Assembly (NCBI RefSeq): GCF_949628265.1
Contig: NC_088786.1
Span: forward strand, 41,747,681-41,811,680
Direction: 5' to 3'
DNA length: 64,000 bases
Source: Cloeon dipterum
Taxonomy: Eukaryota > Arthropoda > Insecta > Ephemeroptera > Baetidae
In this document: positions 1-64,000 of the stretch, piece after piece
How the letters are laid out: each line of letters starts with the position of its first letter
How positions within the stretch are numbered: position 1 is the stretch's first letter
Notes under the pieces: model-generated
Database searches by the model: none
Told to the model about the DNA's origin: nothing
Seen by the model: the letters and a program-made list of their open reading frames with translations, nothing else
Translations under genes and position numbers: made by a program

Positions 1-275
1 CCAAAACAAAATGAACGTATAGTTGCGATAAGTGCGCATGCGTCAGAGCTGGTTTGAGCACTTGCAGAGAGACCACCTGTACGAATGACTTCTTTGTCAG
101 ATCCAGCCAGCTCTCACGCATGCGCAGTCCTCAAAAATAGGTTCATATCGTTTTGGCGGGAAAAACGTTCACACGTCGCTCTGCACTTTTTTGACGGAAA
201 AACATCAAATATACCTAATTTGACCCTCAGGAATCGATTGGTGGGCTCAGAAACTTAATCAAAGACGGTTTTAAA
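1..275. repeat. Foldback (MITE-like) element, family R1, copy 1 (left end cut by window)
   Basis: Right part of a palindromic element of about 370 bp found again at 33,493-33,862, 38,995-39,375 and 43,461-43,835. It ends with the shared terminal stretch containing AATCGATTGGTGGGCTCAG followed by a CAAAGACGG-like tip. The internal parts carry TTTTGGCGGGAAAAA and a CGCATGCGCA palindrome. No coding capacity is seen, so it looks like a non-autonomous DNA element. The class is inferred from structure only. Confidence 0.7.
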
Positions 276-2280
276 CTCATTCGCCATGCAATTTTATCTC
301 GTTTGTCAGAAAACTGACATTTTTCACTGTCCTTTCGTCCGCTGTGGTATAACTTTGTACATAACGTGTTGTCGGTTGCGCGGCGCGTACAAGAAATATA
401 AAAGAATGTCTGTACCGCATGTATGTGGGCCCGGGCGCGATGCAGAGAGCGCGATGTGCGCGATGACTGATGGTTTTTCGGGCTGTCTGTCGCTGTCTGC
501 CTGTCTGACGCGCGGCGAGAGATCGAGCAAAAGAAAATGCATTCAAGAAATCGCCGAATCACTGTGCGCGCGAGCGCGAATCGGGGTCACTTCGTCTGCT
601 CTTTTACCGCCTTGTTGCGCAATCCAAATTTGAACTCACGCCCTTTTGGAGCAATGACCGCCAGATAAATTACCAAAATATTTTTATTGTAAGAAAGAGA
701 TATCAGAATTTTGTTCAACGATAAAAGCGATCTATTTCTCGCGGCGGAGGACTGCGGATGTGCTGATTGGTCTACAGTGAGACGTATACCAACCAAACCG
801 TTCGGAATCCTCCGCCACGTGAAATAGATCTTGTTTTGAAAGCCATCAGGGCGCTCAGGAAGGACAGTTCGGGCTCCTCAGGGTGCAACGTGAAGACCCT
901 GATGGCTTTTAAAGAGTAAAATTAATATAGAAATCGTTCAAAGAGATATTAATTATTTTTTAACCAAGGATATGTATTTTTTGCCTCATTTTCTTCAAGC
1001 AAAAATGTAAAATTAGGATCTAAAGGTTGAACAAAACATTTTAGAGTTTCATAATTCTCAATTTCACCGGAATTTAAATAGTCTGAACGAAAAACAACTA
1101 AAACTAACGGTTTTACTCCCACCTTAGCTGCATTTAGTGAATAAATTTATACATTTTTCTGCCAACTGGGTCAATAATTGGCGAATTTGGAAGGCGGATG
1201 AAGATGTGGTTGCGTTCCGCGGGTGCGATCCGAGTACGAGGGCAATTAAAGGAAGGATTATTCGGCGCTAGAGTGCGACTGGCCCCGGAGGTTATTGCCC
1301 CGTTTCGAGTGGCTGGCTGGCTGGCGCCACGCACCTGCCTCCTCACCTTTCTCTCTTCAATTCTCTTTTTCTTTTTTCTCATTGCCTCTTTCTTACTTGC
1401 AACCAATTTCGGCCCGAAAACAGCTCGGCTAATAATTGTCCGCAAAGGGCGCGAGCGGAGCCGGTTTCTAGAACGCAATTTAAAAGCGATAAATCTCCGC
1501 TCTTCTCTCTCTCTCTCGCTCTATAGAAGTTATTTATATTTATTCTAGGTCTCGTCCGTCGGAATGAGCCGCGCCAACCGAAAAAAACGAGTTTCGCTTT
1601 AATACAAAGTTGCCTTTTGTCCACGCATACCTCGCGTTTTTATCTCCGAAAAGCGACGCTCGAATCTTGCAGCGCGGAGCCTAGTTTTCTTTCTCTCTCT
1701 GCGACGCACAATCCCATCCAGCAGCCGCCTTTATTTATTAGAATATATTGCGCCATATCTGATTGCTAAATACATTCATTCAGCGTTCTGCTGGGCTGCC
1801 ATGCCCGAATCTACGCACAATTTAAAGATCGTCCAGGCCTTTTCGGCCAATTTCTCGAGACGCTCAGACTGCCTCTTCCAAGCTTTTAGTTTTTTCTGGT
1901 ATTATAAAACTTTTGTATAGCTTCTCCTGATGCGAACCAAGTCCCAATTCAATGGAGATTGAACGAAAATGCCCAAAATTTTAAATTTTAATGAATAAAT
2001 ACAGTTTTTGCTCATATTTTATTGAAAAAAATTGACATTTTTGGAATCTACTCAGTGAGACGAATCGAATGATTTCAATTTTTTAACAGTTAGGCAAGTT
2101 TAAACCAACGTTTCAAACAGCTTTTCCGAAAAAAAAATGGTATTTTTTGGCAATATTTGCAAAAACTGGTCATTTTATCAGCTTTCCGAATTAAAAAAAA
2201 AAACATATTTTTGATCGAGCAGCTCAGCGGCTGATCTCGCGTTTTTTCAATTTTCCTCACAACCGAAGAGAATTCCTCAG
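276..2280. other. Non-coding stretch, no gene recognised
   Basis: Only short overlapping frames with no domain or splice logic. It contains a small hairpin at 838-909 (arms AAAGCCATCAGGG and its complement) and a pyrimidine run near 1,505-1,530. It could hold regulatory sequence or 5' exons of the follistatin-like gene at 6,707, but nothing in it shows this. Confidence 0.5.
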
Positions 2281-2284
2281 GGTG

Positions 2285-2885
2285 CACGACCTGAGGAAGG
2301 TCAGTGGCGGTCAAGGGTAAAAAATTGTCGAGTATCGTCAATTGTGCTCGAATTTACTGAAAAAGCATTAAAATCAGGCCTGGGAGAGCACCTCAGGTCG
2401 CGGGGTACCCTGAAAAAGGTCGTTAGGGGACTGCAGATTGAAGCCCCGTCCAAGACCTGTCCGATGAGAGGTCGTGGTTGACGATCGGATAAACGGCCGA
2501 ATTTTAACAAAAATAAAACCATTTTTGCCCGTGAAAAGCCGAAAAATCCGAAAAAATTTAATTTTAATTTTTCTATTGGCGTGAAAAATCTGAAAATTGG
2601 TTTGCAGACTAGAAATAGTCCGGTGCAAGCGGTGGAGTTCGTAAAACCTATTAAATTTGCTGGGTTTAGAAAAAATGACAAATTTTCGATATTCTTACGG
2701 AGAAAATTGCAAAAATGACGTTTTTGTAACTTTAAAATGCTACTTCTCCTAGGATTTTGTTCGGATCGGCCTGTACTTGGTCTTAAAATGATGCCAGATA
2801 AATTTCGCGTTGGTTTATGGTATAATTTGTCGAATTTTTTCCCTGGATTGGAGATATAGATGGTGGATATCGGAAAATGTCGAAA
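2285..2885. repeat. Dispersed repeat family R3, copy 1
   Basis: About 600 bp clearly similar in order and sequence to 9,140-9,790, which lies inside an intron of the amidating-lyase gene. Shared landmarks include CTCAGGGTGCACGACCTGAGG near the left end, GGTACCCTGAAAAAGGTC, GAGGTCGTGGTTGA and GGATTTTG(T/A)TCGGATCGGC. Neither copy has an open frame beyond about 126 codons, so it is a non-coding mobile element or fragment. Confidence 0.7.
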
Positions 2886-3339
2886 ATATTTACAAATTCC
2901 ACTTTATAAAATGAACGGCTCGATCAAAAATGATGAAAATTTCACAAAATGTTCTTCATTAAATGCTTAATTCCGATTAATAGGCAGCATATCCAGGAAA
3001 AATCCTTTCCAGTTTGAGGAATTTTTAGAAAACCATTTTATTTGCAAATTGTATCATCTCTCCGAATTAAAAAAGATTTTTCATCTAGCAGCTCAACTCA
3101 TTTTTTTTATTTTTTCCTTACCTAAATTTTCGTTAGCTATTATTTAATCTAATTTTAAACTCTGTATGATGGCAATAATAATTTTTTCTGATCAATGGGA
3201 CAAGAATTTCTTCTTATTTCCATTTTTTTCTCTAAAAATAGCTTTTGAAAGCAATGTGTTGACGCACTTGGTGCTTTATGAAATATGAGCTTTTGTGTTA
3301 ATTATTCTTAGTAAAAAGTGCGCAGAGAAAGCTGCTAAC

Positions 3340-4110
3340 TTGAGCTTTATTTTCGTTCCGAGCACAAATTTGGACAGATCGCGATGATCGAGTTAGGAGA
3401 ATCGAAACCAGTTACAAAAACAAGGCCACGCAAATTGAGACGAAACAAAAAACAGCGTGCGCATTCGTCGCCGAGATGAATTTGGCGCCGGAATTCTAAC
3501 GTCAAAATAGTTGGAGTGATTGGAGCAGTCGCTCTGCTCCGCTCTGGGAAAATGATTAAATTAATTTGCGCGCCGGAGATGGAGATGGAGAGAAAAAAGG
3601 CGGGCTTTTGGCCGGCTTTGAAGTGCGGACAATGTAGTCGCGGTGGCGGACTGGACTGCGGCGGTGTGTCACCGGCAACGAGCAAGCAGCGCGCTTAGTG
3701 CCGATTAGCGAGTGGCCGAAACCACTTTTTCTTGCCAAATAACTCGCCGCCGCTGCGAAAATTCCTGCTAGGCGCGGGAACCTGTTTTCTTTTGCTCCTT
3801 TCCTTTGCTCTGTCGGTCGGTCGGTCGGCGCGCGCGCGCGCGCTCGTCTAACCCGCAAAATCCTTGGCCGCCGTTGCCGTTGTTGCCGCCGCCGCCGCCG
3901 TCGACGAGGACGAGGAGGAGGAGGAGAGTAGTGGGTGCAGCGTCCCCAAAGCCAAACAATAAACAAAAACAAGAGGAAAATCGCAGGCTTTGTTTGTGTC
4001 CCGCTCTCGCTAATTGAATTTATGGCGTCGGCCCGTGCGTCCGATCCGTCCTCTCGTAAGTCGCGCAGAGAAGATCGAGCGAGATAACCACCAACCAACC
4101 ACCATTAACG
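3340..4110. promoter_or_regulatory. CpG- and GC-rich island with simple-sequence tracts
   Basis: A GC-rich block in AT-rich surroundings, with a (CG)n run near 3,828-3,842, GCC repeats near 3,885-3,902 and GAGGAC repeats after them. The arginine- or proline-rich frames here come from these repeats and show no protein domain. Such an island could be a promoter or 5' untranslated exon, possibly of the follistatin-like gene downstream on the plus strand. That link is inference. Confidence 0.3.
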
Positions 4111-4579
4111 ACAGGTTCAAGGCAGTTATTTGCGCACAAATTCGCGTGCACACGCGCTCAACCAAATAGTCCCCTGGTTTAAAAATTCGAATTCGGTTCT
4201 TTGGAATTTATCAGCATTTTGTTTTGAGATTTTTTAAATATTCCCGCAGAGTTTATCGAGCCAGACTGTTTGTCCGTCTGCACAAAAACAAAAGAAAAGT
4301 GTTTCATTATCTTCAGATTAAATATTTCAATGTCAAGGGCACGAAGTTAATCTTTGTTTACTTCTTAACGCCTTTCCAGAATTTAAATAAGTTTGTAACT
4401 GTCACTCATTTGAATGTATTTTTTTATAATTTTAACTGAAAAAATGTAAATTGTTTAAATTTTCTTCTATTAAATGTTTGAAAAACACGCCCCACAATTA
4501 ACCTTTATATTTTAAAAAAATACTCGTTAAATTAGGATATTTGAATTTTTTAAGAAGAAAACGAAATACACGTCACCTT

Positions 4580-5260
4580 TGAGGGGGCGTAACTCGCGGG
4601 AATTTAAGAAGGGGCGTGGTTCCATAATGAATATATTTGTTATTATTTCATTACTAACAGCTGATTAGCCTGGTAATTTGCGAATCGACCGTTAGATGGC
4701 ACAGCAGGCCAATGGAAATGAAACATAATACGCGGAAATGAAATTATAAGGCCGGCACACCCCTTTTTCGACGCTTCCGATTGATCGCTGAACCTGTCTC
4801 CTGCGATTGGCCTCCATTATTTCGACGCCATATTCACTTTTGACCAGTGGGAAAACCAACACAGATCGCAACCTGGTCCCCGGTGGGAATTACGACTGCG
4901 CAGAAGGTTTTAATTTGGGTCACGCATGCGCAGTGATGAGTTTCGGCCTCTCAGTGACATAGACAAGCGATCTGAATATTCTGCGCATGCTTAAGATGCG
5001 CACAAGCTTACTGCGCAGCTTCAAAATGGGCGAATTTTTCAAGCTGACTGATTTAATGAAGAATTAAGTTAAGTCTCCTGATTGGCGCGCATTATTTCGA
5101 CGCCAAATTGACTTCTGACCGGCGGGAAACATCACAGATCGCAATTCCGGCTTCCAGTGGTTCTCAAAGAACCTGAAAAGGGGGCGTGTCACTTGCAAAA
5201 ATCCGCGGGAAATGGAATTTAGCTTCATTAATAATGAAACATTCACTCTCTTCAGTCAGA
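4580..5260. repeat. Dispersed repeat family R2, copy 1
   Basis: About 600-700 bp similar to 23,620-24,180 and 30,085-30,660. Shared blocks in the same order are CAGCTGATTAGCCTGGTAAT, CGACCGTTAGATGGC, TTTTTCGACGCTTC, GGCGGGAAA-CAACACAGATCGCAA, CACGCATGCGCAGTGA and CTGCGCATGCTTAAGATGCG. No long frame is present. It is probably a non-autonomous transposon; the family is not identified. Confidence 0.7.
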
Positions 5261-6706
5261 ATTAGTGCAATTTGATATCATTCTGACTTAAAATCACCTA
5301 AAATTTAAACCAAAATTAATTTGAACTCTTACTTCTGAGAAATCGGTGAAGTATAAAATGAAAATTAAATTTAAATTAATTGTAAAACTGTCTGATAAAT
5401 CGTAAAATATTTATTTTTCGTATGTGAAAACACAAATTTCACTCTCAAATCAATCTGTAGCATTGTTAGATGTTACGTAACCATTTTCCAGCTTAATTAA
5501 ATTAGAGAAGCCGTCCAGATTTGCAGTAAAAAGCCGCGAGCGGTTCTTTGAACGTTTTGCGAGGCCTGCGAATCGGAGATTTATGTGCAAATTCGTTAAA
5601 AATGGACATTGGCGGGGCGGTGAGTCATTAGGCGGATGCGTGGAGGCAACATTTTAATTCGCCGCGTGGCTCGTTGTTTCGTATTTTACGAGTGTGGCAT
5701 TGTCGTAAAATTTGGCCGAAGCCGACAATCAAGGCCCGGCGTTGGCATAATTTTCCAAACAAAACCCGCTTTTCGTGAACAAAAATGAGCGCGCGGCCGT
5801 AAAACCAGGAATTCGCGAACGCCGCGCGCCGCGTTTTATGTGCACGCTCATTATTTTTTTTTATTTTATTTTTCCATAATTCTAGCCTGCGTGGCGAATC
5901 GATTGGCCCGCAGCCGCTCCGATACATCACGGCCGAATTTCGTTCGCAGGAATTCTGCTCGTGACTGCGCAAATTTGCCTCTCGGCGCAATTCAAACGCG
6001 AACACACTCCGCGTGTTCAAAGAATTAGCCAACCGGCTCGGCACGCCGAACAATAATTCCTTTTTCGTCTCGTTAGCAAAATCTGAGAACGCTGGGAAAA
6101 ATTCCTGAACGAGTAGAAAGTCACAATTAAATTATGATTAATTCAATTTCGTAGAGATTTCTCTTTGTTGTCCAAAAGGAGTCGGTTTTCACGGAAACAC
6201 GTGCGAAATTTTTGTGACGTAATCAAGAAAAATATTGTACAAATTAAAAAAGCCGATTTTAGTTATTTTAAATAAAAAGTCACGTTTCGGTGGGCTGCGA
6301 AAATGAGCCGAAACGACGTAGAATATTGCGAGGACGATCAATTCCATTTTTGGATGGGCTCGCTGCGATAATTATAGGGCCGTAGATTTTTTTTCTGAAT
6401 AAAACTCGTTTTGGACATTAGGAATATATCCTCCGCAGGGCCTCACAGCGGGTTTCCGTGGGTCTGCTGGGGCCCCATAATACGTCTAGAATGAATTAAG
6501 CTAAAAAAATTGTATTTTCGGGGAAAGAAATTGAGAAAAATATTTTGATCTAGTTTTAAGATGCACAACCTCAATTAATTAGCGATTCGTGTAGTTTTTA
6601 TCTGTCTGGCAAGCTTTTTTACGGCCTTTTAAAGCCAATAAATGGATGCAAATGAAGAGTCGTAACTGTAAAACTCAGTAAAATGAAATTTAAAATTTAT
6701 TTCCAG
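5261..6706. other. Non-coding stretch upstream of the follistatin-like exons
   Basis: AT-rich sequence with a GC-richer patch at 5,630-6,040. The overlapping frames there run on both strands and show no domain. The upstream exons of the follistatin-like gene, which must encode its signal peptide and first domains, are not visible here. They lie further upstream or outside the window. Confidence 0.45.
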
Positions 6707-7358
6707 CCGGGGCAAGCTGCAGAAACGTCAAGTGCCGCGAGCGTCAGCGTTGCCTGCTGGAGCCAGAGACGGGACACCCGCGCTGCGTGTCGTGCAGCCT
6801 GCGGTGCCGCGGCGAGAAGGACGACGCCTACGGATTCGGCGGGCCCATCTGCGGCACCAACAACATCTCCTACCGCACCTGGTGTCATCTGCTGCAGGAC
6901 GCGTGCTCCACCGGCTTCGTCATCGAGACCAAGCACATCGGAAACTGCACCGACGCCTCGCAACTCCACGGTAAGTTAGTCAAATAGGTTAAAAAAGGGC
7001 TAGTTTAAAAGGAGAGGTCTTCCCGAGCATTTTGATATCCGACTCGATGGGGTTTGCTTGGAGTGAAGATTAAGGGTAGTTTTATAAGGGTTGATTTTTA
7101 GGGGTTGTCAATGTTTTTTAATTCCCAAACGTTAAAAATATCCAGTCAAGGGCATAAATATTAATTCAAACTCGTGAATAATTCACCCCTGTAACATTCA
7201 CCCCCAGGCAACCCCTATTTAGACATGATCTGAACCCCATCATGTCGCATATCGTTACACTCGTGACACGCAGCCCTAACCGAATCCACTGTGTGATTTC
7301 AGGCAGGAACTCGTCCATGTCGAACTCGCTGTTCAGCGAGATATTTGCGCCTTCGTAG
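6707..7358 (+). CDS. Fs: Follistatin-like protein, C-terminal two exons (partial)
   Basis: Two coding exons, 6707-6970 and 7303-7358, joined in phase across a GTAAGT...TTTCAG intron and ending in TAG at 7356-7358. The first exon encodes a follistatin-type cysteine-rich segment (SCRNVKCRERQRCLL) followed by a Kazal-like module (ICGTNNISYRTWC, then a spaced NC). The second adds a short Ser-rich tail ending FAPS. In animals, follistatins are secreted and bind activin/BMP-type ligands through such modules; binding here is inferred. The tail after the last Kazal module is only about 24 residues. The upstream exons were not found, so only the C-terminus is described. Other FOLN-Kazal proteins of the SPARC or agrin type are possible, but the Kazal spacing fits follistatin best. 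Confidence 0.65.
7008..7270. repeat. Dispersed repeat family R7, copy 1 (in follistatin-like intron)
   Basis: Shares its start (GAGCATTTTGATAT-CGACTCGAT) and its end (CATGTCGCATATC-TTACTCGT-like) with 10,650-10,925 in the amidating-lyase gene. The middles are looser. It sits in the 332-bp intron between the last two follistatin-like exons and takes up most of it. It is probably a short non-autonomous element. Confidence 0.5.
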
Positions 7359-8608
7359 CTGGGAGGAAGTTTGACTCTTCCCGCCTTTACTCGCACGTAC
7401 AGGAAAGAAGTACCTTACCGGAAGCAGAGTATATATATTTTTATCGTTTCGACGAATTAATTTTTGACACGTAAGGCTGACGCGTTCACGGTTTTAATCG
7501 TAGAAAGTTAGGACTTTTAACTGCTACTCATTAGTCTCCTTCAAACCAAACGGGCGGAAATTGACGAGATCTGCGTTTGCTCTTAATTGTAATCGACGAG
7601 TAATGTTCAAATTAACCAAGTTAAGCTGCGATGATTGATTTTATAGATTTTTGTTTACGGGTCCAGAAAGTGTGAATACTATATTATATTATACAAACTT
7701 AAACTGATTTTAAAATATGCTGATTGCAATGCAATGTGTGCCTGCCGCTCGGAGGATGCAAGTTTTTACGTAGTTAGGCTCACACACACACACACACACA
7801 CTTCTTCTCCTTTAATTGTTTCAAATAACCTCATCTCCGCTCTGTGCCATAAAATAAATAAAAATGAAAAAACACTCTTCTGCGCTTCAGACGGAAAATT
7901 GTTGCAAACACAAAGTGCGTACGTAATAAATACATATTGTGATAGCTTCCGAGAAAATGATAGCGAGAGGAGCATTCTCGAGAGCATTTACAAATCTTGT
8001 TTTGAATCAAACGAGCCGCTGCCGCTGCCGCCGCCGCTGCTGCTGGGTGCGAAAGCAACAAACACACACACGATAAATAAAAACAAACACAGTCTGTTGA
8101 TATAATATATTATCCTAGTTTTACGAACGTGTACCTACAGTATATGTATTATTTATTGAAATACTCACCACGAATATTAAAATGTGTAAATAGCGCGCGC
8201 GAGACCGAATCGGAGAGCCAGAGAGAATGAGAATAAAATCAGAATACAAAACGATGCAGCCTTTCATTTATTCGATCTTTTCCCGCCGACGCCGGACAAA
8301 AACGAGTTTGCGCTTCAAACAAATAGACATTCACTTTATTTGTGCTCTACACCTTTTCCTACCGACGAGACAAACGATCGCGCGAGAGTTTCTTTTTCTT
8401 AGGAACGAATCGGGTTTAAAAGCCTGGCGGCGAAGAATATAGCCTCCTCGTTTCTTTCTTTTTTTTTCATATACTTCTCTTGACATTGGCTAAGTCTGCG
8501 TTTGATATATAATTTTTTAATATATATGTCGTGGTTTGGGATGTAAAGGGGCCAGCAGTCTGTTCTGAATTGATGCGGAAGCAGTGAGAGTGCGCGTGTG
8601 CGTCGTCC
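7359..8608. other. Convergent 3' flanks of the follistatin-like and amidating-lyase genes
   Basis: The two genes end facing each other across about 1.25 kb. The stretch contains a (CA)n tract at 7,781-7,800, a plus-strand AATAAA cluster near 7,851-7,864 usable by the follistatin-like gene, a GCCGCT tract near 8,017-8,042, and minus-strand AATAAA signals read as TTTATT at 8,267-8,272 and 8,335-8,340 usable by the lyase gene. No convincing coding frame is present. Confidence 0.5.
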
Positions 8609-11301
8609 TCAGACCAACACGAACTTGTGTATCCTGTTCGGCCCGATTTCCGTCACGTAGATTTCGCCCGCCTCCTGCGACACAGCCACAGCGTGCGGAG
8701 ACTTGAAGCCCTAAAATTACAAAATATTCGGAATTAAATTTATTTCCATTACAAAATTACAAATCGTGGGGCGTTTTAATGGCGGAGGTAGGAGGTTATG
8801 CAACCGGCAGGGCCGGCGTGAGACACCGGTTGCCTGTTTTCCGATTGGCAGGCGTTCTGGATTCTGGATCGGATACTTGCCTTTTGCGGCGCCCACTCGT
8901 CGAGCACGCGGCCGGCCACTGGGTCGATGGTGAGGCCCAGGTTGGCCGTCGCGTCCGTCTGGCCGGCCACGACGAACAGCAGGCCGCCGTAGCTGGCCAC
9001 GCCGAACGTCCGGCCCATGTCCGCGTGCCGGAATTCGCCCAGAATCTGACCACCGTCCTCCTGCCGACTCAAGCCAGCCTGAAATTCGAAATTGCGGCGA
9101 TTAAATCAAGAAGAAATTAGGAAATTTTGAGCACAACAAAAAATTCCTCAGGTGGTGCAACCTGAGGAAGGTCGGTGGCAAGCAAGGATTAAAATTCACC
9201 GCCGAGTATCGTCAGAAGGGATAGAAATTACTCAAAAAGCATAAAAAAATCAACCTGGGAGCGGATCTCAGGTCGGGGTACCCTGAAAAAGGTCAGTAGG
9301 GTAACTCAGGTCAAAGCCCCGTTCGAGACCTTTCCGATGAGGGGTCGTGGTTGATGATCGGACGAGCGGCTGAATTTTAAGAAAAATAAAACCATTGTGT
9401 TCCAAGAAGCCAAAAAACGGTTAAAAATTAATTTTAATTTTTCTATGGGCACGAAATATCTGAAAATCGGTTTACAAACCGAATATAGTCGGGTGCGAGC
9501 GATGGAGTCAGTAAAATCCATTAAATTTGCTGGGTTTAGGAAAAATCACGAATTTTATATATAAATGGAAAAATCTGAAAAACCACGTTTTTCCAACTTT
9601 AAAATCTATCTCCTCTTAGGATTTTGATCGGATCGGCTTGTACTTGGTCTTCAAATAATCCCAGATAAATTTTGCGTTGGTTTGTCGTGGAGTTTGTCAA
9701 ATTTTTGGCTGGTGGAAGTTGGAAAATGTCGAAAAAACGATGAATTCCACTTTATAAAATCATCGGCTCGGTCAAAATTAATAAAAAATTTCCCAAAATT
9801 TTATTTATTTGAGGTGGCTCAGCGGCATGTCCAGGGAAATCCGTAGTTTTGAAAATTCGACTTTTAAATACCTTGAGGCAGACGAGTCGGCTAGTCTCTC
9901 GGTCGGCGACGCAGACGGCGTCTCGGTCTTCGAGCAGGGCGACTCCGTGCGGCAGGGTGAGCCTGAGCTCTGCCAGGTCGGCGCCCATCTCGCCGACAAA
10001 GCCTCCGTCCGAGGTGAAGCGCATGAGGCGGCCGTTGCAGTAGCCGTCAGCCACGAACACGTCGCCGGTTGACGCCACCGCCACGGCCGTCGGCTGACAG
10101 AAGTGGCCGTCGTCCGAGCCGGGCTCGAAAGCCACGCCCAGAACTACGCTTGGCTCCTCGTATTCTCCACTTTCGTACTATAATTACAAATTAATTAAAT
10201 TTAAAAGTCAATTATAAAAAAAAACTCTGACCTTGAAGACTTGGTGAAGGGCAACGTCAGTGAGCCAAGTGTCGCCGGTGTGCGTGCAGACGGTGATTCC
10301 GTGCGGCATGAAAAAGGTGTTGCGTCCCCAGCTGCGTTGGATGAGGCCGGTGCCGGAGTCGAGCACGAGCACCGTGTCCACCGGGATGGCGCCCTCGGAG
10401 CGCTCTTGGAAGATGAACGAGTCGTTGAAGGAGCGCGACAGCCACTTGGTCGGCCCGCGGTGGAAAACTACTGGCCGGCCTTGCTCGTCCACCGACACGC
10501 CTGAGATCTGGCCAAGACGCGGAAGCGAGCGGCCCCAGCCCTCCACCTCCACTGCCTGCACCTGGCTTGAGCCTTCACTCTGCCAACACGAAGATATATT
10601 TAATATTTTTTTTTGTCAAAGTGAATTGATTAAAAAATGTTAATCATTTCTGAAAGAGGAAGTCTTTCTGAGCATTTTGATATATGACTCGATAGGGTTC
10701 AAATCAACTTGGCTTTGGGGGTTGTTTGGGGGTGAAAATGTCAGAACTAAATATTAGATGTGAAACATCGCATTTTTTAATTTTTGAAAGTAATGATTTT
10801 AAGTTTGCAAAGATTCGTGCGCATGATGGCTCAGTTGGCCATCCCTTTAAAACCCACCCCCGCACTACCCTTAACAGTGTCTGGTTCGAACTACGTCATG
10901 TCGCATATCTTTTTACTCGTATTGAGCAGCTCATTAACAATTTTAAGCCAAAATCACGGAAAAACGAGTTCACAGAGAGAAATGATTGATTTTTTGGAGT
11001 TTTAATGGAATCTAAAAATGATTTTGGGTTCCATTTACCTAACTTAAATTAATTGAAAACCCTAAATATCAGATAAAACACCGTGCAGCAATAGTGAAAG
11101 TGATTTGAAACGCAATTCCTCTCAAAAAAAAATCAGAGGGTAGTTTTTTCGGCTCACCCTGGTTCTGGCAGCGTTGTCGAGCACATCGTTGATCAGTTGC
11201 TGCACTTCAGGGGCGATCCTGGGCGTCAGGTCGGGATAGGAGAGGGTCCTGCCGAAGGCGCCGCACCCCAGAAGGGCCACCAGCAGCACCACGGACGCCA
11301 T
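8609..11301 (-). CDS. PAL: Peptidyl-alpha-hydroxyglycine alpha-amidating lyase (PAL), secretory-pathway neuropeptide amidation enzyme
   Basis: Five exons, all phase 0: 11158-11301, 10232-10579, 9872-10177, 8881-9078, 8609-8710, giving 365 residues and a TGA stop. The start ATG at 11301 opens a signal peptide (MASVVLLVALLGCGAFG). The body is an NHL-type beta-propeller. Residues expected in the lyase family are visible: the catalytic Arg in VFHRG, histidines in MPHG, LPHG and SPHA, and the Tyr in DGYCNG. PAL cleaves the hydroxyglycine intermediate to give the alpha-amidated peptide and glyoxylate in secretory granules. The protein has the lyase only, without the monooxygenase half, as in insects where the two enzymes are separate genes. 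Exon 4 ends AAG|GCAAGT, a GC-AG donor. Intron 3 holds a repeat related to 2,285-2,885. Identification is strong; which insect PAL paralogue it is stays open. Confidence 0.9.
9140..9790. repeat. Dispersed repeat family R3, copy 2 (in PAL intron)
   Basis: Same sequence order as 2,285-2,885, here lying in the intron between PAL exons 9872-10177 and 8881-9078. The two copies are diverged but alignable by eye throughout. The insertion makes up most of this 793-bp intron. Confidence 0.7.
10650..10925. repeat. Dispersed repeat family R7, copy 2 (in PAL intron 1)
   Basis: Related to 7,008-7,270 by matching ends (GAGCATTTTGATAT near the left, CATGTCGCATATC near the right). It lies in the intron between the signal-peptide exon and the second exon of PAL. 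Confidence 0.5.
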
Positions 11302-11945
11302 TAAATTTGTCGCTCTGCTCTTCTTTTGCTCTGCTCTCGCAACCCATTGACGTCATGCGGCGCCGATCGATATGCCCGCGCGCGCGTTCCCAACCCCGTT
11401 AACCTCCATTCACCGCCACCCGCATGAATGGTGCGCAATTTACGACAAAGTTATTCCTTTCAAGATATTTTTCTCGCGAAATTTTTATTTCTTTTGTATA
11501 ATTTAATATTAAGAATTTAACTAATAGGTTGTTTTAACTGTCTTTGAACTAGAAAAAATCAGAAATATTATTTTAATTGAAAATTTCATTTTTTTTTCTT
11601 TTAAATGTCGATAAATTAAAAATTCGGGTCACATTTTATAGGTTTTTTATTTAATCATTTGGCACAAAAATCAATATGACTTCATACAATACACGTGTTT
11701 TCACGTCAACCTTTAACAATTAATAAATAAATATTACAAATGAGATCGGAGCCAGCTCCTGGCTTTTATTTTTCTGCGGACAGTACAAAGATAAATATTA
11801 CACAACATTTACGAACAATTAAACACAAATAAATATTTCTGTCCATTGGGAAAGTCTCTAAAAAATCATGGCCTTTTTTTTGGAGAACGACGACGACGTG
11901 TCTATTGCTGAGATATTTTTGCATGGCGAAAATGTGCGATGTTTT
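11302..11945. promoter_or_regulatory. PAL promoter region and 3' flank of the six-cysteine peptide gene
   Basis: Between the PAL start codon and the stop codon of the next minus-strand gene. The first about 130 bases next to PAL are GC-rich and include a CRE-like TGACGTCA at about 11,349-11,356 (read ATTGACGTCATGC), a plausible CREB/CRE-type site for a neuroendocrine gene. The rest is AT-rich, with TTTATT polyadenylation-type signals (minus strand) for the peptide gene near 11,764. Assignments are inferred from position. Confidence 0.35.
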
Positions 11946-14764
11946 TCAGTTGTAGGCTTGCACCCAAATGTAGCCGGTGCCGGTCATGGAGCAGTAGGCG
12001 TTGTAGTATTTTCCCGGGCTGCGGCAGAACGACCACTGCGGACACCGACACCGAAACTGCGTCTGGAACTCCTCCTTGCAGATCTCGTTGCCCCAGCACG
12101 AACGCTAAACAGCACAGAAACACTCATTAATATTACAATACGTTTTCAATTAAAATCACGGCGGCTCGTGATTTTTCAAATTTAATTAAAGGGCCATTAT
12201 AATGTATAATTTTTACAAAAAGGACAATTTGATCGACGCTCTGCGGAATTGTTATTTTTGTGTATTTAAAGAAGAATGATACTGCAAAAGCCTGGAAAAT
12301 GCTTGTTGCCAATGCATAAACTCGTCCCTTAGGATTTAGTTAAAGCCTAAATTGTAATTTTTTTGAGAAAATTGGCTGAAAAGTTACCGTGTCTTTCAAA
12401 TGGTAATGGTTGTCTCCTTACTTGAAATTATTTGCCTCATACATTTTCTAATTAAATATTTCGGTCTCCAATTTAAATCTCTTCAATGTGACCTTTCAAA
12501 ACGGTTTTGTTGGTTAATTTTGATTTTTTTTTAAACAATTTTCAAATTATATTTTTTAATATTTAGGATCATATATGGCCTATTATTCTTCGCAGGACAC
12601 AAAGAGTCGACTTCACGGGAAATTTGCGAAAAATCCTTTTTACCGCCTTTACTTGATTTCCATGTATTTTAATATTCGGGAATAGCTTAATATTTGCCAG
12701 GTTACCGTGTAAATTTGAAAGAAAACCGCCATCCAAGGGTGCTTGCTGGCATTATTTGGTTAGCACAGCGCATCCGTGTCGGAAATTTTAATTCGCACCA
12801 TGTAACGCGCGGTCAACAGGGGAACATAAGGCGAACGTGGCTGCTGCAACCATGTCCATATATTGGACAAATCACGACGAGGACGGATCGAGACCGAGCG
12901 AAAAATCATTTTATTTTAAGAGAAATTTGGCGAAATCTGAAATTTAATTGTTTATCCGCCCCCGAAACTGCTGTTGGCTTTTTTACACTCTACACTGCAA
13001 GTCAGGGGTGAGAAAATGTCACTGCGCTGCAGTGAGAAATCTCAACCCGCCGCATGTCACTGCTGTGTGGTGCGAAAAACTCACCTTTGACATCCCAGAT
13101 ATAATGACATGCGGCGGGGTGAGATTTTCTCACCCCTGGCTTGCAGTGTACATGCTCTCAGCACGTCCCGTAGGCTATTGGGCGCGACAAGGTTTTACCT
13201 GACGGGATTACTAATTATGATGGCATTAATAATTGTTGTGTACCGATAAGATTGTAACGACGTGAATTTAGGTATCAATAAAGGCACCGCAAAGAGCCTT
13301 CCTTTCGCGAGTACACAACCTGCAAGTATACACGGAAATAATTCGCTAAAAAAAATAAAAAAATAAATTCTTAGAATCAAAGTCGGACTGCAACTTATGA
13401 ATGCGTTGAGATATCATCCTAAAACTTTCACGAACTATTATTCTTTCTCCCTGAAAAACTTTCCCTGCCCTGAAAAGGTTGTAGGTCAAAAGTTTAGATC
13501 ACATTTTGGGACCTTTTCCGAGAAATCCAATTTAAATTTAAAATTTTTTCAGTCAAATTGTGGCCGGTGAATATGTGCAAGCAAACAAATTTTCAGAATG
13601 GCGGTTTCGTGGAACTCAAAGTTGAAACTTTTGAAACAGGATCGAATCCGTGTTGTCCCAAGCATGAGATCTTTATTTAGAAAATGTGCCCGTCATTTAA
13701 AAAAAAACGACTTTCCGTGTCCTATTTGCTTCAACAGACTTTGGGGATTGAAATTGAACCACGTAAGGTTGATTGCGCCCTTCAGGTTCTTACCCTGACA
13801 TGACCCTGAGGGTCGGAAAGCGAAAAACGCCCATAATGTTTGGTTTCGTTTTACTGGGTTTTGACTCATCACTCTTCAAATTTTGTTATAAATATTTTTC
13901 ACGTCATAAGAAAATCTGTCCTTGAAATTTAGACGAATTTAATTGTTGTTTAACTAGCTAAAATTACATGGTTCGTGTTCATTTGATTGACCCACAACGA
14001 TCTGAAGTTAAGAAAAAAATAGTCAATCGTCTAAAATTGACACTTTCGTGAAGGCCTGCCGTGCTTTGCGTCACTGCTGACAGAGCGAGAGCACACCTCA
14101 GAAACACCGCGGTTAAAAGGAACACCAATTCGCCGCAGAAGACATTATTAGGGTCCTATGTTTGTTTCCGCACCAACGGGGTTTTTAATCGAATCGCATC
14201 TGTCCATAAAGTCGGTGTTGAGGTGCAAAAAAACCGGCCCGTTGAGCATTTCAAGTCACTAAAACAGTGTTGCATTCTCCGAAATTTTTGATATTAGATC
14301 GCGGAAGTCTTTGAATAGCTCCCAAAATGCTCCGAGACTCCTGAGAATGCCGTAACAATGCAAGCAAACAACAATTTCAATGAACTGCTCTCTACAAACA
14401 TTCAACAAAGCAAAAAATGCTTTGAATGTTTGCCTCTAAATAAGCTTTGAGTGAAGTTTAGGCGGCTCGGCTCGATCTCGGTTCTCAATTTTGTCCCGAT
14501 CCGAAGTGTTTAACCGGTGTCTGGCCTCTTTCCGTGGACTTTTTCCATCGAAAGCAGCTATTCGTGGTGTGTACCTCTGCTAAGTATCCCTTGACTGAGG
14601 TGTCCTTGTAGGCGGCCGGACGGGGCAGGGCGTCGACCCGGAGCAGCACCAACACCAGCATCAACCAGCACCAACGCAGCGTCTGCCGAAAATGCCGAAG
14701 AGTCAAGTCAGCAGGGCCGAAAAGGAGGAAAATCGGCCAAACTTACCTTACTCAGCTCCATCAT
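11946..14764 (-). CDS. Small secreted six-cysteine peptide precursor, family not recognised
   Basis: Three exons in consistent phase: 14747-14764, 14575-14682 and 11946-12104, giving a 94-residue precursor with a TGA stop. The start is MMELSK, followed by a 64-base intron (AAG|GTAAGT...CGGCAG). The second exon completes a strong signal peptide ending LLRVDA, then a short LPRPAAYKDTS segment. The last exon carries all six mature cysteines, spaced C-x5-C-x9-C-x1-C-x5-C-x10-C, with the striking aromatic stretch CPQWSFCRSPGKYYNAYC and the tail TGTGYIWVQAYN. The mature chain of about 70 residues would form three disulfides. I do not recognise the family: it lacks the CC of inhibitor knots and the Kazal, defensin and insulin patterns. 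It may be a secreted signalling or effector peptide. Introns contain no conserved element I can name. Confidence 0.65.
12980..13155. repeat. Foldback element inside the six-cysteine peptide gene intron
   Basis: A long imperfect inverted repeat. The left arm reads CACTGCAAGTCAGGGGTGAG and continues; the right arm is its reverse complement ending CTCACCCCTGGCTTGCAGTG. The inner arms share CCGCCGCATGTCA. It forms a roughly 160-bp hairpin typical of a small MITE. Confidence 0.7.
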
Positions 14765-14999
14765 CACGAGTAAATAACAAACAACACTCCACGACGACGG
14801 GATCCGAAACCCCGGAACATCGATCAAACGCGAAGGCTCAAAAATCGTTTAAATTTCTAAAAATTAATTTAAAACCACTTGGCTGGTTTTAACTTAAAGT
14901 TTACACTCTAAACAACTTAATTAACCAGTTAAATTAAATTTATTCCGATTTTTCCTTCAAATTTTCCGAAATTTCGGATTTTTCATTTCTGCATCGATG

Positions 15000-15500
15000 G
15001 GGTCGGAGTATCGATGAATTTTCGAGCCCGTTCTGCGCATACCCGCCAGAGCCACGCATGCGCCCTTTTTTTGGTTGCAAAGCCTTTTATTCCGCGACAA
15101 CGACGGCAGTTTGCCCTGTTGGGAAGAGGTGGCGGCTGCAGAGCCAGTTTCAGCGGTGTCGAATTGAGAATCGGCTCGAAGCGTCGGACGCAGCCGCAGC
15201 CGCCACCCCTCGTAGACATGGTGAGTGTCCGATCGCCCACCCAAGCCCGTCCGACGCCGGACGCGTTCGCATTCCTGCCCCCGGATGGTCGGGGGCCGTC
15301 CGGGGGCCGCCGGGACGCATGTTGCGCCGCCGATATTGATCCGGCGACGTCAGTTCAAGGCCGAAAACGCCGCGATTTTCCACGTTTCCTGCACCAGTCG
15401 AGGCCGAACCGCCGAAACGAGCGCTCCGGACGAAAAATGATTTTGCGTTTGATCAGGAGAACGGTTTGCGGTGAAAGTATACGCGTTCTTTCGGCTTTGG
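15000..15500 (+). promoter_or_regulatory. CpG island upstream of PIAS, with a possible alternative first exon
   Basis: GC-rich block with dense CpG. At 15,218-15,220 an ATG is followed directly by GTGAGT, an excellent donor. Splicing this to the SAP exon at 16,718 would put ATG in frame with TCG ATG and give a PIAS protein lacking MADTTDLK. The long plus and minus frames through the island show no domain. The island probably holds a PIAS promoter and a 5' exon. Confidence 0.4.
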
Positions 15501-16492
15501 CTTGCGCACTGGAAATTTCTAGAGTGCTCTAAAAACGTTTAGTCAATATTATGGTTAAATAAATGTTTTTGTTTACGTTTCTGATTTACAAATTTAAAAA
15601 ATTACTTAGAGATTCAGTGGGAAATTATTTTGAAAGTCAAAACATCAAATTTCCCAATGGCTATAAATGTTCAGGAATATTAATATAAATTTAAAATTAT
15701 AATTTTAAATTTGTAATTTAAATTTCTTGTTAGGTATATAATATGTTTTGCTGTTGATACAGCGAAATTCCATAAATTCAAATGTTTTAAATCAGAAAAA
15801 CACAAAATCCTACCTTCAAAAGGTTGGGAAAAATTTTTTAATGTTCGTTTTGTGTCTCCTGTTTGTACTGCATCGTGCATTTTTGCTCATTCCAATATGG
15901 CGTCCGTCCTAGCCCTATGCAGTTTATTTAAATTCAAATCGCTTAATGCGAAGAATTTTTTCAACCGTTTAATTCGGTGTGCTAAATATTTCAGGGAATT
16001 TTCACTAAAATGCATTTTAGGGGTTAGGCCAAAGCTAAAATTTTCCAAGGTCACCGTGGAAATTTCCGAGAAAATGTGCTTTAAGGTTTCACACCTTTCA
16101 ATGGGCGAAATTATTATCTAGAGAGAGAATTTTCCCTAAAATTTACACTTCGTGAAGAGAAATCAGACGTGAAAACATGATCAAACCGTGAAAAACAGAA
16201 AATTCGCACCTTGAACAACTTACCTGCGCCCTAAAATCAGAATTCTCGGCCAAATTTGCCTGAAATTCCTATCAAAAATCATTCCGCATGCAACAATGAT
16301 GATAACAAAGGCAAAATTCCCCCTTTAAACCGCGGCAACGCCCCTAATTCGAAAAACTAACTCGCAAAGTTCGCCGCGTGAGAATTTTTCAATCTGTTGC
16401 AGCAACTCCGCGCGCGTTCATACGTCGAGTATTTCCCGGCGGATGGCGCTGAGAAGGCGGTGACGTCGCGAAGCGGTGGCGGCGAGGAGGAA

Positions 16493-19400
16493 ATGGCCGA
16501 TACAACCGACCTGAAGGTGAGTTGATTGCCCTCGCTAGCGGCCGGGTCGCGGCCGCCTCGGCGGCCGCCCGGCCGTCCTCGAGGGCCGCGCCGGGGGCCG
16601 GAGGGCCCCGTGAGGGTCCCGCGGCCCCGAATGGGCGGCGGGGCGGCCGAAAAGGCGAGAAAATTCTCGACTGACGACTGACGCGTGTGTTGTGTTTGTG
16701 TTTTGTTTTGTTCGCAGTCGATGATATTGTCCTTCAGGGTTTCCGAACTGCAGACGTTGTTGCAGCACGCAGGCAAGAACAGGAGCGGTCGTAAATGCGA
16801 CCTGCAGCACCGGGCCCTCGAACTTCTGAAGAGCCGCAACGCTAGCCACTACCAGAAAAAAATCCAGGAGCTCTACATCTCGATTCAGTGCGTGTTTTTT
16901 TCCCATTTGCTTTGCTAATTTGATGCGAATTCGCGCCGGTCTGCAGGAACAGCAACAGCTTGACTCTCAACCCTGAACCTATTGACCAGATGCGACACAA
17001 GGTCGGCCACGGTCAGCAATACCCGCAGTCGGGAGTCTACAACACCCAGCAAATGGTATGGCCTTGACACGAATTGGAGTGACACCATTTTAATGCTTTT
17101 TCGACGCTGAAATGCACCATAAATGGTGAAATTACATTAGTGGACCGCTCAATTCAGTTTATTTAATGAAAATCTAGTCTTGTTACAGTTAGTGGCCACC
17201 TGTTTTTGTGGTTCCTTACTGTAATTTCGCCTTTTGGGCGTTCATTTTACTAACCCGGCCTTCAATTCGTCGAATTTTTAACGCTTTGAATCTTGCCGGG
17301 TGTTTTGTAAAGCGCCTTTTTGCTTTGGGGGTTTCGGAAACTGCCAATAATTTATAAAAAAAAAATATAATCTTAAACTCTTGCCCTGAATTATTAAATC
17401 TAGGAACTGTTAATTTTTAGTTTTATTTAAATATTTTGCAAGTTAAAGCTTAAGAACGGATTTTCGTAGCTTTTTTTGTAGTTTTAAAGATTTAAATTGG
17501 TATTTGGTTCTTCTAGGACTTAAATAAAAAATCCAAGAACGCACTCTTTTGTTTTAAAGATTAAAAATAAGTAAAATAGAGCAGGGTAAAGGTTTGGGAA
17601 TAAATTTTAAGCATGTCCCGACGCAGCTTTTCCTTAAAACCCCCGTTCCTTTAATGGTCCCAGCATCCGCCATTTTGCCTCGGCCTTAAAGGACCCGGTG
17701 AGGGAAAAGCAAAGTTTGAAATTCGTCGCATGGTGCGAGTGTGGTTTGGTGTGTGTTTGTGTTCCCAGCCTTCGGGGTCGCGGCAGCTGTCGTCGGAGGG
17801 CCTGTTCCAGCAGGCGACCAGCAACTCGGCCGGCGGTCCAACTTATTCCTCCCTCAACGCCATGTTGCAGCAGTCGCGCCCCATCCACCTGGGCCACTAC
17901 GGCGCCGCCGCCTACCAGACCCGCGGCGGCGCCACCATGATGCCAGCCACCGCCCCTTCGCCCAGGTACCCCGTCCACCCTGACGTCCGCCTCAAACGCC
18001 TCCCCTTCTACGAGCAGATGTGCGAACTCCTCAAGCCTTCCACCCTGCGTGAGTACCCACAAGACGCCATCTTGAATACAAAATGGCCGACGGAAGAATT
18101 TTAAATTGGTCATTTCGACCGCCATGGTTTAATTTCAATTTCAAAATGGCGGATGATTTGTTTTGTATCGAGGTTTTGGTCCTCATTCCAAGATGGTGGC
18201 TCTTCGGTATACGGTTAATTTTCCGACATTTTTAAATGGGGCCCTTAAAGAAATCCGCCATCTTGGATACCGTTACGCAAGTGTAATGAGATCATTCAAA
18301 CCACATAAATCTTAAAATGGTGAAATTCTGACTGCTAGAAGCTTAAATATAGTGCACGTCCGCCATTTAGACATGCAAAATCCAACATGGCGGATCTGGC
18401 AGTTGCTTGGATTCGCTTCGAATGCATCCCAATAAGTTTTTCTCCCATTATTTATCGTTCAGAAATACAAGATGGCGACCGCCTGTAAGGATAAACCACC
18501 CTGAACCCTGATAAACGATTATTTTCCCATTTTCAGTGCCTTCAAACACAAGCACTCGGATGCACGAGACGAGTTTCACGTTCCACCTGACGCCTCAGCA
18601 GGCGACCAAGATCGCCATGTCGTACAACGCGATCACCAAGGGCGAGTACTCGATTCAGGTAAGTGGCCTGTCCCCTGACGCCAGGGTTGCTCGACACCTC
18701 CCCCGCCAAATACAGTAGGCGTCTGTTTTTGGTGGGCGTGGTGCGTGTTTCTGTCCGTCCGATGCTTGTTGGAAGACGAGTGTGGAATTCATTGCAGCTG
18801 TCGTACAAAACGCAGGTTCAGCTGCGATTCGCCCTGCTGGAGACGTCGACCGAGCAGGAGGACTGCTTCCCGCCGGGCGTGGTGGTCAAGGTGAACAACA
18901 AGCCGCTGACGCTGCCCAACCCCATCCCGAGCAACAAGCCCGGCGTCGAGCCCAAGCGCCCGCCACGCCCCACCAACATCACCTACCTGCTCAAACTGAG
19001 TCCGACGGTCGGCAACACGGTCACCATCAACTGGGCCCACGACTACACCAGGAATTTCGTCGCCTGGATCGGTCTCGTGCAGAAACTCTCCTCCACCGAC
19101 CTACTCAACAAGCTCAAAGCCAAGGGCGTCAGGCCTGCAGAGTTTTCCAGGGGGCTGAGTGAGTATTTCGATTCAAATTACCTTTAAACATCCACCGAGA
19201 CGTCCTAAACATGTCCAATTTAATTTTTTACAGTTACAAGTCGATTTTAACACGATAGGAAACACGCAAATAGGAAAAAGCAGCAGAATTCTTTAGCTCC
19301 AAGAATCCTCGACACTGATTGGCTGCACGCAACGCGCAATTTACTAAACAACAATCGTTGCCAGGCAACCGTGGTAGCTGCTGACTAGCGCGGAGCGTCC

Positions 19401-22192
19401 AGCCAATCAGCGTCGAGATCAAAGAATTCTGATTTTTATCTCCAATTTTAGTTCACATTTCCCGCGGTTTCAGTTTCCGTACCCGCCACGCCCCCTTCCT
19501 TAATAAATTGTCATTATTTGTATCATTCCTGACGCTAATTATATGAATTTTGCAGTCAAAGAGAAGCTTCAGGAGGACGCGGACTGCGAGATCGCGACGA
19601 CCTCGTTGCGCGTGTCGTTAATGTGCCCGTTGGGCAAGATGCGCATGTGCGTTCCCTGCCGGCCGTCGACGTGCACTCACCTGCAGTGCTTCGACGCTTC
19701 CCTTTTCATCCAAATGAACGAACGCAAACCCACGTGGAACTGCCCTGTGTGCGACAAACCTGCCCTTTTTGACACAATCGTCATCGATGGGTGAGTTCTA
19801 CCACTTTTACCAAATAGAAAGTGATGGCAAGACCTCATTTTCAAACTAACTCTAGAAGGGAGGAGTAAAGTACCGTTAATGTGGCATTATTTCCAAGCCA
19901 AAACTGTCAGGAATCAAAATGGCTGGTAATTCAAATGACCGTTAGCAGTGCGAAAATTCTTGGCGGCCATTTTCCGGTTTATTGGACAGATTTTCATCAT
20001 TTAAAGTCACTGTGGCTTTGTCACGTGAATTTTACTTCCGGTTTAGAAGTCTTTAGCGTTTTAAAGTTCGTTAGCAGCTTAATATGATTTAATCGGTGCG
20101 TACAATTTTCCCGCCATATTTATTTTCGCTCTTTCTGGCTCACTAAAACGTATACAAAATGAATTTGAGCTCAAAAATTACTCTACTGCGGTCTTATTTA
20201 TCGGTTGCTTTCTCTGAAAACCAGAAATTACCAATTCTTTGCTATCTAGAGTGGGAAATTTATAATTCGTTAGAGGTTTTAATTTGCCGCCATTTTTGTT
20301 TCTTGCTCATTTCTGCGTGGCTTTTCGTATTTAGGCTTCTAATGTGATTTTTAACCATAAAAATTTATTCTTCCCATTCAGCTACTTCCAAGAAGTGCTT
20401 CTCTCTCCGCGCCTGCCACTCGACTGCAACGAAATCCAGCTGACGAGCGACGGTTCGTGGACCATCATCAGCGCGAAGAAGGAGAAGAACACGCAGGTGC
20501 TGTCGCCCAAGGTGGAGCCGAGCAGTTCGAGTGCGACGGCGGTGGAGACGCTGTCGGACGAGGCCGAGGTGCTCGAGGAGCAGCCGCCCAAGAGGAAGGC
20601 GCCCGCGGCCGTGATTGTCGACCTCACCCTCAGCGACTCGGACGACGAGCCGCCCGCCAAAAAGACTGCGCACCGAATTCAAGGTCCAAATGAAAGCATC
20701 ATCGACTTGAGTTTTTCTCAATGCGACTTTGATCAAATGACCATCTTTGACGATTGCATCCCGGTACTGCTCGACTAGATTTACGATAAACTCAACAAAC
20801 TCGAATAAATCTCAAAAGCATGATCACTTTCTAGATTATTTATTTTGATTTATTTAATTAAAACCAGTAGAGACGAAAGGGAAGATGACCCGAATTTATA
20901 ACATCAAACCGTAAATTTTGGTAAGAAAAAATGGCAGGCAGCTTCTTGACTTTTTTTACAAATTTTCGTTGGAAATTTCGTTATATCAATTGTGGTAGTG
21001 GCCTCCTTCGATATTTAAAAGTTCAGGTCAATTATTCTTTACAAGGACCGCAAGTGTTCCTGCTGCAATCGCAAATTTTAAATCTAAATCAAGCTCGAAG
21101 CCGTTCTGCTGTGAGTGACCATTAAACTTAAATGGAACTTATTAACCGAAAGACATTAGGACAACTAAATCGAATTGTTTGAGGCTTAAAACCAGGTTCA
21201 AGACTCAAAACACGAAAAGCAGTCCGAAATCAATGAGTTTGGAATCACATGGTAAGCTTCTGAACCTGTGGATTTTATATTCAAAGCCTGAAATTGTTTC
21301 TTCGGGTTGATGTTTAAGATTAAACTCAAGTTCCACATTTAGGGTATCCAATTTTAAAATTCTGCCATCAGATTTTAACTCTGGAGGGTCGAAAACCTAT
21401 TAAACGACACCAAACTCAATGTTTCAAATTTTTACCTTCAGGTACTAACCCTGAACTAACCCTGAAGGTAAAACACGTAATATCGAGTTGGGTGTCGTTT
21501 CATAGGTTTTCGACCCTGTGGAGCACAAATTTTAAATTAGTTATGCCATTTGGGCATCCCAACACCGAAATTTGTTTTTCGCAATTTTTTTCAATGACCT
21601 TTACTGGTGTTTTACGGATTGTACTTGTCTAGAATGAATCATATTAAAATTTGAATCTTATAGGGTCAGAAACCGACAATTTTGGACATTTTATACGTGT
21701 TTTAATCTCCAGAGATTACTCCGAATGTTGAAATCGACCTTTTAATGGTTTATGTTTGCTGTAAATCCCATTCGTTTTTTCTAAAGAAATCATTGTTAGG
21801 TGGATTTATTTTTAAATTTTCGCTGTAATTTAAATGAATTTAAATTTGTGTCAATTCAAAAGCTAATCGTGATCAAAATGAAAATTGCAGATTGCAGTTC
21901 GAGTTCATCGTCCAGCAGCGAGGACTCGCCAAACCCGCGGCCAACGTCGCGGAGCTCGTTGGGCTGTCTGACTCCTAGCATAATAACCCTGGACAGCCCG
22001 TCGCCCCCTCCGGCACCGCCGTCGTTCGCGGCGCCGTCGAGCCGCAGCGTGGACCAGTTCATGGCGACGCCGCCCTATCTGCCCAACTACTTCAACCCTT
22101 CCGCAATGGCCACCGTTTCCATGCCGATCCTCGAACTCGACTCGGACTCGTCGGGCAGCCACAACTCGAGGACCACGTCGCATTTCCAATAG
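16493..22192 (+). CDS. Su(var)2-10: PIAS-family E3 SUMO-protein ligase (Su(var)2-10-like)
   Basis: Nine exons in consistent phase: 16493-16516, 16718-16887, 16947-17055, 17769-18048, 18537-18658, 18798-19158, 19556-19790, 20382-20683, 21891-22192, giving 634 residues. Order: SAP domain starting [19 protein letters not shown] (DNA/scaffold binding), PINIT domain from [18 protein letters not shown] through the 18798 exon, SP-RING in the 19556 exon with CPLGK, CTHLQC and CPVC zinc ligands, then a SUMO-interacting motif [12 protein letters not shown] and a Ser-rich tail ending in an [10 protein letters not shown]-type stretch. The SP-RING recruits the SUMO-loaded E2 Ubc9 and directs sumoylation of chromatin and STAT-pathway proteins in the nucleus. 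Exon 8 alternatively reads through to TAG at 20776-20778. A polyadenylation signal at 22388-22393 serves the long form. Family identity is very secure; the exon 8 to 9 junction (AAG|GTCCAA) is the weakest call. Confidence 0.92.
19285..19440. repeat. Foldback element in PIAS intron
   Basis: Inverted repeat of about 155 bp. The left arm contains AGAATTCTTTAGCTCC and CTGATTGGCTG; the right arm contains CAGCCAATCAGCGTCGAGAT and AAAGAATTCT. The arms pair across a centre near TTGCCAGGCAACCG. It lies wholly inside the intron between exons 18798-19158 and 19556-19790. Confidence 0.65.
20684..20809 (+). other. PIAS alternative 3' end: intron-retained coding tail and early polyadenylation signal
   Basis: If the donor at 20,684 is not used, the frame continues 31 more codons, with [15 protein letters not shown]-type acidic sequence, to TAG at 20776-20778. 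AATAAA at 20804-20809 follows 25 bases later. This would give a shorter PIAS with a second SUMO-interacting-like core (SIIDLSF) in place of the Ser/Pro-rich tail. Confidence 0.5.
21388..21525. repeat. Foldback element in PIAS last intron
   Basis: Inverted repeat with left arm GGTCGAAAACCTATTAAACG and right arm ending CATAGGTTTTCGACC. The inner arms are ACCTTCAGG and CCTGAAGGT. A related, more decayed copy lies at about 29,430-29,550 in a GPCR intron. It is a short MITE-like hairpin. Confidence 0.65.
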
Positions 22193-22387
22193 ACTGCTGT
22201 GAAAGAATGACTGGAAGAAAAGTTACGATGCCAGTGCCGTGCAGCACACCGACTGACCCCCTTTCAAATTGCATCGCCGTTCCCCCTGATTCTGTTCCGT
22301 GTAATGTTAAATATATCATGCTTGAGCTGGAAGAATCAAGCCGACTTTCATGTATTAATTCACCGCTCAGAATGAGAATCATCCGCA

Positions 22388-22393
22388 AATAAA
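22388..22393 (+). terminator. Polyadenylation signal of PIAS (long form)
   Basis: AATAAA about 196 bases after the long-form TAG stop, followed within 30 bases by a TTATTTTACTTG-type T-rich stretch. Confidence 0.55.
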
Positions 22394-22399
22394 AATGCA

Positions 22400-23615
22400 T
22401 ATTATAACTTCGATAAAGTTTGACTTTTATTTTACTTGTTTCTTTCATGTTTAAAAATAAAATGCGGACGTTTCTAAATATTTTAAGTGGGATTATAGAT
22501 TTTTTATTTTAAAATTTTAAATATTGCGCCTAATCGGATGATTATCAAGTTTTTAAGTTCATTACTTTCAAGTAGCCAAATTGGATCATTTAATTAAGGT
22601 CAAATGCGACCTCCAGGACTCATACAATATTAATAGTCTTAATTCAAAGAGTTATTTTCTGTAAATTAATACGATCATAGTTCAAATTCGAAGCAAAAAA
22701 TAAAGATGCAGGAAAGGCACTTTTCCAGAGTTGAAAGGCGTGCAAGATTTATGAGTCTTTAATAGTTTATATTGCGTGTAAATTATTTTCCATCAAGCAA
22801 GGTGGACTAGAATTTCTTGTTTATCGAATGAAAGTTCTTGATTAACGACGGAATTCAAGTCAAGCGAATCAATTAGTCTGCGTGCGTGAGCTTTGCATGC
22901 TTCAAATTATTTATTTATCGTACGTACCTCTCTATATCTTGGGCTGCTTATTTGCCTGCTTGCCTGGAAGTAAATCCAGGCACTCTCTGCCTCTTCGAGA
23001 GGAAAACAGCACACGCGAGATGCAAATCCAATATCTTTTCTATTTCAATCCGAGAAACCTTTTCTTGACGACAGGTGGCTCATATATTGGCTTTTGATTT
23101 ATATTCCCGCGCAAATCGCATTATTTCGAACTGGCACGGTAAAACTGAATAAAAAAAACAAATATGAAATTTCCTCGCGTGCGGTTAATTAAAGGTATAA
23201 GAGGATCTCGTTGTGTAGGCGTCGATCTCACAATCAGCAGCCTCGGTGCAATTAGCACAGATCGTAAGTCGCGCGAGTTTCGCCTCGCGCGGGTCTCGAG
23301 AGGGTGCGTCCACTTCAAAAACCATTCTGCGAAATTGAACTAGTTAGTCAGTCAGTCAGCAGAGGAGCTTATTATTCGAAATGCTGCTGGCTAATTAGCA
23401 CGAATAATGTTTAGAGTTCGACCAAAACAACAAAGAGCGAAAGGGCTTTCAAAACTACGAATATATAAATTGCTCACAATGAGGAAACCCGAGTGGAATC
23501 AAATGAGGGATTTTTTTGTTCTGGAGAATAATATGCTAGCTGAGAATACCCTTTTGACCATTTAAATTGGAACATTTCCAAAATTACAGGGCACGCAGTT
23601 TATTTCGTTTATTTA
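22400..23615. other. Intergenic DNA between PIAS and the GPCR
   Basis: AT-rich sequence without domain-bearing frames. I see no RNA gene or duplicated block in it before the R2 element at 23,620. Confidence 0.45.
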
Positions 23616-23619
23616 GCTC

Positions 23620-24180
23620 ACCGCGGGGGCCCGGATATTAACGTGACGTGCAGACATGCATATGGCGTCTGGTAGAGTCCGGCGGGAAAGTTTCAAAACT
23701 TATCAGCACATTTTATTTCTTCATTAACAGATGATTTTAACCCGGTAATTGGCGAATCGGCCGATAGATGGCGCATCAGGTTAATGGAAATGTGACAAAA
23801 TACGCGGGAATGAAATTATTTGGTCGGCACGCCCCTTTTTCGACGCTTCTGATTGGCCGACTGGATTGGCCTCCATTATTTCGACGTCATTTTGACTTCT
23901 GACCGGCGGGAAAACCAACACAGATCGCAATCCGGCCCCCCGATGGAAATTACGACTGCGCAGAAGGTTTTGATTTGGGTCACGCATGCGCAGTGAAGAG
24001 TTTCAGTCTCCCTGTGAGATTTAGAAGCGATCTGAACAAACTGCGCATGCTTAAGATGCGCATACGTTTACTGCGCAGCTTCAAAATGTGCAAATATTCA
24101 ACCACTATAAATTTCGACTTCTGACCGGCGGGAAAAAATACTTTCTCTTTTGCTAGAATTATTTCTACAATTTTTAATAG
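23620..24180. repeat. Dispersed repeat family R2, copy 2
   Basis: Similar to 4,580-5,260 and 30,085-30,660. It starts with a GGCGTCTGGTAGAGT block shared with the 30-kb copy and carries the CACGCATGCGCAGTGA and CTGCGCATGCTTAAGATGCG palindromic sites. Confidence 0.75.
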
Positions 24181-25139
24181 CAAATAAAGGACAGTTAACT
24201 ACGGTAAAAATTCATATTTTTTTATTTTTTCAAAAATTTACAGCGCTTGAGCACATTAGTTGGCAAATTTGAAAAATGTACGCTGCTATTAGGTAAATTT
24301 TGGCTTCCAATGAATCCTATAAGGGCATCCCAACAAGTTTTTTCTCCAGATTTTAGCAGTATCAACGCCGTTTGTTTGATCATGGCCAAAAGAGTGACAA
24401 AAAAGGGCCAGAATTCGAGTCTCACAAGATTTTGTAATTATCGAGCGCGTACGTGTGCGGGCTGCTAAAAATAAAATGCAAATTGCTGGTTGGGGGCTGC
24501 GAGGGCAGGTGGCGAGCGCTGACTTCTCGCAAGAGTGAAAGGAGCTCACTCAGTACTCAGTATAAAATATACGTGTGCGTGCGTGTGCGTGTGTGTGTCA
24601 CTCGGGCAGGGAGACGCGCCGCCAATTGCAAATAGCTGCTAGGTTAATACGCGCAGGGGCGAGCCGATAATCCGATGCCGCGCTCGTTACTCGTTACTCG
24701 CCGCGAAGCAACCCCCGTGCGTTCCGTCCCGGGCACGGCAGGGTGGAAGCCACCGATCAAATTGATTAAACGCGCCGATGGCAAATAGCAAATAAGGGCT
24801 GGGCGACTCGTGGTCGTCGGTAATTGCGATTTCCTGCTTTTATCAAGCTCAATTTGAGCCAAATCGAATTTGCTGACTAAATTGCACGTCTTTGGCTAAA
24901 TTTGCTGTCGTTAATTTAAAAAGGCGGCATCGAGAGTGTCTTTCCTTTGAGACTGATTGATTTTTATTGGTTGACGCACTTTCCAAAAACGAATGATTGT
25001 CTCAAAATACATGAAAAAAATACAAAATATTTTTCAAGACGTTTAATTTTCATCCCCTCCTCGGGATTAATTTTCAAACCACAAAAATATCCTTCAACGA
25101 AATTTCAGGGCTTGAGATCAAGGTCCATCAAATATTTTT

Positions 25140-26075
25140 TTTTTTATCAAAATATTTATTTTTACGGTTTTTATAGCCCAATTTTTCAACATTTTAACCC
25201 TTCAGCACACTTTTCAACCCTTTGGCTGGTCAGGGGAGGTTGAGAAGAGTCTACCGGTGGGTAGTTTTTGCAATTCAGATGGTTAAAAGCCGAGATTTGG
25301 AGTTTCAAAGATTTGCAAAACACAAAAATCACGAATTTTTTGACTTTTTGTTTTTTTATTTTTTGTAACTCAATATCTCGGGTTCTAAGCATCAGAATTG
25401 CAACAACTAAGCACCGTTAGACACACCTGGACCTACCCTGACTAGCTGAAAAGTTTAGTGGGTGCTTTTCCTCCACCACTTTCCACCCCCTGCTAAAATT
25501 GTATAGGAAAAAAATGTATCCAAAATCATTTTTCACAGTTTTAAAAATACTTTCGCGATTGGGGGTGGAGGGCAGGCACCCGTTACACCCTTTATCTAAT
25601 CAGAAGAGATCAATATGAGTCCAACGGTGGATAGTTTTTACAATTCTGTCATTTAGATCCCGAGATTTGAAGTTGGCAATGTTTGCAAAACACGAAAATC
25701 ATGAATTTTTTTACTTTTTCATATTTTGCAAACTCCAAATCTCGGAGTTCTAATTATCAGAATTGCAAAAACTAAGCATCATTAGACACATCTGAAGCTA
25801 CCCTAACTAGCTGAAGAGTTTAGGGGGTGTTTAACTTGCACCCCTTTCAACCCCCTTCTAAAATATTTAATTAAAAATGTATTTTTCTCCGTTTTACAAA
25901 CATTTTAGCGATCGGGAATGGAGGGTGGGAACCACCTAAACCCTTCAGCTGGTCAGGGCAGGTCGAGATGAATCTGACGGTTAGAAGTTAAAGCAATTCT
26001 GATGGTAAGAAATCGAGATTAGGAGTTGCAAATATTCGCAAAAATCGTATTTTTTCAGTTCAGAATATAAATTTC
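25140..26075. repeat. Degenerate tandem array (unit about 350-400 bp), upstream of GPCR exon 1
   Basis: Three diverged units beginning near 25,190, 25,585 and 25,940. Each contains an ACCCTTTAGCTGGTCAGGG-like start, a GGTTGAGA(G/A)GAGTC block, TTTTTGCAATTC(A/T)GAT, GAGATTTGGAGTTTC, CAGAATTGCAA-AACTAAGCA and a CACCCC(T)TTTCAACCCCCT stretch. Two to three further units lie at 26,870-27,500 on the other side of GPCR exon 1. No coding frame. Confidence 0.7.
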
Positions 26076-26592
26076 TTGAGAGCAAAGAAGATCGCCACTT
26101 TTTGGTGTTGGTTCGATTGGGCTCTTCGAGAAGAGTCCAATTTTATTATATTTTTGTTAATAATATTATTCTCTAAGCAGTTTTGATTAATCATAAATTA
26201 ATGACTGAACCAATTTTTCATCAAAATGATATATAATATGAAAATCACAATTCCTCTAAATTAATTTCAACGTGTGCCGACCCTCTGGAGGCCTTATTTT
26301 TTCATCTGTAAAAAAGCTTTTAATTTGTTCCAATTATCAAAATGATCCGCGGTCGAGCAGCAACGCGCAAATGGTTGGTTGGCGCGCTGTCCATTCATTA
26401 TTACATTCGGCGAGGCGGCTGAATGGGGTGGATGGTGGGTGCTTTGATTATTAGGCGGGTCAGGCCGGGGGTGGAGGGCGGCTGGGGGTGGATGGAGGGG
26501 GCTGAGGCGCGCGCGGGAGCTGCGCGCCCCAGCCTGCTGCGTCGCGCTCTGCCGCCGAGTCGGGAGCGTGCCACGCAGTGAGTCGGCGGCCG

Positions 26593-27942
26593 ATGAACGC
26601 GGTGCACTACGCCGGCCACGGGCACGGCGGCCACGGCAAGCAGGCGGCGGCCGCCGCCGCCGCCGCCGGCACCGAGCAGCAAAACGCGCAGCTGCTCTAC
26701 GAGTTCCTCAAGGGCCTTCGCAACGACACCGTCGACTTTAAGGTCTTTTTTCTATTTTTCTACTTCAAAATTTATATTTTGAACAAAATTTTGATCAGAA
26801 AAATAAGTTTTAATTTTACTTGAAACACTGTCTGAAAATTCGGTGAAATTTTTTTTTATCAAAATATTCATTTTTACGGTTTTTACGGGACAATTTTTGA
26901 GCCTTTGAACACTTTAGCACACTTTTAAACCCTTTAGCTGGTCAGGGGAAGTGAATATCAGTCGAATGGTGGGTAGTTTTTGCAATTCCGATGGCTAGAA
27001 CCCAAGATTTGGAGTTTCAAATATTTGAAAAACACGAAAATCCTGAATTTTTTCGACTTTTTCGCATTTTGCACACTCCATATCTCGGCTTGTAACCATC
27101 AGAATTGTAAAAACTAAACACTGTTAGACACGTCTCAACCTACCCTGACAAGCTAAAGGGTTTAGGGGGTGCTAACCATCCACCCCTTTCATCCCCCTGC
27201 TAAAGTTGTTTCGTAAAAAAATTTATTCGAAATAATTTTGTTCAGTTTTTAAAATATTTTTGCGAGTTGGGGTGGAGGGTAGACACCCCTTACACCCTTT
27301 AGATTGTCAGGGAAGGTTGAGAGGAGTCCAACGGTGATTTTTTTTGCAATTCTGATAATTAGAACCAGAGATTTGGAGTTTCAAATATTTGCAAAACACG
27401 AAAATCGCACGAATTTTTGGGTTTCCTATTTATTAATTATTATTAAATTACTTAGGACTGCTACCCTCATCCCCTTTCAACCCCATGCTAAAAAATTGGG
27501 AAATTGCTTCGAGTTTTCTTGTTTTGTTTTTAATAAGAATAAATTGATTATTTGAAATCGGGATTTTTAAAAAAAAATGCAAGAGGGATGCAAAAACCTT
27601 AGTTTTTTTAAAATTCCCTTTTCAATTTTGTTAAAAATGATTCACTTTTTTTAGCGGTAGCCCTCTCCTCTTTTTGAGCTGAATTGCCATTTTATTTATT
27701 TTTAAAACAGAAAAGGAAAGAGCTTTTTTCAAATCTGATTCGAACGCTGAATAAATAAGCAGTTTTGTGCAGTCGACAGTAGTGGCGTTTTTCATGTTTT
27801 TCTTTTGCCCCAGTCCCGCCTTTAATCAAGATCAAATCCATTTATTTTCCTGTAAACAATGATTAAAATATTCTGCGAAAACAACGGTGCGCTTGACACG
27901 GCCGGAAATTGGCGCCGTGTATGAAAATGAGACGCTTTCCCT

Positions 27943-28003
<61 letters not shown>

Positions 28004-31000
28004 CCTCATTAGGCAAATAAGTTACCCGACTGTCGCTCTCGGGATCGGATTTCGCGTCTCTGCGAACACAAAGCAAGAGAAATAATCCCAATTTTCGGTG
28101 CGTCTCCCTTACGCAAAGTCCCAGCAGCGACCTTGTTTAATATTTAATCTGCGGAGAAAGAAAGAAAGAAAGCAAAGCGCCGCTTCAGTCGTTTCGCAAC
28201 CGACGAGACGAGCAAAAGGGTTAATTTATTAGTTCTGCTCTGCCGAACAAACGCACGACGTGGCGCAAACGTCTAATAATAAAAGTAGCATTTTCGCTTC
28301 ACCGGTATTGCTTCCAGTCTGTTTCTTTCTAGCATTTAATTTGTGTCGGTGGCTTTGCTTTTGCTATTTTTCCTTCGAGGCTGAAAATAAAAAACGCACT
28401 GGTCCTGAGATTGAGCCGAAATTCCCAAAAATATTTTATTTTTTCCTTTTAAAATACATTTAAAGTGGATTGATAGTCATTTTATATTTTAAAATATGAG
28501 ATATTAGATGACTGATAGAATAAATTTTAAAATAAAAAAACTGCGTACGTGCACCTGTTGTGCCGAGTTGCGCGATGTTTGGTTCGTCCTCGAGAGTCAG
28601 TTGTAATTCGGCATGTTGGGAAAAAAGGGAAAAAGTGAAGCCCGAGGCCGGAGGAGAATGCACGTGTGTTTCTCATTACAATAAAAAATGCGAGCCAACG
28701 AGCGCCGGCAGATATTTTGCACGCGTGTGTTTATCAATCAAAGTCAGACGCACGAGCGACAGCAAGCGAAAATTCGGACGCGTTCTCAAACCGCCAATGA
28801 ATGAGCAAAAAATAATGCGGATTTATTCGCCTCGGGTTCTTTTCCTCCTCGGTTTTCCACTCGTCAAACTGGCCGGACATCCATTCAGTTCAGGGAGGCT
28901 GCCTTTTTCTGCTTGCACAATGGGCTGATAAAATCGACCGGCAGCTCATTATTTGTCATATCGGGAGCAAAAGTCGGAAATTCTCTTACAGAGCGAATCT
29001 CCGCGAGTTTCAAGATCGGAAATGGGGGCGAAAATCCCCGAAAATCGAATTCTGTTAATTTAAAATGGACTGCGTTGGGGTAACACCTTGAAATTTTCAC
29101 TGCTCAACCCAGTTTTTGATCCTGAACAAGTTTTAAATTTACAAAAGATTTACAGGTCGAAGGTCAAGGTCACTTTTCACGACCTTTTCCGAAAAATCAA
29201 AATTAAGGGATGATAGCCCCCTCCGATTTTTACGGCATTCAGGGCTGAAATGTAGCCCGTGAAATTCTGCACAAGCACACCAAGTTTCAAAGGTGTAGTC
29301 ACCATAGAATTGCTGCAATTCGAATTTCAAAAATAAAAAAACCTGCTTAGTCGCGCATGCGCAGTTCATCTCTCGCTTGTTAAGTGTATTTTTATGCATA
29401 TCATTTGCTTAGAAACACCAAAAGGACCTAGGGTTGACCTATGAGGGATGAAATCGTCCTCCAGGGTCTGTCCCTGACGTGACCCTGAGGTATAAAATTT
29501 CGAAAATTTCCAATTTCATCGAACTTGGTGTCTTTTCATAGGTTTTCGCAGTTGTAAAGCTCAAATAAAATGCCAAAAATGCCGAATTACAATCCTGAAA
29601 CCTGAACTTTCTCCCGTAAATTATTTTTAAATAAACATTATTTAAATTTTGATTTTCAGAAGCCGCATTTGCGTCTGTCGCTGGAGCACGTGTACCCGGC
29701 GTGCGTGGCGCTGTACCTGCTGCTGAGCGTGGTGGGCGCGGTGTCGAACGCGGCCGTGCTGCTGGCGCTGGCGCGGCGCCGGCGGCGGCGCCACGCGGCC
29801 GACCCGCTGCACGGGCTGCTGGCGAATCTGGCCGCCAGCGACCTGGTCAAGTGCGTGTTCGTGCTGCCCGTCTCGCTGGCCGTGCTGCTCATCCACAACT
29901 GGGTCTTCGGCGCCACCTTCTGCTACCTCCTTCCAATGCTTCAGGTATTGTATTTTAAATATTATTTCGCAGTGAATCGTTTCCAAAATATGCTTCTAAT
30001 TTAAATGTAAATTTGGAAAGTTTAGAGCAGATCAAATGGTTTTTTATTATGGTGCCTAATTTTGACAGTTAAAATAGTGTAAAACACCGGGGGCGGATTC
30101 ACGTGACGCGCAAACATGGCGTCTGGTAGAGTGCGGTGGGAAAATCATGAAAATAGCTTCAGCAGAATGAATATTATTGTTTTTATTTCTAAAGTAACAG
30201 CTGATTAGGCTGGTAATTGGCGAATCGACCGTTAGATGGCTCATCAGACTGATGGAAATGTAATAAAATACGCAGGAATTAAATTATTAGGTCGGCACGC
30301 CTCTTTTTCGACGCTTCTGATTGGCAAACTGGATTTGCCTCCATTATTTCGACACCATTTTGAATTCTGGTCGGCGGGAAAACCAACACAGATCGCAACC
30401 CGGCCCCCGGTAGGAATTACGACTGCGCAGAAGGTTTTAGTTTGGGTCACGCATGCGCAGTGATGAGGTTTAGTCTCCCTGTGAGATTTAGAAGTGATCT
30501 AAACCCACTGCGCATGCTTAAGATGCGCACAAGTCTACTGCGCAGCTTCAAAATTGGCAAATATTCAAACGACTATAAATTTCTACGCCATTTTGACTTC
30601 TGACCGGCGGGAAAACCAACACAGATCACATTCTGGCCCCCGGTGGAGTAAAAGGAATCAACTTTCCAACATAATTTTTCATCAAAATTAAATAAAATAA
30701 AAAATTAAGAAATAAAATTGAGAAGAAAACTGTGCTTTTCTATGCATATTCTCTTGAGATTATAATTAATGGAAGAAAGTGGCACTCTAGCCTCCATTCT
30801 TCGCTTCTCCGAGCGACGCATGCAATTATTTTTTATACGCACCGATGTTTTTTTTATTGTTTTGTTTCTTCTGCGGAAAAGAGGCGGCTCTCAAAGGTCG
30901 AGTGGCGTCCGCAGGCCTGGCAAATGAGCTGCACAACTGCCGCTCGAGAAGAATTTCCTTCCTGTTATTCCTTTATCAGCTGTATATCTCATATTTTCCT

Positions 31001-34000
31001 TCTGCCCCGCGTTCAATTAGCGAGTTGACCGCAGCGCAGAACTTGAAACCGGCCTCGTGGCTGCTTTCCTTCTTCTAATTATCTAACTTTTATATACGAG
31101 ACCATCTGCGCGCGGGCGAGAGTTTCGGCCCAGATTGATCTCCATGCCAACGGCCGAAAATAAATGAGACACCGGTCGGGGAGTCGGGGAAAAGTTTCCT
31201 TTCCCAGAAATCCCGATTCGACTTGTAAAATTCACTTGGCTTCTTAAAATGAAATCCTTTCAAGAGTTGATTGGAAATTCGAGAGAATATTTCCAAAGCA
31301 AATCAGGATCAAAATTGAATTGCAAAAAATGGGGCGGGAAAAAGTTTGTCGGGCAGTTTAATTTATGATCGATCACCGCGCGAACCCTTTTAAAAACCGG
31401 AAAATTACTTTCTGATTACTTTTCGGCTTATCGCGTTTTCCTGGCAAATTTATTCGTGCTTCGAATATGAAATCGATCTCCCAGCACCCAGCACTCACGT
31501 TTTTCCCGTGGAATTTGCGCTGCTTCCAGCACCCCCTCGCAACCCCTGCTCTGAATAAACGCGTCGAGATAATAACTCTCCCAGTTTTCCTCTGCGAATA
31601 GCTTATATGTTTGCTTTATCCTGGAGGATTATGTCATGCAATTTAAATGAAAATTAGCATTTAGTTTAATCCTACATGAATTAATTTAATGCTCGCGAAA
31701 ATTGATACGATTTTACGAGCTCAAAACCCGTTATTTTATTTTGAACCAATCAAAACGTGCTTCGAGAACACGTCGCTGACCAATCAGAGAAGGGAAAGCG
31801 GCTCTCTGATTGGCTCTTTGACTAAGATAGAGACAGCAGCGCCACAGTGACACATTTGGCGCAGCCTACGAATAAATTTTATGATTAAATAAATATACTA
31901 GAACATTTGGTAATGTTATCTATGAATAATAATAATAAATTACGGAAAAGAGAACCCGAAAACTGATCAACATTGAATTAACTTTGATTCACTGTTGATC
32001 GTCAACAATACCAACGGTCAAGACTATAAAAAATAAGAATTTAGTAAAAATAAACAGAACTGCTCCTGATTCAACGTTGATTCTGAATTAATACGTTGTT
32101 GACGTATTATGACGTACGTTGATTGGTTTTTATGGATCTGAGAGCTTATCCCTTCTCTTGCTTTGGGTTTCCAGGCACTTTTTTATTGGTTCAAACAAAA
32201 CTCCAAGTAATTCGGTATCAAAATTGAGTTTCCGCAAGAAAAAAACCCTTTAATTTGTTGAAAAGACGATTTCTAAAGCCTTCCCTGCTGGCAGTCTACC
32301 TTTTTACTCTGCAACGCACCTGAATTGTCTTTTGGAGACAATTATTTCTATTGCAATAAAATAAGGCGAGACAAAAGTAGAGTTTTGACGGAGCGGAGAG
32401 GCGATTTAAAAGTTTGTTTGAGAGGCGGTGTGGGTGCTCTTGACTCTGCTGGCTCGTCCCATTCTTCTCTTCTACCTTTGCGAGCGCGACGAACAATGGG
32501 CATTAAGCCTCGCACCCATTCACGCTGCGTCTTTCTTTCGTCCCACTCTCGACTGAAAAAGACGCGCGCTCGCGAAATTCTCGCAATCAAACACAATTTT
32601 TCAGCTGTGAGAAATCAAAAAATTTATTGTTTGCGGCGCAAACAACGAATTTATTCGCTGAAATTCCGCCTGCGCCCCAGGCTAACGTTTGATCGGCGCC
32701 TGTTTTTTTTATTTCATTTTTATTTGCCGCGCTAAACTCGTCGCGTCTAATGAGCAGCGACGAGCGACAAGAAATTCCCGGCTTTAATCAATGTCAACTC
32801 GCGAAATGTGAGCAAAATATTTTTCGTGTTTATTTTTCCAGGAAGTTGTAATGGAAATTCAAATCTTGTTTTTATTGCTTTTTGATTTTGAAACGTGCTC
32901 GTGTACAGTTAGGATCGATGGATTTTTTTGCTGCAATTAAAAACATTCCGTTTGTTGTTGTCAGAGAGCAAACGCGGCGAAGTCCAATACATTGCATAAT
33001 GGCATGTATATCGCTCCTTCAAAGAGAGAAGCGGGAAACATTTTTGTTAATGCATTCTCTCTCCGCTCTCCTCCACGCAATAAATGAATTTCAAACTTCG
33101 CTGAGGAAGAAGGAAACAGCCGAGAGCTTTATTAAATTTCCTCTTTCCTGAAAAATAATTGTTTGCAAAAAGGGTCGTGAGATATTTCTTCTCGTTATAA
33201 TGCAGGTTTAATTAAATCTCCGGAAAGTTGGCTTAATTGAAAGTAATAGCAAATAAATGAAAGAAAGAATTAATTTCTTCACCCTTGACCAGGACATGCC
33301 GCTGCACGTGACGACCCTGACGCTGGTGATGATCGCGGTGGACCGGCACCGAAAGATCCTGCATCCGATGCGCAAGCGCTTCTCTGGCGGCGTCTGCTCG
33401 TTCTTGGTCTGGCTGGCAGCCCTGCTCGTCGTCATGCCCTACCCCATCTACACCACCTACCTCGACCTTGGAGTGAGTTTACTCATTTTATATCGTCTTG
33501 GACGACGTTTCTGAGCCCACCAATCGGTTCCTCAGGGTCGAATTACGTAAAATGGATGTTTTTCCCATCAAAAAACTGCAGCGCAACGTGCGAACTTTTT
33601 TCCCGCCAAAACAAATGAATGCGAGAAGTGCTCGTGCCTCAGGGGTGTGACAAAGAAGTCGTTCGTACAGGTGGTCTCCCTGCAAGTGCTCAAACCAGCT
33701 CTGACGCATGCGCACTTCTCGCAAATACGTTCATTTTGTTTTGGCGGGAAAAAGTTCATAACGTTGCGCTGCTCTTTTTTAACGGAAAAAACATCCATTT
33801 TACCTAATTCGACCCTAAGGAATCGATTGGTGGGCTCAGACACTTCGTCAAACACGTTCAACATTGAAGAAAATTGATATAAAATGATTTTATTATCAAG
33901 TTTTCGTCGAATTGTTTGAATAATATGATTTATTTCCAGATTTTCTGAGTTTAATTGTCCTTCATCGAATTCCTTTCCTCTCCGTTGATTCCATTCACAC

Positions 34001-37000
34001 GTCTCGAAATGCGCTTTCGACTCACCGCGCGTTTGCTCCATTTCAAAGCACTCGAGTGAAATGTAAAGCAGCATTCTCGGAAACGCTGGAATGTTTGTTT
34101 GTTCGTTTGGAAGACGCGTGAGTCTATTTCCTCCCGCTTTTGATCCACATGTGTTTCGATCATCGTGTCTTATATATTGTTGTTTACCCACGGGAGCTGC
34201 GTGTGCGAGAGAGTGCGGTTCGCTCTCGCTCGGTAACAGCAGAGGATCAGTTATATCTCATTGCAATCGAGGGATTTGTTTCGAACTAAGTAATTATTTG
34301 CTTTCCCACTTTGACTTGCAGTCCGCTGGGACTCGGGAATAAAACGCGAATCTCTGACGTAAGTGACGGATATGCGCAGATTCCCGAGCTGATATTCGGC
34401 TGAAATAGAAATTCTGTGAATGGCGGAGAAAATTTAGGATAAACTTCCCCGATGAAAGAGACAAAAACCTGATAACTTTCCCTCCGTCTCGTAAAAAAGG
34501 AGAGTTTTTCTTTCATCCAATATACTTAGAGAATTTTCCGCCTTTGAAAGGAAAAGAGAAAATTTGTTTTGACGGGGAAAAGGCGAAAGAGGATTTAATA
34601 TACATTGAAAGAAAATCAGTGAGAAGATTGAATTATCTTCTCTACACACGGTATCAGTTTCCCTCCCGAGGTTTTCTGCGTGGAAGGAATATTAATTGGG
34701 CCTCTTGAGTTTTGATATGGAAAAGCGCGCGTCTCTTCAAATTGAATATATTTAATTATTTATTTTGATCTGTCGGCAGAGTCTGCTGAAGAACGATCGG
34801 TTCGACGGCGTCGGCATCTGCGCAGTCAACTTGGCGCACGACATGCAGGAGTACACGCGCGGACTCTTCCTCGCCATGTAAGTCGCCAGGCTGGCCAACA
34901 AAACCGACGCCATCTTCTAAAGATGGCCGACAATAATCTAAAAACCAATATTATTAAGATAAAATTATCCATTTTTTGTTGTGAATTTTGTGGTAGGTAC
35001 GTGGTGCCGGTGGCAATCATCACCTTCCTGCACATCAACGTGTCGCGTGAGCTCAAGAGTCAGGCGGAAATCCGGCCTCTGCCACCCCCACCGCCGCCCC
35101 CGGCCATCAACGGGTGAGAAATGAAGCTAAACTTTTCCCGATAAAATGCAACACACACGCAACCTGTTGAGCTCGAATACTCTATTGTCTGCGCGGGAAA
35201 CGCGATCTCTTTTTTTATTTCTGACTTTTGAATATTTCTCCGGGCTGTTCTAATTCGTATTTCTGTCGCGTGGCAAACGAATGGAAATGCAAACACTCAG
35301 ACCTGTCTGCGTGATGTTTGTCTTTCGAGTCGCAATCTTTTCCTTCTTTTCCGCCCGACCCTCGTCTGAAAATAAGCGGCTTCAAATCACGGAGGGAAAG
35401 GGATGAAGCGGCAGCCTAATTTTCTCTTTCTCGGCGCAAGCCGAAAAGGCAGCAAGACAAATTTGTTGCTACTTGTCGTGTGGGCTTCCTTAATCTTACA
35501 AAATCCGGATTGCACGGAGCTCAGCGGACCGTCAGGAAATCGATTCGAAAAATGTCTGAAAAGGGAAAGTGGCGAACAACCCGAGCGTTGCCAAGATTGT
35601 TCAGCTGTTAAGAGGAAAAATAATTCAAACTTTCCTGGAAAAACTGTTGAGAAAGTTTGGGAAAGCTTTTAAAACCATCAAGTTTGTCGTTTATACTCAC
35701 TTTGCTCTTGGAAAAATCGTTTATTCATTCTTTAACAGCCCGGAGCGAATATTTTAAAACGCGAAGGCTTAATTAAAATTTCAACTCGTGCGTCGAGCGA
35801 GCGAGCGCGTTTCTGGGCCAGGTGAGCCGACGAGTGGCTTTCGCTCTCGCATTTTCGTTCGCAGCTTTAGGGGGATGCGTGGCAGATAATTATGCGGTGT
35901 GTTTGGTGTGTGTGTTGCAGGCACGGCGGGTGCGTGGGGGGCGGCGTGCAGTGCCGCGAGTGCTGCTCGGCGGCGGCCAACGCCGGCCTCGAGATCGATG
36001 TGACGACCGAGCAGCAGACGCAAAAGTACGTGCTAATGACGACGGCCGCCAACGCACTCTGCCTCTGTCCCCTCGCAGTGCTCAGGTAAGCAAACAACCC
36101 TCCACCTCCACCAAAATCAACCCCGAAAATTATATATGTTTCCATATTTTTGTTTGAAAAAATTGAGAAGAATAATGGCGTGGAGTGAAAAGAGGAAATA
36201 GCTCTTTGCCGGGGGTGGAATCGATCGAGATATATGTCCTCCCCTAGACAATTCCTGTATACACATTTCGAAACGTGTGAATGCACACAGCGGGTAGGGA
36301 GGAGGGAGCGGAAATAAAAAGCGCGTGTTGCACAATGTTCATTAGCACGTGAGAGCAGAGAGCGAGTGCAGAGCACTTGATTCCGCAACTGCAATCGATT
36401 AAATAAGCCAGCTGAGCATAATATAGGATGAGGAAAAACTAAACGGGGTGTCAGATTACGAGACTGTTCCATTTCCGCCACTTTTGTTTCAATTTTAATT
36501 TTATCCAACAAGAGGAAATGACTAAATCGCCATTTTCAACCCCTAATAAGTCATCCCCTTACTAGCTTAGAGGGTTAAAAATTTACAGGGTGATTAAAAT
36601 GCACCCTGAGATCAGGTTAATTAATTTCTGTGCATCAAAAACTTTAAATTATCTCAAAATGATCTTTCAAAAATTAAGAAAAATGATTTTTTTCCATTTT
36701 TGACATTTAGTAATTTTATCCTTGACAGTCAGACAAGCTTAAACACTTTCAGGGTTGAAATTTTGCACCCTGAGATCAGGTAAAAGAAGTAAAAGAATTG
36801 AAAAATATTGTCAAGTTTACCATTTTGGCATTTTCCACCCTTTGTTATTCAACCCCTGAATATTGTAAAGGGTTTTTTGTTTTACAGGGTGATTTAGCTG
36901 TACCCTGAGATTAAGTTCATTGATTTTTGTGGATCTCAAACTGAAGGTTAGCTCAAAACAACCTTATAAAAATTGGAAAAAATGACTTTTTAACAATTTT

Positions 37001-38624
37001 GATCAATCTATAACATTTAATAAATCGATTCCCGACTGTCTCAAGAGCCTAAAAACCTTCAGGGTAGAAACTTTGCATCCTGAGATCAGGTCTAGAAGGT
37101 TTGGTACCTGTCAGGTACAGAAAAATAAGAATTATAGCCTCCTAAAATTTGACAAATTCGCACATTATCCATGTTAAAATTTACGGGTTTGGCATCTCCA
37201 CCCTTAATTCAAAAATCCTGAGGGCCATTTAACTGTACCCTGAGATCAGGTTCAATAATTTTTGTGGGCTAGAAACTAGAAATTGACTTTTCGAAAAAAG
37301 GTAAAATTGCATTTTTTGTATTTTTAGACGCTGAATAAATTAATCCCTGACTGTCTTAAAAGCCCTGAAACCTTCAGGGTAGCAGAATTGTATTCTGAGA
37401 TTAGGATCAAGAAGTTTGGAACCTGTAAGATACACTGAAAATTTCTGGCGAGTACCCAAAAATTGGAAAAAATGTTATTTAATTTGTAAATTCAACTGAT
37501 CAGGGATATTTGGACCTAATTTATTCAACCCCTAACAAACATTAAGGGTTTTAAATTTTCAGGGTTGTGTACCTATACCCTGAAATCAGGTTCATGGAAG
37601 TTTGGAACATTTTAAATTCGAGGAAACGTTTTTATAGGCTCCTGAAAATGGGAAAAAATTAATATTTCTTCAAAAATTTGCCAAATATAAATATTGCATT
37701 ACTTATATTTTATTCTGAATAGAAAATTTGCTGGCAATAAACCAGTTCCGGGATCTCGTTATTATCGGGAATCGGAAAATGTGTTGGTTTTCTCGTTATT
37801 GTACGTGATTCTGGCGAAAATGTCTGCTTTTCCGCGAATGTGCACACAATGGGTCGCGTTCGCGTTTTTATCGATTGGCGCCGCGCGCGACTTGTGCCTC
37901 TTCTTCTTCTTCTTCTTCGGCTTCTGCTTTTCACTCGAGCTCTCGCGGTTCCGCTGCTCTCGAACCGCGCCGGTTGCAATTACATCTTTTGTTCGCACGC
38001 AAACTTGACTCGCATCACAAATGAAAAACGCGCTGCACACACGCGCTGAAAGCGTTTTAACACAAAACTAATTTGAGCCAAAGACCGGATTTCAAAAGGG
38101 TTTTCATCAAATTTATAGAAAAGAGTGCGCTCAGCGGTGTATGTTGCAAAAGGCGCGTGGGAAAAGAGGGGTTGCCGAAATAAAATGCGGGACCTGAATG
38201 GCCAGCCAGCATTCACAACCCATGCAGAGGCTAATTAATAAACGCACGGCCCACTGAACGCTTTTGACGGCCAGTTTTTTTTTATATATATTTTCGTTGA
38301 AATATATTATTTTTAGACCGCAGAACCAGATCCGAGCCGACTGCGTGAGCCTTTTCCGGTTTTGTATTTATATTTTTTTTTTATCTCTATATAAGTCCGT
38401 GCGGATATACGTTTCTAATTTTAGAAAATGAAGCGTCTGCCACAGAAAAATCGATGATTTGATGTTTCAGGATGGTGCAGCTGCTGCTGATGGAGACGTA
38501 CGACAACGCGGCCATGTTCGACCTGACCTTCCTGGTGGTCGTGTGGCTCGCCTTCCTGCCCACCTGCCTGGCGCCACTCATCTTCGCCCTGTGGACCTCC
38601 GCAGCCTCCCGCCTCCCAGTTTAA
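26593..38624 (+). CDS. Rhodopsin-family (class A) orphan GPCR, neuropeptide-receptor-like
   Basis: Seven exons in phase: 26593-26742, 29660-29944, 33293-33472, 34780-34877, 34997-35113, 35921-36085, 38471-38624, giving 382 residues. The N-terminus has a His/Gly stretch and poly-Ala. Seven membrane segments follow with class A landmarks: GAVSN in TM1, NLAASDL in TM2, FC before TM3, DRH in place of DRY, Trp and Pro in TM4, an ECL2 Cys (GICAV), Pro in TM5, and CLCPL in TM6. TM7 has CLAPLIF where NPxxY is expected. Loop 3 carries poly-Pro and a Cys/Gly-rich stretch. The TM2-TM3 region (NWVFGATFCYLLPMLQ) resembles neuropeptide Y-like receptors, so a peptide ligand is a guess. The tail after TM7 is only about 9 residues. 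The first donor (AAG|GTCTTT) is weak. No Drosophila orthologue name is claimed. Confidence 0.8.
26870..27500. repeat. Degenerate tandem array, same unit as 25,140-26,075, in GPCR intron 1
   Basis: Units begin near 26,925 and 27,290 and share CCCTTTAGCTGGTCAGGG, GAGATTTGGAGTTTCAAATA and GGGTGCTAACC-ATCCACCCC with the upstream array. The array therefore flanks the first coding exon of the GPCR on both sides. Confidence 0.65.
27946..28012. repeat. (CT)n microsatellite
   Basis: CTCCCTCC then a long CT run interrupted by TAT every 8 bases, inside GPCR intron 1. Confidence 0.9.
30085..30660. repeat. Dispersed repeat family R2, copy 3 (in GPCR intron 2)
   Basis: Closest to the 23.6-kb copy. It contains ATGGCGTCTGGTAGAGT, GGCGAATCGACCGTTAGATGG, CACGCATGCGCAGTGATGAG and CTGCGCATGCTTAAGATGCG. 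The GACTTCTGACCGGCGGGAAA block occurs twice as a direct repeat within the element. Confidence 0.75.
33493..33865. repeat. Foldback element, family R1, copy 2 (20 bp after a GPCR splice donor)
   Basis: Complete palindromic element with CGTTTCTGAGCCCACCAATC at the left and GATTGGTGGGCTCAGACAC at the right. It lies about 20 bases after the exon that ends at 33,472, so it was inserted just inside the intron without breaking the donor. Confidence 0.8.
36535..37640. repeat. Degenerate tandem array (unit about 150-200 bp) in GPCR intron 6
   Basis: At least six diverged units. Each has an ACCCCTAA/CAACCCCTGA-like start, an (A)AGGGTT---TTTACAGGGT block and TACCCTGAGATCAGGTTCA (or GCACCCTGAGATCAGG) near positions 36,600, 36,765, 36,900, 37,075, 37,235, 37,390 and 37,575. 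No frame runs through the units. Confidence 0.7.
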
Positions 38625-38994
38625 TTCAATTTTGTTCTTGACAAGACGATCCATGTTTCACTGTCTACTAAATTATGTATTCATTATTTTGTAACTGGAA
38701 AATACTCAAGGAATCCGGAAATTTAAAAAAAAATGAGATGAAAAATTAAAAAAGCCGTTATTTTGGCGGTTTTTTTGGTGAGAACCAATCAAAGAGTGCC
38801 ACGAGGGTGCTTGCGATTAATCAAGAATCGACGTCAGCGACAGCTAGCGGAATTCTCGCTTAATTGTGCTGCCTGTCGCTGCGTCCAGGAGCCAATCAGA
38901 GAAGATGAGACCATTCTCCTGATTAGTTCAGAAGAAAAACCGCCAAATTAACGGTTTTTACGAATTTAAATTGAACAGTGTTGTCTATTCTCTT
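38625..38994. repeat. GPCR 3' flank with a terminal-inverted-repeat sequence
   Basis: A segment of about 200 bp at 38,760-38,955 has inverted ends: TTTTGGCGGTTTTTTTGGTG at the left and AGAAAAACCGCCAAATT at the right, plus inner AACCAATCA pairing partners. It looks like another small foldback element just after the GPCR stop. No clear AATAAA for the GPCR is seen before it. Confidence 0.45.
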
Positions 38995-39375
38995 TAAAGA
39001 CAATCTTTGACGAAGTTTCTGAGTTCACCAATCGATTCCTGAGGGTCAAATTATATAGAATTGATATTTTTCCCGACCAAAAAGTCCAGCGCCGACGCCG
39101 ACGTGCGAACTTTTTTCCCGCCAAAACAATATGAACGTATTTCTGAGAACTGCGCATGCGTGAGAGCTGGCAGAGAGACCACCCATACGAATGACTTCTT
39201 TGTTACATCCAGCCAGCTCTCACGCGTGCGCACTGCTCGCGTTCAAATTATTTTGGCGGGAAAAAAGTTCTTAACGTCGCGCTGCACTTTTTTAACGGAA
39301 AAAACGTTAATTTGACCTAATTCGACCCTCAGGAATCGATTGGTGGGCTCAGAAACTTGGTCAAAGACGATCTTC
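38995..39375. repeat. Foldback element, family R1, copy 3
   Basis: Complete copy bounded by AAAGACAATCTTTGACGAAG at the left and CAAAGACGATCTTCAA at the right, with CACCAATCGATTCCTGAGGG and its inverted partner just inside. Confidence 0.8.
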
Positions 39376-41607
39376 AATTATTTTTCTGCACAAATCTACC
39401 GAATTTTAAGAAATGTTATTCACGTTATGACTGTTTTGTTTGAATATCGAATTCAATGTACTTACTCTTGAAGTAATATGCCCTTTGTGTGCGGATTAAA
39501 GACACGGATGAATATTTCGATGTTGAATGTGACATCAATGTGAAGAAATGTATTCGGAAAAAGAAAGGAAATTGCAGTCATTTCGCCGATAATGCTTTCC
39601 GATTTTCCATTTTGTTGTCGTGTTTCGGAATTAATATGGAAACAGACCTTTTCTGCTTTTCGTGATGCTTTGGAGACAGCTTTATACGCGCCAACTCGCG
39701 CGAATGCATGCAGCGATATATTGTTTGTTTTGTTTTTCCGTCAAAATAGGAGAGAGTCATCCCCGCGCGCGGACAAAGGAGAAAATTTAAATTTCTGCTT
39801 TTGTGTTTGTTCTCACTTTTTTCTCCTAAAATAATAAATATATGTATCAGGACATCTCTGCAGCGGACCAAAATTCTCACGGACAAAACTAACTGTGTTG
39901 TGTGTGATAAAAGTTTGACGTGGAGAAGAGAAAAGTTTTTGACGAGTTTATGCGATGTTGTCATAATAAAAATGGAGTTGTTGCATGGAATTTCCAATGA
40001 AGTTTTATTTCTACAAAGAATATTAAGTAGGAATATTGTAAAAAATAGCTATAAGAGGAATTTCCCACCAAAAAATTGGACAGGACAAACAGAGGACGAG
40101 TTTGGACCGTCTCTGGACGGTCCAAATCCGGTCCAAACTCGTCCTCTTTGTCCTGTCCAGTAAATGATTAGTGGAGGTTAAGTTTATAATGGTTGAAATT
40201 AAATTTTTATCAAATTTGAGGGCACCAAAATGGTCCTTGTGAGAATTAGCTATAATTTCCACATAAAAAGTAGGTTTTTCTATTTTGTTTCTGCCCGTCC
40301 TGCAGAGGCTTGTCTGCTGTTTAGGCATTATCGACGAGGCAGCAGTGTGTGTTTTGCCGTTTGTTCCGAGTCAACGGCGACGGGATCGAGGCAAACAAAG
40401 GACAGGATCGGCTCAAGAGGCCGAGCACAAAAGTTTGCGCCAATTTCGCGACTCGCTTCGACATCTGTGCAAACATTTGACTTGCTTTCGAGTCGCACAC
40501 TCGGCGCGCGCGACGATCATAAGCCGCCGTGCAGCATTTTCAACAAGACACGCCTCTCTAATTTGCTTTTTCGCTGACGATAACGAAATTATACAAGCTG
40601 TCTGAATTATAATTAATCCTAAAAGCTGTTTGTTTTCACAGACAACTCTATCGCAATGTGTAATTTGACTTTGTAACTCTCTAAAACTCACAGAAAGATC
40701 TTGAGAGTTGAGGAAAGGGATGAATTAAACTATAAAATTCCTTTTTAAACAAATGTCAGCTCTTTTCGATTCGCAAATGGAAAGAGAAGTGCAGCAGAAT
40801 GCTCTCGAGAGGCTCGAGAGTTTGATTTGATCTTTTTAGTGCGCTTGGCTGAGATCAAAAGTCTGTGTGGTCACGTTTGAAGTGGGTAAACAAACAGGCC
40901 TTTGATTTTGAGGTTGCTCTTATTGGCTCCTGGCCTTTCTGCTCTGCTCTGCTCTGCTTTGCTTCGCTCCCCCGGCCGCATCCAGTGGGTGTTTGCTCAC
41001 GTTTTTCGGCGGCCGCTGATGCTGCTGCCTCGGCTACACGCACAATCTGTCCGTTCCAGCTCCAAATTACGCGCCCACGTGTGCCGCAATGTGACCCGCG
41101 AGCTGTCGATCAGCCGAAAATAGAGCAAATCCTTCCCACATCACATCAAAACACATCGCACGCTCCCTCCGCAACAGGGAAATAATATCGATTCAAATTG
41201 AGCAGTGTCTTTTAATAATTCTTGTCAACCTGTAAAAACGATTTGATATTGTTTACCAAAAGTTCTAGAGTATGAAATGTATGAATTTTGTTAATAAATC
41301 GTGGAAAGATCGATATAACATTGAATCCATCGGAATTCCACCAGGATTCCACCGGGATTGGCAACTTCAGCATGTCACCGATTGCAAATGTATAATTTAC
41401 TTCTCTTTTAACTGAAATAAATCAGGTTTCAACATAAGGCCCCGTCCGTTCCAGACCCTTTTGTAATTATTGCGCGTTGATCGAGGCTCGAACATCCACA
41501 AAGTGTTTCAAGGGGCTTCTCAGCGTCCCAGAATCAGTATATATCCCTTCGCTTGTTAGAATTTATGCTGCAGTTTAACTGTCGAACGAAGCCTGCTTTT
41601 GCAGATG

Positions 41608-41655
<48 letters not shown>

Positions 41656-42762
41656 CGCAGAATGGAAACTAATCAAAGTTCTGTCCGGTGAAAGCCGCAG
41701 AATGTGATTACTCGTCAAAGGCAATAGAGCTAATAAACACGTGGACCGGCGCTGCGTTTGATCAATACATTCCGCTGAGAGCTAGGCTTGCAATCAAAGC
41801 AGCCACTGTGAAATTCAACACAAAACATGTTTCTCATTTAGTCCGCAAGTTTAATTTGAAATGAAATTCCAGGGAATTTAATCATGATAGCTTCTGTACG
41901 TCCTCTCTGCAGTGAATAATATATTCAATTCGGAAATTGAGGTGACAATTAAGGAGTTGAGTCAGAGTTCCACCGTTCTAGGAAGTGGCAAAATGTAACG
42001 CACCGACCGACCGCCTCTCTTCTCTAAGAATTTTAATTAGTTTCTTATCGAGCGGCCGACCGTGTTTACTGCACCGGATGCGTGGCTAATGGCTAATTAA
42101 TTCGCCTTTCCGGGCACTCAAAAACTAAAGCCACTTCCTTTCTCATCGCACTCTCGCAAGGGAATCGATTTTTATTTTATTTTACAAGACAAAAGTAATT
42201 AAAACTCATCTACCCTTTTGTTTTTAACTAGAACTCATGCAGCAGACTAAGTGGATTTCCTACAGCGATTTTATTTTCATAATAAATTTTGATGTTACAT
42301 TTATTTTTGTTCGTTCGGTGCGCGTCATGGACAAATTGAAAAATAAATTTATTAAAAAATTGGTTTAAAAAGGAAAAAGGGATTTTTATTTTCTTAACCG
42401 GTTTTTTAAATTTAAAAAATTTATTTAGAACCGATAGAGTGTAATTATATGTATGAAACAAACTTCATTCATTTCATATTAGTCTAAAAATATATTAAAT
42501 CTGTATTTAAAAAATACTACTCTATACACATGCCGCGCTTTGGAAAAAACAACACTTGTGACAAGTCCTCCTGTTTTTTAGTCCACAAGATTTTATCAAC
42601 CGAAAATAAACGAGCTAAATATAATTTTTAATGCTGTTAAAAAAACAACAAAACAGAAAACACACTGTGTAATTATTAGTTGCCGTTTAGCCCTAGCTGT
42701 GTAGAGTTCGTAAATTTTATATTTCTCTGTTATTGGCACTAAAAAGGGGAAAAAAGGACATC
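39376..42762. other. Intergenic DNA, no gene recognised
   Basis: AT-rich sequence between the GPCR and the small membrane-protein gene. It contains an unusual long hairpin at 40,079-40,159, a GC-richer patch at 40,910-41,120 without domain-bearing frames, and a (TA)n tract at 41,612-41,650. Frames of 60-140 codons here show no splice logic or recognisable motif. Confidence 0.45.
40078..40160. repeat. Long near-perfect hairpin
   Basis: Left arm TGGACAGGACAAACAGAGG continuing to GTTTGGACCG; right arm CGGTCCAAACTCGTCCTC continuing to TTGTCCTGTCCA. The arms are about 31-33 bases and match except for a two-base insertion in the left arm. The short loop itself contains the palindrome GGACGGTCC. 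Confidence 0.85.
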
Positions 42763-43423
42763 ATGCTGCAGAGATTGGACCTCCCGCCCTCCTACGAAGA
42801 ATCTGAGGTTTGATTAATCAATCTAAATAATTAATTATATATTTACTCAGTTTTTTTATTTTTTACAAAATGCAGTCAGACGAAAGTGAAGTAGGCCAGC
42901 AGGATTTAAATGAAAGGGAACACACGATAATTTACATTTCCTTAATGGCCGGCATGATCATCACAATCGTCTTCTGGCCGATTGCCTTTGCAGGTGAAAC
43001 ACACATTTCTATGATTATTCCTTGTTTATTTTGGCTAAAATCAATTTACCATTTAGCAACAACCTCGAAAGTCGCAGGAACCAATTTTTACGAATCTTAC
43101 GTTGTGGAGATGGCGGTTTGCATGGTGGCGTTGCAGGCGACGCTCTTCGTGTTCAGCGACTTTGCTCTTATCGGAGCTCTCTTCATGTCCATTTTCCCCT
43201 TGATCAGCACGCTTTTCTTCCGCAAATCCCTCGTAATCCGCAATCCTTTCATCTGGAAACTAGTTGCACTCTATGGTAAAAGTCTCATTTAATTTGTTTC
43301 GTATTGGAGCTGTAAAAATAATAAACATGTTTTTCAGCTATTTTTGCCTTCACGCTCGGGTTTATGCGACACATCTTTAAAAGAGTCTTCAAACGGTCTC
43401 CTCTTTGCATAGACATGGCTTGA
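42763..43423 (+). CDS. Small multi-pass membrane protein with N-terminal PPxY motif, function unknown
   Basis: Three exons in phase: 42763-42807, 42876-43275, 43338-43423, giving 176 residues. The N-terminus is cytosol-like and acidic with LPPSYEESE, a PPxY motif that binds WW domains such as those of Nedd4-type ubiquitin ligases in other membrane adaptors. Four hydrophobic segments follow: around IISLMAGMIITIVFWPIA, MIIPCLFWL, VEMAVCMVALQATLFVF with FALIGALFMSIFPLIS, and VALYAIFAFTLGF. The C-terminus is short and basic (HIFKRVFKRSP). I do not recognise the family. The first intron is only 68 bases. An R1 foldback element starts 38 bases after the stop, so the 3' UTR probably contains it; plus-strand AATAAA sites occur at about 44,349 and 44,387. 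Confidence 0.65.
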
Positions 43424-43460
43424 AGAATTTGAAATTAATATAGTGCCTGAAAACTCTGTT

Positions 43461-43835
43461 AAAGACCGTCTTTGATGGAGTTTCTGAGCCCACCAATCGA
43501 TTTCTAAGGGTAGAATTAGGTAAAGTAGAGGTTTTTTCCGTTAAAAAAGTCAAAGCACGATGTTAAGAACTTTTTTCCCGCCAAAACAATTTGAATGCGA
43601 GAAGCGCGCATGCGTCAGATCTGACAAAGAAGTCATTCGTAAAGGTCGTGGTCTCTCTGCGAGTGCTCAAACCAGTCCTGACGCATGCGCACTTCTCGCA
43701 TTCAAATTGCTTTGGCGGGAAAAAGTTTGCACGTCACGCCGCACTTTTTTAACGGAAAAATATACAATTTGCATAATTCGACCCTCAGGAATCGATTGGT
43801 GTGCTCAGAAACCTCGTTAAAGACTGTCTTCAAGT
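43461..43835. repeat. Foldback element, family R1, copy 4
   Basis: Complete copy with AAAGACCGTCTTTGATGGAG at the left end and CTCGTTAAAGACTGTCTT at the right end, arms pairing over most of their length. It lies directly downstream of the small membrane-protein gene. Confidence 0.8.
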
Positions 43836-44505
43836 ATTTTAATTATATATTTGTGTATCTCGTGAATTTATTGGGTTTTTTCAAACCGATTCCTCGATTC
43901 ACCCCGAAATTCGTGCACCTCCGCACTTAATTTTAGCTGTTTAATTTCATTTATATAGATTATATTGGTATTATTTTAGTTTCTAGCGTCGTGAATGTAT
44001 CTCTTAAATTCAAGTACACTTCAAAATCTGATTAAAGTTATTCCCACGAAAAATTGGTTGTTTTTAAATCAAATGATCAAACAATTTTTGTGATCGTGTA
44101 TATTTATTAGGTTTTTTAATCCAAGAGGGGATATACAATCAAGCCTGTCGCAATCAAAATTCAGCCGCTGTGTTCTATATAGCAGTCGATTCGATTAACA
44201 AAATGTGTCATGCATGCGTTATTCCGCCTTCGATGCTCTCACACAAAATTCAATTTCTGACATGGCTTTTGATGAATACATGTTTCATTTGTTACGTGCA
44301 TTTAAGGATTTATGTTAATGATTTAGTAATGAGACACTCGTTCAAGATCAATAAATTATGATCTTTGTAAAAGTGTACTCCAAGAAAATAAATCAATTAT
44401 GTTAAGCTATAGGCAATTCTACATAATATTCCATTTGTTAAATTTGTGCGTTGCGCCTGGATATTTTTATAGTCAAGCAGAAGTTTTAAGCATTTCGCTA
44501 AAACG

Positions 44506-45972
44506 TCAAGCAGATTTAATAAATCCACGATGGTTCTTGTGAACTGTCTCGTCATGCTGCGCCTTCTCCTCCGCGTTTCTGAAAAACATAACGCATGGGA
44601 TATGCAATTCGCACTTTGGGATGGCCGACAGTGGAACACCTCCAGCACAAGATCGGATGTGTTTCCAACCAGTAGTATCTACTGGTGTTGAATTTTCGCA
44701 GAACGGACAGACTGTAGAAGCGACACGTTCTCCTTTAGTTCCCTTCTTTAACTCTTTCTCTCTATCAGTCTTGTGATCCTTCTCTATGTGATCCTCCAAC
44801 TCTACCGGCGATCCGAATTCTCGTCCGCAATAGTAAACCATGCAAAAGTGTAAATCATCGTGCTTGTTAGAAATATGTCCGCGCAAGTGATCAGCTCTGG
44901 ACAATTTGGAATCACAGTGAGGGCACTGCAACCTATTATCAACCTTCGATGCATCTGGAAATAAGGGAAGATTGACTAAAATCTTTCACGAAAACAGTTA
45001 TCATATCGATCAATTTTAGACAAATGTATGATTTTTACCTTGCGCGAGAGACCTTTCTTTTCTTGTTTGAGCTGCAGGATATCCTAAACATGTGTGGAAA
45101 TATTCGATATTTTAGAACATTTTATATAGAAATCCGATTTACTTTTCTTATTACCACTCGCAACTTGAGCAGGGAGCATGTGACGATTTTGATTTGTTGC
45201 AACTCGGTGCCAAATCCAAAACATCGGATCCCAAGCATGTTGAATAGCACTCATTTGTTCTTGTAAATATGCTTGGCTCGCAAAGTATGCAGCCTGAATT
45301 TCCGCGTGTCCTCCCCAAGCAGTAAATTTCGGAAGAGCTGGAGGGATCAGTTGTTCGGGTCGATACACATTGCGCGCAGTTCCAGGCAAGTCATTGGCCC
45401 CTGTTTTTTTTTTTTAGAAATGTGAATATTTCCATGATTGATGGTTCTAAATTCTTCTTACAATGAGCTGAACAGGCCGAGGCGTGAGCAATTCCGACCT
45501 CAGATTTCGTCATTCTTTGTCTTTTTGTTGGACGCAACTCTCCGGAACGGTTCGAGGTTTTTCGTTGACTTTTACATTCGTTGGAAATATCAGATCCTTT
45601 TTGGTGTTTTCGAACTGCAATTTTTTAAAAACGTGAAAAAGTACATCTCTGTACTGAATTATGCTGGTATCTATAAAATTTTAAAAATAAAAATGTCATT
45701 TTTTTCAAATAAAAAGCACGTACATCCTAATAATTTTAAAAAGATTAAAGGTTAAACTAAAAAGCACATACCTGAAAGATCTAGTGGTTTTTCCATTTTC
45801 TGCAACTCTGGTATTTTTGGAATTGGGCCAGTTTCCTCGTTTTCTGACGCTCTGCGCTGATTTTTTTTTATATAAATTAAATAGAGAAATAAAATTTAGG
45901 CTACATTACTTCTTACCTATAATTAGGGTCTGAGATAGGAAGCACTGTTGGCTTTTCTTCAGATCCAGTCAT
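44506..45972 (-). CDS. C2H2-type zinc-finger protein with a PLDLS (CtBP-type) motif
   Basis: Six exons in consistent phase: 45917-45972, 45772-45851, 45462-45614, 45155-45400, 45039-45083, 44506-44954, giving 342 residues. It starts MTGSEEKPTVLPIS. The second exon encodes EKPLDLS, the core that recruits the CtBP co-repressor in many animal repressors. The third exon is basic (RPTKRQRMTK, nuclear-localisation-like) and, being phase 1 at both ends, could be skipped without a frameshift. The last exon holds zinc fingers: a good C2H2 unit (QCPHCDSKLSRADHLRGH), then irregular Cys/His units around YYCGREF, VCPFCENS and CVMFF. It is probably a nuclear DNA-binding repressor; target genes and orthology are unknown. 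Introns are short (55-157 bases). Confidence 0.7.
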
Positions 45973-46961
45973 TTCAAAGCAGCCGAGAGCAAACGAAAAA
46001 CTCGAGTTGTCTTAGAGAGTGCGAATGATTGACTGACAAAAGGTAATTGGCTCAGCCACGAAAATCCTAACAATTCCAAGCTGCATTTCCAACCCTTTAA
46101 CAATAACCCAGATTGTTTGGAATGCGCATTCTAAGAATTGATGAAATATCATTCGCTCTTACGCTGCGATTTATTATACCAAACAAAACAAATTTTTGTG
46201 TGACTTTGGAGAGAGACCACCGGGGAATGTATTCGAAAATGTTTTTCTCAATTTTTCTACGTAAAATCTCTTGGTTTGGTACATAAAATTATTTCAAACT
46301 AGTTACTTTTAATTCCATTTAAAAATTTTTAATTGTACCTCAGTGTAAGTTTTGTTTGGAGTAAACAAATGCAACTTCTTCAGAAATATAAATTTTTTCA
46401 AATGTAAAAATGAAATTCAATAACTATATTGTAAATTAGTAAAGTGCGTTGATTATTTCCATAAATAATATCAAATTTTTCGCGATTAAACCGGTTATTT
46501 TCTCCTATTTTTATTTTACATATGATGAGATTAATTTTATTGCCGAGATTCAGGTGCGTATAAACGACACACTTGAGTTCACATCAAACGTCGTCGTAAA
46601 AAACCCAATCAATCTTTAAAAAGCATAATTAAGCTCTGCATTTGTACTGCCGGGGATTTTCCATCCAACATGAAAATTATCAATTGCCACTCACACCCTC
46701 TTATATAATATTTATCAATTAAAAAAAGCTTTATTTTGTTCGCAGCAACGTTTTTATTTCAAATGGTCGCAATACAAATAATTATTTTCACATCTAATCA
46801 AAACACGTTTGTAATATATATGAGAGCTATAAATTTACTAATTTGCGTGCGAGTTAAAGACGGATTAAGATAGTTCTGAGAGTTAAGAAGATTTTTATAT
46901 GTTTTAATTTTCAAACGGCTTAAATAATCACATGATTCAGGCTCTTGTGATGGCCTAAAAG
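45973..46961. other. Spacer: promoter side of the zinc-finger gene and 3' flank of the left lectin gene
   Basis: AT-rich and without a coding frame. Minus-strand AATAAA (TTTATT at 46,753-46,758) lies 200 bases after the left lectin gene's stop codon. No repeat of the families seen elsewhere. Confidence 0.5.
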
Positions 46962-49900
46962 TCATTCGCAGATGATCCTCGACCTAGTAGAGCAGTCAAA
47001 GGCCTTGACGGCGTTGCCTTGACTTAAAAATCCAGCACAGTCTGTGGAACTGCTAGAAGGGGTGTTATAATACCATCCAACTTGAGCATTTTCGAATTTC
47101 AAGCTTCCGTTCGACCATTTCCAAGCCCGATCGATAAATCGAAGGCCAATTCCCAAATATTCGCTTCCTAATTGTAATTTTAAGATGAATCTAAGGGGCA
47201 ATATTTCAGGAAATGGTACCTTTGGAAAGAGATCCCGAGATATGTGACAAAGAATCTGCAATCTCTTGAAACTTGTTTGATGTTTGAATTATCAAGAACG
47301 CGCGTCCATAGCTTTGGCACCAGGCTTCAGCGATTGTATTGCTTACCTTTAATTTCAAACATGGAGTACAGGTTATAGAGGTAATAAAATGTTTTATTTA
47401 TACCGGATAGCCTGAAATCAAGTAGTCACGTCCAGAGGCTCTCAAGATGTAATCTATTTTTGCAAAAGAACAGGACTTTAATAATCTTTAAAATATATTA
47501 AATGCATACGATCCGTCAAGTTCTTCTTGCTATACGGAAGATACTGTATTATAACGTGGAATAATTAATTAAAATTATAGATTACGTTGTTTCACAAACA
47601 AATGGAAGTTGATAATTGCAGAATTCAGAGAGTAATTTTCCTTTCAAAGTAGCAATGCAACTTCCATAAGCAGAAACGTTTGGGTGATTGTCTGCCCAGC
47701 CCAACTGGCTTTTGTTGTTCAACAGAATCCAGTCCTTGCTATGGGGAGTTGATTTCACGTACGATCTTTCGTTTGCCAAATCTAATCTGGGACTTAAAAG
47801 TTTCTGCATCATTTAAAAATCATGATGAGTATACTTAAAGATGTAATAAGGTCAAATGCCTCTCCATCCAGCTCAAAAGGAATGTCTAAATACAACAGAG
47901 TGGCCGACTCGTCGATTGAGTTGCAGTACGAATTGGCTTCATCAATGCACATCTTAAATTTGACATATTATAATAATTCATATATAATTTCAGTGAGGGG
48001 TGATATTTTGGTTACACGGGTGGGAAGAGGCACGAAATATCTCCCAGAGACCGAGTAGTTAACTGAAAGACACGATTTAAAATTGTTTTCATACCTCAGA
48101 AAAATTAATCAAACCTGACGTATGCGCCAGCGGACTACCAGTGAAAGAAAAGTTTAAAATGTATATATTTCAATTCCTGAACACGTACATAGTTTCACAA
48201 ATGAAATAGGCTTTTTGGTCGCACGGCGTGAACCACAAGGATCCTTGTTTGACAGTGACACATTCTCCGAAAGCGGATGTGTTTCTGATGTAAGTTTTAG
48301 CATTCGCAACAGTCGTCCAAGGAACATAAGATCCGTTGATGAATTTCAAGTCGAGAAAGTAGGAAGCGTTGTACCATTCTTCAAGAAGAGTTTAAGATTG
48401 AAAAGAATGGAAAGAAAATTGCAGTATACCCGTTATATTTGAAGTTTTCAAAATAAAATCTCTTAACTCCCCTGAGCAATCCAGTGTCAACAATTTCATA
48501 TTCAATTCCTTGCACTTTTTAACAGCTTCCTCGTATGTTGCCTATAATTATGTATAATTTGTAAATGGTAAATTATTTAGCCTGATTTTCCACTCCCAAC
48601 GGTTTCATTCATCAAAATAGTGATTCTGGATCCAGTGGTATAATTCGTCACTTTAAAACACTAATTCAGTAAAAGCTATGATAAAAATCATGAAGTCTCA
48701 CCAGTTACAGGCGGAAGAGTTGTTGTAGTTGTTGTTGCTGTTGTTGTTAGGGTTGTGGTTGGTGAAGTAGTAGTTGTGGTTCCTGCGACAGCTGCTTGAA
48801 ACAAAATAAAATATGAGAATTGACTCTTGTGAATCTATATATAAATAGGGAACTTGTTGCCACTGAAGTGGTGCTTCTAGTTGTTGTAGTAGGCGTAGTT
48901 GAAGTTGTAACGATGACCTGTGTTGTAGTTTGGGTGGTTGTGGTCGTTGGTGCATCGCTTTGGGTCGTTTCAGGTTGAATTCCGTACGTACTGTCAAACC
49001 CAGAAGAAGATTCCAATGATGCTCTACAAACGGGGTTTCAAGATCAAGATATCAAAAAATATATGGATACTTTGATTCAGTAGTCTCTTCCTCTGCTTGA
49101 ACGGTTGCATCCTCTTTGGTTGGGAGTCCAGTCGCTTCAGTGTCAGATCCAGAAGAAGTTCTGATTAACAAAATAATAATAATCGAAGGGTTTTTCTTAG
49201 TTAACAGTTGCAAACAGATCGTTTTTGGTCAGTAAAGCTGCCTTTGTGGTTTTAACAATAGTCGGTTTAGGCTGAGGAGACGGTTTGAATCCAGGAGGGT
49301 CAGGTGCCTGACAAACAAAGTTGGAAACCATGTCGCACGAGACGCCAGTGAGACCGAGGGTGCTCAGACCTAAACAATCACCGTCGGTTGAAGGGTCTTT
49401 AGGTGGAAGAAGTGCAGAGGCCAAATCTCCCAACCAATCCGAGCCACCGTCGGTTACTTTCGACATGGAGGTCAAAAGCGTGGAGGATGACAGGCCTGAG
49501 AAGATATTAAATCAAGGATTTTTAATCCGTTAGTCCAAAACTACCAATATCTCCGAGAAAGTCTTGAACAGAATCCAATTGCGTGAGAGAGTCGAGGGAC
49601 ATTAGCTCCAAGCCTTGGTCTTTGCACATGGATTTAGCCTCGGGAACCGATGCCCTTTCACTGGGAACGACCAAATTCTTTCCTCCAACAAAGTTCAAAA
49701 CAGCTGCAGTAATTTAATTAGGAGATATCGTTTAAAAAATAAATGCAAATAACCATCTTCAATCGAGGATAAAGAGTCCAAGCCCCTAATTAAAATAAAT
49801 TTTAAATAATTAAATTGAATTTTCTCGGTTTAAATGATTACAGAGAAGATTTGTCCACTTCTTTTGGGTCCTCGCAGACGAAATTGCTTTTCGCACTGCA

Positions 49901-50995
49901 CGAAGCGTTGTAAAACTTCCCATCCTGCTGCACGAGGCAATCGCCAGGGCCACCTGGTGGACTTCCGGATCCCCAGTTGGAAAATGCTCCTCCTCCAACC
50001 ACTGCTGATATTGACGAAAGAACGGGGTCGTCGGACAATCCTACTTGCGAGAAAATTTAAATCCTGCGCCCGCTTTCCCTTAAAGAATAATCAAACCAAT
50101 GTACTGAAGATATTCAGAGATTTTGGAGACTTCATCGGGGCTGTCGAAAGATGCTATTTCCATGTTTTCCTTTTCACAAATTTTCTTGGCACCCTCGTAA
50201 TTAGCCTTTTATTAAATGCGTTTCAGTTTTGATTTTGGCTCAAAGATTTTAAATACCTTTCCATACGGGAACATGTACTTTTTTGTTCCGATCCGAACAG
50301 GTTTGAAAGACGGCCCTGCATTCATAGTTTTAAAAACAGAATTTTAAAATTATTGCTTTACCATTGACGGCAGAACGCCAACCTGAAAAAATATAGATAT
50401 AACATGACTCATCATGGTGATGGAAAAATGAATCATTATTCAAAAATGCTGCGCTCTTGCGACTAGAAATGTTTTTTTTTAAAGAAAGGCATTGACTGGT
50501 ATCCGGTTTGGAAACAATTCGTTTCATTCTCACCATCAGTTTTTGATGTCCCGTTTCTAAAGCAATATTAATATATTTTAAATCAACAAGAAAGCCCATT
50601 AGGTTCCATACTTAATCTTGTTTTTATTTAATTTTGAGCATTTCCTTCGACCACAGCATTTTATTATGAAGGATCGCGGTTCACTGCGATGCGAGTAAGT
50701 TTTAACTAAAGAATTTTTTTAAATTAAATCGTATGTAACTTCCAAGTAAGTTTAAATAATACTTTTGATGATTTGCCTATTCACCAATCCACCTAAGCCG
50801 AAACGTCCTTTTTCATCAACAGAATGAGGCATTTCAAATTAAATATTTCAACACTTACTCGCTCGTTTTTTACCACAGTCCAAGGGATGCTGAAAATTTA
50901 AATAGGAAAAGCTACAAAAAATCAAATACAGAAGAAGCAATTCTTACAATGAAGGCAAGAAAGAGCAAAACGACAGCAAACACGGCCGAATTCAT
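46962..50995 (-). CDS. Secreted multi-domain C-type lectin with mucin-like linker (left gene of the array, five CTLDs, no OBP module)
   Basis: A 26-exon model in full phase agreement gives 862 residues: 50948-50995, 50859-50889, 50763-50807, 50612-50705, 50534-50556, 50362-50382, 50257-50315, 50097-50205, 49842-50040, 49754-49785, 49545-49703, 49216-49495, 49071-49160, 48854-49023, 48702-48794, 48601-48650, 48430-48541, 48189-48378, 48115-48134, 48016-48062, 47835-47952, 47586-47781, 47510-47529, 47404-47453, 47220-47346, 46962-47167. A signal peptide (MNSAVFAVVLLFLAFI) precedes a basic segment (CCGRRKC), two lectin-like domains (YMFPYGK...NFVCE; FVGGKNLVV...NFVCQ), a Thr/Ser-rich mucin-like linker, and three more (NMKLLTL...FICE; MCIDEAN...FVCE; AWCQSYG...IICE). 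None has a clear EPN/QPD plus WND calcium-sugar site. It is probably an extracellular recognition protein; the ligand is unknown. Some small exons have weak acceptors. Confidence 0.65.
48702..49160 (-). other. Thr/Ser-rich mucin-like linker of the left lectin gene
   Basis: Three exons (49071-49160, 48854-49023, 48702-48794) encode a stretch dominated by Thr, with Ser and Pro, such as TTTTTQTTTQ and TTTSPTTTLTTT. Such linkers are usually heavily O-glycosylated and extended. It separates the two-domain N-terminal cassette from the last three lectin domains. Confidence 0.7.
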
Positions 50996-51245
50996 CACAT
51001 TTCCAAACGACTATAGCTGAGTTTTGCTCGACAAACTGCGAAAGTGGAACGGTGTCGACCAACTGCAGCTGCCGTGACGGAAGTGAGGTGTCCGCAACAC
51101 AAAATGTGACAACTCTTTCGCTGTGTTTTGAGTGAAAATGAGCCCGAGAGTGGTAGCAAGCCAGGAAGTGATGCATGCGGGGAAAACACACGAGAGAGTG
51201 GCATCATTTGTGCTGTTTCCCACCTGTGTTTCAAGCTCGACAGTT
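50996..51245 (-). promoter_or_regulatory. 5' flank of the left lectin gene, conserved with 60,108-60,350
   Basis: Roughly 240 bases upstream of the start codon match those upstream of the next lectin gene copy. Shared blocks are GTTTTGCTCGACAAACTGCG, AAAGTGGAACGGTGTCGACC, GGAAGTGAGGTGTCCGCAA and CTCTTTCGCTGTGTTTT. The overlapping frames are by-products. It is the likely promoter and 5' UTR, retained with the duplication. Confidence 0.6.
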
Positions 51246-52657
51246 CAATTTCACTTGATGCTGATGCATCGAATCAAAAAGAGATGGATGGGCCAAATGA
51301 TGTGCCGACCTGTCACTTAAGGGTTACACTCTACTTTACTGGGGAAATCGCGAGTCAGCGGCGGCGTCACCGACGCAGACTTTTTAACGGTCGTTTCAAA
51401 CCGCCCGCCACCCTCTCATTGGCCCTCGGAGCGCCCCCACCTCTCCAGACCAGCCACGAAGGGGTGTAGGGCATCGGGAAAGGTGGGGAAGTTACGAGCT
51501 GGATTAAGATATTATTATTATGCCATTACAAAACCAAATTACTTTTAATGCCGAGAGGAGCAACAAAATTAAAATATATAAAGAATGGCTCAGCCTCAAC
51601 ACGCGAGCCTTTCCGGCGAGCGGGCTTCTGGCCCAGGTGCGGCCGAGCAGCGCCAGTGGCCCATGCGGCAAACTCGCGAACCATGCCGGCGTCCACCGCC
51701 ATCTTGGCCTTGGTCCATATTTAACATTTGTGGATTAATTATTCGGTGCTTGGGCCTTATTGGGGGTCCAAACGTTTTACACATGTTAAAGAAACTTGAA
51801 ACTACATAACAAACGTGTTGTCCGGCCGCCATCGCGCCTCAACACACCAAAAATAAAATAGGAAACTCGCGGGCATCGTCTACATTCGCGCGCGACATTC
51901 GGCCTCGCATGCCGCACTTTGGGGACTCTTACGGGGTTCAGGGGGGCATGGCAGGGGGTTCACAGTATCACTTTAGCTTTTATCTTCACTTGGGCCTGCT
52001 TTTGGTCCGTCGGCGCACTCATTTTCCCAACTTTTTCGCTGCTTTTCCTGGCACTCACACCACGCACGCAGTCACTCGACAAACAAACTCTGTGCACGGC
52101 TGCACGCGGCACGCGCCCCGGCTTCTCACGCCTAGCTCTCGCCAGATCTCGTGGTGTTCGCTTGGCGCGGGAAACCAGGGCGTGACCTCTGGCGGCTATA
52201 CCTCTCACAATGAGAACAATGAGAATCAACAGCGATCTAAGGTGGGACGTGCACACTGACACAGTGCGCATGAAAGCCGCTCGCGTGCTTGGCTTTGTGA
52301 CCCGTCACCTTCGAGGGTGCACTCAAAAGGTCAAAAGGGTCACCTGAGTCAAATCTGCCGATGATAACGAGACGGGAGACATGAGTCGGACAAAAGGCAG
52401 CAGGTCACCTTTTCTTGACCTTTCTCTTCTTGCAAATGCGATAAAAAGCGATTGTTTGATTCTCTCAGTCTGTGCTTTGTCAAATTAATTTTAATTTTGC
52501 TCTTTTCGCTGAAAGACCACGCAAAGAAGAAATTAATAAATCTAGTAGAACCAAATAAAATGCAGTGAAATATTTAAAACCGTTTTTATTCAAACCACTG
52601 ATATTTCACGCAAGAAAATGATGCTAAGATTAAAATTGAGGTGAGAAACAATTTTTC
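51246..52657. other. Intergenic DNA between lectin gene copies
   Basis: Contains a GC-rich CpG patch at about 51,350-52,200 whose frames run on both strands without domains, and an AT-rich part near 52,440-52,650. The latter matches the 61,290-61,440 region (TTGACC-TTCT-TTCTTGCA-ATGCGAT), so the duplicated unit includes the spacer. Minus-strand AATAAA at 52,585-52,590 is a plausible polyadenylation signal for the gene ending at 52,658. Confidence 0.5.
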
Positions 52658-55600
52658 CTATGGTTTTACGCAAATAAAGAAAGAATCATAAATGTCTGGG
52701 TAGGTATCGTATTTCTGCGGATTCTTCAATTGGTCAATCAAGTTCTGAGACGAGAGAGGAATTAGTTTTTTCGAATGAGTATTCGCAAACATGAGCGAAT
52801 CCTCGCAGGGATATCTATCTGGATACGCAGTATCGTAGTAAATATCCTGCAAAACTGTGCGGCTGTTGCACCACACCTCGTGCGTCGCGTTGATGAACTC
52901 CGTCTCTCCCACGAATGCTATATCAAAAAAAGCTGCAATTATCGAGCATTTCATTATATTTCTGATTTGCCTGAGAACAATTAGCTCACTAGTAGTTAAA
53001 TTTGGAAGCAAATTAAAATCCATCGGGGTCTCAGGCTCCATAAACTTCATTCCCACGGAACAGCAATGTTTGTACATATCCACTGGATTCTGTTATTTTA
53101 TAAGATTTTATGTTGAGATGGATATTTTAAAGGTTGTGAAATTTATACACTATTTTCTTATCTGTGAAAACCATTATGAGCATTTTAAACGACTTCAAAC
53201 ATATTTAAAATCACCGAAAAGCGTTAAACATTATTCATCAGTTTAAACAAGCATGTCTAAAGTTCACAACCAGACTAACTTTTAGAATGATTACATAATA
53301 ATAAGGGTTATAGTTGCCAACATAGTAAGTTTTGTTTTGCATTCTCATTATCTTTCCTTTGCTATCTATAACCAAAAATTAAATTAATTGAAGCATCACA
53401 TAAAAAACTTCCTACATACCAGTACCGTTGCCATTCAGCACATCTACGGCAGTTTGCTTTAAAAAGAATCAAACAAAGTCAGAAAAAAATAATAAAAACA
53501 TACATTGACTACGCAGGGGTAATATTCTGAGATCCAACAACTTCGACGCTTGGGAACACAATCAATTGGAGTGGAAGACTAAAAGTCATTTTGGAATGAA
53601 TTATGCAGAAATAAATCACTTATATTTGCTTACGTTGGTCGCATCAGCAGCATTGTTTGCGATTATTGCGGAAACCACGCCAGGCGCCTTCTGTTGGCAG
53701 CACTTGTACATTTCGTAGGCAGTCGTGCAGTCGTCATTCAACTCTGAATCAAACAATTAAATCGTTCTCAAAGTGGAATTAAAAATGCAAACTAATTGCG
53801 CTGCACTGGAGGAAGGCAGTCATTGCCTGTTCAAGCAAAACAGGATTTTCCTGGGCTACGAGTTCTATTTGCCGCAAAACTTCCATGCTCATTGCCTTTC
53901 CAAACTCAAACTAAAAAAAACTTAATTTTAATATTTTTCAGCTTTTGAAATAAATGAAAATACCATTCCCTTTTCAGATCCAACGCATTTTATGAAGCAC
54001 TGAAAAATAAGTAAATTGTGTTTTAAGAATCCAGGTTCAAATTTAATTAACCATCAGGTTCTGCGAAACGCTTGCCGCAAGGAAGGCAGTCGCGTTAAAA
54101 AGCAGGTTAATTTGTTCTGAAACAACATCAATTTAAAATCAGAATCCCTGTTAAATTTCCATTTGAACCGTAAGGCACATCCCAGATTTCTGCACATTCC
54201 GTCTTCACGATGCCCACTTGGGAATCCACGGCTTTTCTTCGAACCTCGCAAAGCGGATTTTTCTGTTCTGCACAGTCGGCTGTTGCCAGCAGTGCCACTC
54301 CGTTTCTAACCTCGAGATAAACGCAGGCAAGACCAGCCATTGGATGTCCAACCTTCCACTTGATTTCGGCGGGAATAAAGTCTCGGTTTCTCGAGCACCA
54401 CCGGAATTTTGAGGGGCACCCTTGATCTGTTCCAGACAACCAGAAGTCACCGCTTCCATCTGGATAGTTTAATTATTATAACATTATCAGAGCACCGTTT
54501 TCGCGCACTCTTGATGAGTTTGGAAAGGCAATTCAATTTTCCAGCCGACTCCATCGAGGCCAGGGTCAGACCGATTTCGCAGCATTTATCCCGAGCTGTT
54601 GTCCAGCTAGCCTGAGATTTCAGAAGGATAAAATAGATCGAAACCAATTTAATAAGGAATTACCGCGCTTTTTGTAAAGTTTAAAAACATTCGTCCACAT
54701 CCTTGGTACCAGTCTCCATAAATGAAATACTCTTTATTCATTTAAAAACGTTATTTGCCATTAATTCCCTCTTTTCAACAAGAAAAAACCAACCTATCAG
54801 GACACCTTTCCCGTTAAATAGAGTTGGCTTTAAAACAATTCAATTTGGAATTTAAATTATAATTAATATTTTTTTAACTGATCGTTGGCAGATCCCATTT
54901 GGACAAGTAGCAACACACAGCGTAGGAGGTTTGATGATCAGAGACTAAAATTTCTCCGCAGTTTAATCGAAATTCGCTTATCTCTAATTTAAATACCTTG
55001 CACGCGAAACTGTAGCGGTTTGCACAGTTCCTGTCGGACAAGATTAGTCCTGTTGAATTAAAAATAAAGCGGAGGTGCGTGCAGCCCTCATTGCCGCTTT
55101 TGTTGACCTTCTCCCACGTGAAGCTCTGGGTGAAAATTACTGGACCATTGGGCTCGCACCACGACCATTGACCGGCTGACGAGGCCTTATTCGTTCCAGA
55201 GGTCCAGAAATTGGAGGTTGCCTTCCAATTGGCTTGCAAATCATAATATTTAGTTCAAATATTAATATAATTTAAGAAGCAAAATTCAATCGCAGTCATA
55301 TTTTATTTATCCCCTAAATTTTATTGGAATAAATTAATCACTTTTTGTAAGAATAGTAAGAGCTTCCTGTTCTGCCAGATTATCGACATTGAACGCTTCC
55401 ATTCCCAAAGCACAACAATGCGCGTAGTTCTCCAACCAAGTCATCTGAAACAAATCAATTAAATGTCATATATCCTTTTCTCTTGATTTTTTATATTAAT
55501 TGAGCAAAAAACCGGCTGATTTCCAAAGAGATAAGTGTAATTTCCGATGGCAGTCCAAAACCCGTAAGAGGGCGCATCTACAGTAAAACGTATTATATCC

Positions 55601-56267
55601 ATTTGTAACTCAATAATATCTCAACTTTACCCTTCAAGCTTCCAGAAGAATCAAATAAAGAATTCTAAAATTTAATCTTTAAGTGAAAATTATGCTTTGT
55701 AAGAAATCCAAACGTTTTTTATGCAAACGTCGCTGCTAGGACATTTAACGGTGTACTGGCAGATAAACGGCAGGTTTTCACTGCAGTTTTTGTGCACCGC
55801 TCCACTGGCGGAAGAGGCAGAAATGACGAAAGCCAAACAGCGTTCGGCGGGAGTGGGTGACACCGTTGTTGAAAGCCAGAAATTATTCGAAGAAATCAAC
55901 GTGGGAGACATGTTGTAGCCCGTTGAGCACCACGAGTTCTGACTCAACGGCGCACAAAGGGGATCCACGTTCGAGCCACCCGTCCAATAAGTTCCGGCTG
56001 ACGAATGGAATCATTAGGCTGTTTGATAAAATTATTCTAAATTTTACCATCCAAGCTAGCCAAGCATTGAACCTCCTCATAGGAAGTTACGGCCAAGAGT
56101 GTCATGTTCAGCGCCTTGCACCGCAATCCGGCCTCGTTTCTCGGCACCTTGTAATTGATATAAATTAATTCTTTCCAATTGATAAATAAAAATCATTGTT
56201 ACATTAACGTTTGAAACGTAATATTTCCTATTTAAGCACTTTGGTGGAACTTTTGCTGAGCCATCGG
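52658..56267 (-). CDS. C-type lectin / odorant-binding-protein chimera, C-terminal part (central copy)
   Basis: Twenty-one exons in full phase agreement: 56209-56267, 56048-56147, 55714-55997, 55631-55664, 55513-55577, 55342-55444, 54997-55232, 54879-54944, 54794-54827, 54664-54731, 54509-54611, 54169-54459, then 54052-54116, 53964-53999, 53793-53910, 53634-53743, 53504-53578, 53420-53456, 53280-53365, 52990-53089, 52658-52917, giving 775 residues to TAG. Order: lectin domain (NEAGLRC...FICQ), linker with KCPSSDVCIKN, lectin domain (TWLENYAHCC...SFACK), linker with TCPNGICQRS, lectin domain (SWTTARDKCC...NPLCE), OBP-like helical domain, linker with two Cys pairs, and a last lectin-like domain (KHCCSVGMKF...FFICVKP). 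The first exon here is open at its 5' side in phase 1, so the gene continues upstream, probably into the 56,592-60,107 exons. Secreted recognition or ligand-carrying protein is inferred; the partner is unknown. Confidence 0.7.
53634..54196 (-). other. Odorant-binding-protein-like (PBP/GOBP) module within the lectin gene, central copy
   Basis: From the Cys codon at 54,194-54,196 to the end of exon 53634-53743. The six cysteines follow C-x30-C-x3-C-x42-C-x8-C-x8-C, the spacing of classic insect OBPs (x3 between C2 and C3, x8 between C5 and C6). The sequence around C2-C3 is MCFIKCVGSEKGMFEFG and around C5-C6 DDCTTAYEMYKCC, both OBP-like; between C3 and C4 it is amphipathic helix-like. Classic OBPs are secreted carriers of small hydrophobic ligands. 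An extra Cys follows C6 immediately. The module starts inside a lectin-domain exon and is spread over five exons. Confidence 0.75.
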
Positions 56268-56591
56268 CTGAGGTTCAAGGTTAAATACTCTTTATTATTT
56301 TCGTTTTTAACTTTCTTTTTGTTCAAACCTTTGTTTGGAATTTCTGTTGGATTCTTTCAAAAGAATAGATTTGGTTTATTAATACATATAATGATTGAGA
56401 TATGTTTGGCAAAATTTAGCCGGTCGGAAATGCAACTTGTAGCCACAAATATTATGATAGTTACTCTTCAAATTTGTAAATTACCACCAAGAATTTGTTG
56501 AAATCTGCACAATCTAGAAGACATGGAAGAGGCTATAATGCAAGAATAGCGTTTCGCAAAAAAGCAGTTTTAAAATATCATTAACTTATAC

Positions 56592-56863
56592 AGTAGTAGT
56601 TGTTGTTGTTGTTGTTGTTGTTGTTGTCGTGGTTGTTGTTGCCGTCGAAGTAGTTGTTGTCGTCGAAGTAGTTGTGGTCGTCGTGGTTGTTGTTGTGGTA
56701 GTTAGAAAGCTTGTAGATGATGTCGCCCGAGTGGTTGTTCCAATTGACAATCTTTAAATACGTCTCTGTTAAAGAAAAAATGCTATAGTTGTTCAGATAA
56801 TTTTACGTCGGAACTGGAGAGGTTGGTTCAGTTCGCCTGGTGGTCGTTGATGGAGTAGTTGCT
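56592..56863 (-). other. Thr-rich mucin-like linker of the central lectin gene
   Basis: Exons 56807-56863 and 56592-56751 encode TTPSTTTRRTEPTSP-type sequence and then about 45 residues that are nearly all Thr, with a few Ser and Ala. At DNA level this is a (GTT)n-like microsatellite on the plus strand near 56,597-56,700, so length differences between alleles are likely. Confidence 0.75.
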
Positions 56864-59800
56864 CTGATTATATCAACATTATGTCTTGGAATAATTTAAA
56901 AAAAAAAGAATTAGACATTTTGTTTGTGGTTGTGGCTTTCACGGTGCTGGTTTTCGTTCCTGGTGGATCTGGCACCTCGCAAACAAAGTTGGAAACCGTG
57001 TCGCACGAGATTCCCTCGAGACCCAGAGCGCTGAGACCGAGACAGTCGCCATCTTTTGACGGGTCTTTGGGTGGGAGAAGCACAGAGGCCAAATCTCCCA
57101 GCCAATCAGTGCCCCCGTCGGTGACCTTTTTCATCGAGGTCAAGAACGTGGTTGATGAAAGGCCTAATGAGAGAGAGGATGCCATCAAGAATTCTATAAA
57201 ATCGAGACGAAACTATACCAATGTCTCCAAGAAAATCCTTAACAGGGTCAAGCTCAGCGATCGAGCCAAGAGACATGAGCTCCAGACCTTTGTCTTTGCA
57301 AATGGTTGAAGCCTCGGGAACCGTAGCAGGGTTTTTCGGTATTAATAAGTTTTTCCCCCCAACAAAATTCATAACCGCTAATTTAAGATAATTAGAATAG
57401 AATCATACAATTGAAAACAATTCCAACCATCTTCAATTGACGTTAAAGAGTCCAAACCCCTGCGAATAAATAAACGGAAAACAATATTAAAATCCATTAA
57501 TTTAGTACAAAATTTACAAAGTTGATGCGTCATCCTCCTTTTGACCTTCACAAATAAAATGGTTTTTAGAGTCGCACGAGGCGTTGAAAAATTGCTTCTT
57601 TTGTTGCACAAGGCAATTTCCCGGACCTCCAGGAGGAGTTCCAGATCCCCAATCCGATAACAAATTTGCTCCTTCCGAAATTAGAGATGAGAACGACGAG
57701 AATACTGGGCTATCGAGTAAATCTACCAACACAAATTGTGATACGAGAGAAAAATACATTTTAATTGATCTATCTAACCTATATACTGCAAATAATTTGA
57801 AATGTCTGCGGCTTCGGTCGGGCTGTCTAAAGAGGCTATTTCCATTTGGTCCTTTTCACAAATTTTCTCGGCATCAGAGAACGAAGCCTGTAAATTTTAC
57901 CCGTAAACATTTTATTGCTTCTTAAATATAGAAAGTCACCATCTCTTTTGGAAACTTGTACTCTTTAGCTCCAATTTTGACCTTTTTGTTAGAAGGTGCT
58001 AAACGACGTGGTTTTGAAGTTGAATATAAAACTATAACATGTTTTTAAAGTGGTTTACAATTGAATTCTGTCCGCCATGCTGAAAAACATCACGTGATTA
58101 TAACATGACGTGAATTTCACAGGAAGATTTCGTGGGGGAAACAGGAATTCCACGAATTATAGTCATTAAATTTTAAAAATTTGACCAATCGCAACGTGAA
58201 GAGTTGGAATGATTTTTAAAATTGAAAACAGAAATACCGTCAGGTTTTGTTGAGGCTCTCCTGAAAGAATGATGCACTACAAGATTAATAAATAAATAAG
58301 TTTCCAATAATACGGTTTCGTGGTGGGTTTTTTAGGAGAAAGTTTTTCCATTCCTGGTGGGTCAGGCGCCTGACAAACAAAGTTGGAAACCATGTCGCAC
58401 GAGACGCCAGTGAGACCGAGGGTGCTCAGACCAAGGCAATCACCGTCGGTTGAAGGGTCTTTTGGTGGAAGAAGCGCAGAGGCCAAATCTCCCAGCCAAT
58501 CCGAGCCACCGTCGGTTACTTTCGACATGGAGGTCAATAGTGTGGAGGACGACAGCCCTGAGGAGATAATAAATGAAGAATTTTTAACAAAACTACCAAA
58601 TGTGCACCAATGTCTCCGAGAAAGTCTTGAACAGAATCCAATTGCGTGAGAGAGTCGAGGGACATTAGCTCCAAGCCTTGGTCTTTGCACATGGATTTAG
58701 CCTCGGGAACCGATGCCCTTTCACTGGGAATGACCAAATTCTTTCCTCCAACAAAGTTCATAACAGCTACAAAAATTTAGTTAGAAGATCTCGTTTAAAA
58801 AATAAATGCATAACCATCTTCAATCGAGGATAAAGAGTCCAAGCCCCTAAATAATACAATTTAAGTAAGAAATTAAATAAAACCATCAGTTTCATGGTTC
58901 ACAGAGAGGATTTGTCCACTTCTATCGGGTCCTCGCAGGCGAAATTGCTTTTCGCACTGCACGAAGCGTTGTAAAACTTCCCTTCCTGCTGCACGAGGCA
59001 ATCGCCAGGACCACCTGGTGGACTTCCACTTCCCCAGTTTAAAAATCCTCCATCTCCTCCTCCAATCATTGTGGAGATTGACGCCAGAACGGGGTCGTCG
59101 GACAATCCTATTTGCAAGAAATTTTAAATCCTTGACCCACTTTTACTAATTTATTCAAACCAATGTACTGGAGATAGTCAGAGATTTTTGAAACTGCATC
59201 GGGAGTGTCGAAAGATGCCAATCGCATGTTTTCCTTTTCACAAACTTTCTTGGCACCCTCGTAATTAGCCTTTTATTAAATACGTTTCAGATTTGCTTTT
59301 CGCTCAAAGAAATTAATTAAATACCTTTCCGTACGGAAACATGTACTTTCTTTTCCCGATCCGAACAGGCTTGAAAGATGGCCCTGCATTCATAGTTTTA
59401 ATAACAGAAATCGGAAATTTGAAATTATTTCTTTACCATTGAAGGCAGAACGCAAACCTGAAAAATTCGATAGTTATCACGACTCAACATATATGGCGAT
59501 GAAAAAGTGAATCATTCTACAAAAATGCTGTGCCATAGCAGCTAGAAATGTTTTTTTTTTTTAAAAAAGAGAGAGGCTAGCAGTGCCATGTTTGATATTT
59601 GGTCTGGCATCCGGTTCATGGAAACAAAATTTTTATCACTCTCACCGTCAGTTTTTGATGACCCGTTTCTGCGTGAAAGCAATATTGCTTTAAAATCTAC
59701 ATAAAGAACCTTGATATTTTGTACTTTTTCTTGTTGAAAGAATTCGAGCACTTCCTCCGACCACAGCATTTTATTATGAAGGATCGCTGATCTCTCCGAT

Positions 59801-60107
59801 GCGAGGTTTTGACTTAAGATTTATTTTAATTAAACTGTGTGCTCTAAAAGCGAGTTGGAATAATACTTTTGATGATTTGCCTGTTCAACAATCCACCTAT
59901 GCCGAATTGTCCTTTTACATCAACAGAAACAATAAACAATAATTCTAATTAAATATTTCAACGCACTTACTCGCTGATTTTTTTCCGCAGTCCAAGGGAT
60001 GCTGAAAATTGTAAATAGAACTTAAACAAAATCAAATGCAGAGGGAGCAAAATGCTTACGAGGTAGGCTAGAAAGATCAAAACGACAGTGAACACAGTCG
60101 AATTCAT
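56592..60107 (-). CDS. Secreted multi-domain C-type lectin, N-terminal part (central copy, four CTLDs plus mucin-like linker)
   Basis: Twenty-two exons in phase, 717 codons: 60060-60107, 59971-60001, 59867-59911, 59710-59812, 59646-59668, 59437-59457, 59325-59383, 59161-59269, 58903-59107, 58815-58846, 58608-58766, 58314-58557, then 58238-58260, 58059-58079, 57940-57998, 57779-57887, 57518-57722, 57428-57459, 57219-57377, 56917-57163, 56807-56863, 56592-56751. Signal peptide MNSTVFTVVLIFLAYL, basic segment, a two-lectin-domain cassette, the same cassette again, then a Thr-rich mucin-like stretch. The cassette matches the left gene exon by exon. Domains end NFVCQ, HFICE or NFVCE and lack obvious EPN/QPD and WND sites. 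It most likely continues into 52,658-56,267 as one gene, but the join between 56,592 and 56,267 is not resolved; a separate gene ending near 56,480 is possible. Confidence 0.65.
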
Positions 60108-60350
60108 CACGTTCCCAAGCGACTATAGTTGCGTTTTGCTCGACAAACTGCGAAAGTGGAACGGTGTCGACCAACTGCTGCTCCCGTGACGGAAGTGAGG
60201 TGTCCGCAAAACAATACATGACAACTCTTTCGCTGTGTTTTTGGTGATAATGAGCTCGAGAGTAGTAAGAATGCAGGATGTGACGCATGCAGTGAAAACC
60301 TGCCAAAGAGTTGCACTATTTTCTGTGATTGCCACACCTATACCTGTGTT
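60108..60350 (-). promoter_or_regulatory. 5' flank of the central lectin gene, conserved with 50,996-51,245
   Basis: Same blocks as upstream of the left lectin gene, including GTTTTGCTCGACAAACTGCG and GTGGAACGGTGTCGACCAAC, with only scattered differences. Likely promoter and 5' UTR carried along in the duplication. Confidence 0.6.
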
Positions 60351-61496
60351 TCAAGTTGGACAGATTAAACTATAACATGCTGCATCGAATCGAAAGAGCG
60401 ATCAAAGACCCTTTTTTCAAAATAATTAAATCTTGGCAGATAAATTTATTATATTTAACAGAACATATTTGATTATCACTTTCCAATAATATTTTCTACA
60501 TTATATGAATTAATATATTTTATATTTTACTTATATATAAGATCAATACTGATTGCGTGATTTCTGGACCTTCCCCTACTTAAGAAAATAGGAGATCTCG
60601 CCGGTGCCTAACAAAAGTTTTCCGTTGGTCTGCCGAATGCCGAGGACTCAGGGAGCAAGGGTGAGCAATACATCATTCGTGCTGCAGCACATTGGAATAT
60701 CTCTCGGCTCGCCCACTTTTATATCCCTCTGCATCGGAGTGAAGTTAGCTCTTGGCGGCAGCACTTGGACAGGTGTACCAACTGGAGCCAATTTTATTCC
60801 GAACAGCTGGCGATGCAGAGTGTGCAGAGCGATTGGATAATTTGCCGTGGCACGAACTATATCGGTGAGTTGCAAAATGTTTTAAACACGCACGACACAT
60901 TTGCTCCACGGGTTGCAAACCTATTGCTTTTGCAGGCGCAAAATTCTCCGAAATGACAACGGCACAAAAAGCAATATGACGCGCTTTGACTCTTTGTCCC
61001 GCGTCAATCTTTTCGCTCGTCCGCTCAAACGCAAAAAATATCGTTCCCCTTACCTTTGCCTCGGTCACACAGGGCCCCTGGACCTTCACAGGTCGCCAGG
61101 GCCGTCCTGATCGCCCAAAAACTCGCGTCGTGCACTCTAGACCGCGCGTCCGCCTCGACTTTCAGAATAAATGGCGTCCTACTCCACTGCGCTCTGATTG
61201 GCCGAGCGCGCGGCTCTCTTGTGGCAATACAATGACATAATTTTGACGTAATTTTCAAATATAAATCTCGGATTTTATTACAAACTACTTGACCCTTCTA
61301 TTCTTGCAGATGCGATTAAAAGCGATGACCGGTCGCGTGACATTAAAAAACATTAAAAAATCAAATACGTTGTGATATATCCCCCCTATCAAATAATAAT
61401 GCAGTGATAGATTTAACACCGCTTTAATTCACACAACTCATTTTTCACGCAAGAAAACGATGCCAAGATTAAAAAATGGACGAGAAACAATTGTTT
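60351..61496. other. Intergenic DNA between lectin gene copies
   Basis: AT-rich to 60,600, then a GC-richer patch at 60,600-61,240 with overlapping frames on both strands but no domain. The last 150 bases before 61,440 resemble 52,430-52,600 from the other spacer. Confidence 0.45.
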
Positions 61497-64000
61497 CTAT
61501 GGATTTTTCACGCAGACGTAGCCAAAGACATATTTTGGGATGTAACCGTATTTCTGCGGATTCATATAATTGTCAGCGAGGTTCAGTTTTGAGGAAGAAA
61601 CTAGAATATGCCGAGAAGACTCCAAAAGAATGATCGACTCTTCGCAGGAATATCTGACTGACGCCACACCGTAGAAAGTATCCTGCAAAATGGCGCGGCT
61701 GTTGCACCACACCTCGTGCGTCGCGTTGATGAACTCCGTCTCGCCAACGAACACCGGAGACGAAACGTAATTCGCTGCAACGAGTCTTCCATTTTATTTC
61801 TGATTTGCATTAATAATGTCCAGCTTACAAAAGAAAGTGCTAATCAACATATAATCCTCCTTGGTCTCAGGTTCCATAAGCTTCATTCCCAAGGAACAGC
61901 ATTTTTTGTATATTTCCACTGGATTCTGTCGTGTTTTTTATTAGAATTTCCACTCAAGAGATAAATATTATAAAGGTAGTGAAATTTAGACTTCCGTTTC
62001 TAAAATCGATTAAAATCATTACGAACATACATAAAATGCGGCAAAAACCGTACATTGTCTAAAGTTCAAAACCATTTACTAATTTATATAATTACAAGAA
62101 GTCCAACAGAATCAAAGTTGCCAACATAATAAGTTATGTTTTGCACTATTCTCTTTTTTCCTTGGCTATCTATTTAAAGAAGATATCTTAAATTTCTTGA
62201 AATGTCATTAAAAAACAATTTCCAGCGTACCAAAATTCTTGGTATTCAACACATCTACGGCAGTTTGCTTTAAAAAAAATTAAACAAGTACGAAACGAAA
62301 TTATAAATATACTTACATCGACTTCGCAGGGATAGTTTTCTGAGAGCCAACAACGTCGGCGCGCGGGAACACAACCGATTGGAGGGGACGACTGCAATAA
62401 TTTTGACATGATTCAGGAAGTATAAAATATAATTTTTATCATACGATTGATCTATTATCATAATTTCTTATGATTATTGCCGAAACCACGCTAGGCACCT
62501 TCTGTTGGCAGCACTTGTACATTTCGTAGGCAGTCGTGCAATCATCATTCAACTCTGAATCAAAGAATTAGATCGTTCTCAAAGTGCAATTAAAAAATTC
62601 AGACTAATTGCGCTGCACTGGAGGAAGGCAGCCATTGCCTGTTCAAGCAAAACAGGGCTTTCCTGGGCTACCAGTTCTATTTGCCGCAAAACTTCCATGC
62701 TCATTGCCTTTCCAAAGTCAAACTAAAAATTAAAAAAATCTTTAAAGCGTTCCAAAAATAAATAAAAAACAAACCAATCCCATTTCAGACCCAACGCATT
62801 TTATGAAGCACTGAAAAATTTTTAAATTGTTTTTTATTTAATCCAGGTTGAAATTTAACCAACCATCAGGTTCCGCGAGACGCTTGCCGCAAGGAAGGCA
62901 GTCACGTTAAAAAGCAGGTCAATTTGTTCTGAAACAAAATTAATTTAAAATCAGAATCACTGCCGAATTTTTATGTCAATTAACCTAAAGGCACATTCCA
63001 GATTTCTGCGCATTCCATCTCCATAGCCACGTTGGGAGTGGCTTTTTTTCGAATCTCACAAAGCGGATTTTTCTGTTCTGCACAGTCGGCTGTTGCAAGC
63101 AGGGACGTTCCGTTTCTAACCTCGAGATAAACGCAGGCAAGACCTGCCTTTGGATGGCCAACCTTCCACTTGATTTCGGGGGAGACAAAGTCCCGATCCC
63201 TCGAGCACCACCGGAATTTTGAGGGGCAACCCTGGTCCGTTCCAGACAGCCAGAAGTCACCATTTCCCTCTGGATTTTTTAATTGTTTAAAAGATGCCAG
63301 AGTAAAATATTCCCTCACTGTTGATGAGTTTAGAAAAGCAATTCAATTTTCCAGCAGACTCCATCGAGGCCAGGGTCAGACCGATTTCGCAACATTTATC
63401 CCGAGCTGCGGTCCAGCTTTCCTGAGATTTCGGGTATTATAAAATAGGTCAAACCTATTAAAAAATATTCTACCGCGCTTTTGGTGAAGTTTAAAAACAT
63501 TCGTCCACATCCTTCGTACCACTCTCCATAACTGAGATATACTATATATTTAAAAACGTTATTAGCCATTATTTCACTCTCTTCAACGAGAATTAACCGA
63601 CCTATTAGATTACCTTCAACATCAAACAGAGGAGACTTTAAAACAATTTAATTTTATTTTAAGTTTAATTAATTATATAAATTTAACTAATCGTTGGCAG
63701 CTCTTAGTTGGACAAGATGCAACACACAGCGTAGGAGGTTTGATGATCAGAGACTAAAACATTAAAAAAATAATTGAAATCCGCATTTGTCTCATTTAAA
63801 TACTTTGCACGCGAAACTGTAATGGTTAGCACAGTTCCTGTCGGATAAGATTGCTCCTGTTGCATTCAAAATCTTGCGAAAGTGGATGCAGCTCTCATTG
63901 CCGCCTTTATTGTCTGGCTGTCCTTTCTCCCACGTGAGGCCTAGGTTAAAAATTGCCGGACCAAAGGGCTCGCACCACGACCATTGACCGGCTGACGAGC
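61497..64000 (-). CDS. C-type lectin / odorant-binding-protein chimera, right copy (5' end beyond window)
   Basis: A second intact copy of the 52,658-55,240 gene part. Exons checked include 62984-63274 region, 62864-62928, 62775-62810, 62605-62722, 62445-62554, 61829-61925 and 61497-61774, the five central ones having the same lengths as in the central copy (65, 36, 118, 110 bases for the OBP part). It encodes the lectin domain with TDQGCPSKFRWCSRDRDF, the OBP-like module, a Cys-pair linker (CWLSENYPCEVD) and the last lectin-like domain (KKCCSLGMKLME...VCVKNP) ending in TAG. At the window edge an upstream lectin domain (WSWCEP, SFACK) begins. Frames are open throughout, so both copies appear functional. 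The last exon keeps the conserved FVGETEFINATHEVWCNSR stretch. Confidence 0.7.
62445..63012 (-). other. Odorant-binding-protein-like module within the lectin gene, right copy
   Basis: From the Cys codon at 63,010-63,012 to exon end 62,445. Same C-x30-C-x3-C-x42-C-x8-C-x8-C spacing as the central copy, with substitutions such as EKGM to EMGL and NPVLL to SPVLL. Both copies keep all six cysteines and identical exon lengths, which argues for protein-level constraint. Confidence 0.75.

Follow-up and report, generated by a model that had tools for sequence, protein, structure and literature searches.

A predicted gene family combining C-type lectin domains with an odorant-binding protein module in the mayfly Cloeon dipterum

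Odorant-binding proteins (OBPs) are usually regarded as soluble single-domain carriers of scent, and the classic ones bind small hydrophobic ligands. Classic insect OBPs of the PBP/GOBP type, such as LUSH (1oof) and OBP1d (4pt1), are small, secreted proteins that consist of one domain. The OBP fold is also found within larger secreted proteins that contain two OBP domains, among them the mosquito D7 proteins and the dimer OBPs, where one OBP is joined to another. The mannose receptor and LY75 contain several consecutive C-type lectin domains, and sugar-binding C-type lectins have an EPN or QPD motif, the latter marking the galactose type, together with a WND motif. The gene described here resembles the classic OBPs in its six cysteines, its match to the Pfam family PBP_GOBP and its profile matches, but its module lies inside a multi-lectin protein and lacks a signal peptide of its own. 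As in the D7 and dimer proteins, the OBP fold would be part of a larger secreted protein, although here OBP is joined to lectins. The row of lectin domains recalls the mannose receptor and LY75, whereas the OBP module and a Thr/Ser-rich stretch are additions and most copies lack the usual sugar motif in the lectin domain next to the module.

Cloeon dipterum has a 180 Mb genome with 191 OBP genes, the largest insect repertoire reported, and 82 of 167 of these OBPs are expressed in gills, 25 of them specifically (PMC7250882). The word 'lectin' is absent from the main text of that paper. A study of another mayfly gives 10 OBPs, each with a PBP_GOBP/PhBP domain, and names dimer OBPs (PMC13205551); four OBPs are given for a damselfly (PMC5381652). 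In the open-access literature we found no lectin-OBP fusion, and none was known to the author of the original prediction. A domain database may hold lectin-OBP architectures without description. The domains themselves are known; their arrangement in about a hundred copies is what we did not find described in that literature.

The fused exon and the odorant-binding module

The gene lies on the minus strand of the window, by which we mean the whole stretch of 64,000 nucleotides that was analysed (C1:41747681-41811680); unless a contig is named, positions are those of the window and features are on its minus strand. A first spliced model contained ten exons running from 54611 to 52658, all bounded by GT-AG introns and consistent in phase. 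Central to this model is a fused exon (54169-54459), found in the spliced model and in the paralogue search, which is open throughout and encodes both the end of a lectin domain, NPLCE (54245-54259), and cysteine 1 of the OBP module (54194-54196). Because both parts are encoded in this single exon, the join between them is independent of splicing. Cysteines 2 to 6 come from four exons 3′ of the fused exon in the spliced model: OBP exon 2 (54052-54116), OBP exon 3 (53964-53999), whose CFIKC contains cysteines 2 and 3, OBP exon 4 with cysteine 4 (53793-53910) and OBP exon 5 with cysteines 5 and 6 (53634-53743). The resulting spacing is C-x30-C-x3-C-x42-C-x8-C-x8-C. Thus the splice phase and the spacing of 30, 3, 42, 8 and 8 bear out the original prediction that a lectin-like domain ending in NPLCE runs straight into six spaced cysteines within an open gene that stays in phase.

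The remainder of the lectin domain, which we number 5, is encoded upstream by an exon of the spliced model (ASWTTARDKCC..., 54509-54611) and by an N-terminal exon (EYFIYGDW...FTKSA, 54664-54741) that is conserved in paralogues and has a putative 5′ splice site. Downstream of the module, both spliced models contain a linker exon with three cysteines (53504-53578) and a second linker exon (53420-53456). These are followed by the first exon of a C-terminal lectin-like domain (53295-53365), the 3′ end of which was placed at 53280 in the first model and at 53295 in the second. A single last exon at 52658-53089 was rejected, as it read through an intron, and was replaced in the second model by an exon beginning NPVDMYKHCC (52990-53089) and a last exon with the stop codon (FVGETEF...FICVKP, 52658-52917). 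The limits 54169-54459 and 52658-52917 of the original prediction hold in the spliced models. The window contains one further copy of the fusion, at 61506-63418, which comprises lectin domain 5, the OBP module and the C-terminal domain.

The identity of the module was examined by profile searches. PBP_GOBP matched residues 116-222 of the 450-aa model at 34.6 bits (cut-off 22), and the module alone gave 38.9 bits against the same cut-off, so that the HMM search proposed earlier for this module came out positive. In the PDB, the single module sequence found OBP1d at an E value of 6.7e-4 and LUSH at about 6e-3, and a profile of 20 modules brought E to 1.3e-9 and 4e-8. For this profile, 20 of the 38 modelled modules were picked for spread, leaving out L026 and L027; at E ≤ 0.01 it retrieved 26 PDB sequences, 23 of which are named odorant- or pheromone-binding proteins and three of which carry mosquito gene numbers. 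All 20 modules in the alignment matched PBP_GOBP, one of them also matching an unrelated family at 0.0082. The six cysteines were present in 37 of the 38 models, and the remaining locus (L046) has the exon for cysteines 2 and 3 in its DNA. Two of the cysteine gaps measure 25 and 40 residues in the divergent locus L063, compared with 30-34 and 42-43 at the other loci. Taken with the roughly one hundred paralogues and the purifying selection described below, the Pfam and PDB profile matches uphold the assignment of the module as a classic six-cysteine OBP. As a whole protein, however, it departs from the classic OBPs, which are small, secreted, made of one domain and equipped with a signal peptide, as cysteine 1 here shares an exon with the lectin domain. 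Judged from the genomic sequence, the chimeric gene is real: its PBP/GOBP module immediately follows a lectin domain within a protein that has multiple C-type lectin domains.

Copies of the fusion across the genome

The genome comprises 190 Mb in 10 contigs, and the five contigs encountered in this work are 33 to 43 Mb long. When it was searched with the fused exon of the window gene, the exon recurred at 96 places with E ≤ 1.4e-27, none of which contains a stop. At 95 of these places the match crosses the lectin/OBP junction, reaching query position 95 or beyond; at the remaining one (C1:41343016) it ends at query position 79. Chance adjacency of lectin and OBP genes was ruled out, as a single exon spans the join at these 95 places. 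Next in rank were two weaker places (1e-17 and 5e-17). Lectin exons of the ordinary kind came after these, at about 1e-13, and the majority aligned over the lectin part only. The 96 places are distributed over C1 (44), C4 (39), C5 (8) and C2 (5) and, once the next place is included, form 27 groups. Since the search scores the best candidates only, these family counts are lower bounds. The original prediction concerned one gene; the fusion it proposed is real, yet the gene is not single but one of about a hundred in the genome, and its protein is larger than was described.

Adjacency was counted from 98 candidate fused-exon places out of 150 listed rows, 150 of 181 OBP matches and 94 of 157 C-terminal-domain matches, with one piece per place chosen by hand. 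At 93 of the 98 candidate places an OBP match follows on the same strand, no more than 2.5 kb downstream (none at five), and at 90 a C-terminal-domain match follows within 4.5 kb (none at eight). Conversely, 148 of the 150 OBP matches listed stand downstream of a fused exon; the other two are the window fused exon itself and C4:16091655, which is another fusion. Two separate C-terminal-domain matches were seen 3′ of one fused exon at C4:33645508-33646794. We modelled 38 loci by homology-guided splicing, 37 from the main clade and L063. The usual exon sizes were 103 bases for the lectin end, 285 or 297 for the fused exon, 65, 36, 118 and 110 for the OBP exons and 75 for the linker, sizes that lean towards those of the window gene because its protein guided the models.

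A divergent clade differs at the junction. At L063, L067, L075 and L076 a lectin exon is followed by OBP, with a phase-0 intron straight after the lectin ICE; for L075 and L076 the query had been joined at the intron point and the donors, gtcgag and gtcaag, are weak. Two further places, C3:8.76 Mb and C5:31.19 Mb, have a lectin match next to an OBP match. The intron-bearing clade suggests that exon joining came first and that the intron was lost later in the main clade. According to this scheme, a lectin exon would have been joined via a phase-0 intron to an OBP gene, replacing its signal peptide, and intron loss in the main clade would have been followed by tandem expansion. The family could then serve as a dated example of exon shuffling with subsequent intron loss and tandem expansion.

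A stand-alone OBP was found at C4:18.353 Mb; it has a signal-like start and scores 53 bits against PBP_GOBP. Used as a query against the genome, it found only itself (four matches at one locus) and no close copy. A second PBP_GOBP match without a lectin in view, at C3:3.625 Mb, scores 28.8 bits and contains two stops. A direct PBP_GOBP search of the genome returned only four candidates; it is nearly blind because OBP exons are short, and its yield therefore gives neither the number of stand-alone OBPs nor the fused share.

Lectin domains and layout of the whole protein

Upstream of the module, the lectin assignment is supported by Pfam. Lectin_C matched residues 2-106 of the 450-aa model at 25 bits (cut-off 22.6), lectin domain 5 scored 25.0-29.1 bits, and all 10 sequences of this domain that were given to the search matched at E ≤ 0.1. 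The best PDB match to a domain 5 profile was the mosquito C-type lectin mosGCTL-1 (9t9z), for which no OBP part is named. The preceding lectin domain, domain 4, scored 29.8 bits in the copy on C2 and gave no Lectin_C match in the window gene. Its QPD motif is present at 25 of 26 loci and is lost in the window gene. The sugar position of domain 5 is mostly HPx rather than EPN or QPD, and [ST]D stands at the WND place. HPx in domain 5 and the loss of QPD from domain 4 of the window gene would argue against the usual mode of sugar binding.

The domain that follows the OBP module matched nothing in Pfam or the PDB. Profile comparison with lectin domain 5 gave 65% over 43 columns with seq­uences numbering 7 and 86% over 62 columns with 21, the larger profile being drawn from the 38 models after removal of those with stops, with scores under 290 or cut short. 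These comparisons suggest that it is probably a degenerate lectin-like domain. Of the lectin-like domains predicted on both sides of the OBP, the upstream one is thus above the Lectin_C cut-off, and the downstream one is weakly supported, by the 65% and 86% profile comparisons without a Pfam or PDB match.

The gene seems to extend far upstream of 54611, the start first proposed for it, probably to a signal-peptide exon at 60060-60107. The N-terminal exons of the window gene were assigned from open frames and by analogy, and their splice sites are putative. In the isolated copies on C2 and C5, the open frames begin with a signal peptide and a Cys-rich exon and continue with a stretch rich in Thr and Ser (46 to 72% S+T), then three lectin domains, the OBP module and the C-terminal domain; the C5 copy has two extra lectin domains between the Cys-rich exon and the Thr/Ser-rich stretch. 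Matching pieces are present in the window gene, from the signal-like start at 60107 through the lectin pair, which is doubled here, to an exon with 82% S+T. The probable signal-peptide exon, assigned to this gene by analogy with the isolated paralogues, encodes MNSTVFTVVLIFLAYL and is followed by a GTAAGC donor. A Cys-rich exon with approximate ends (59727-59777) contains IIKCCGRRKCSNSFNKK, a motif that also follows the signal peptide in the C5 and C2 copies. Open frames then encode copy a of a first C-type lectin-like domain (58932-59363), which resembles a domain of the C5 copy, and copy a of a second lectin-like domain that ends in PDPPG (58352-58755). Both are repeated as copies b: the first at 57517-57981, where pieces of open frame joined by eye score 25.6 bits against Lectin_C, and the second at 56949-57402, where the open frames score 20.3 bits, below the cut-off of 22.6. 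The window gene thus has this lectin pair in duplicate (56949-59363), whereas the C5 copy has a single pair and the C2 copy has none. Further along are the Thr/Ser-rich, mucin-like stretch, an open frame with approximate splice ends (56589-56753), the open frames of lectin-like domain 3 (55693-56274; Lectin_C 21.5 bits, below the cut-off of 22.6) and those of lectin-like domain 4 (54997-55545). Comparison with the isolated copies suggests that the complete protein starts with a signal peptide and a Cys exon, followed in some copies by a lectin pair, and continues through a Thr/Ser-rich stretch and three lectin domains to the OBP module and a degenerate lectin-like end.

Pieces of a neighbouring gene are present at 48170-51020, with a signal-like start at about 51.0 kb, a lectin pair ending in PDPPG at 50.0-49.2 kb and a further lectin-like stretch at 48.4-48.2 kb; among the matches listed, no OBP match falls in this interval. 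Window positions 51000-51250 and 60100-60350, each upstream of a signal-like start, are alike in translated frames, which suggests a duplicated promoter region.

Possible functions and selection on the parts of the protein

We propose, with about even confidence, that the product is a secreted multi-lectin chimera whose lectin domains hold it at surface glycans or mucus while the OBP module binds a small hydrophobic ligand there. The protein would be secreted and probably O-glycosylated, and its fast-changing C-terminal domain would diversify its partners. As domain 4 keeps QPD at most loci and domain 5 mostly has HPx, anchoring would rest on domain 4 or on contacts other than sugar. A carrier anchored in this manner would stay in place instead of washing away, a property that would fit life in water. 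On a broader and more tentative reading, to which we give slightly less than even weight, the 191-gene OBP repertoire of C. dipterum would consist in good part of lectin-OBP chimeras instead of free carriers, a new surface-bound, water-side class of chemical-binding proteins with an origin in exon shuffling and a later expansion to about a hundred genes. OBP modules inside secreted lectins would change how OBP counts from domain-search annotation are read, and the family would offer a direct test of whether OBPs can act when immobilized or in roles other than smell. It also bears on the gill OBPs reported for this species (PMC7250882).

A different role for the same architecture would be immune or mucus recognition, in which the lectins recognise microbes or particles of food, and the OBP scavenges a lipid or toxin with no part in smell. 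The multi-lectin layout resembling the mannose receptor or LY75, the Thr/Ser-rich stretches and the arrangement in large tandem arrays, whose C-terminal domain changes fast, are all consistent with such a role. This evidence fits a chemosensory protein alike, and we consider the immune role less likely than not.

Selection bears on whether the module still has a function of its own. Median dN/dS (Nei-Gojobori) over 37 close pairs, defined by an OBP dS under 0.6, was lowest in lectin domain 5 (0.19) and OBP (0.21) and reached 0.57 in the linker and 0.63 in the C-terminal domain, the last value being unreliable, like the C-terminal alignment, because first-pass models were used. The set comprised 37 of the 38 models, L063 being left out by score, and included L026 and L027, whose stop codons were passed over, as well as L046, whose exon for cysteines 2 and 3 was modelled wrongly. 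These estimates point to purifying selection on lectin domain 5 and on the OBP part. For the window gene against its neighbours, OBP dN/dS was higher, at 0.34 to 0.70, and outside the typical range. The module could in principle be a mere folded spacer between lectin domains that has lost ligand binding, and it does have few invariant residues besides its cysteines; we judge this improbable, since the module is constrained like the lectin domain (0.21 vs 0.19) and all six cysteines are kept.

The gene model comes from genomic DNA alone, which would allow a separate OBP gene and lectin gene to be read as one. With both parts in one exon at 95 places, no signal-peptide exon in between and phases that agree, this explanation is very improbable. 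Two of the 38 modelled loci (L026 and L027) have a premature stop within their OBP part, which might point to a decaying pseudogene array, a scarcely credible reading given the dN/dS of about 0.2 in lectin domain 5 and OBP and a fused exon free of stops at 96 of 96 places.

Distances in the lectin and OBP parts agree across the 37 loci (Mantel r 0.62, with none of 2000 permutations as high), and those in the OBP and C-terminal parts do not (Spearman -0.01). Among the 37 pairs, the apparent synonymous divergence of the C-terminal domain often exceeds that of the lectin and OBP parts, an apparent difference that may reflect gene conversion of the core or errors in the models.
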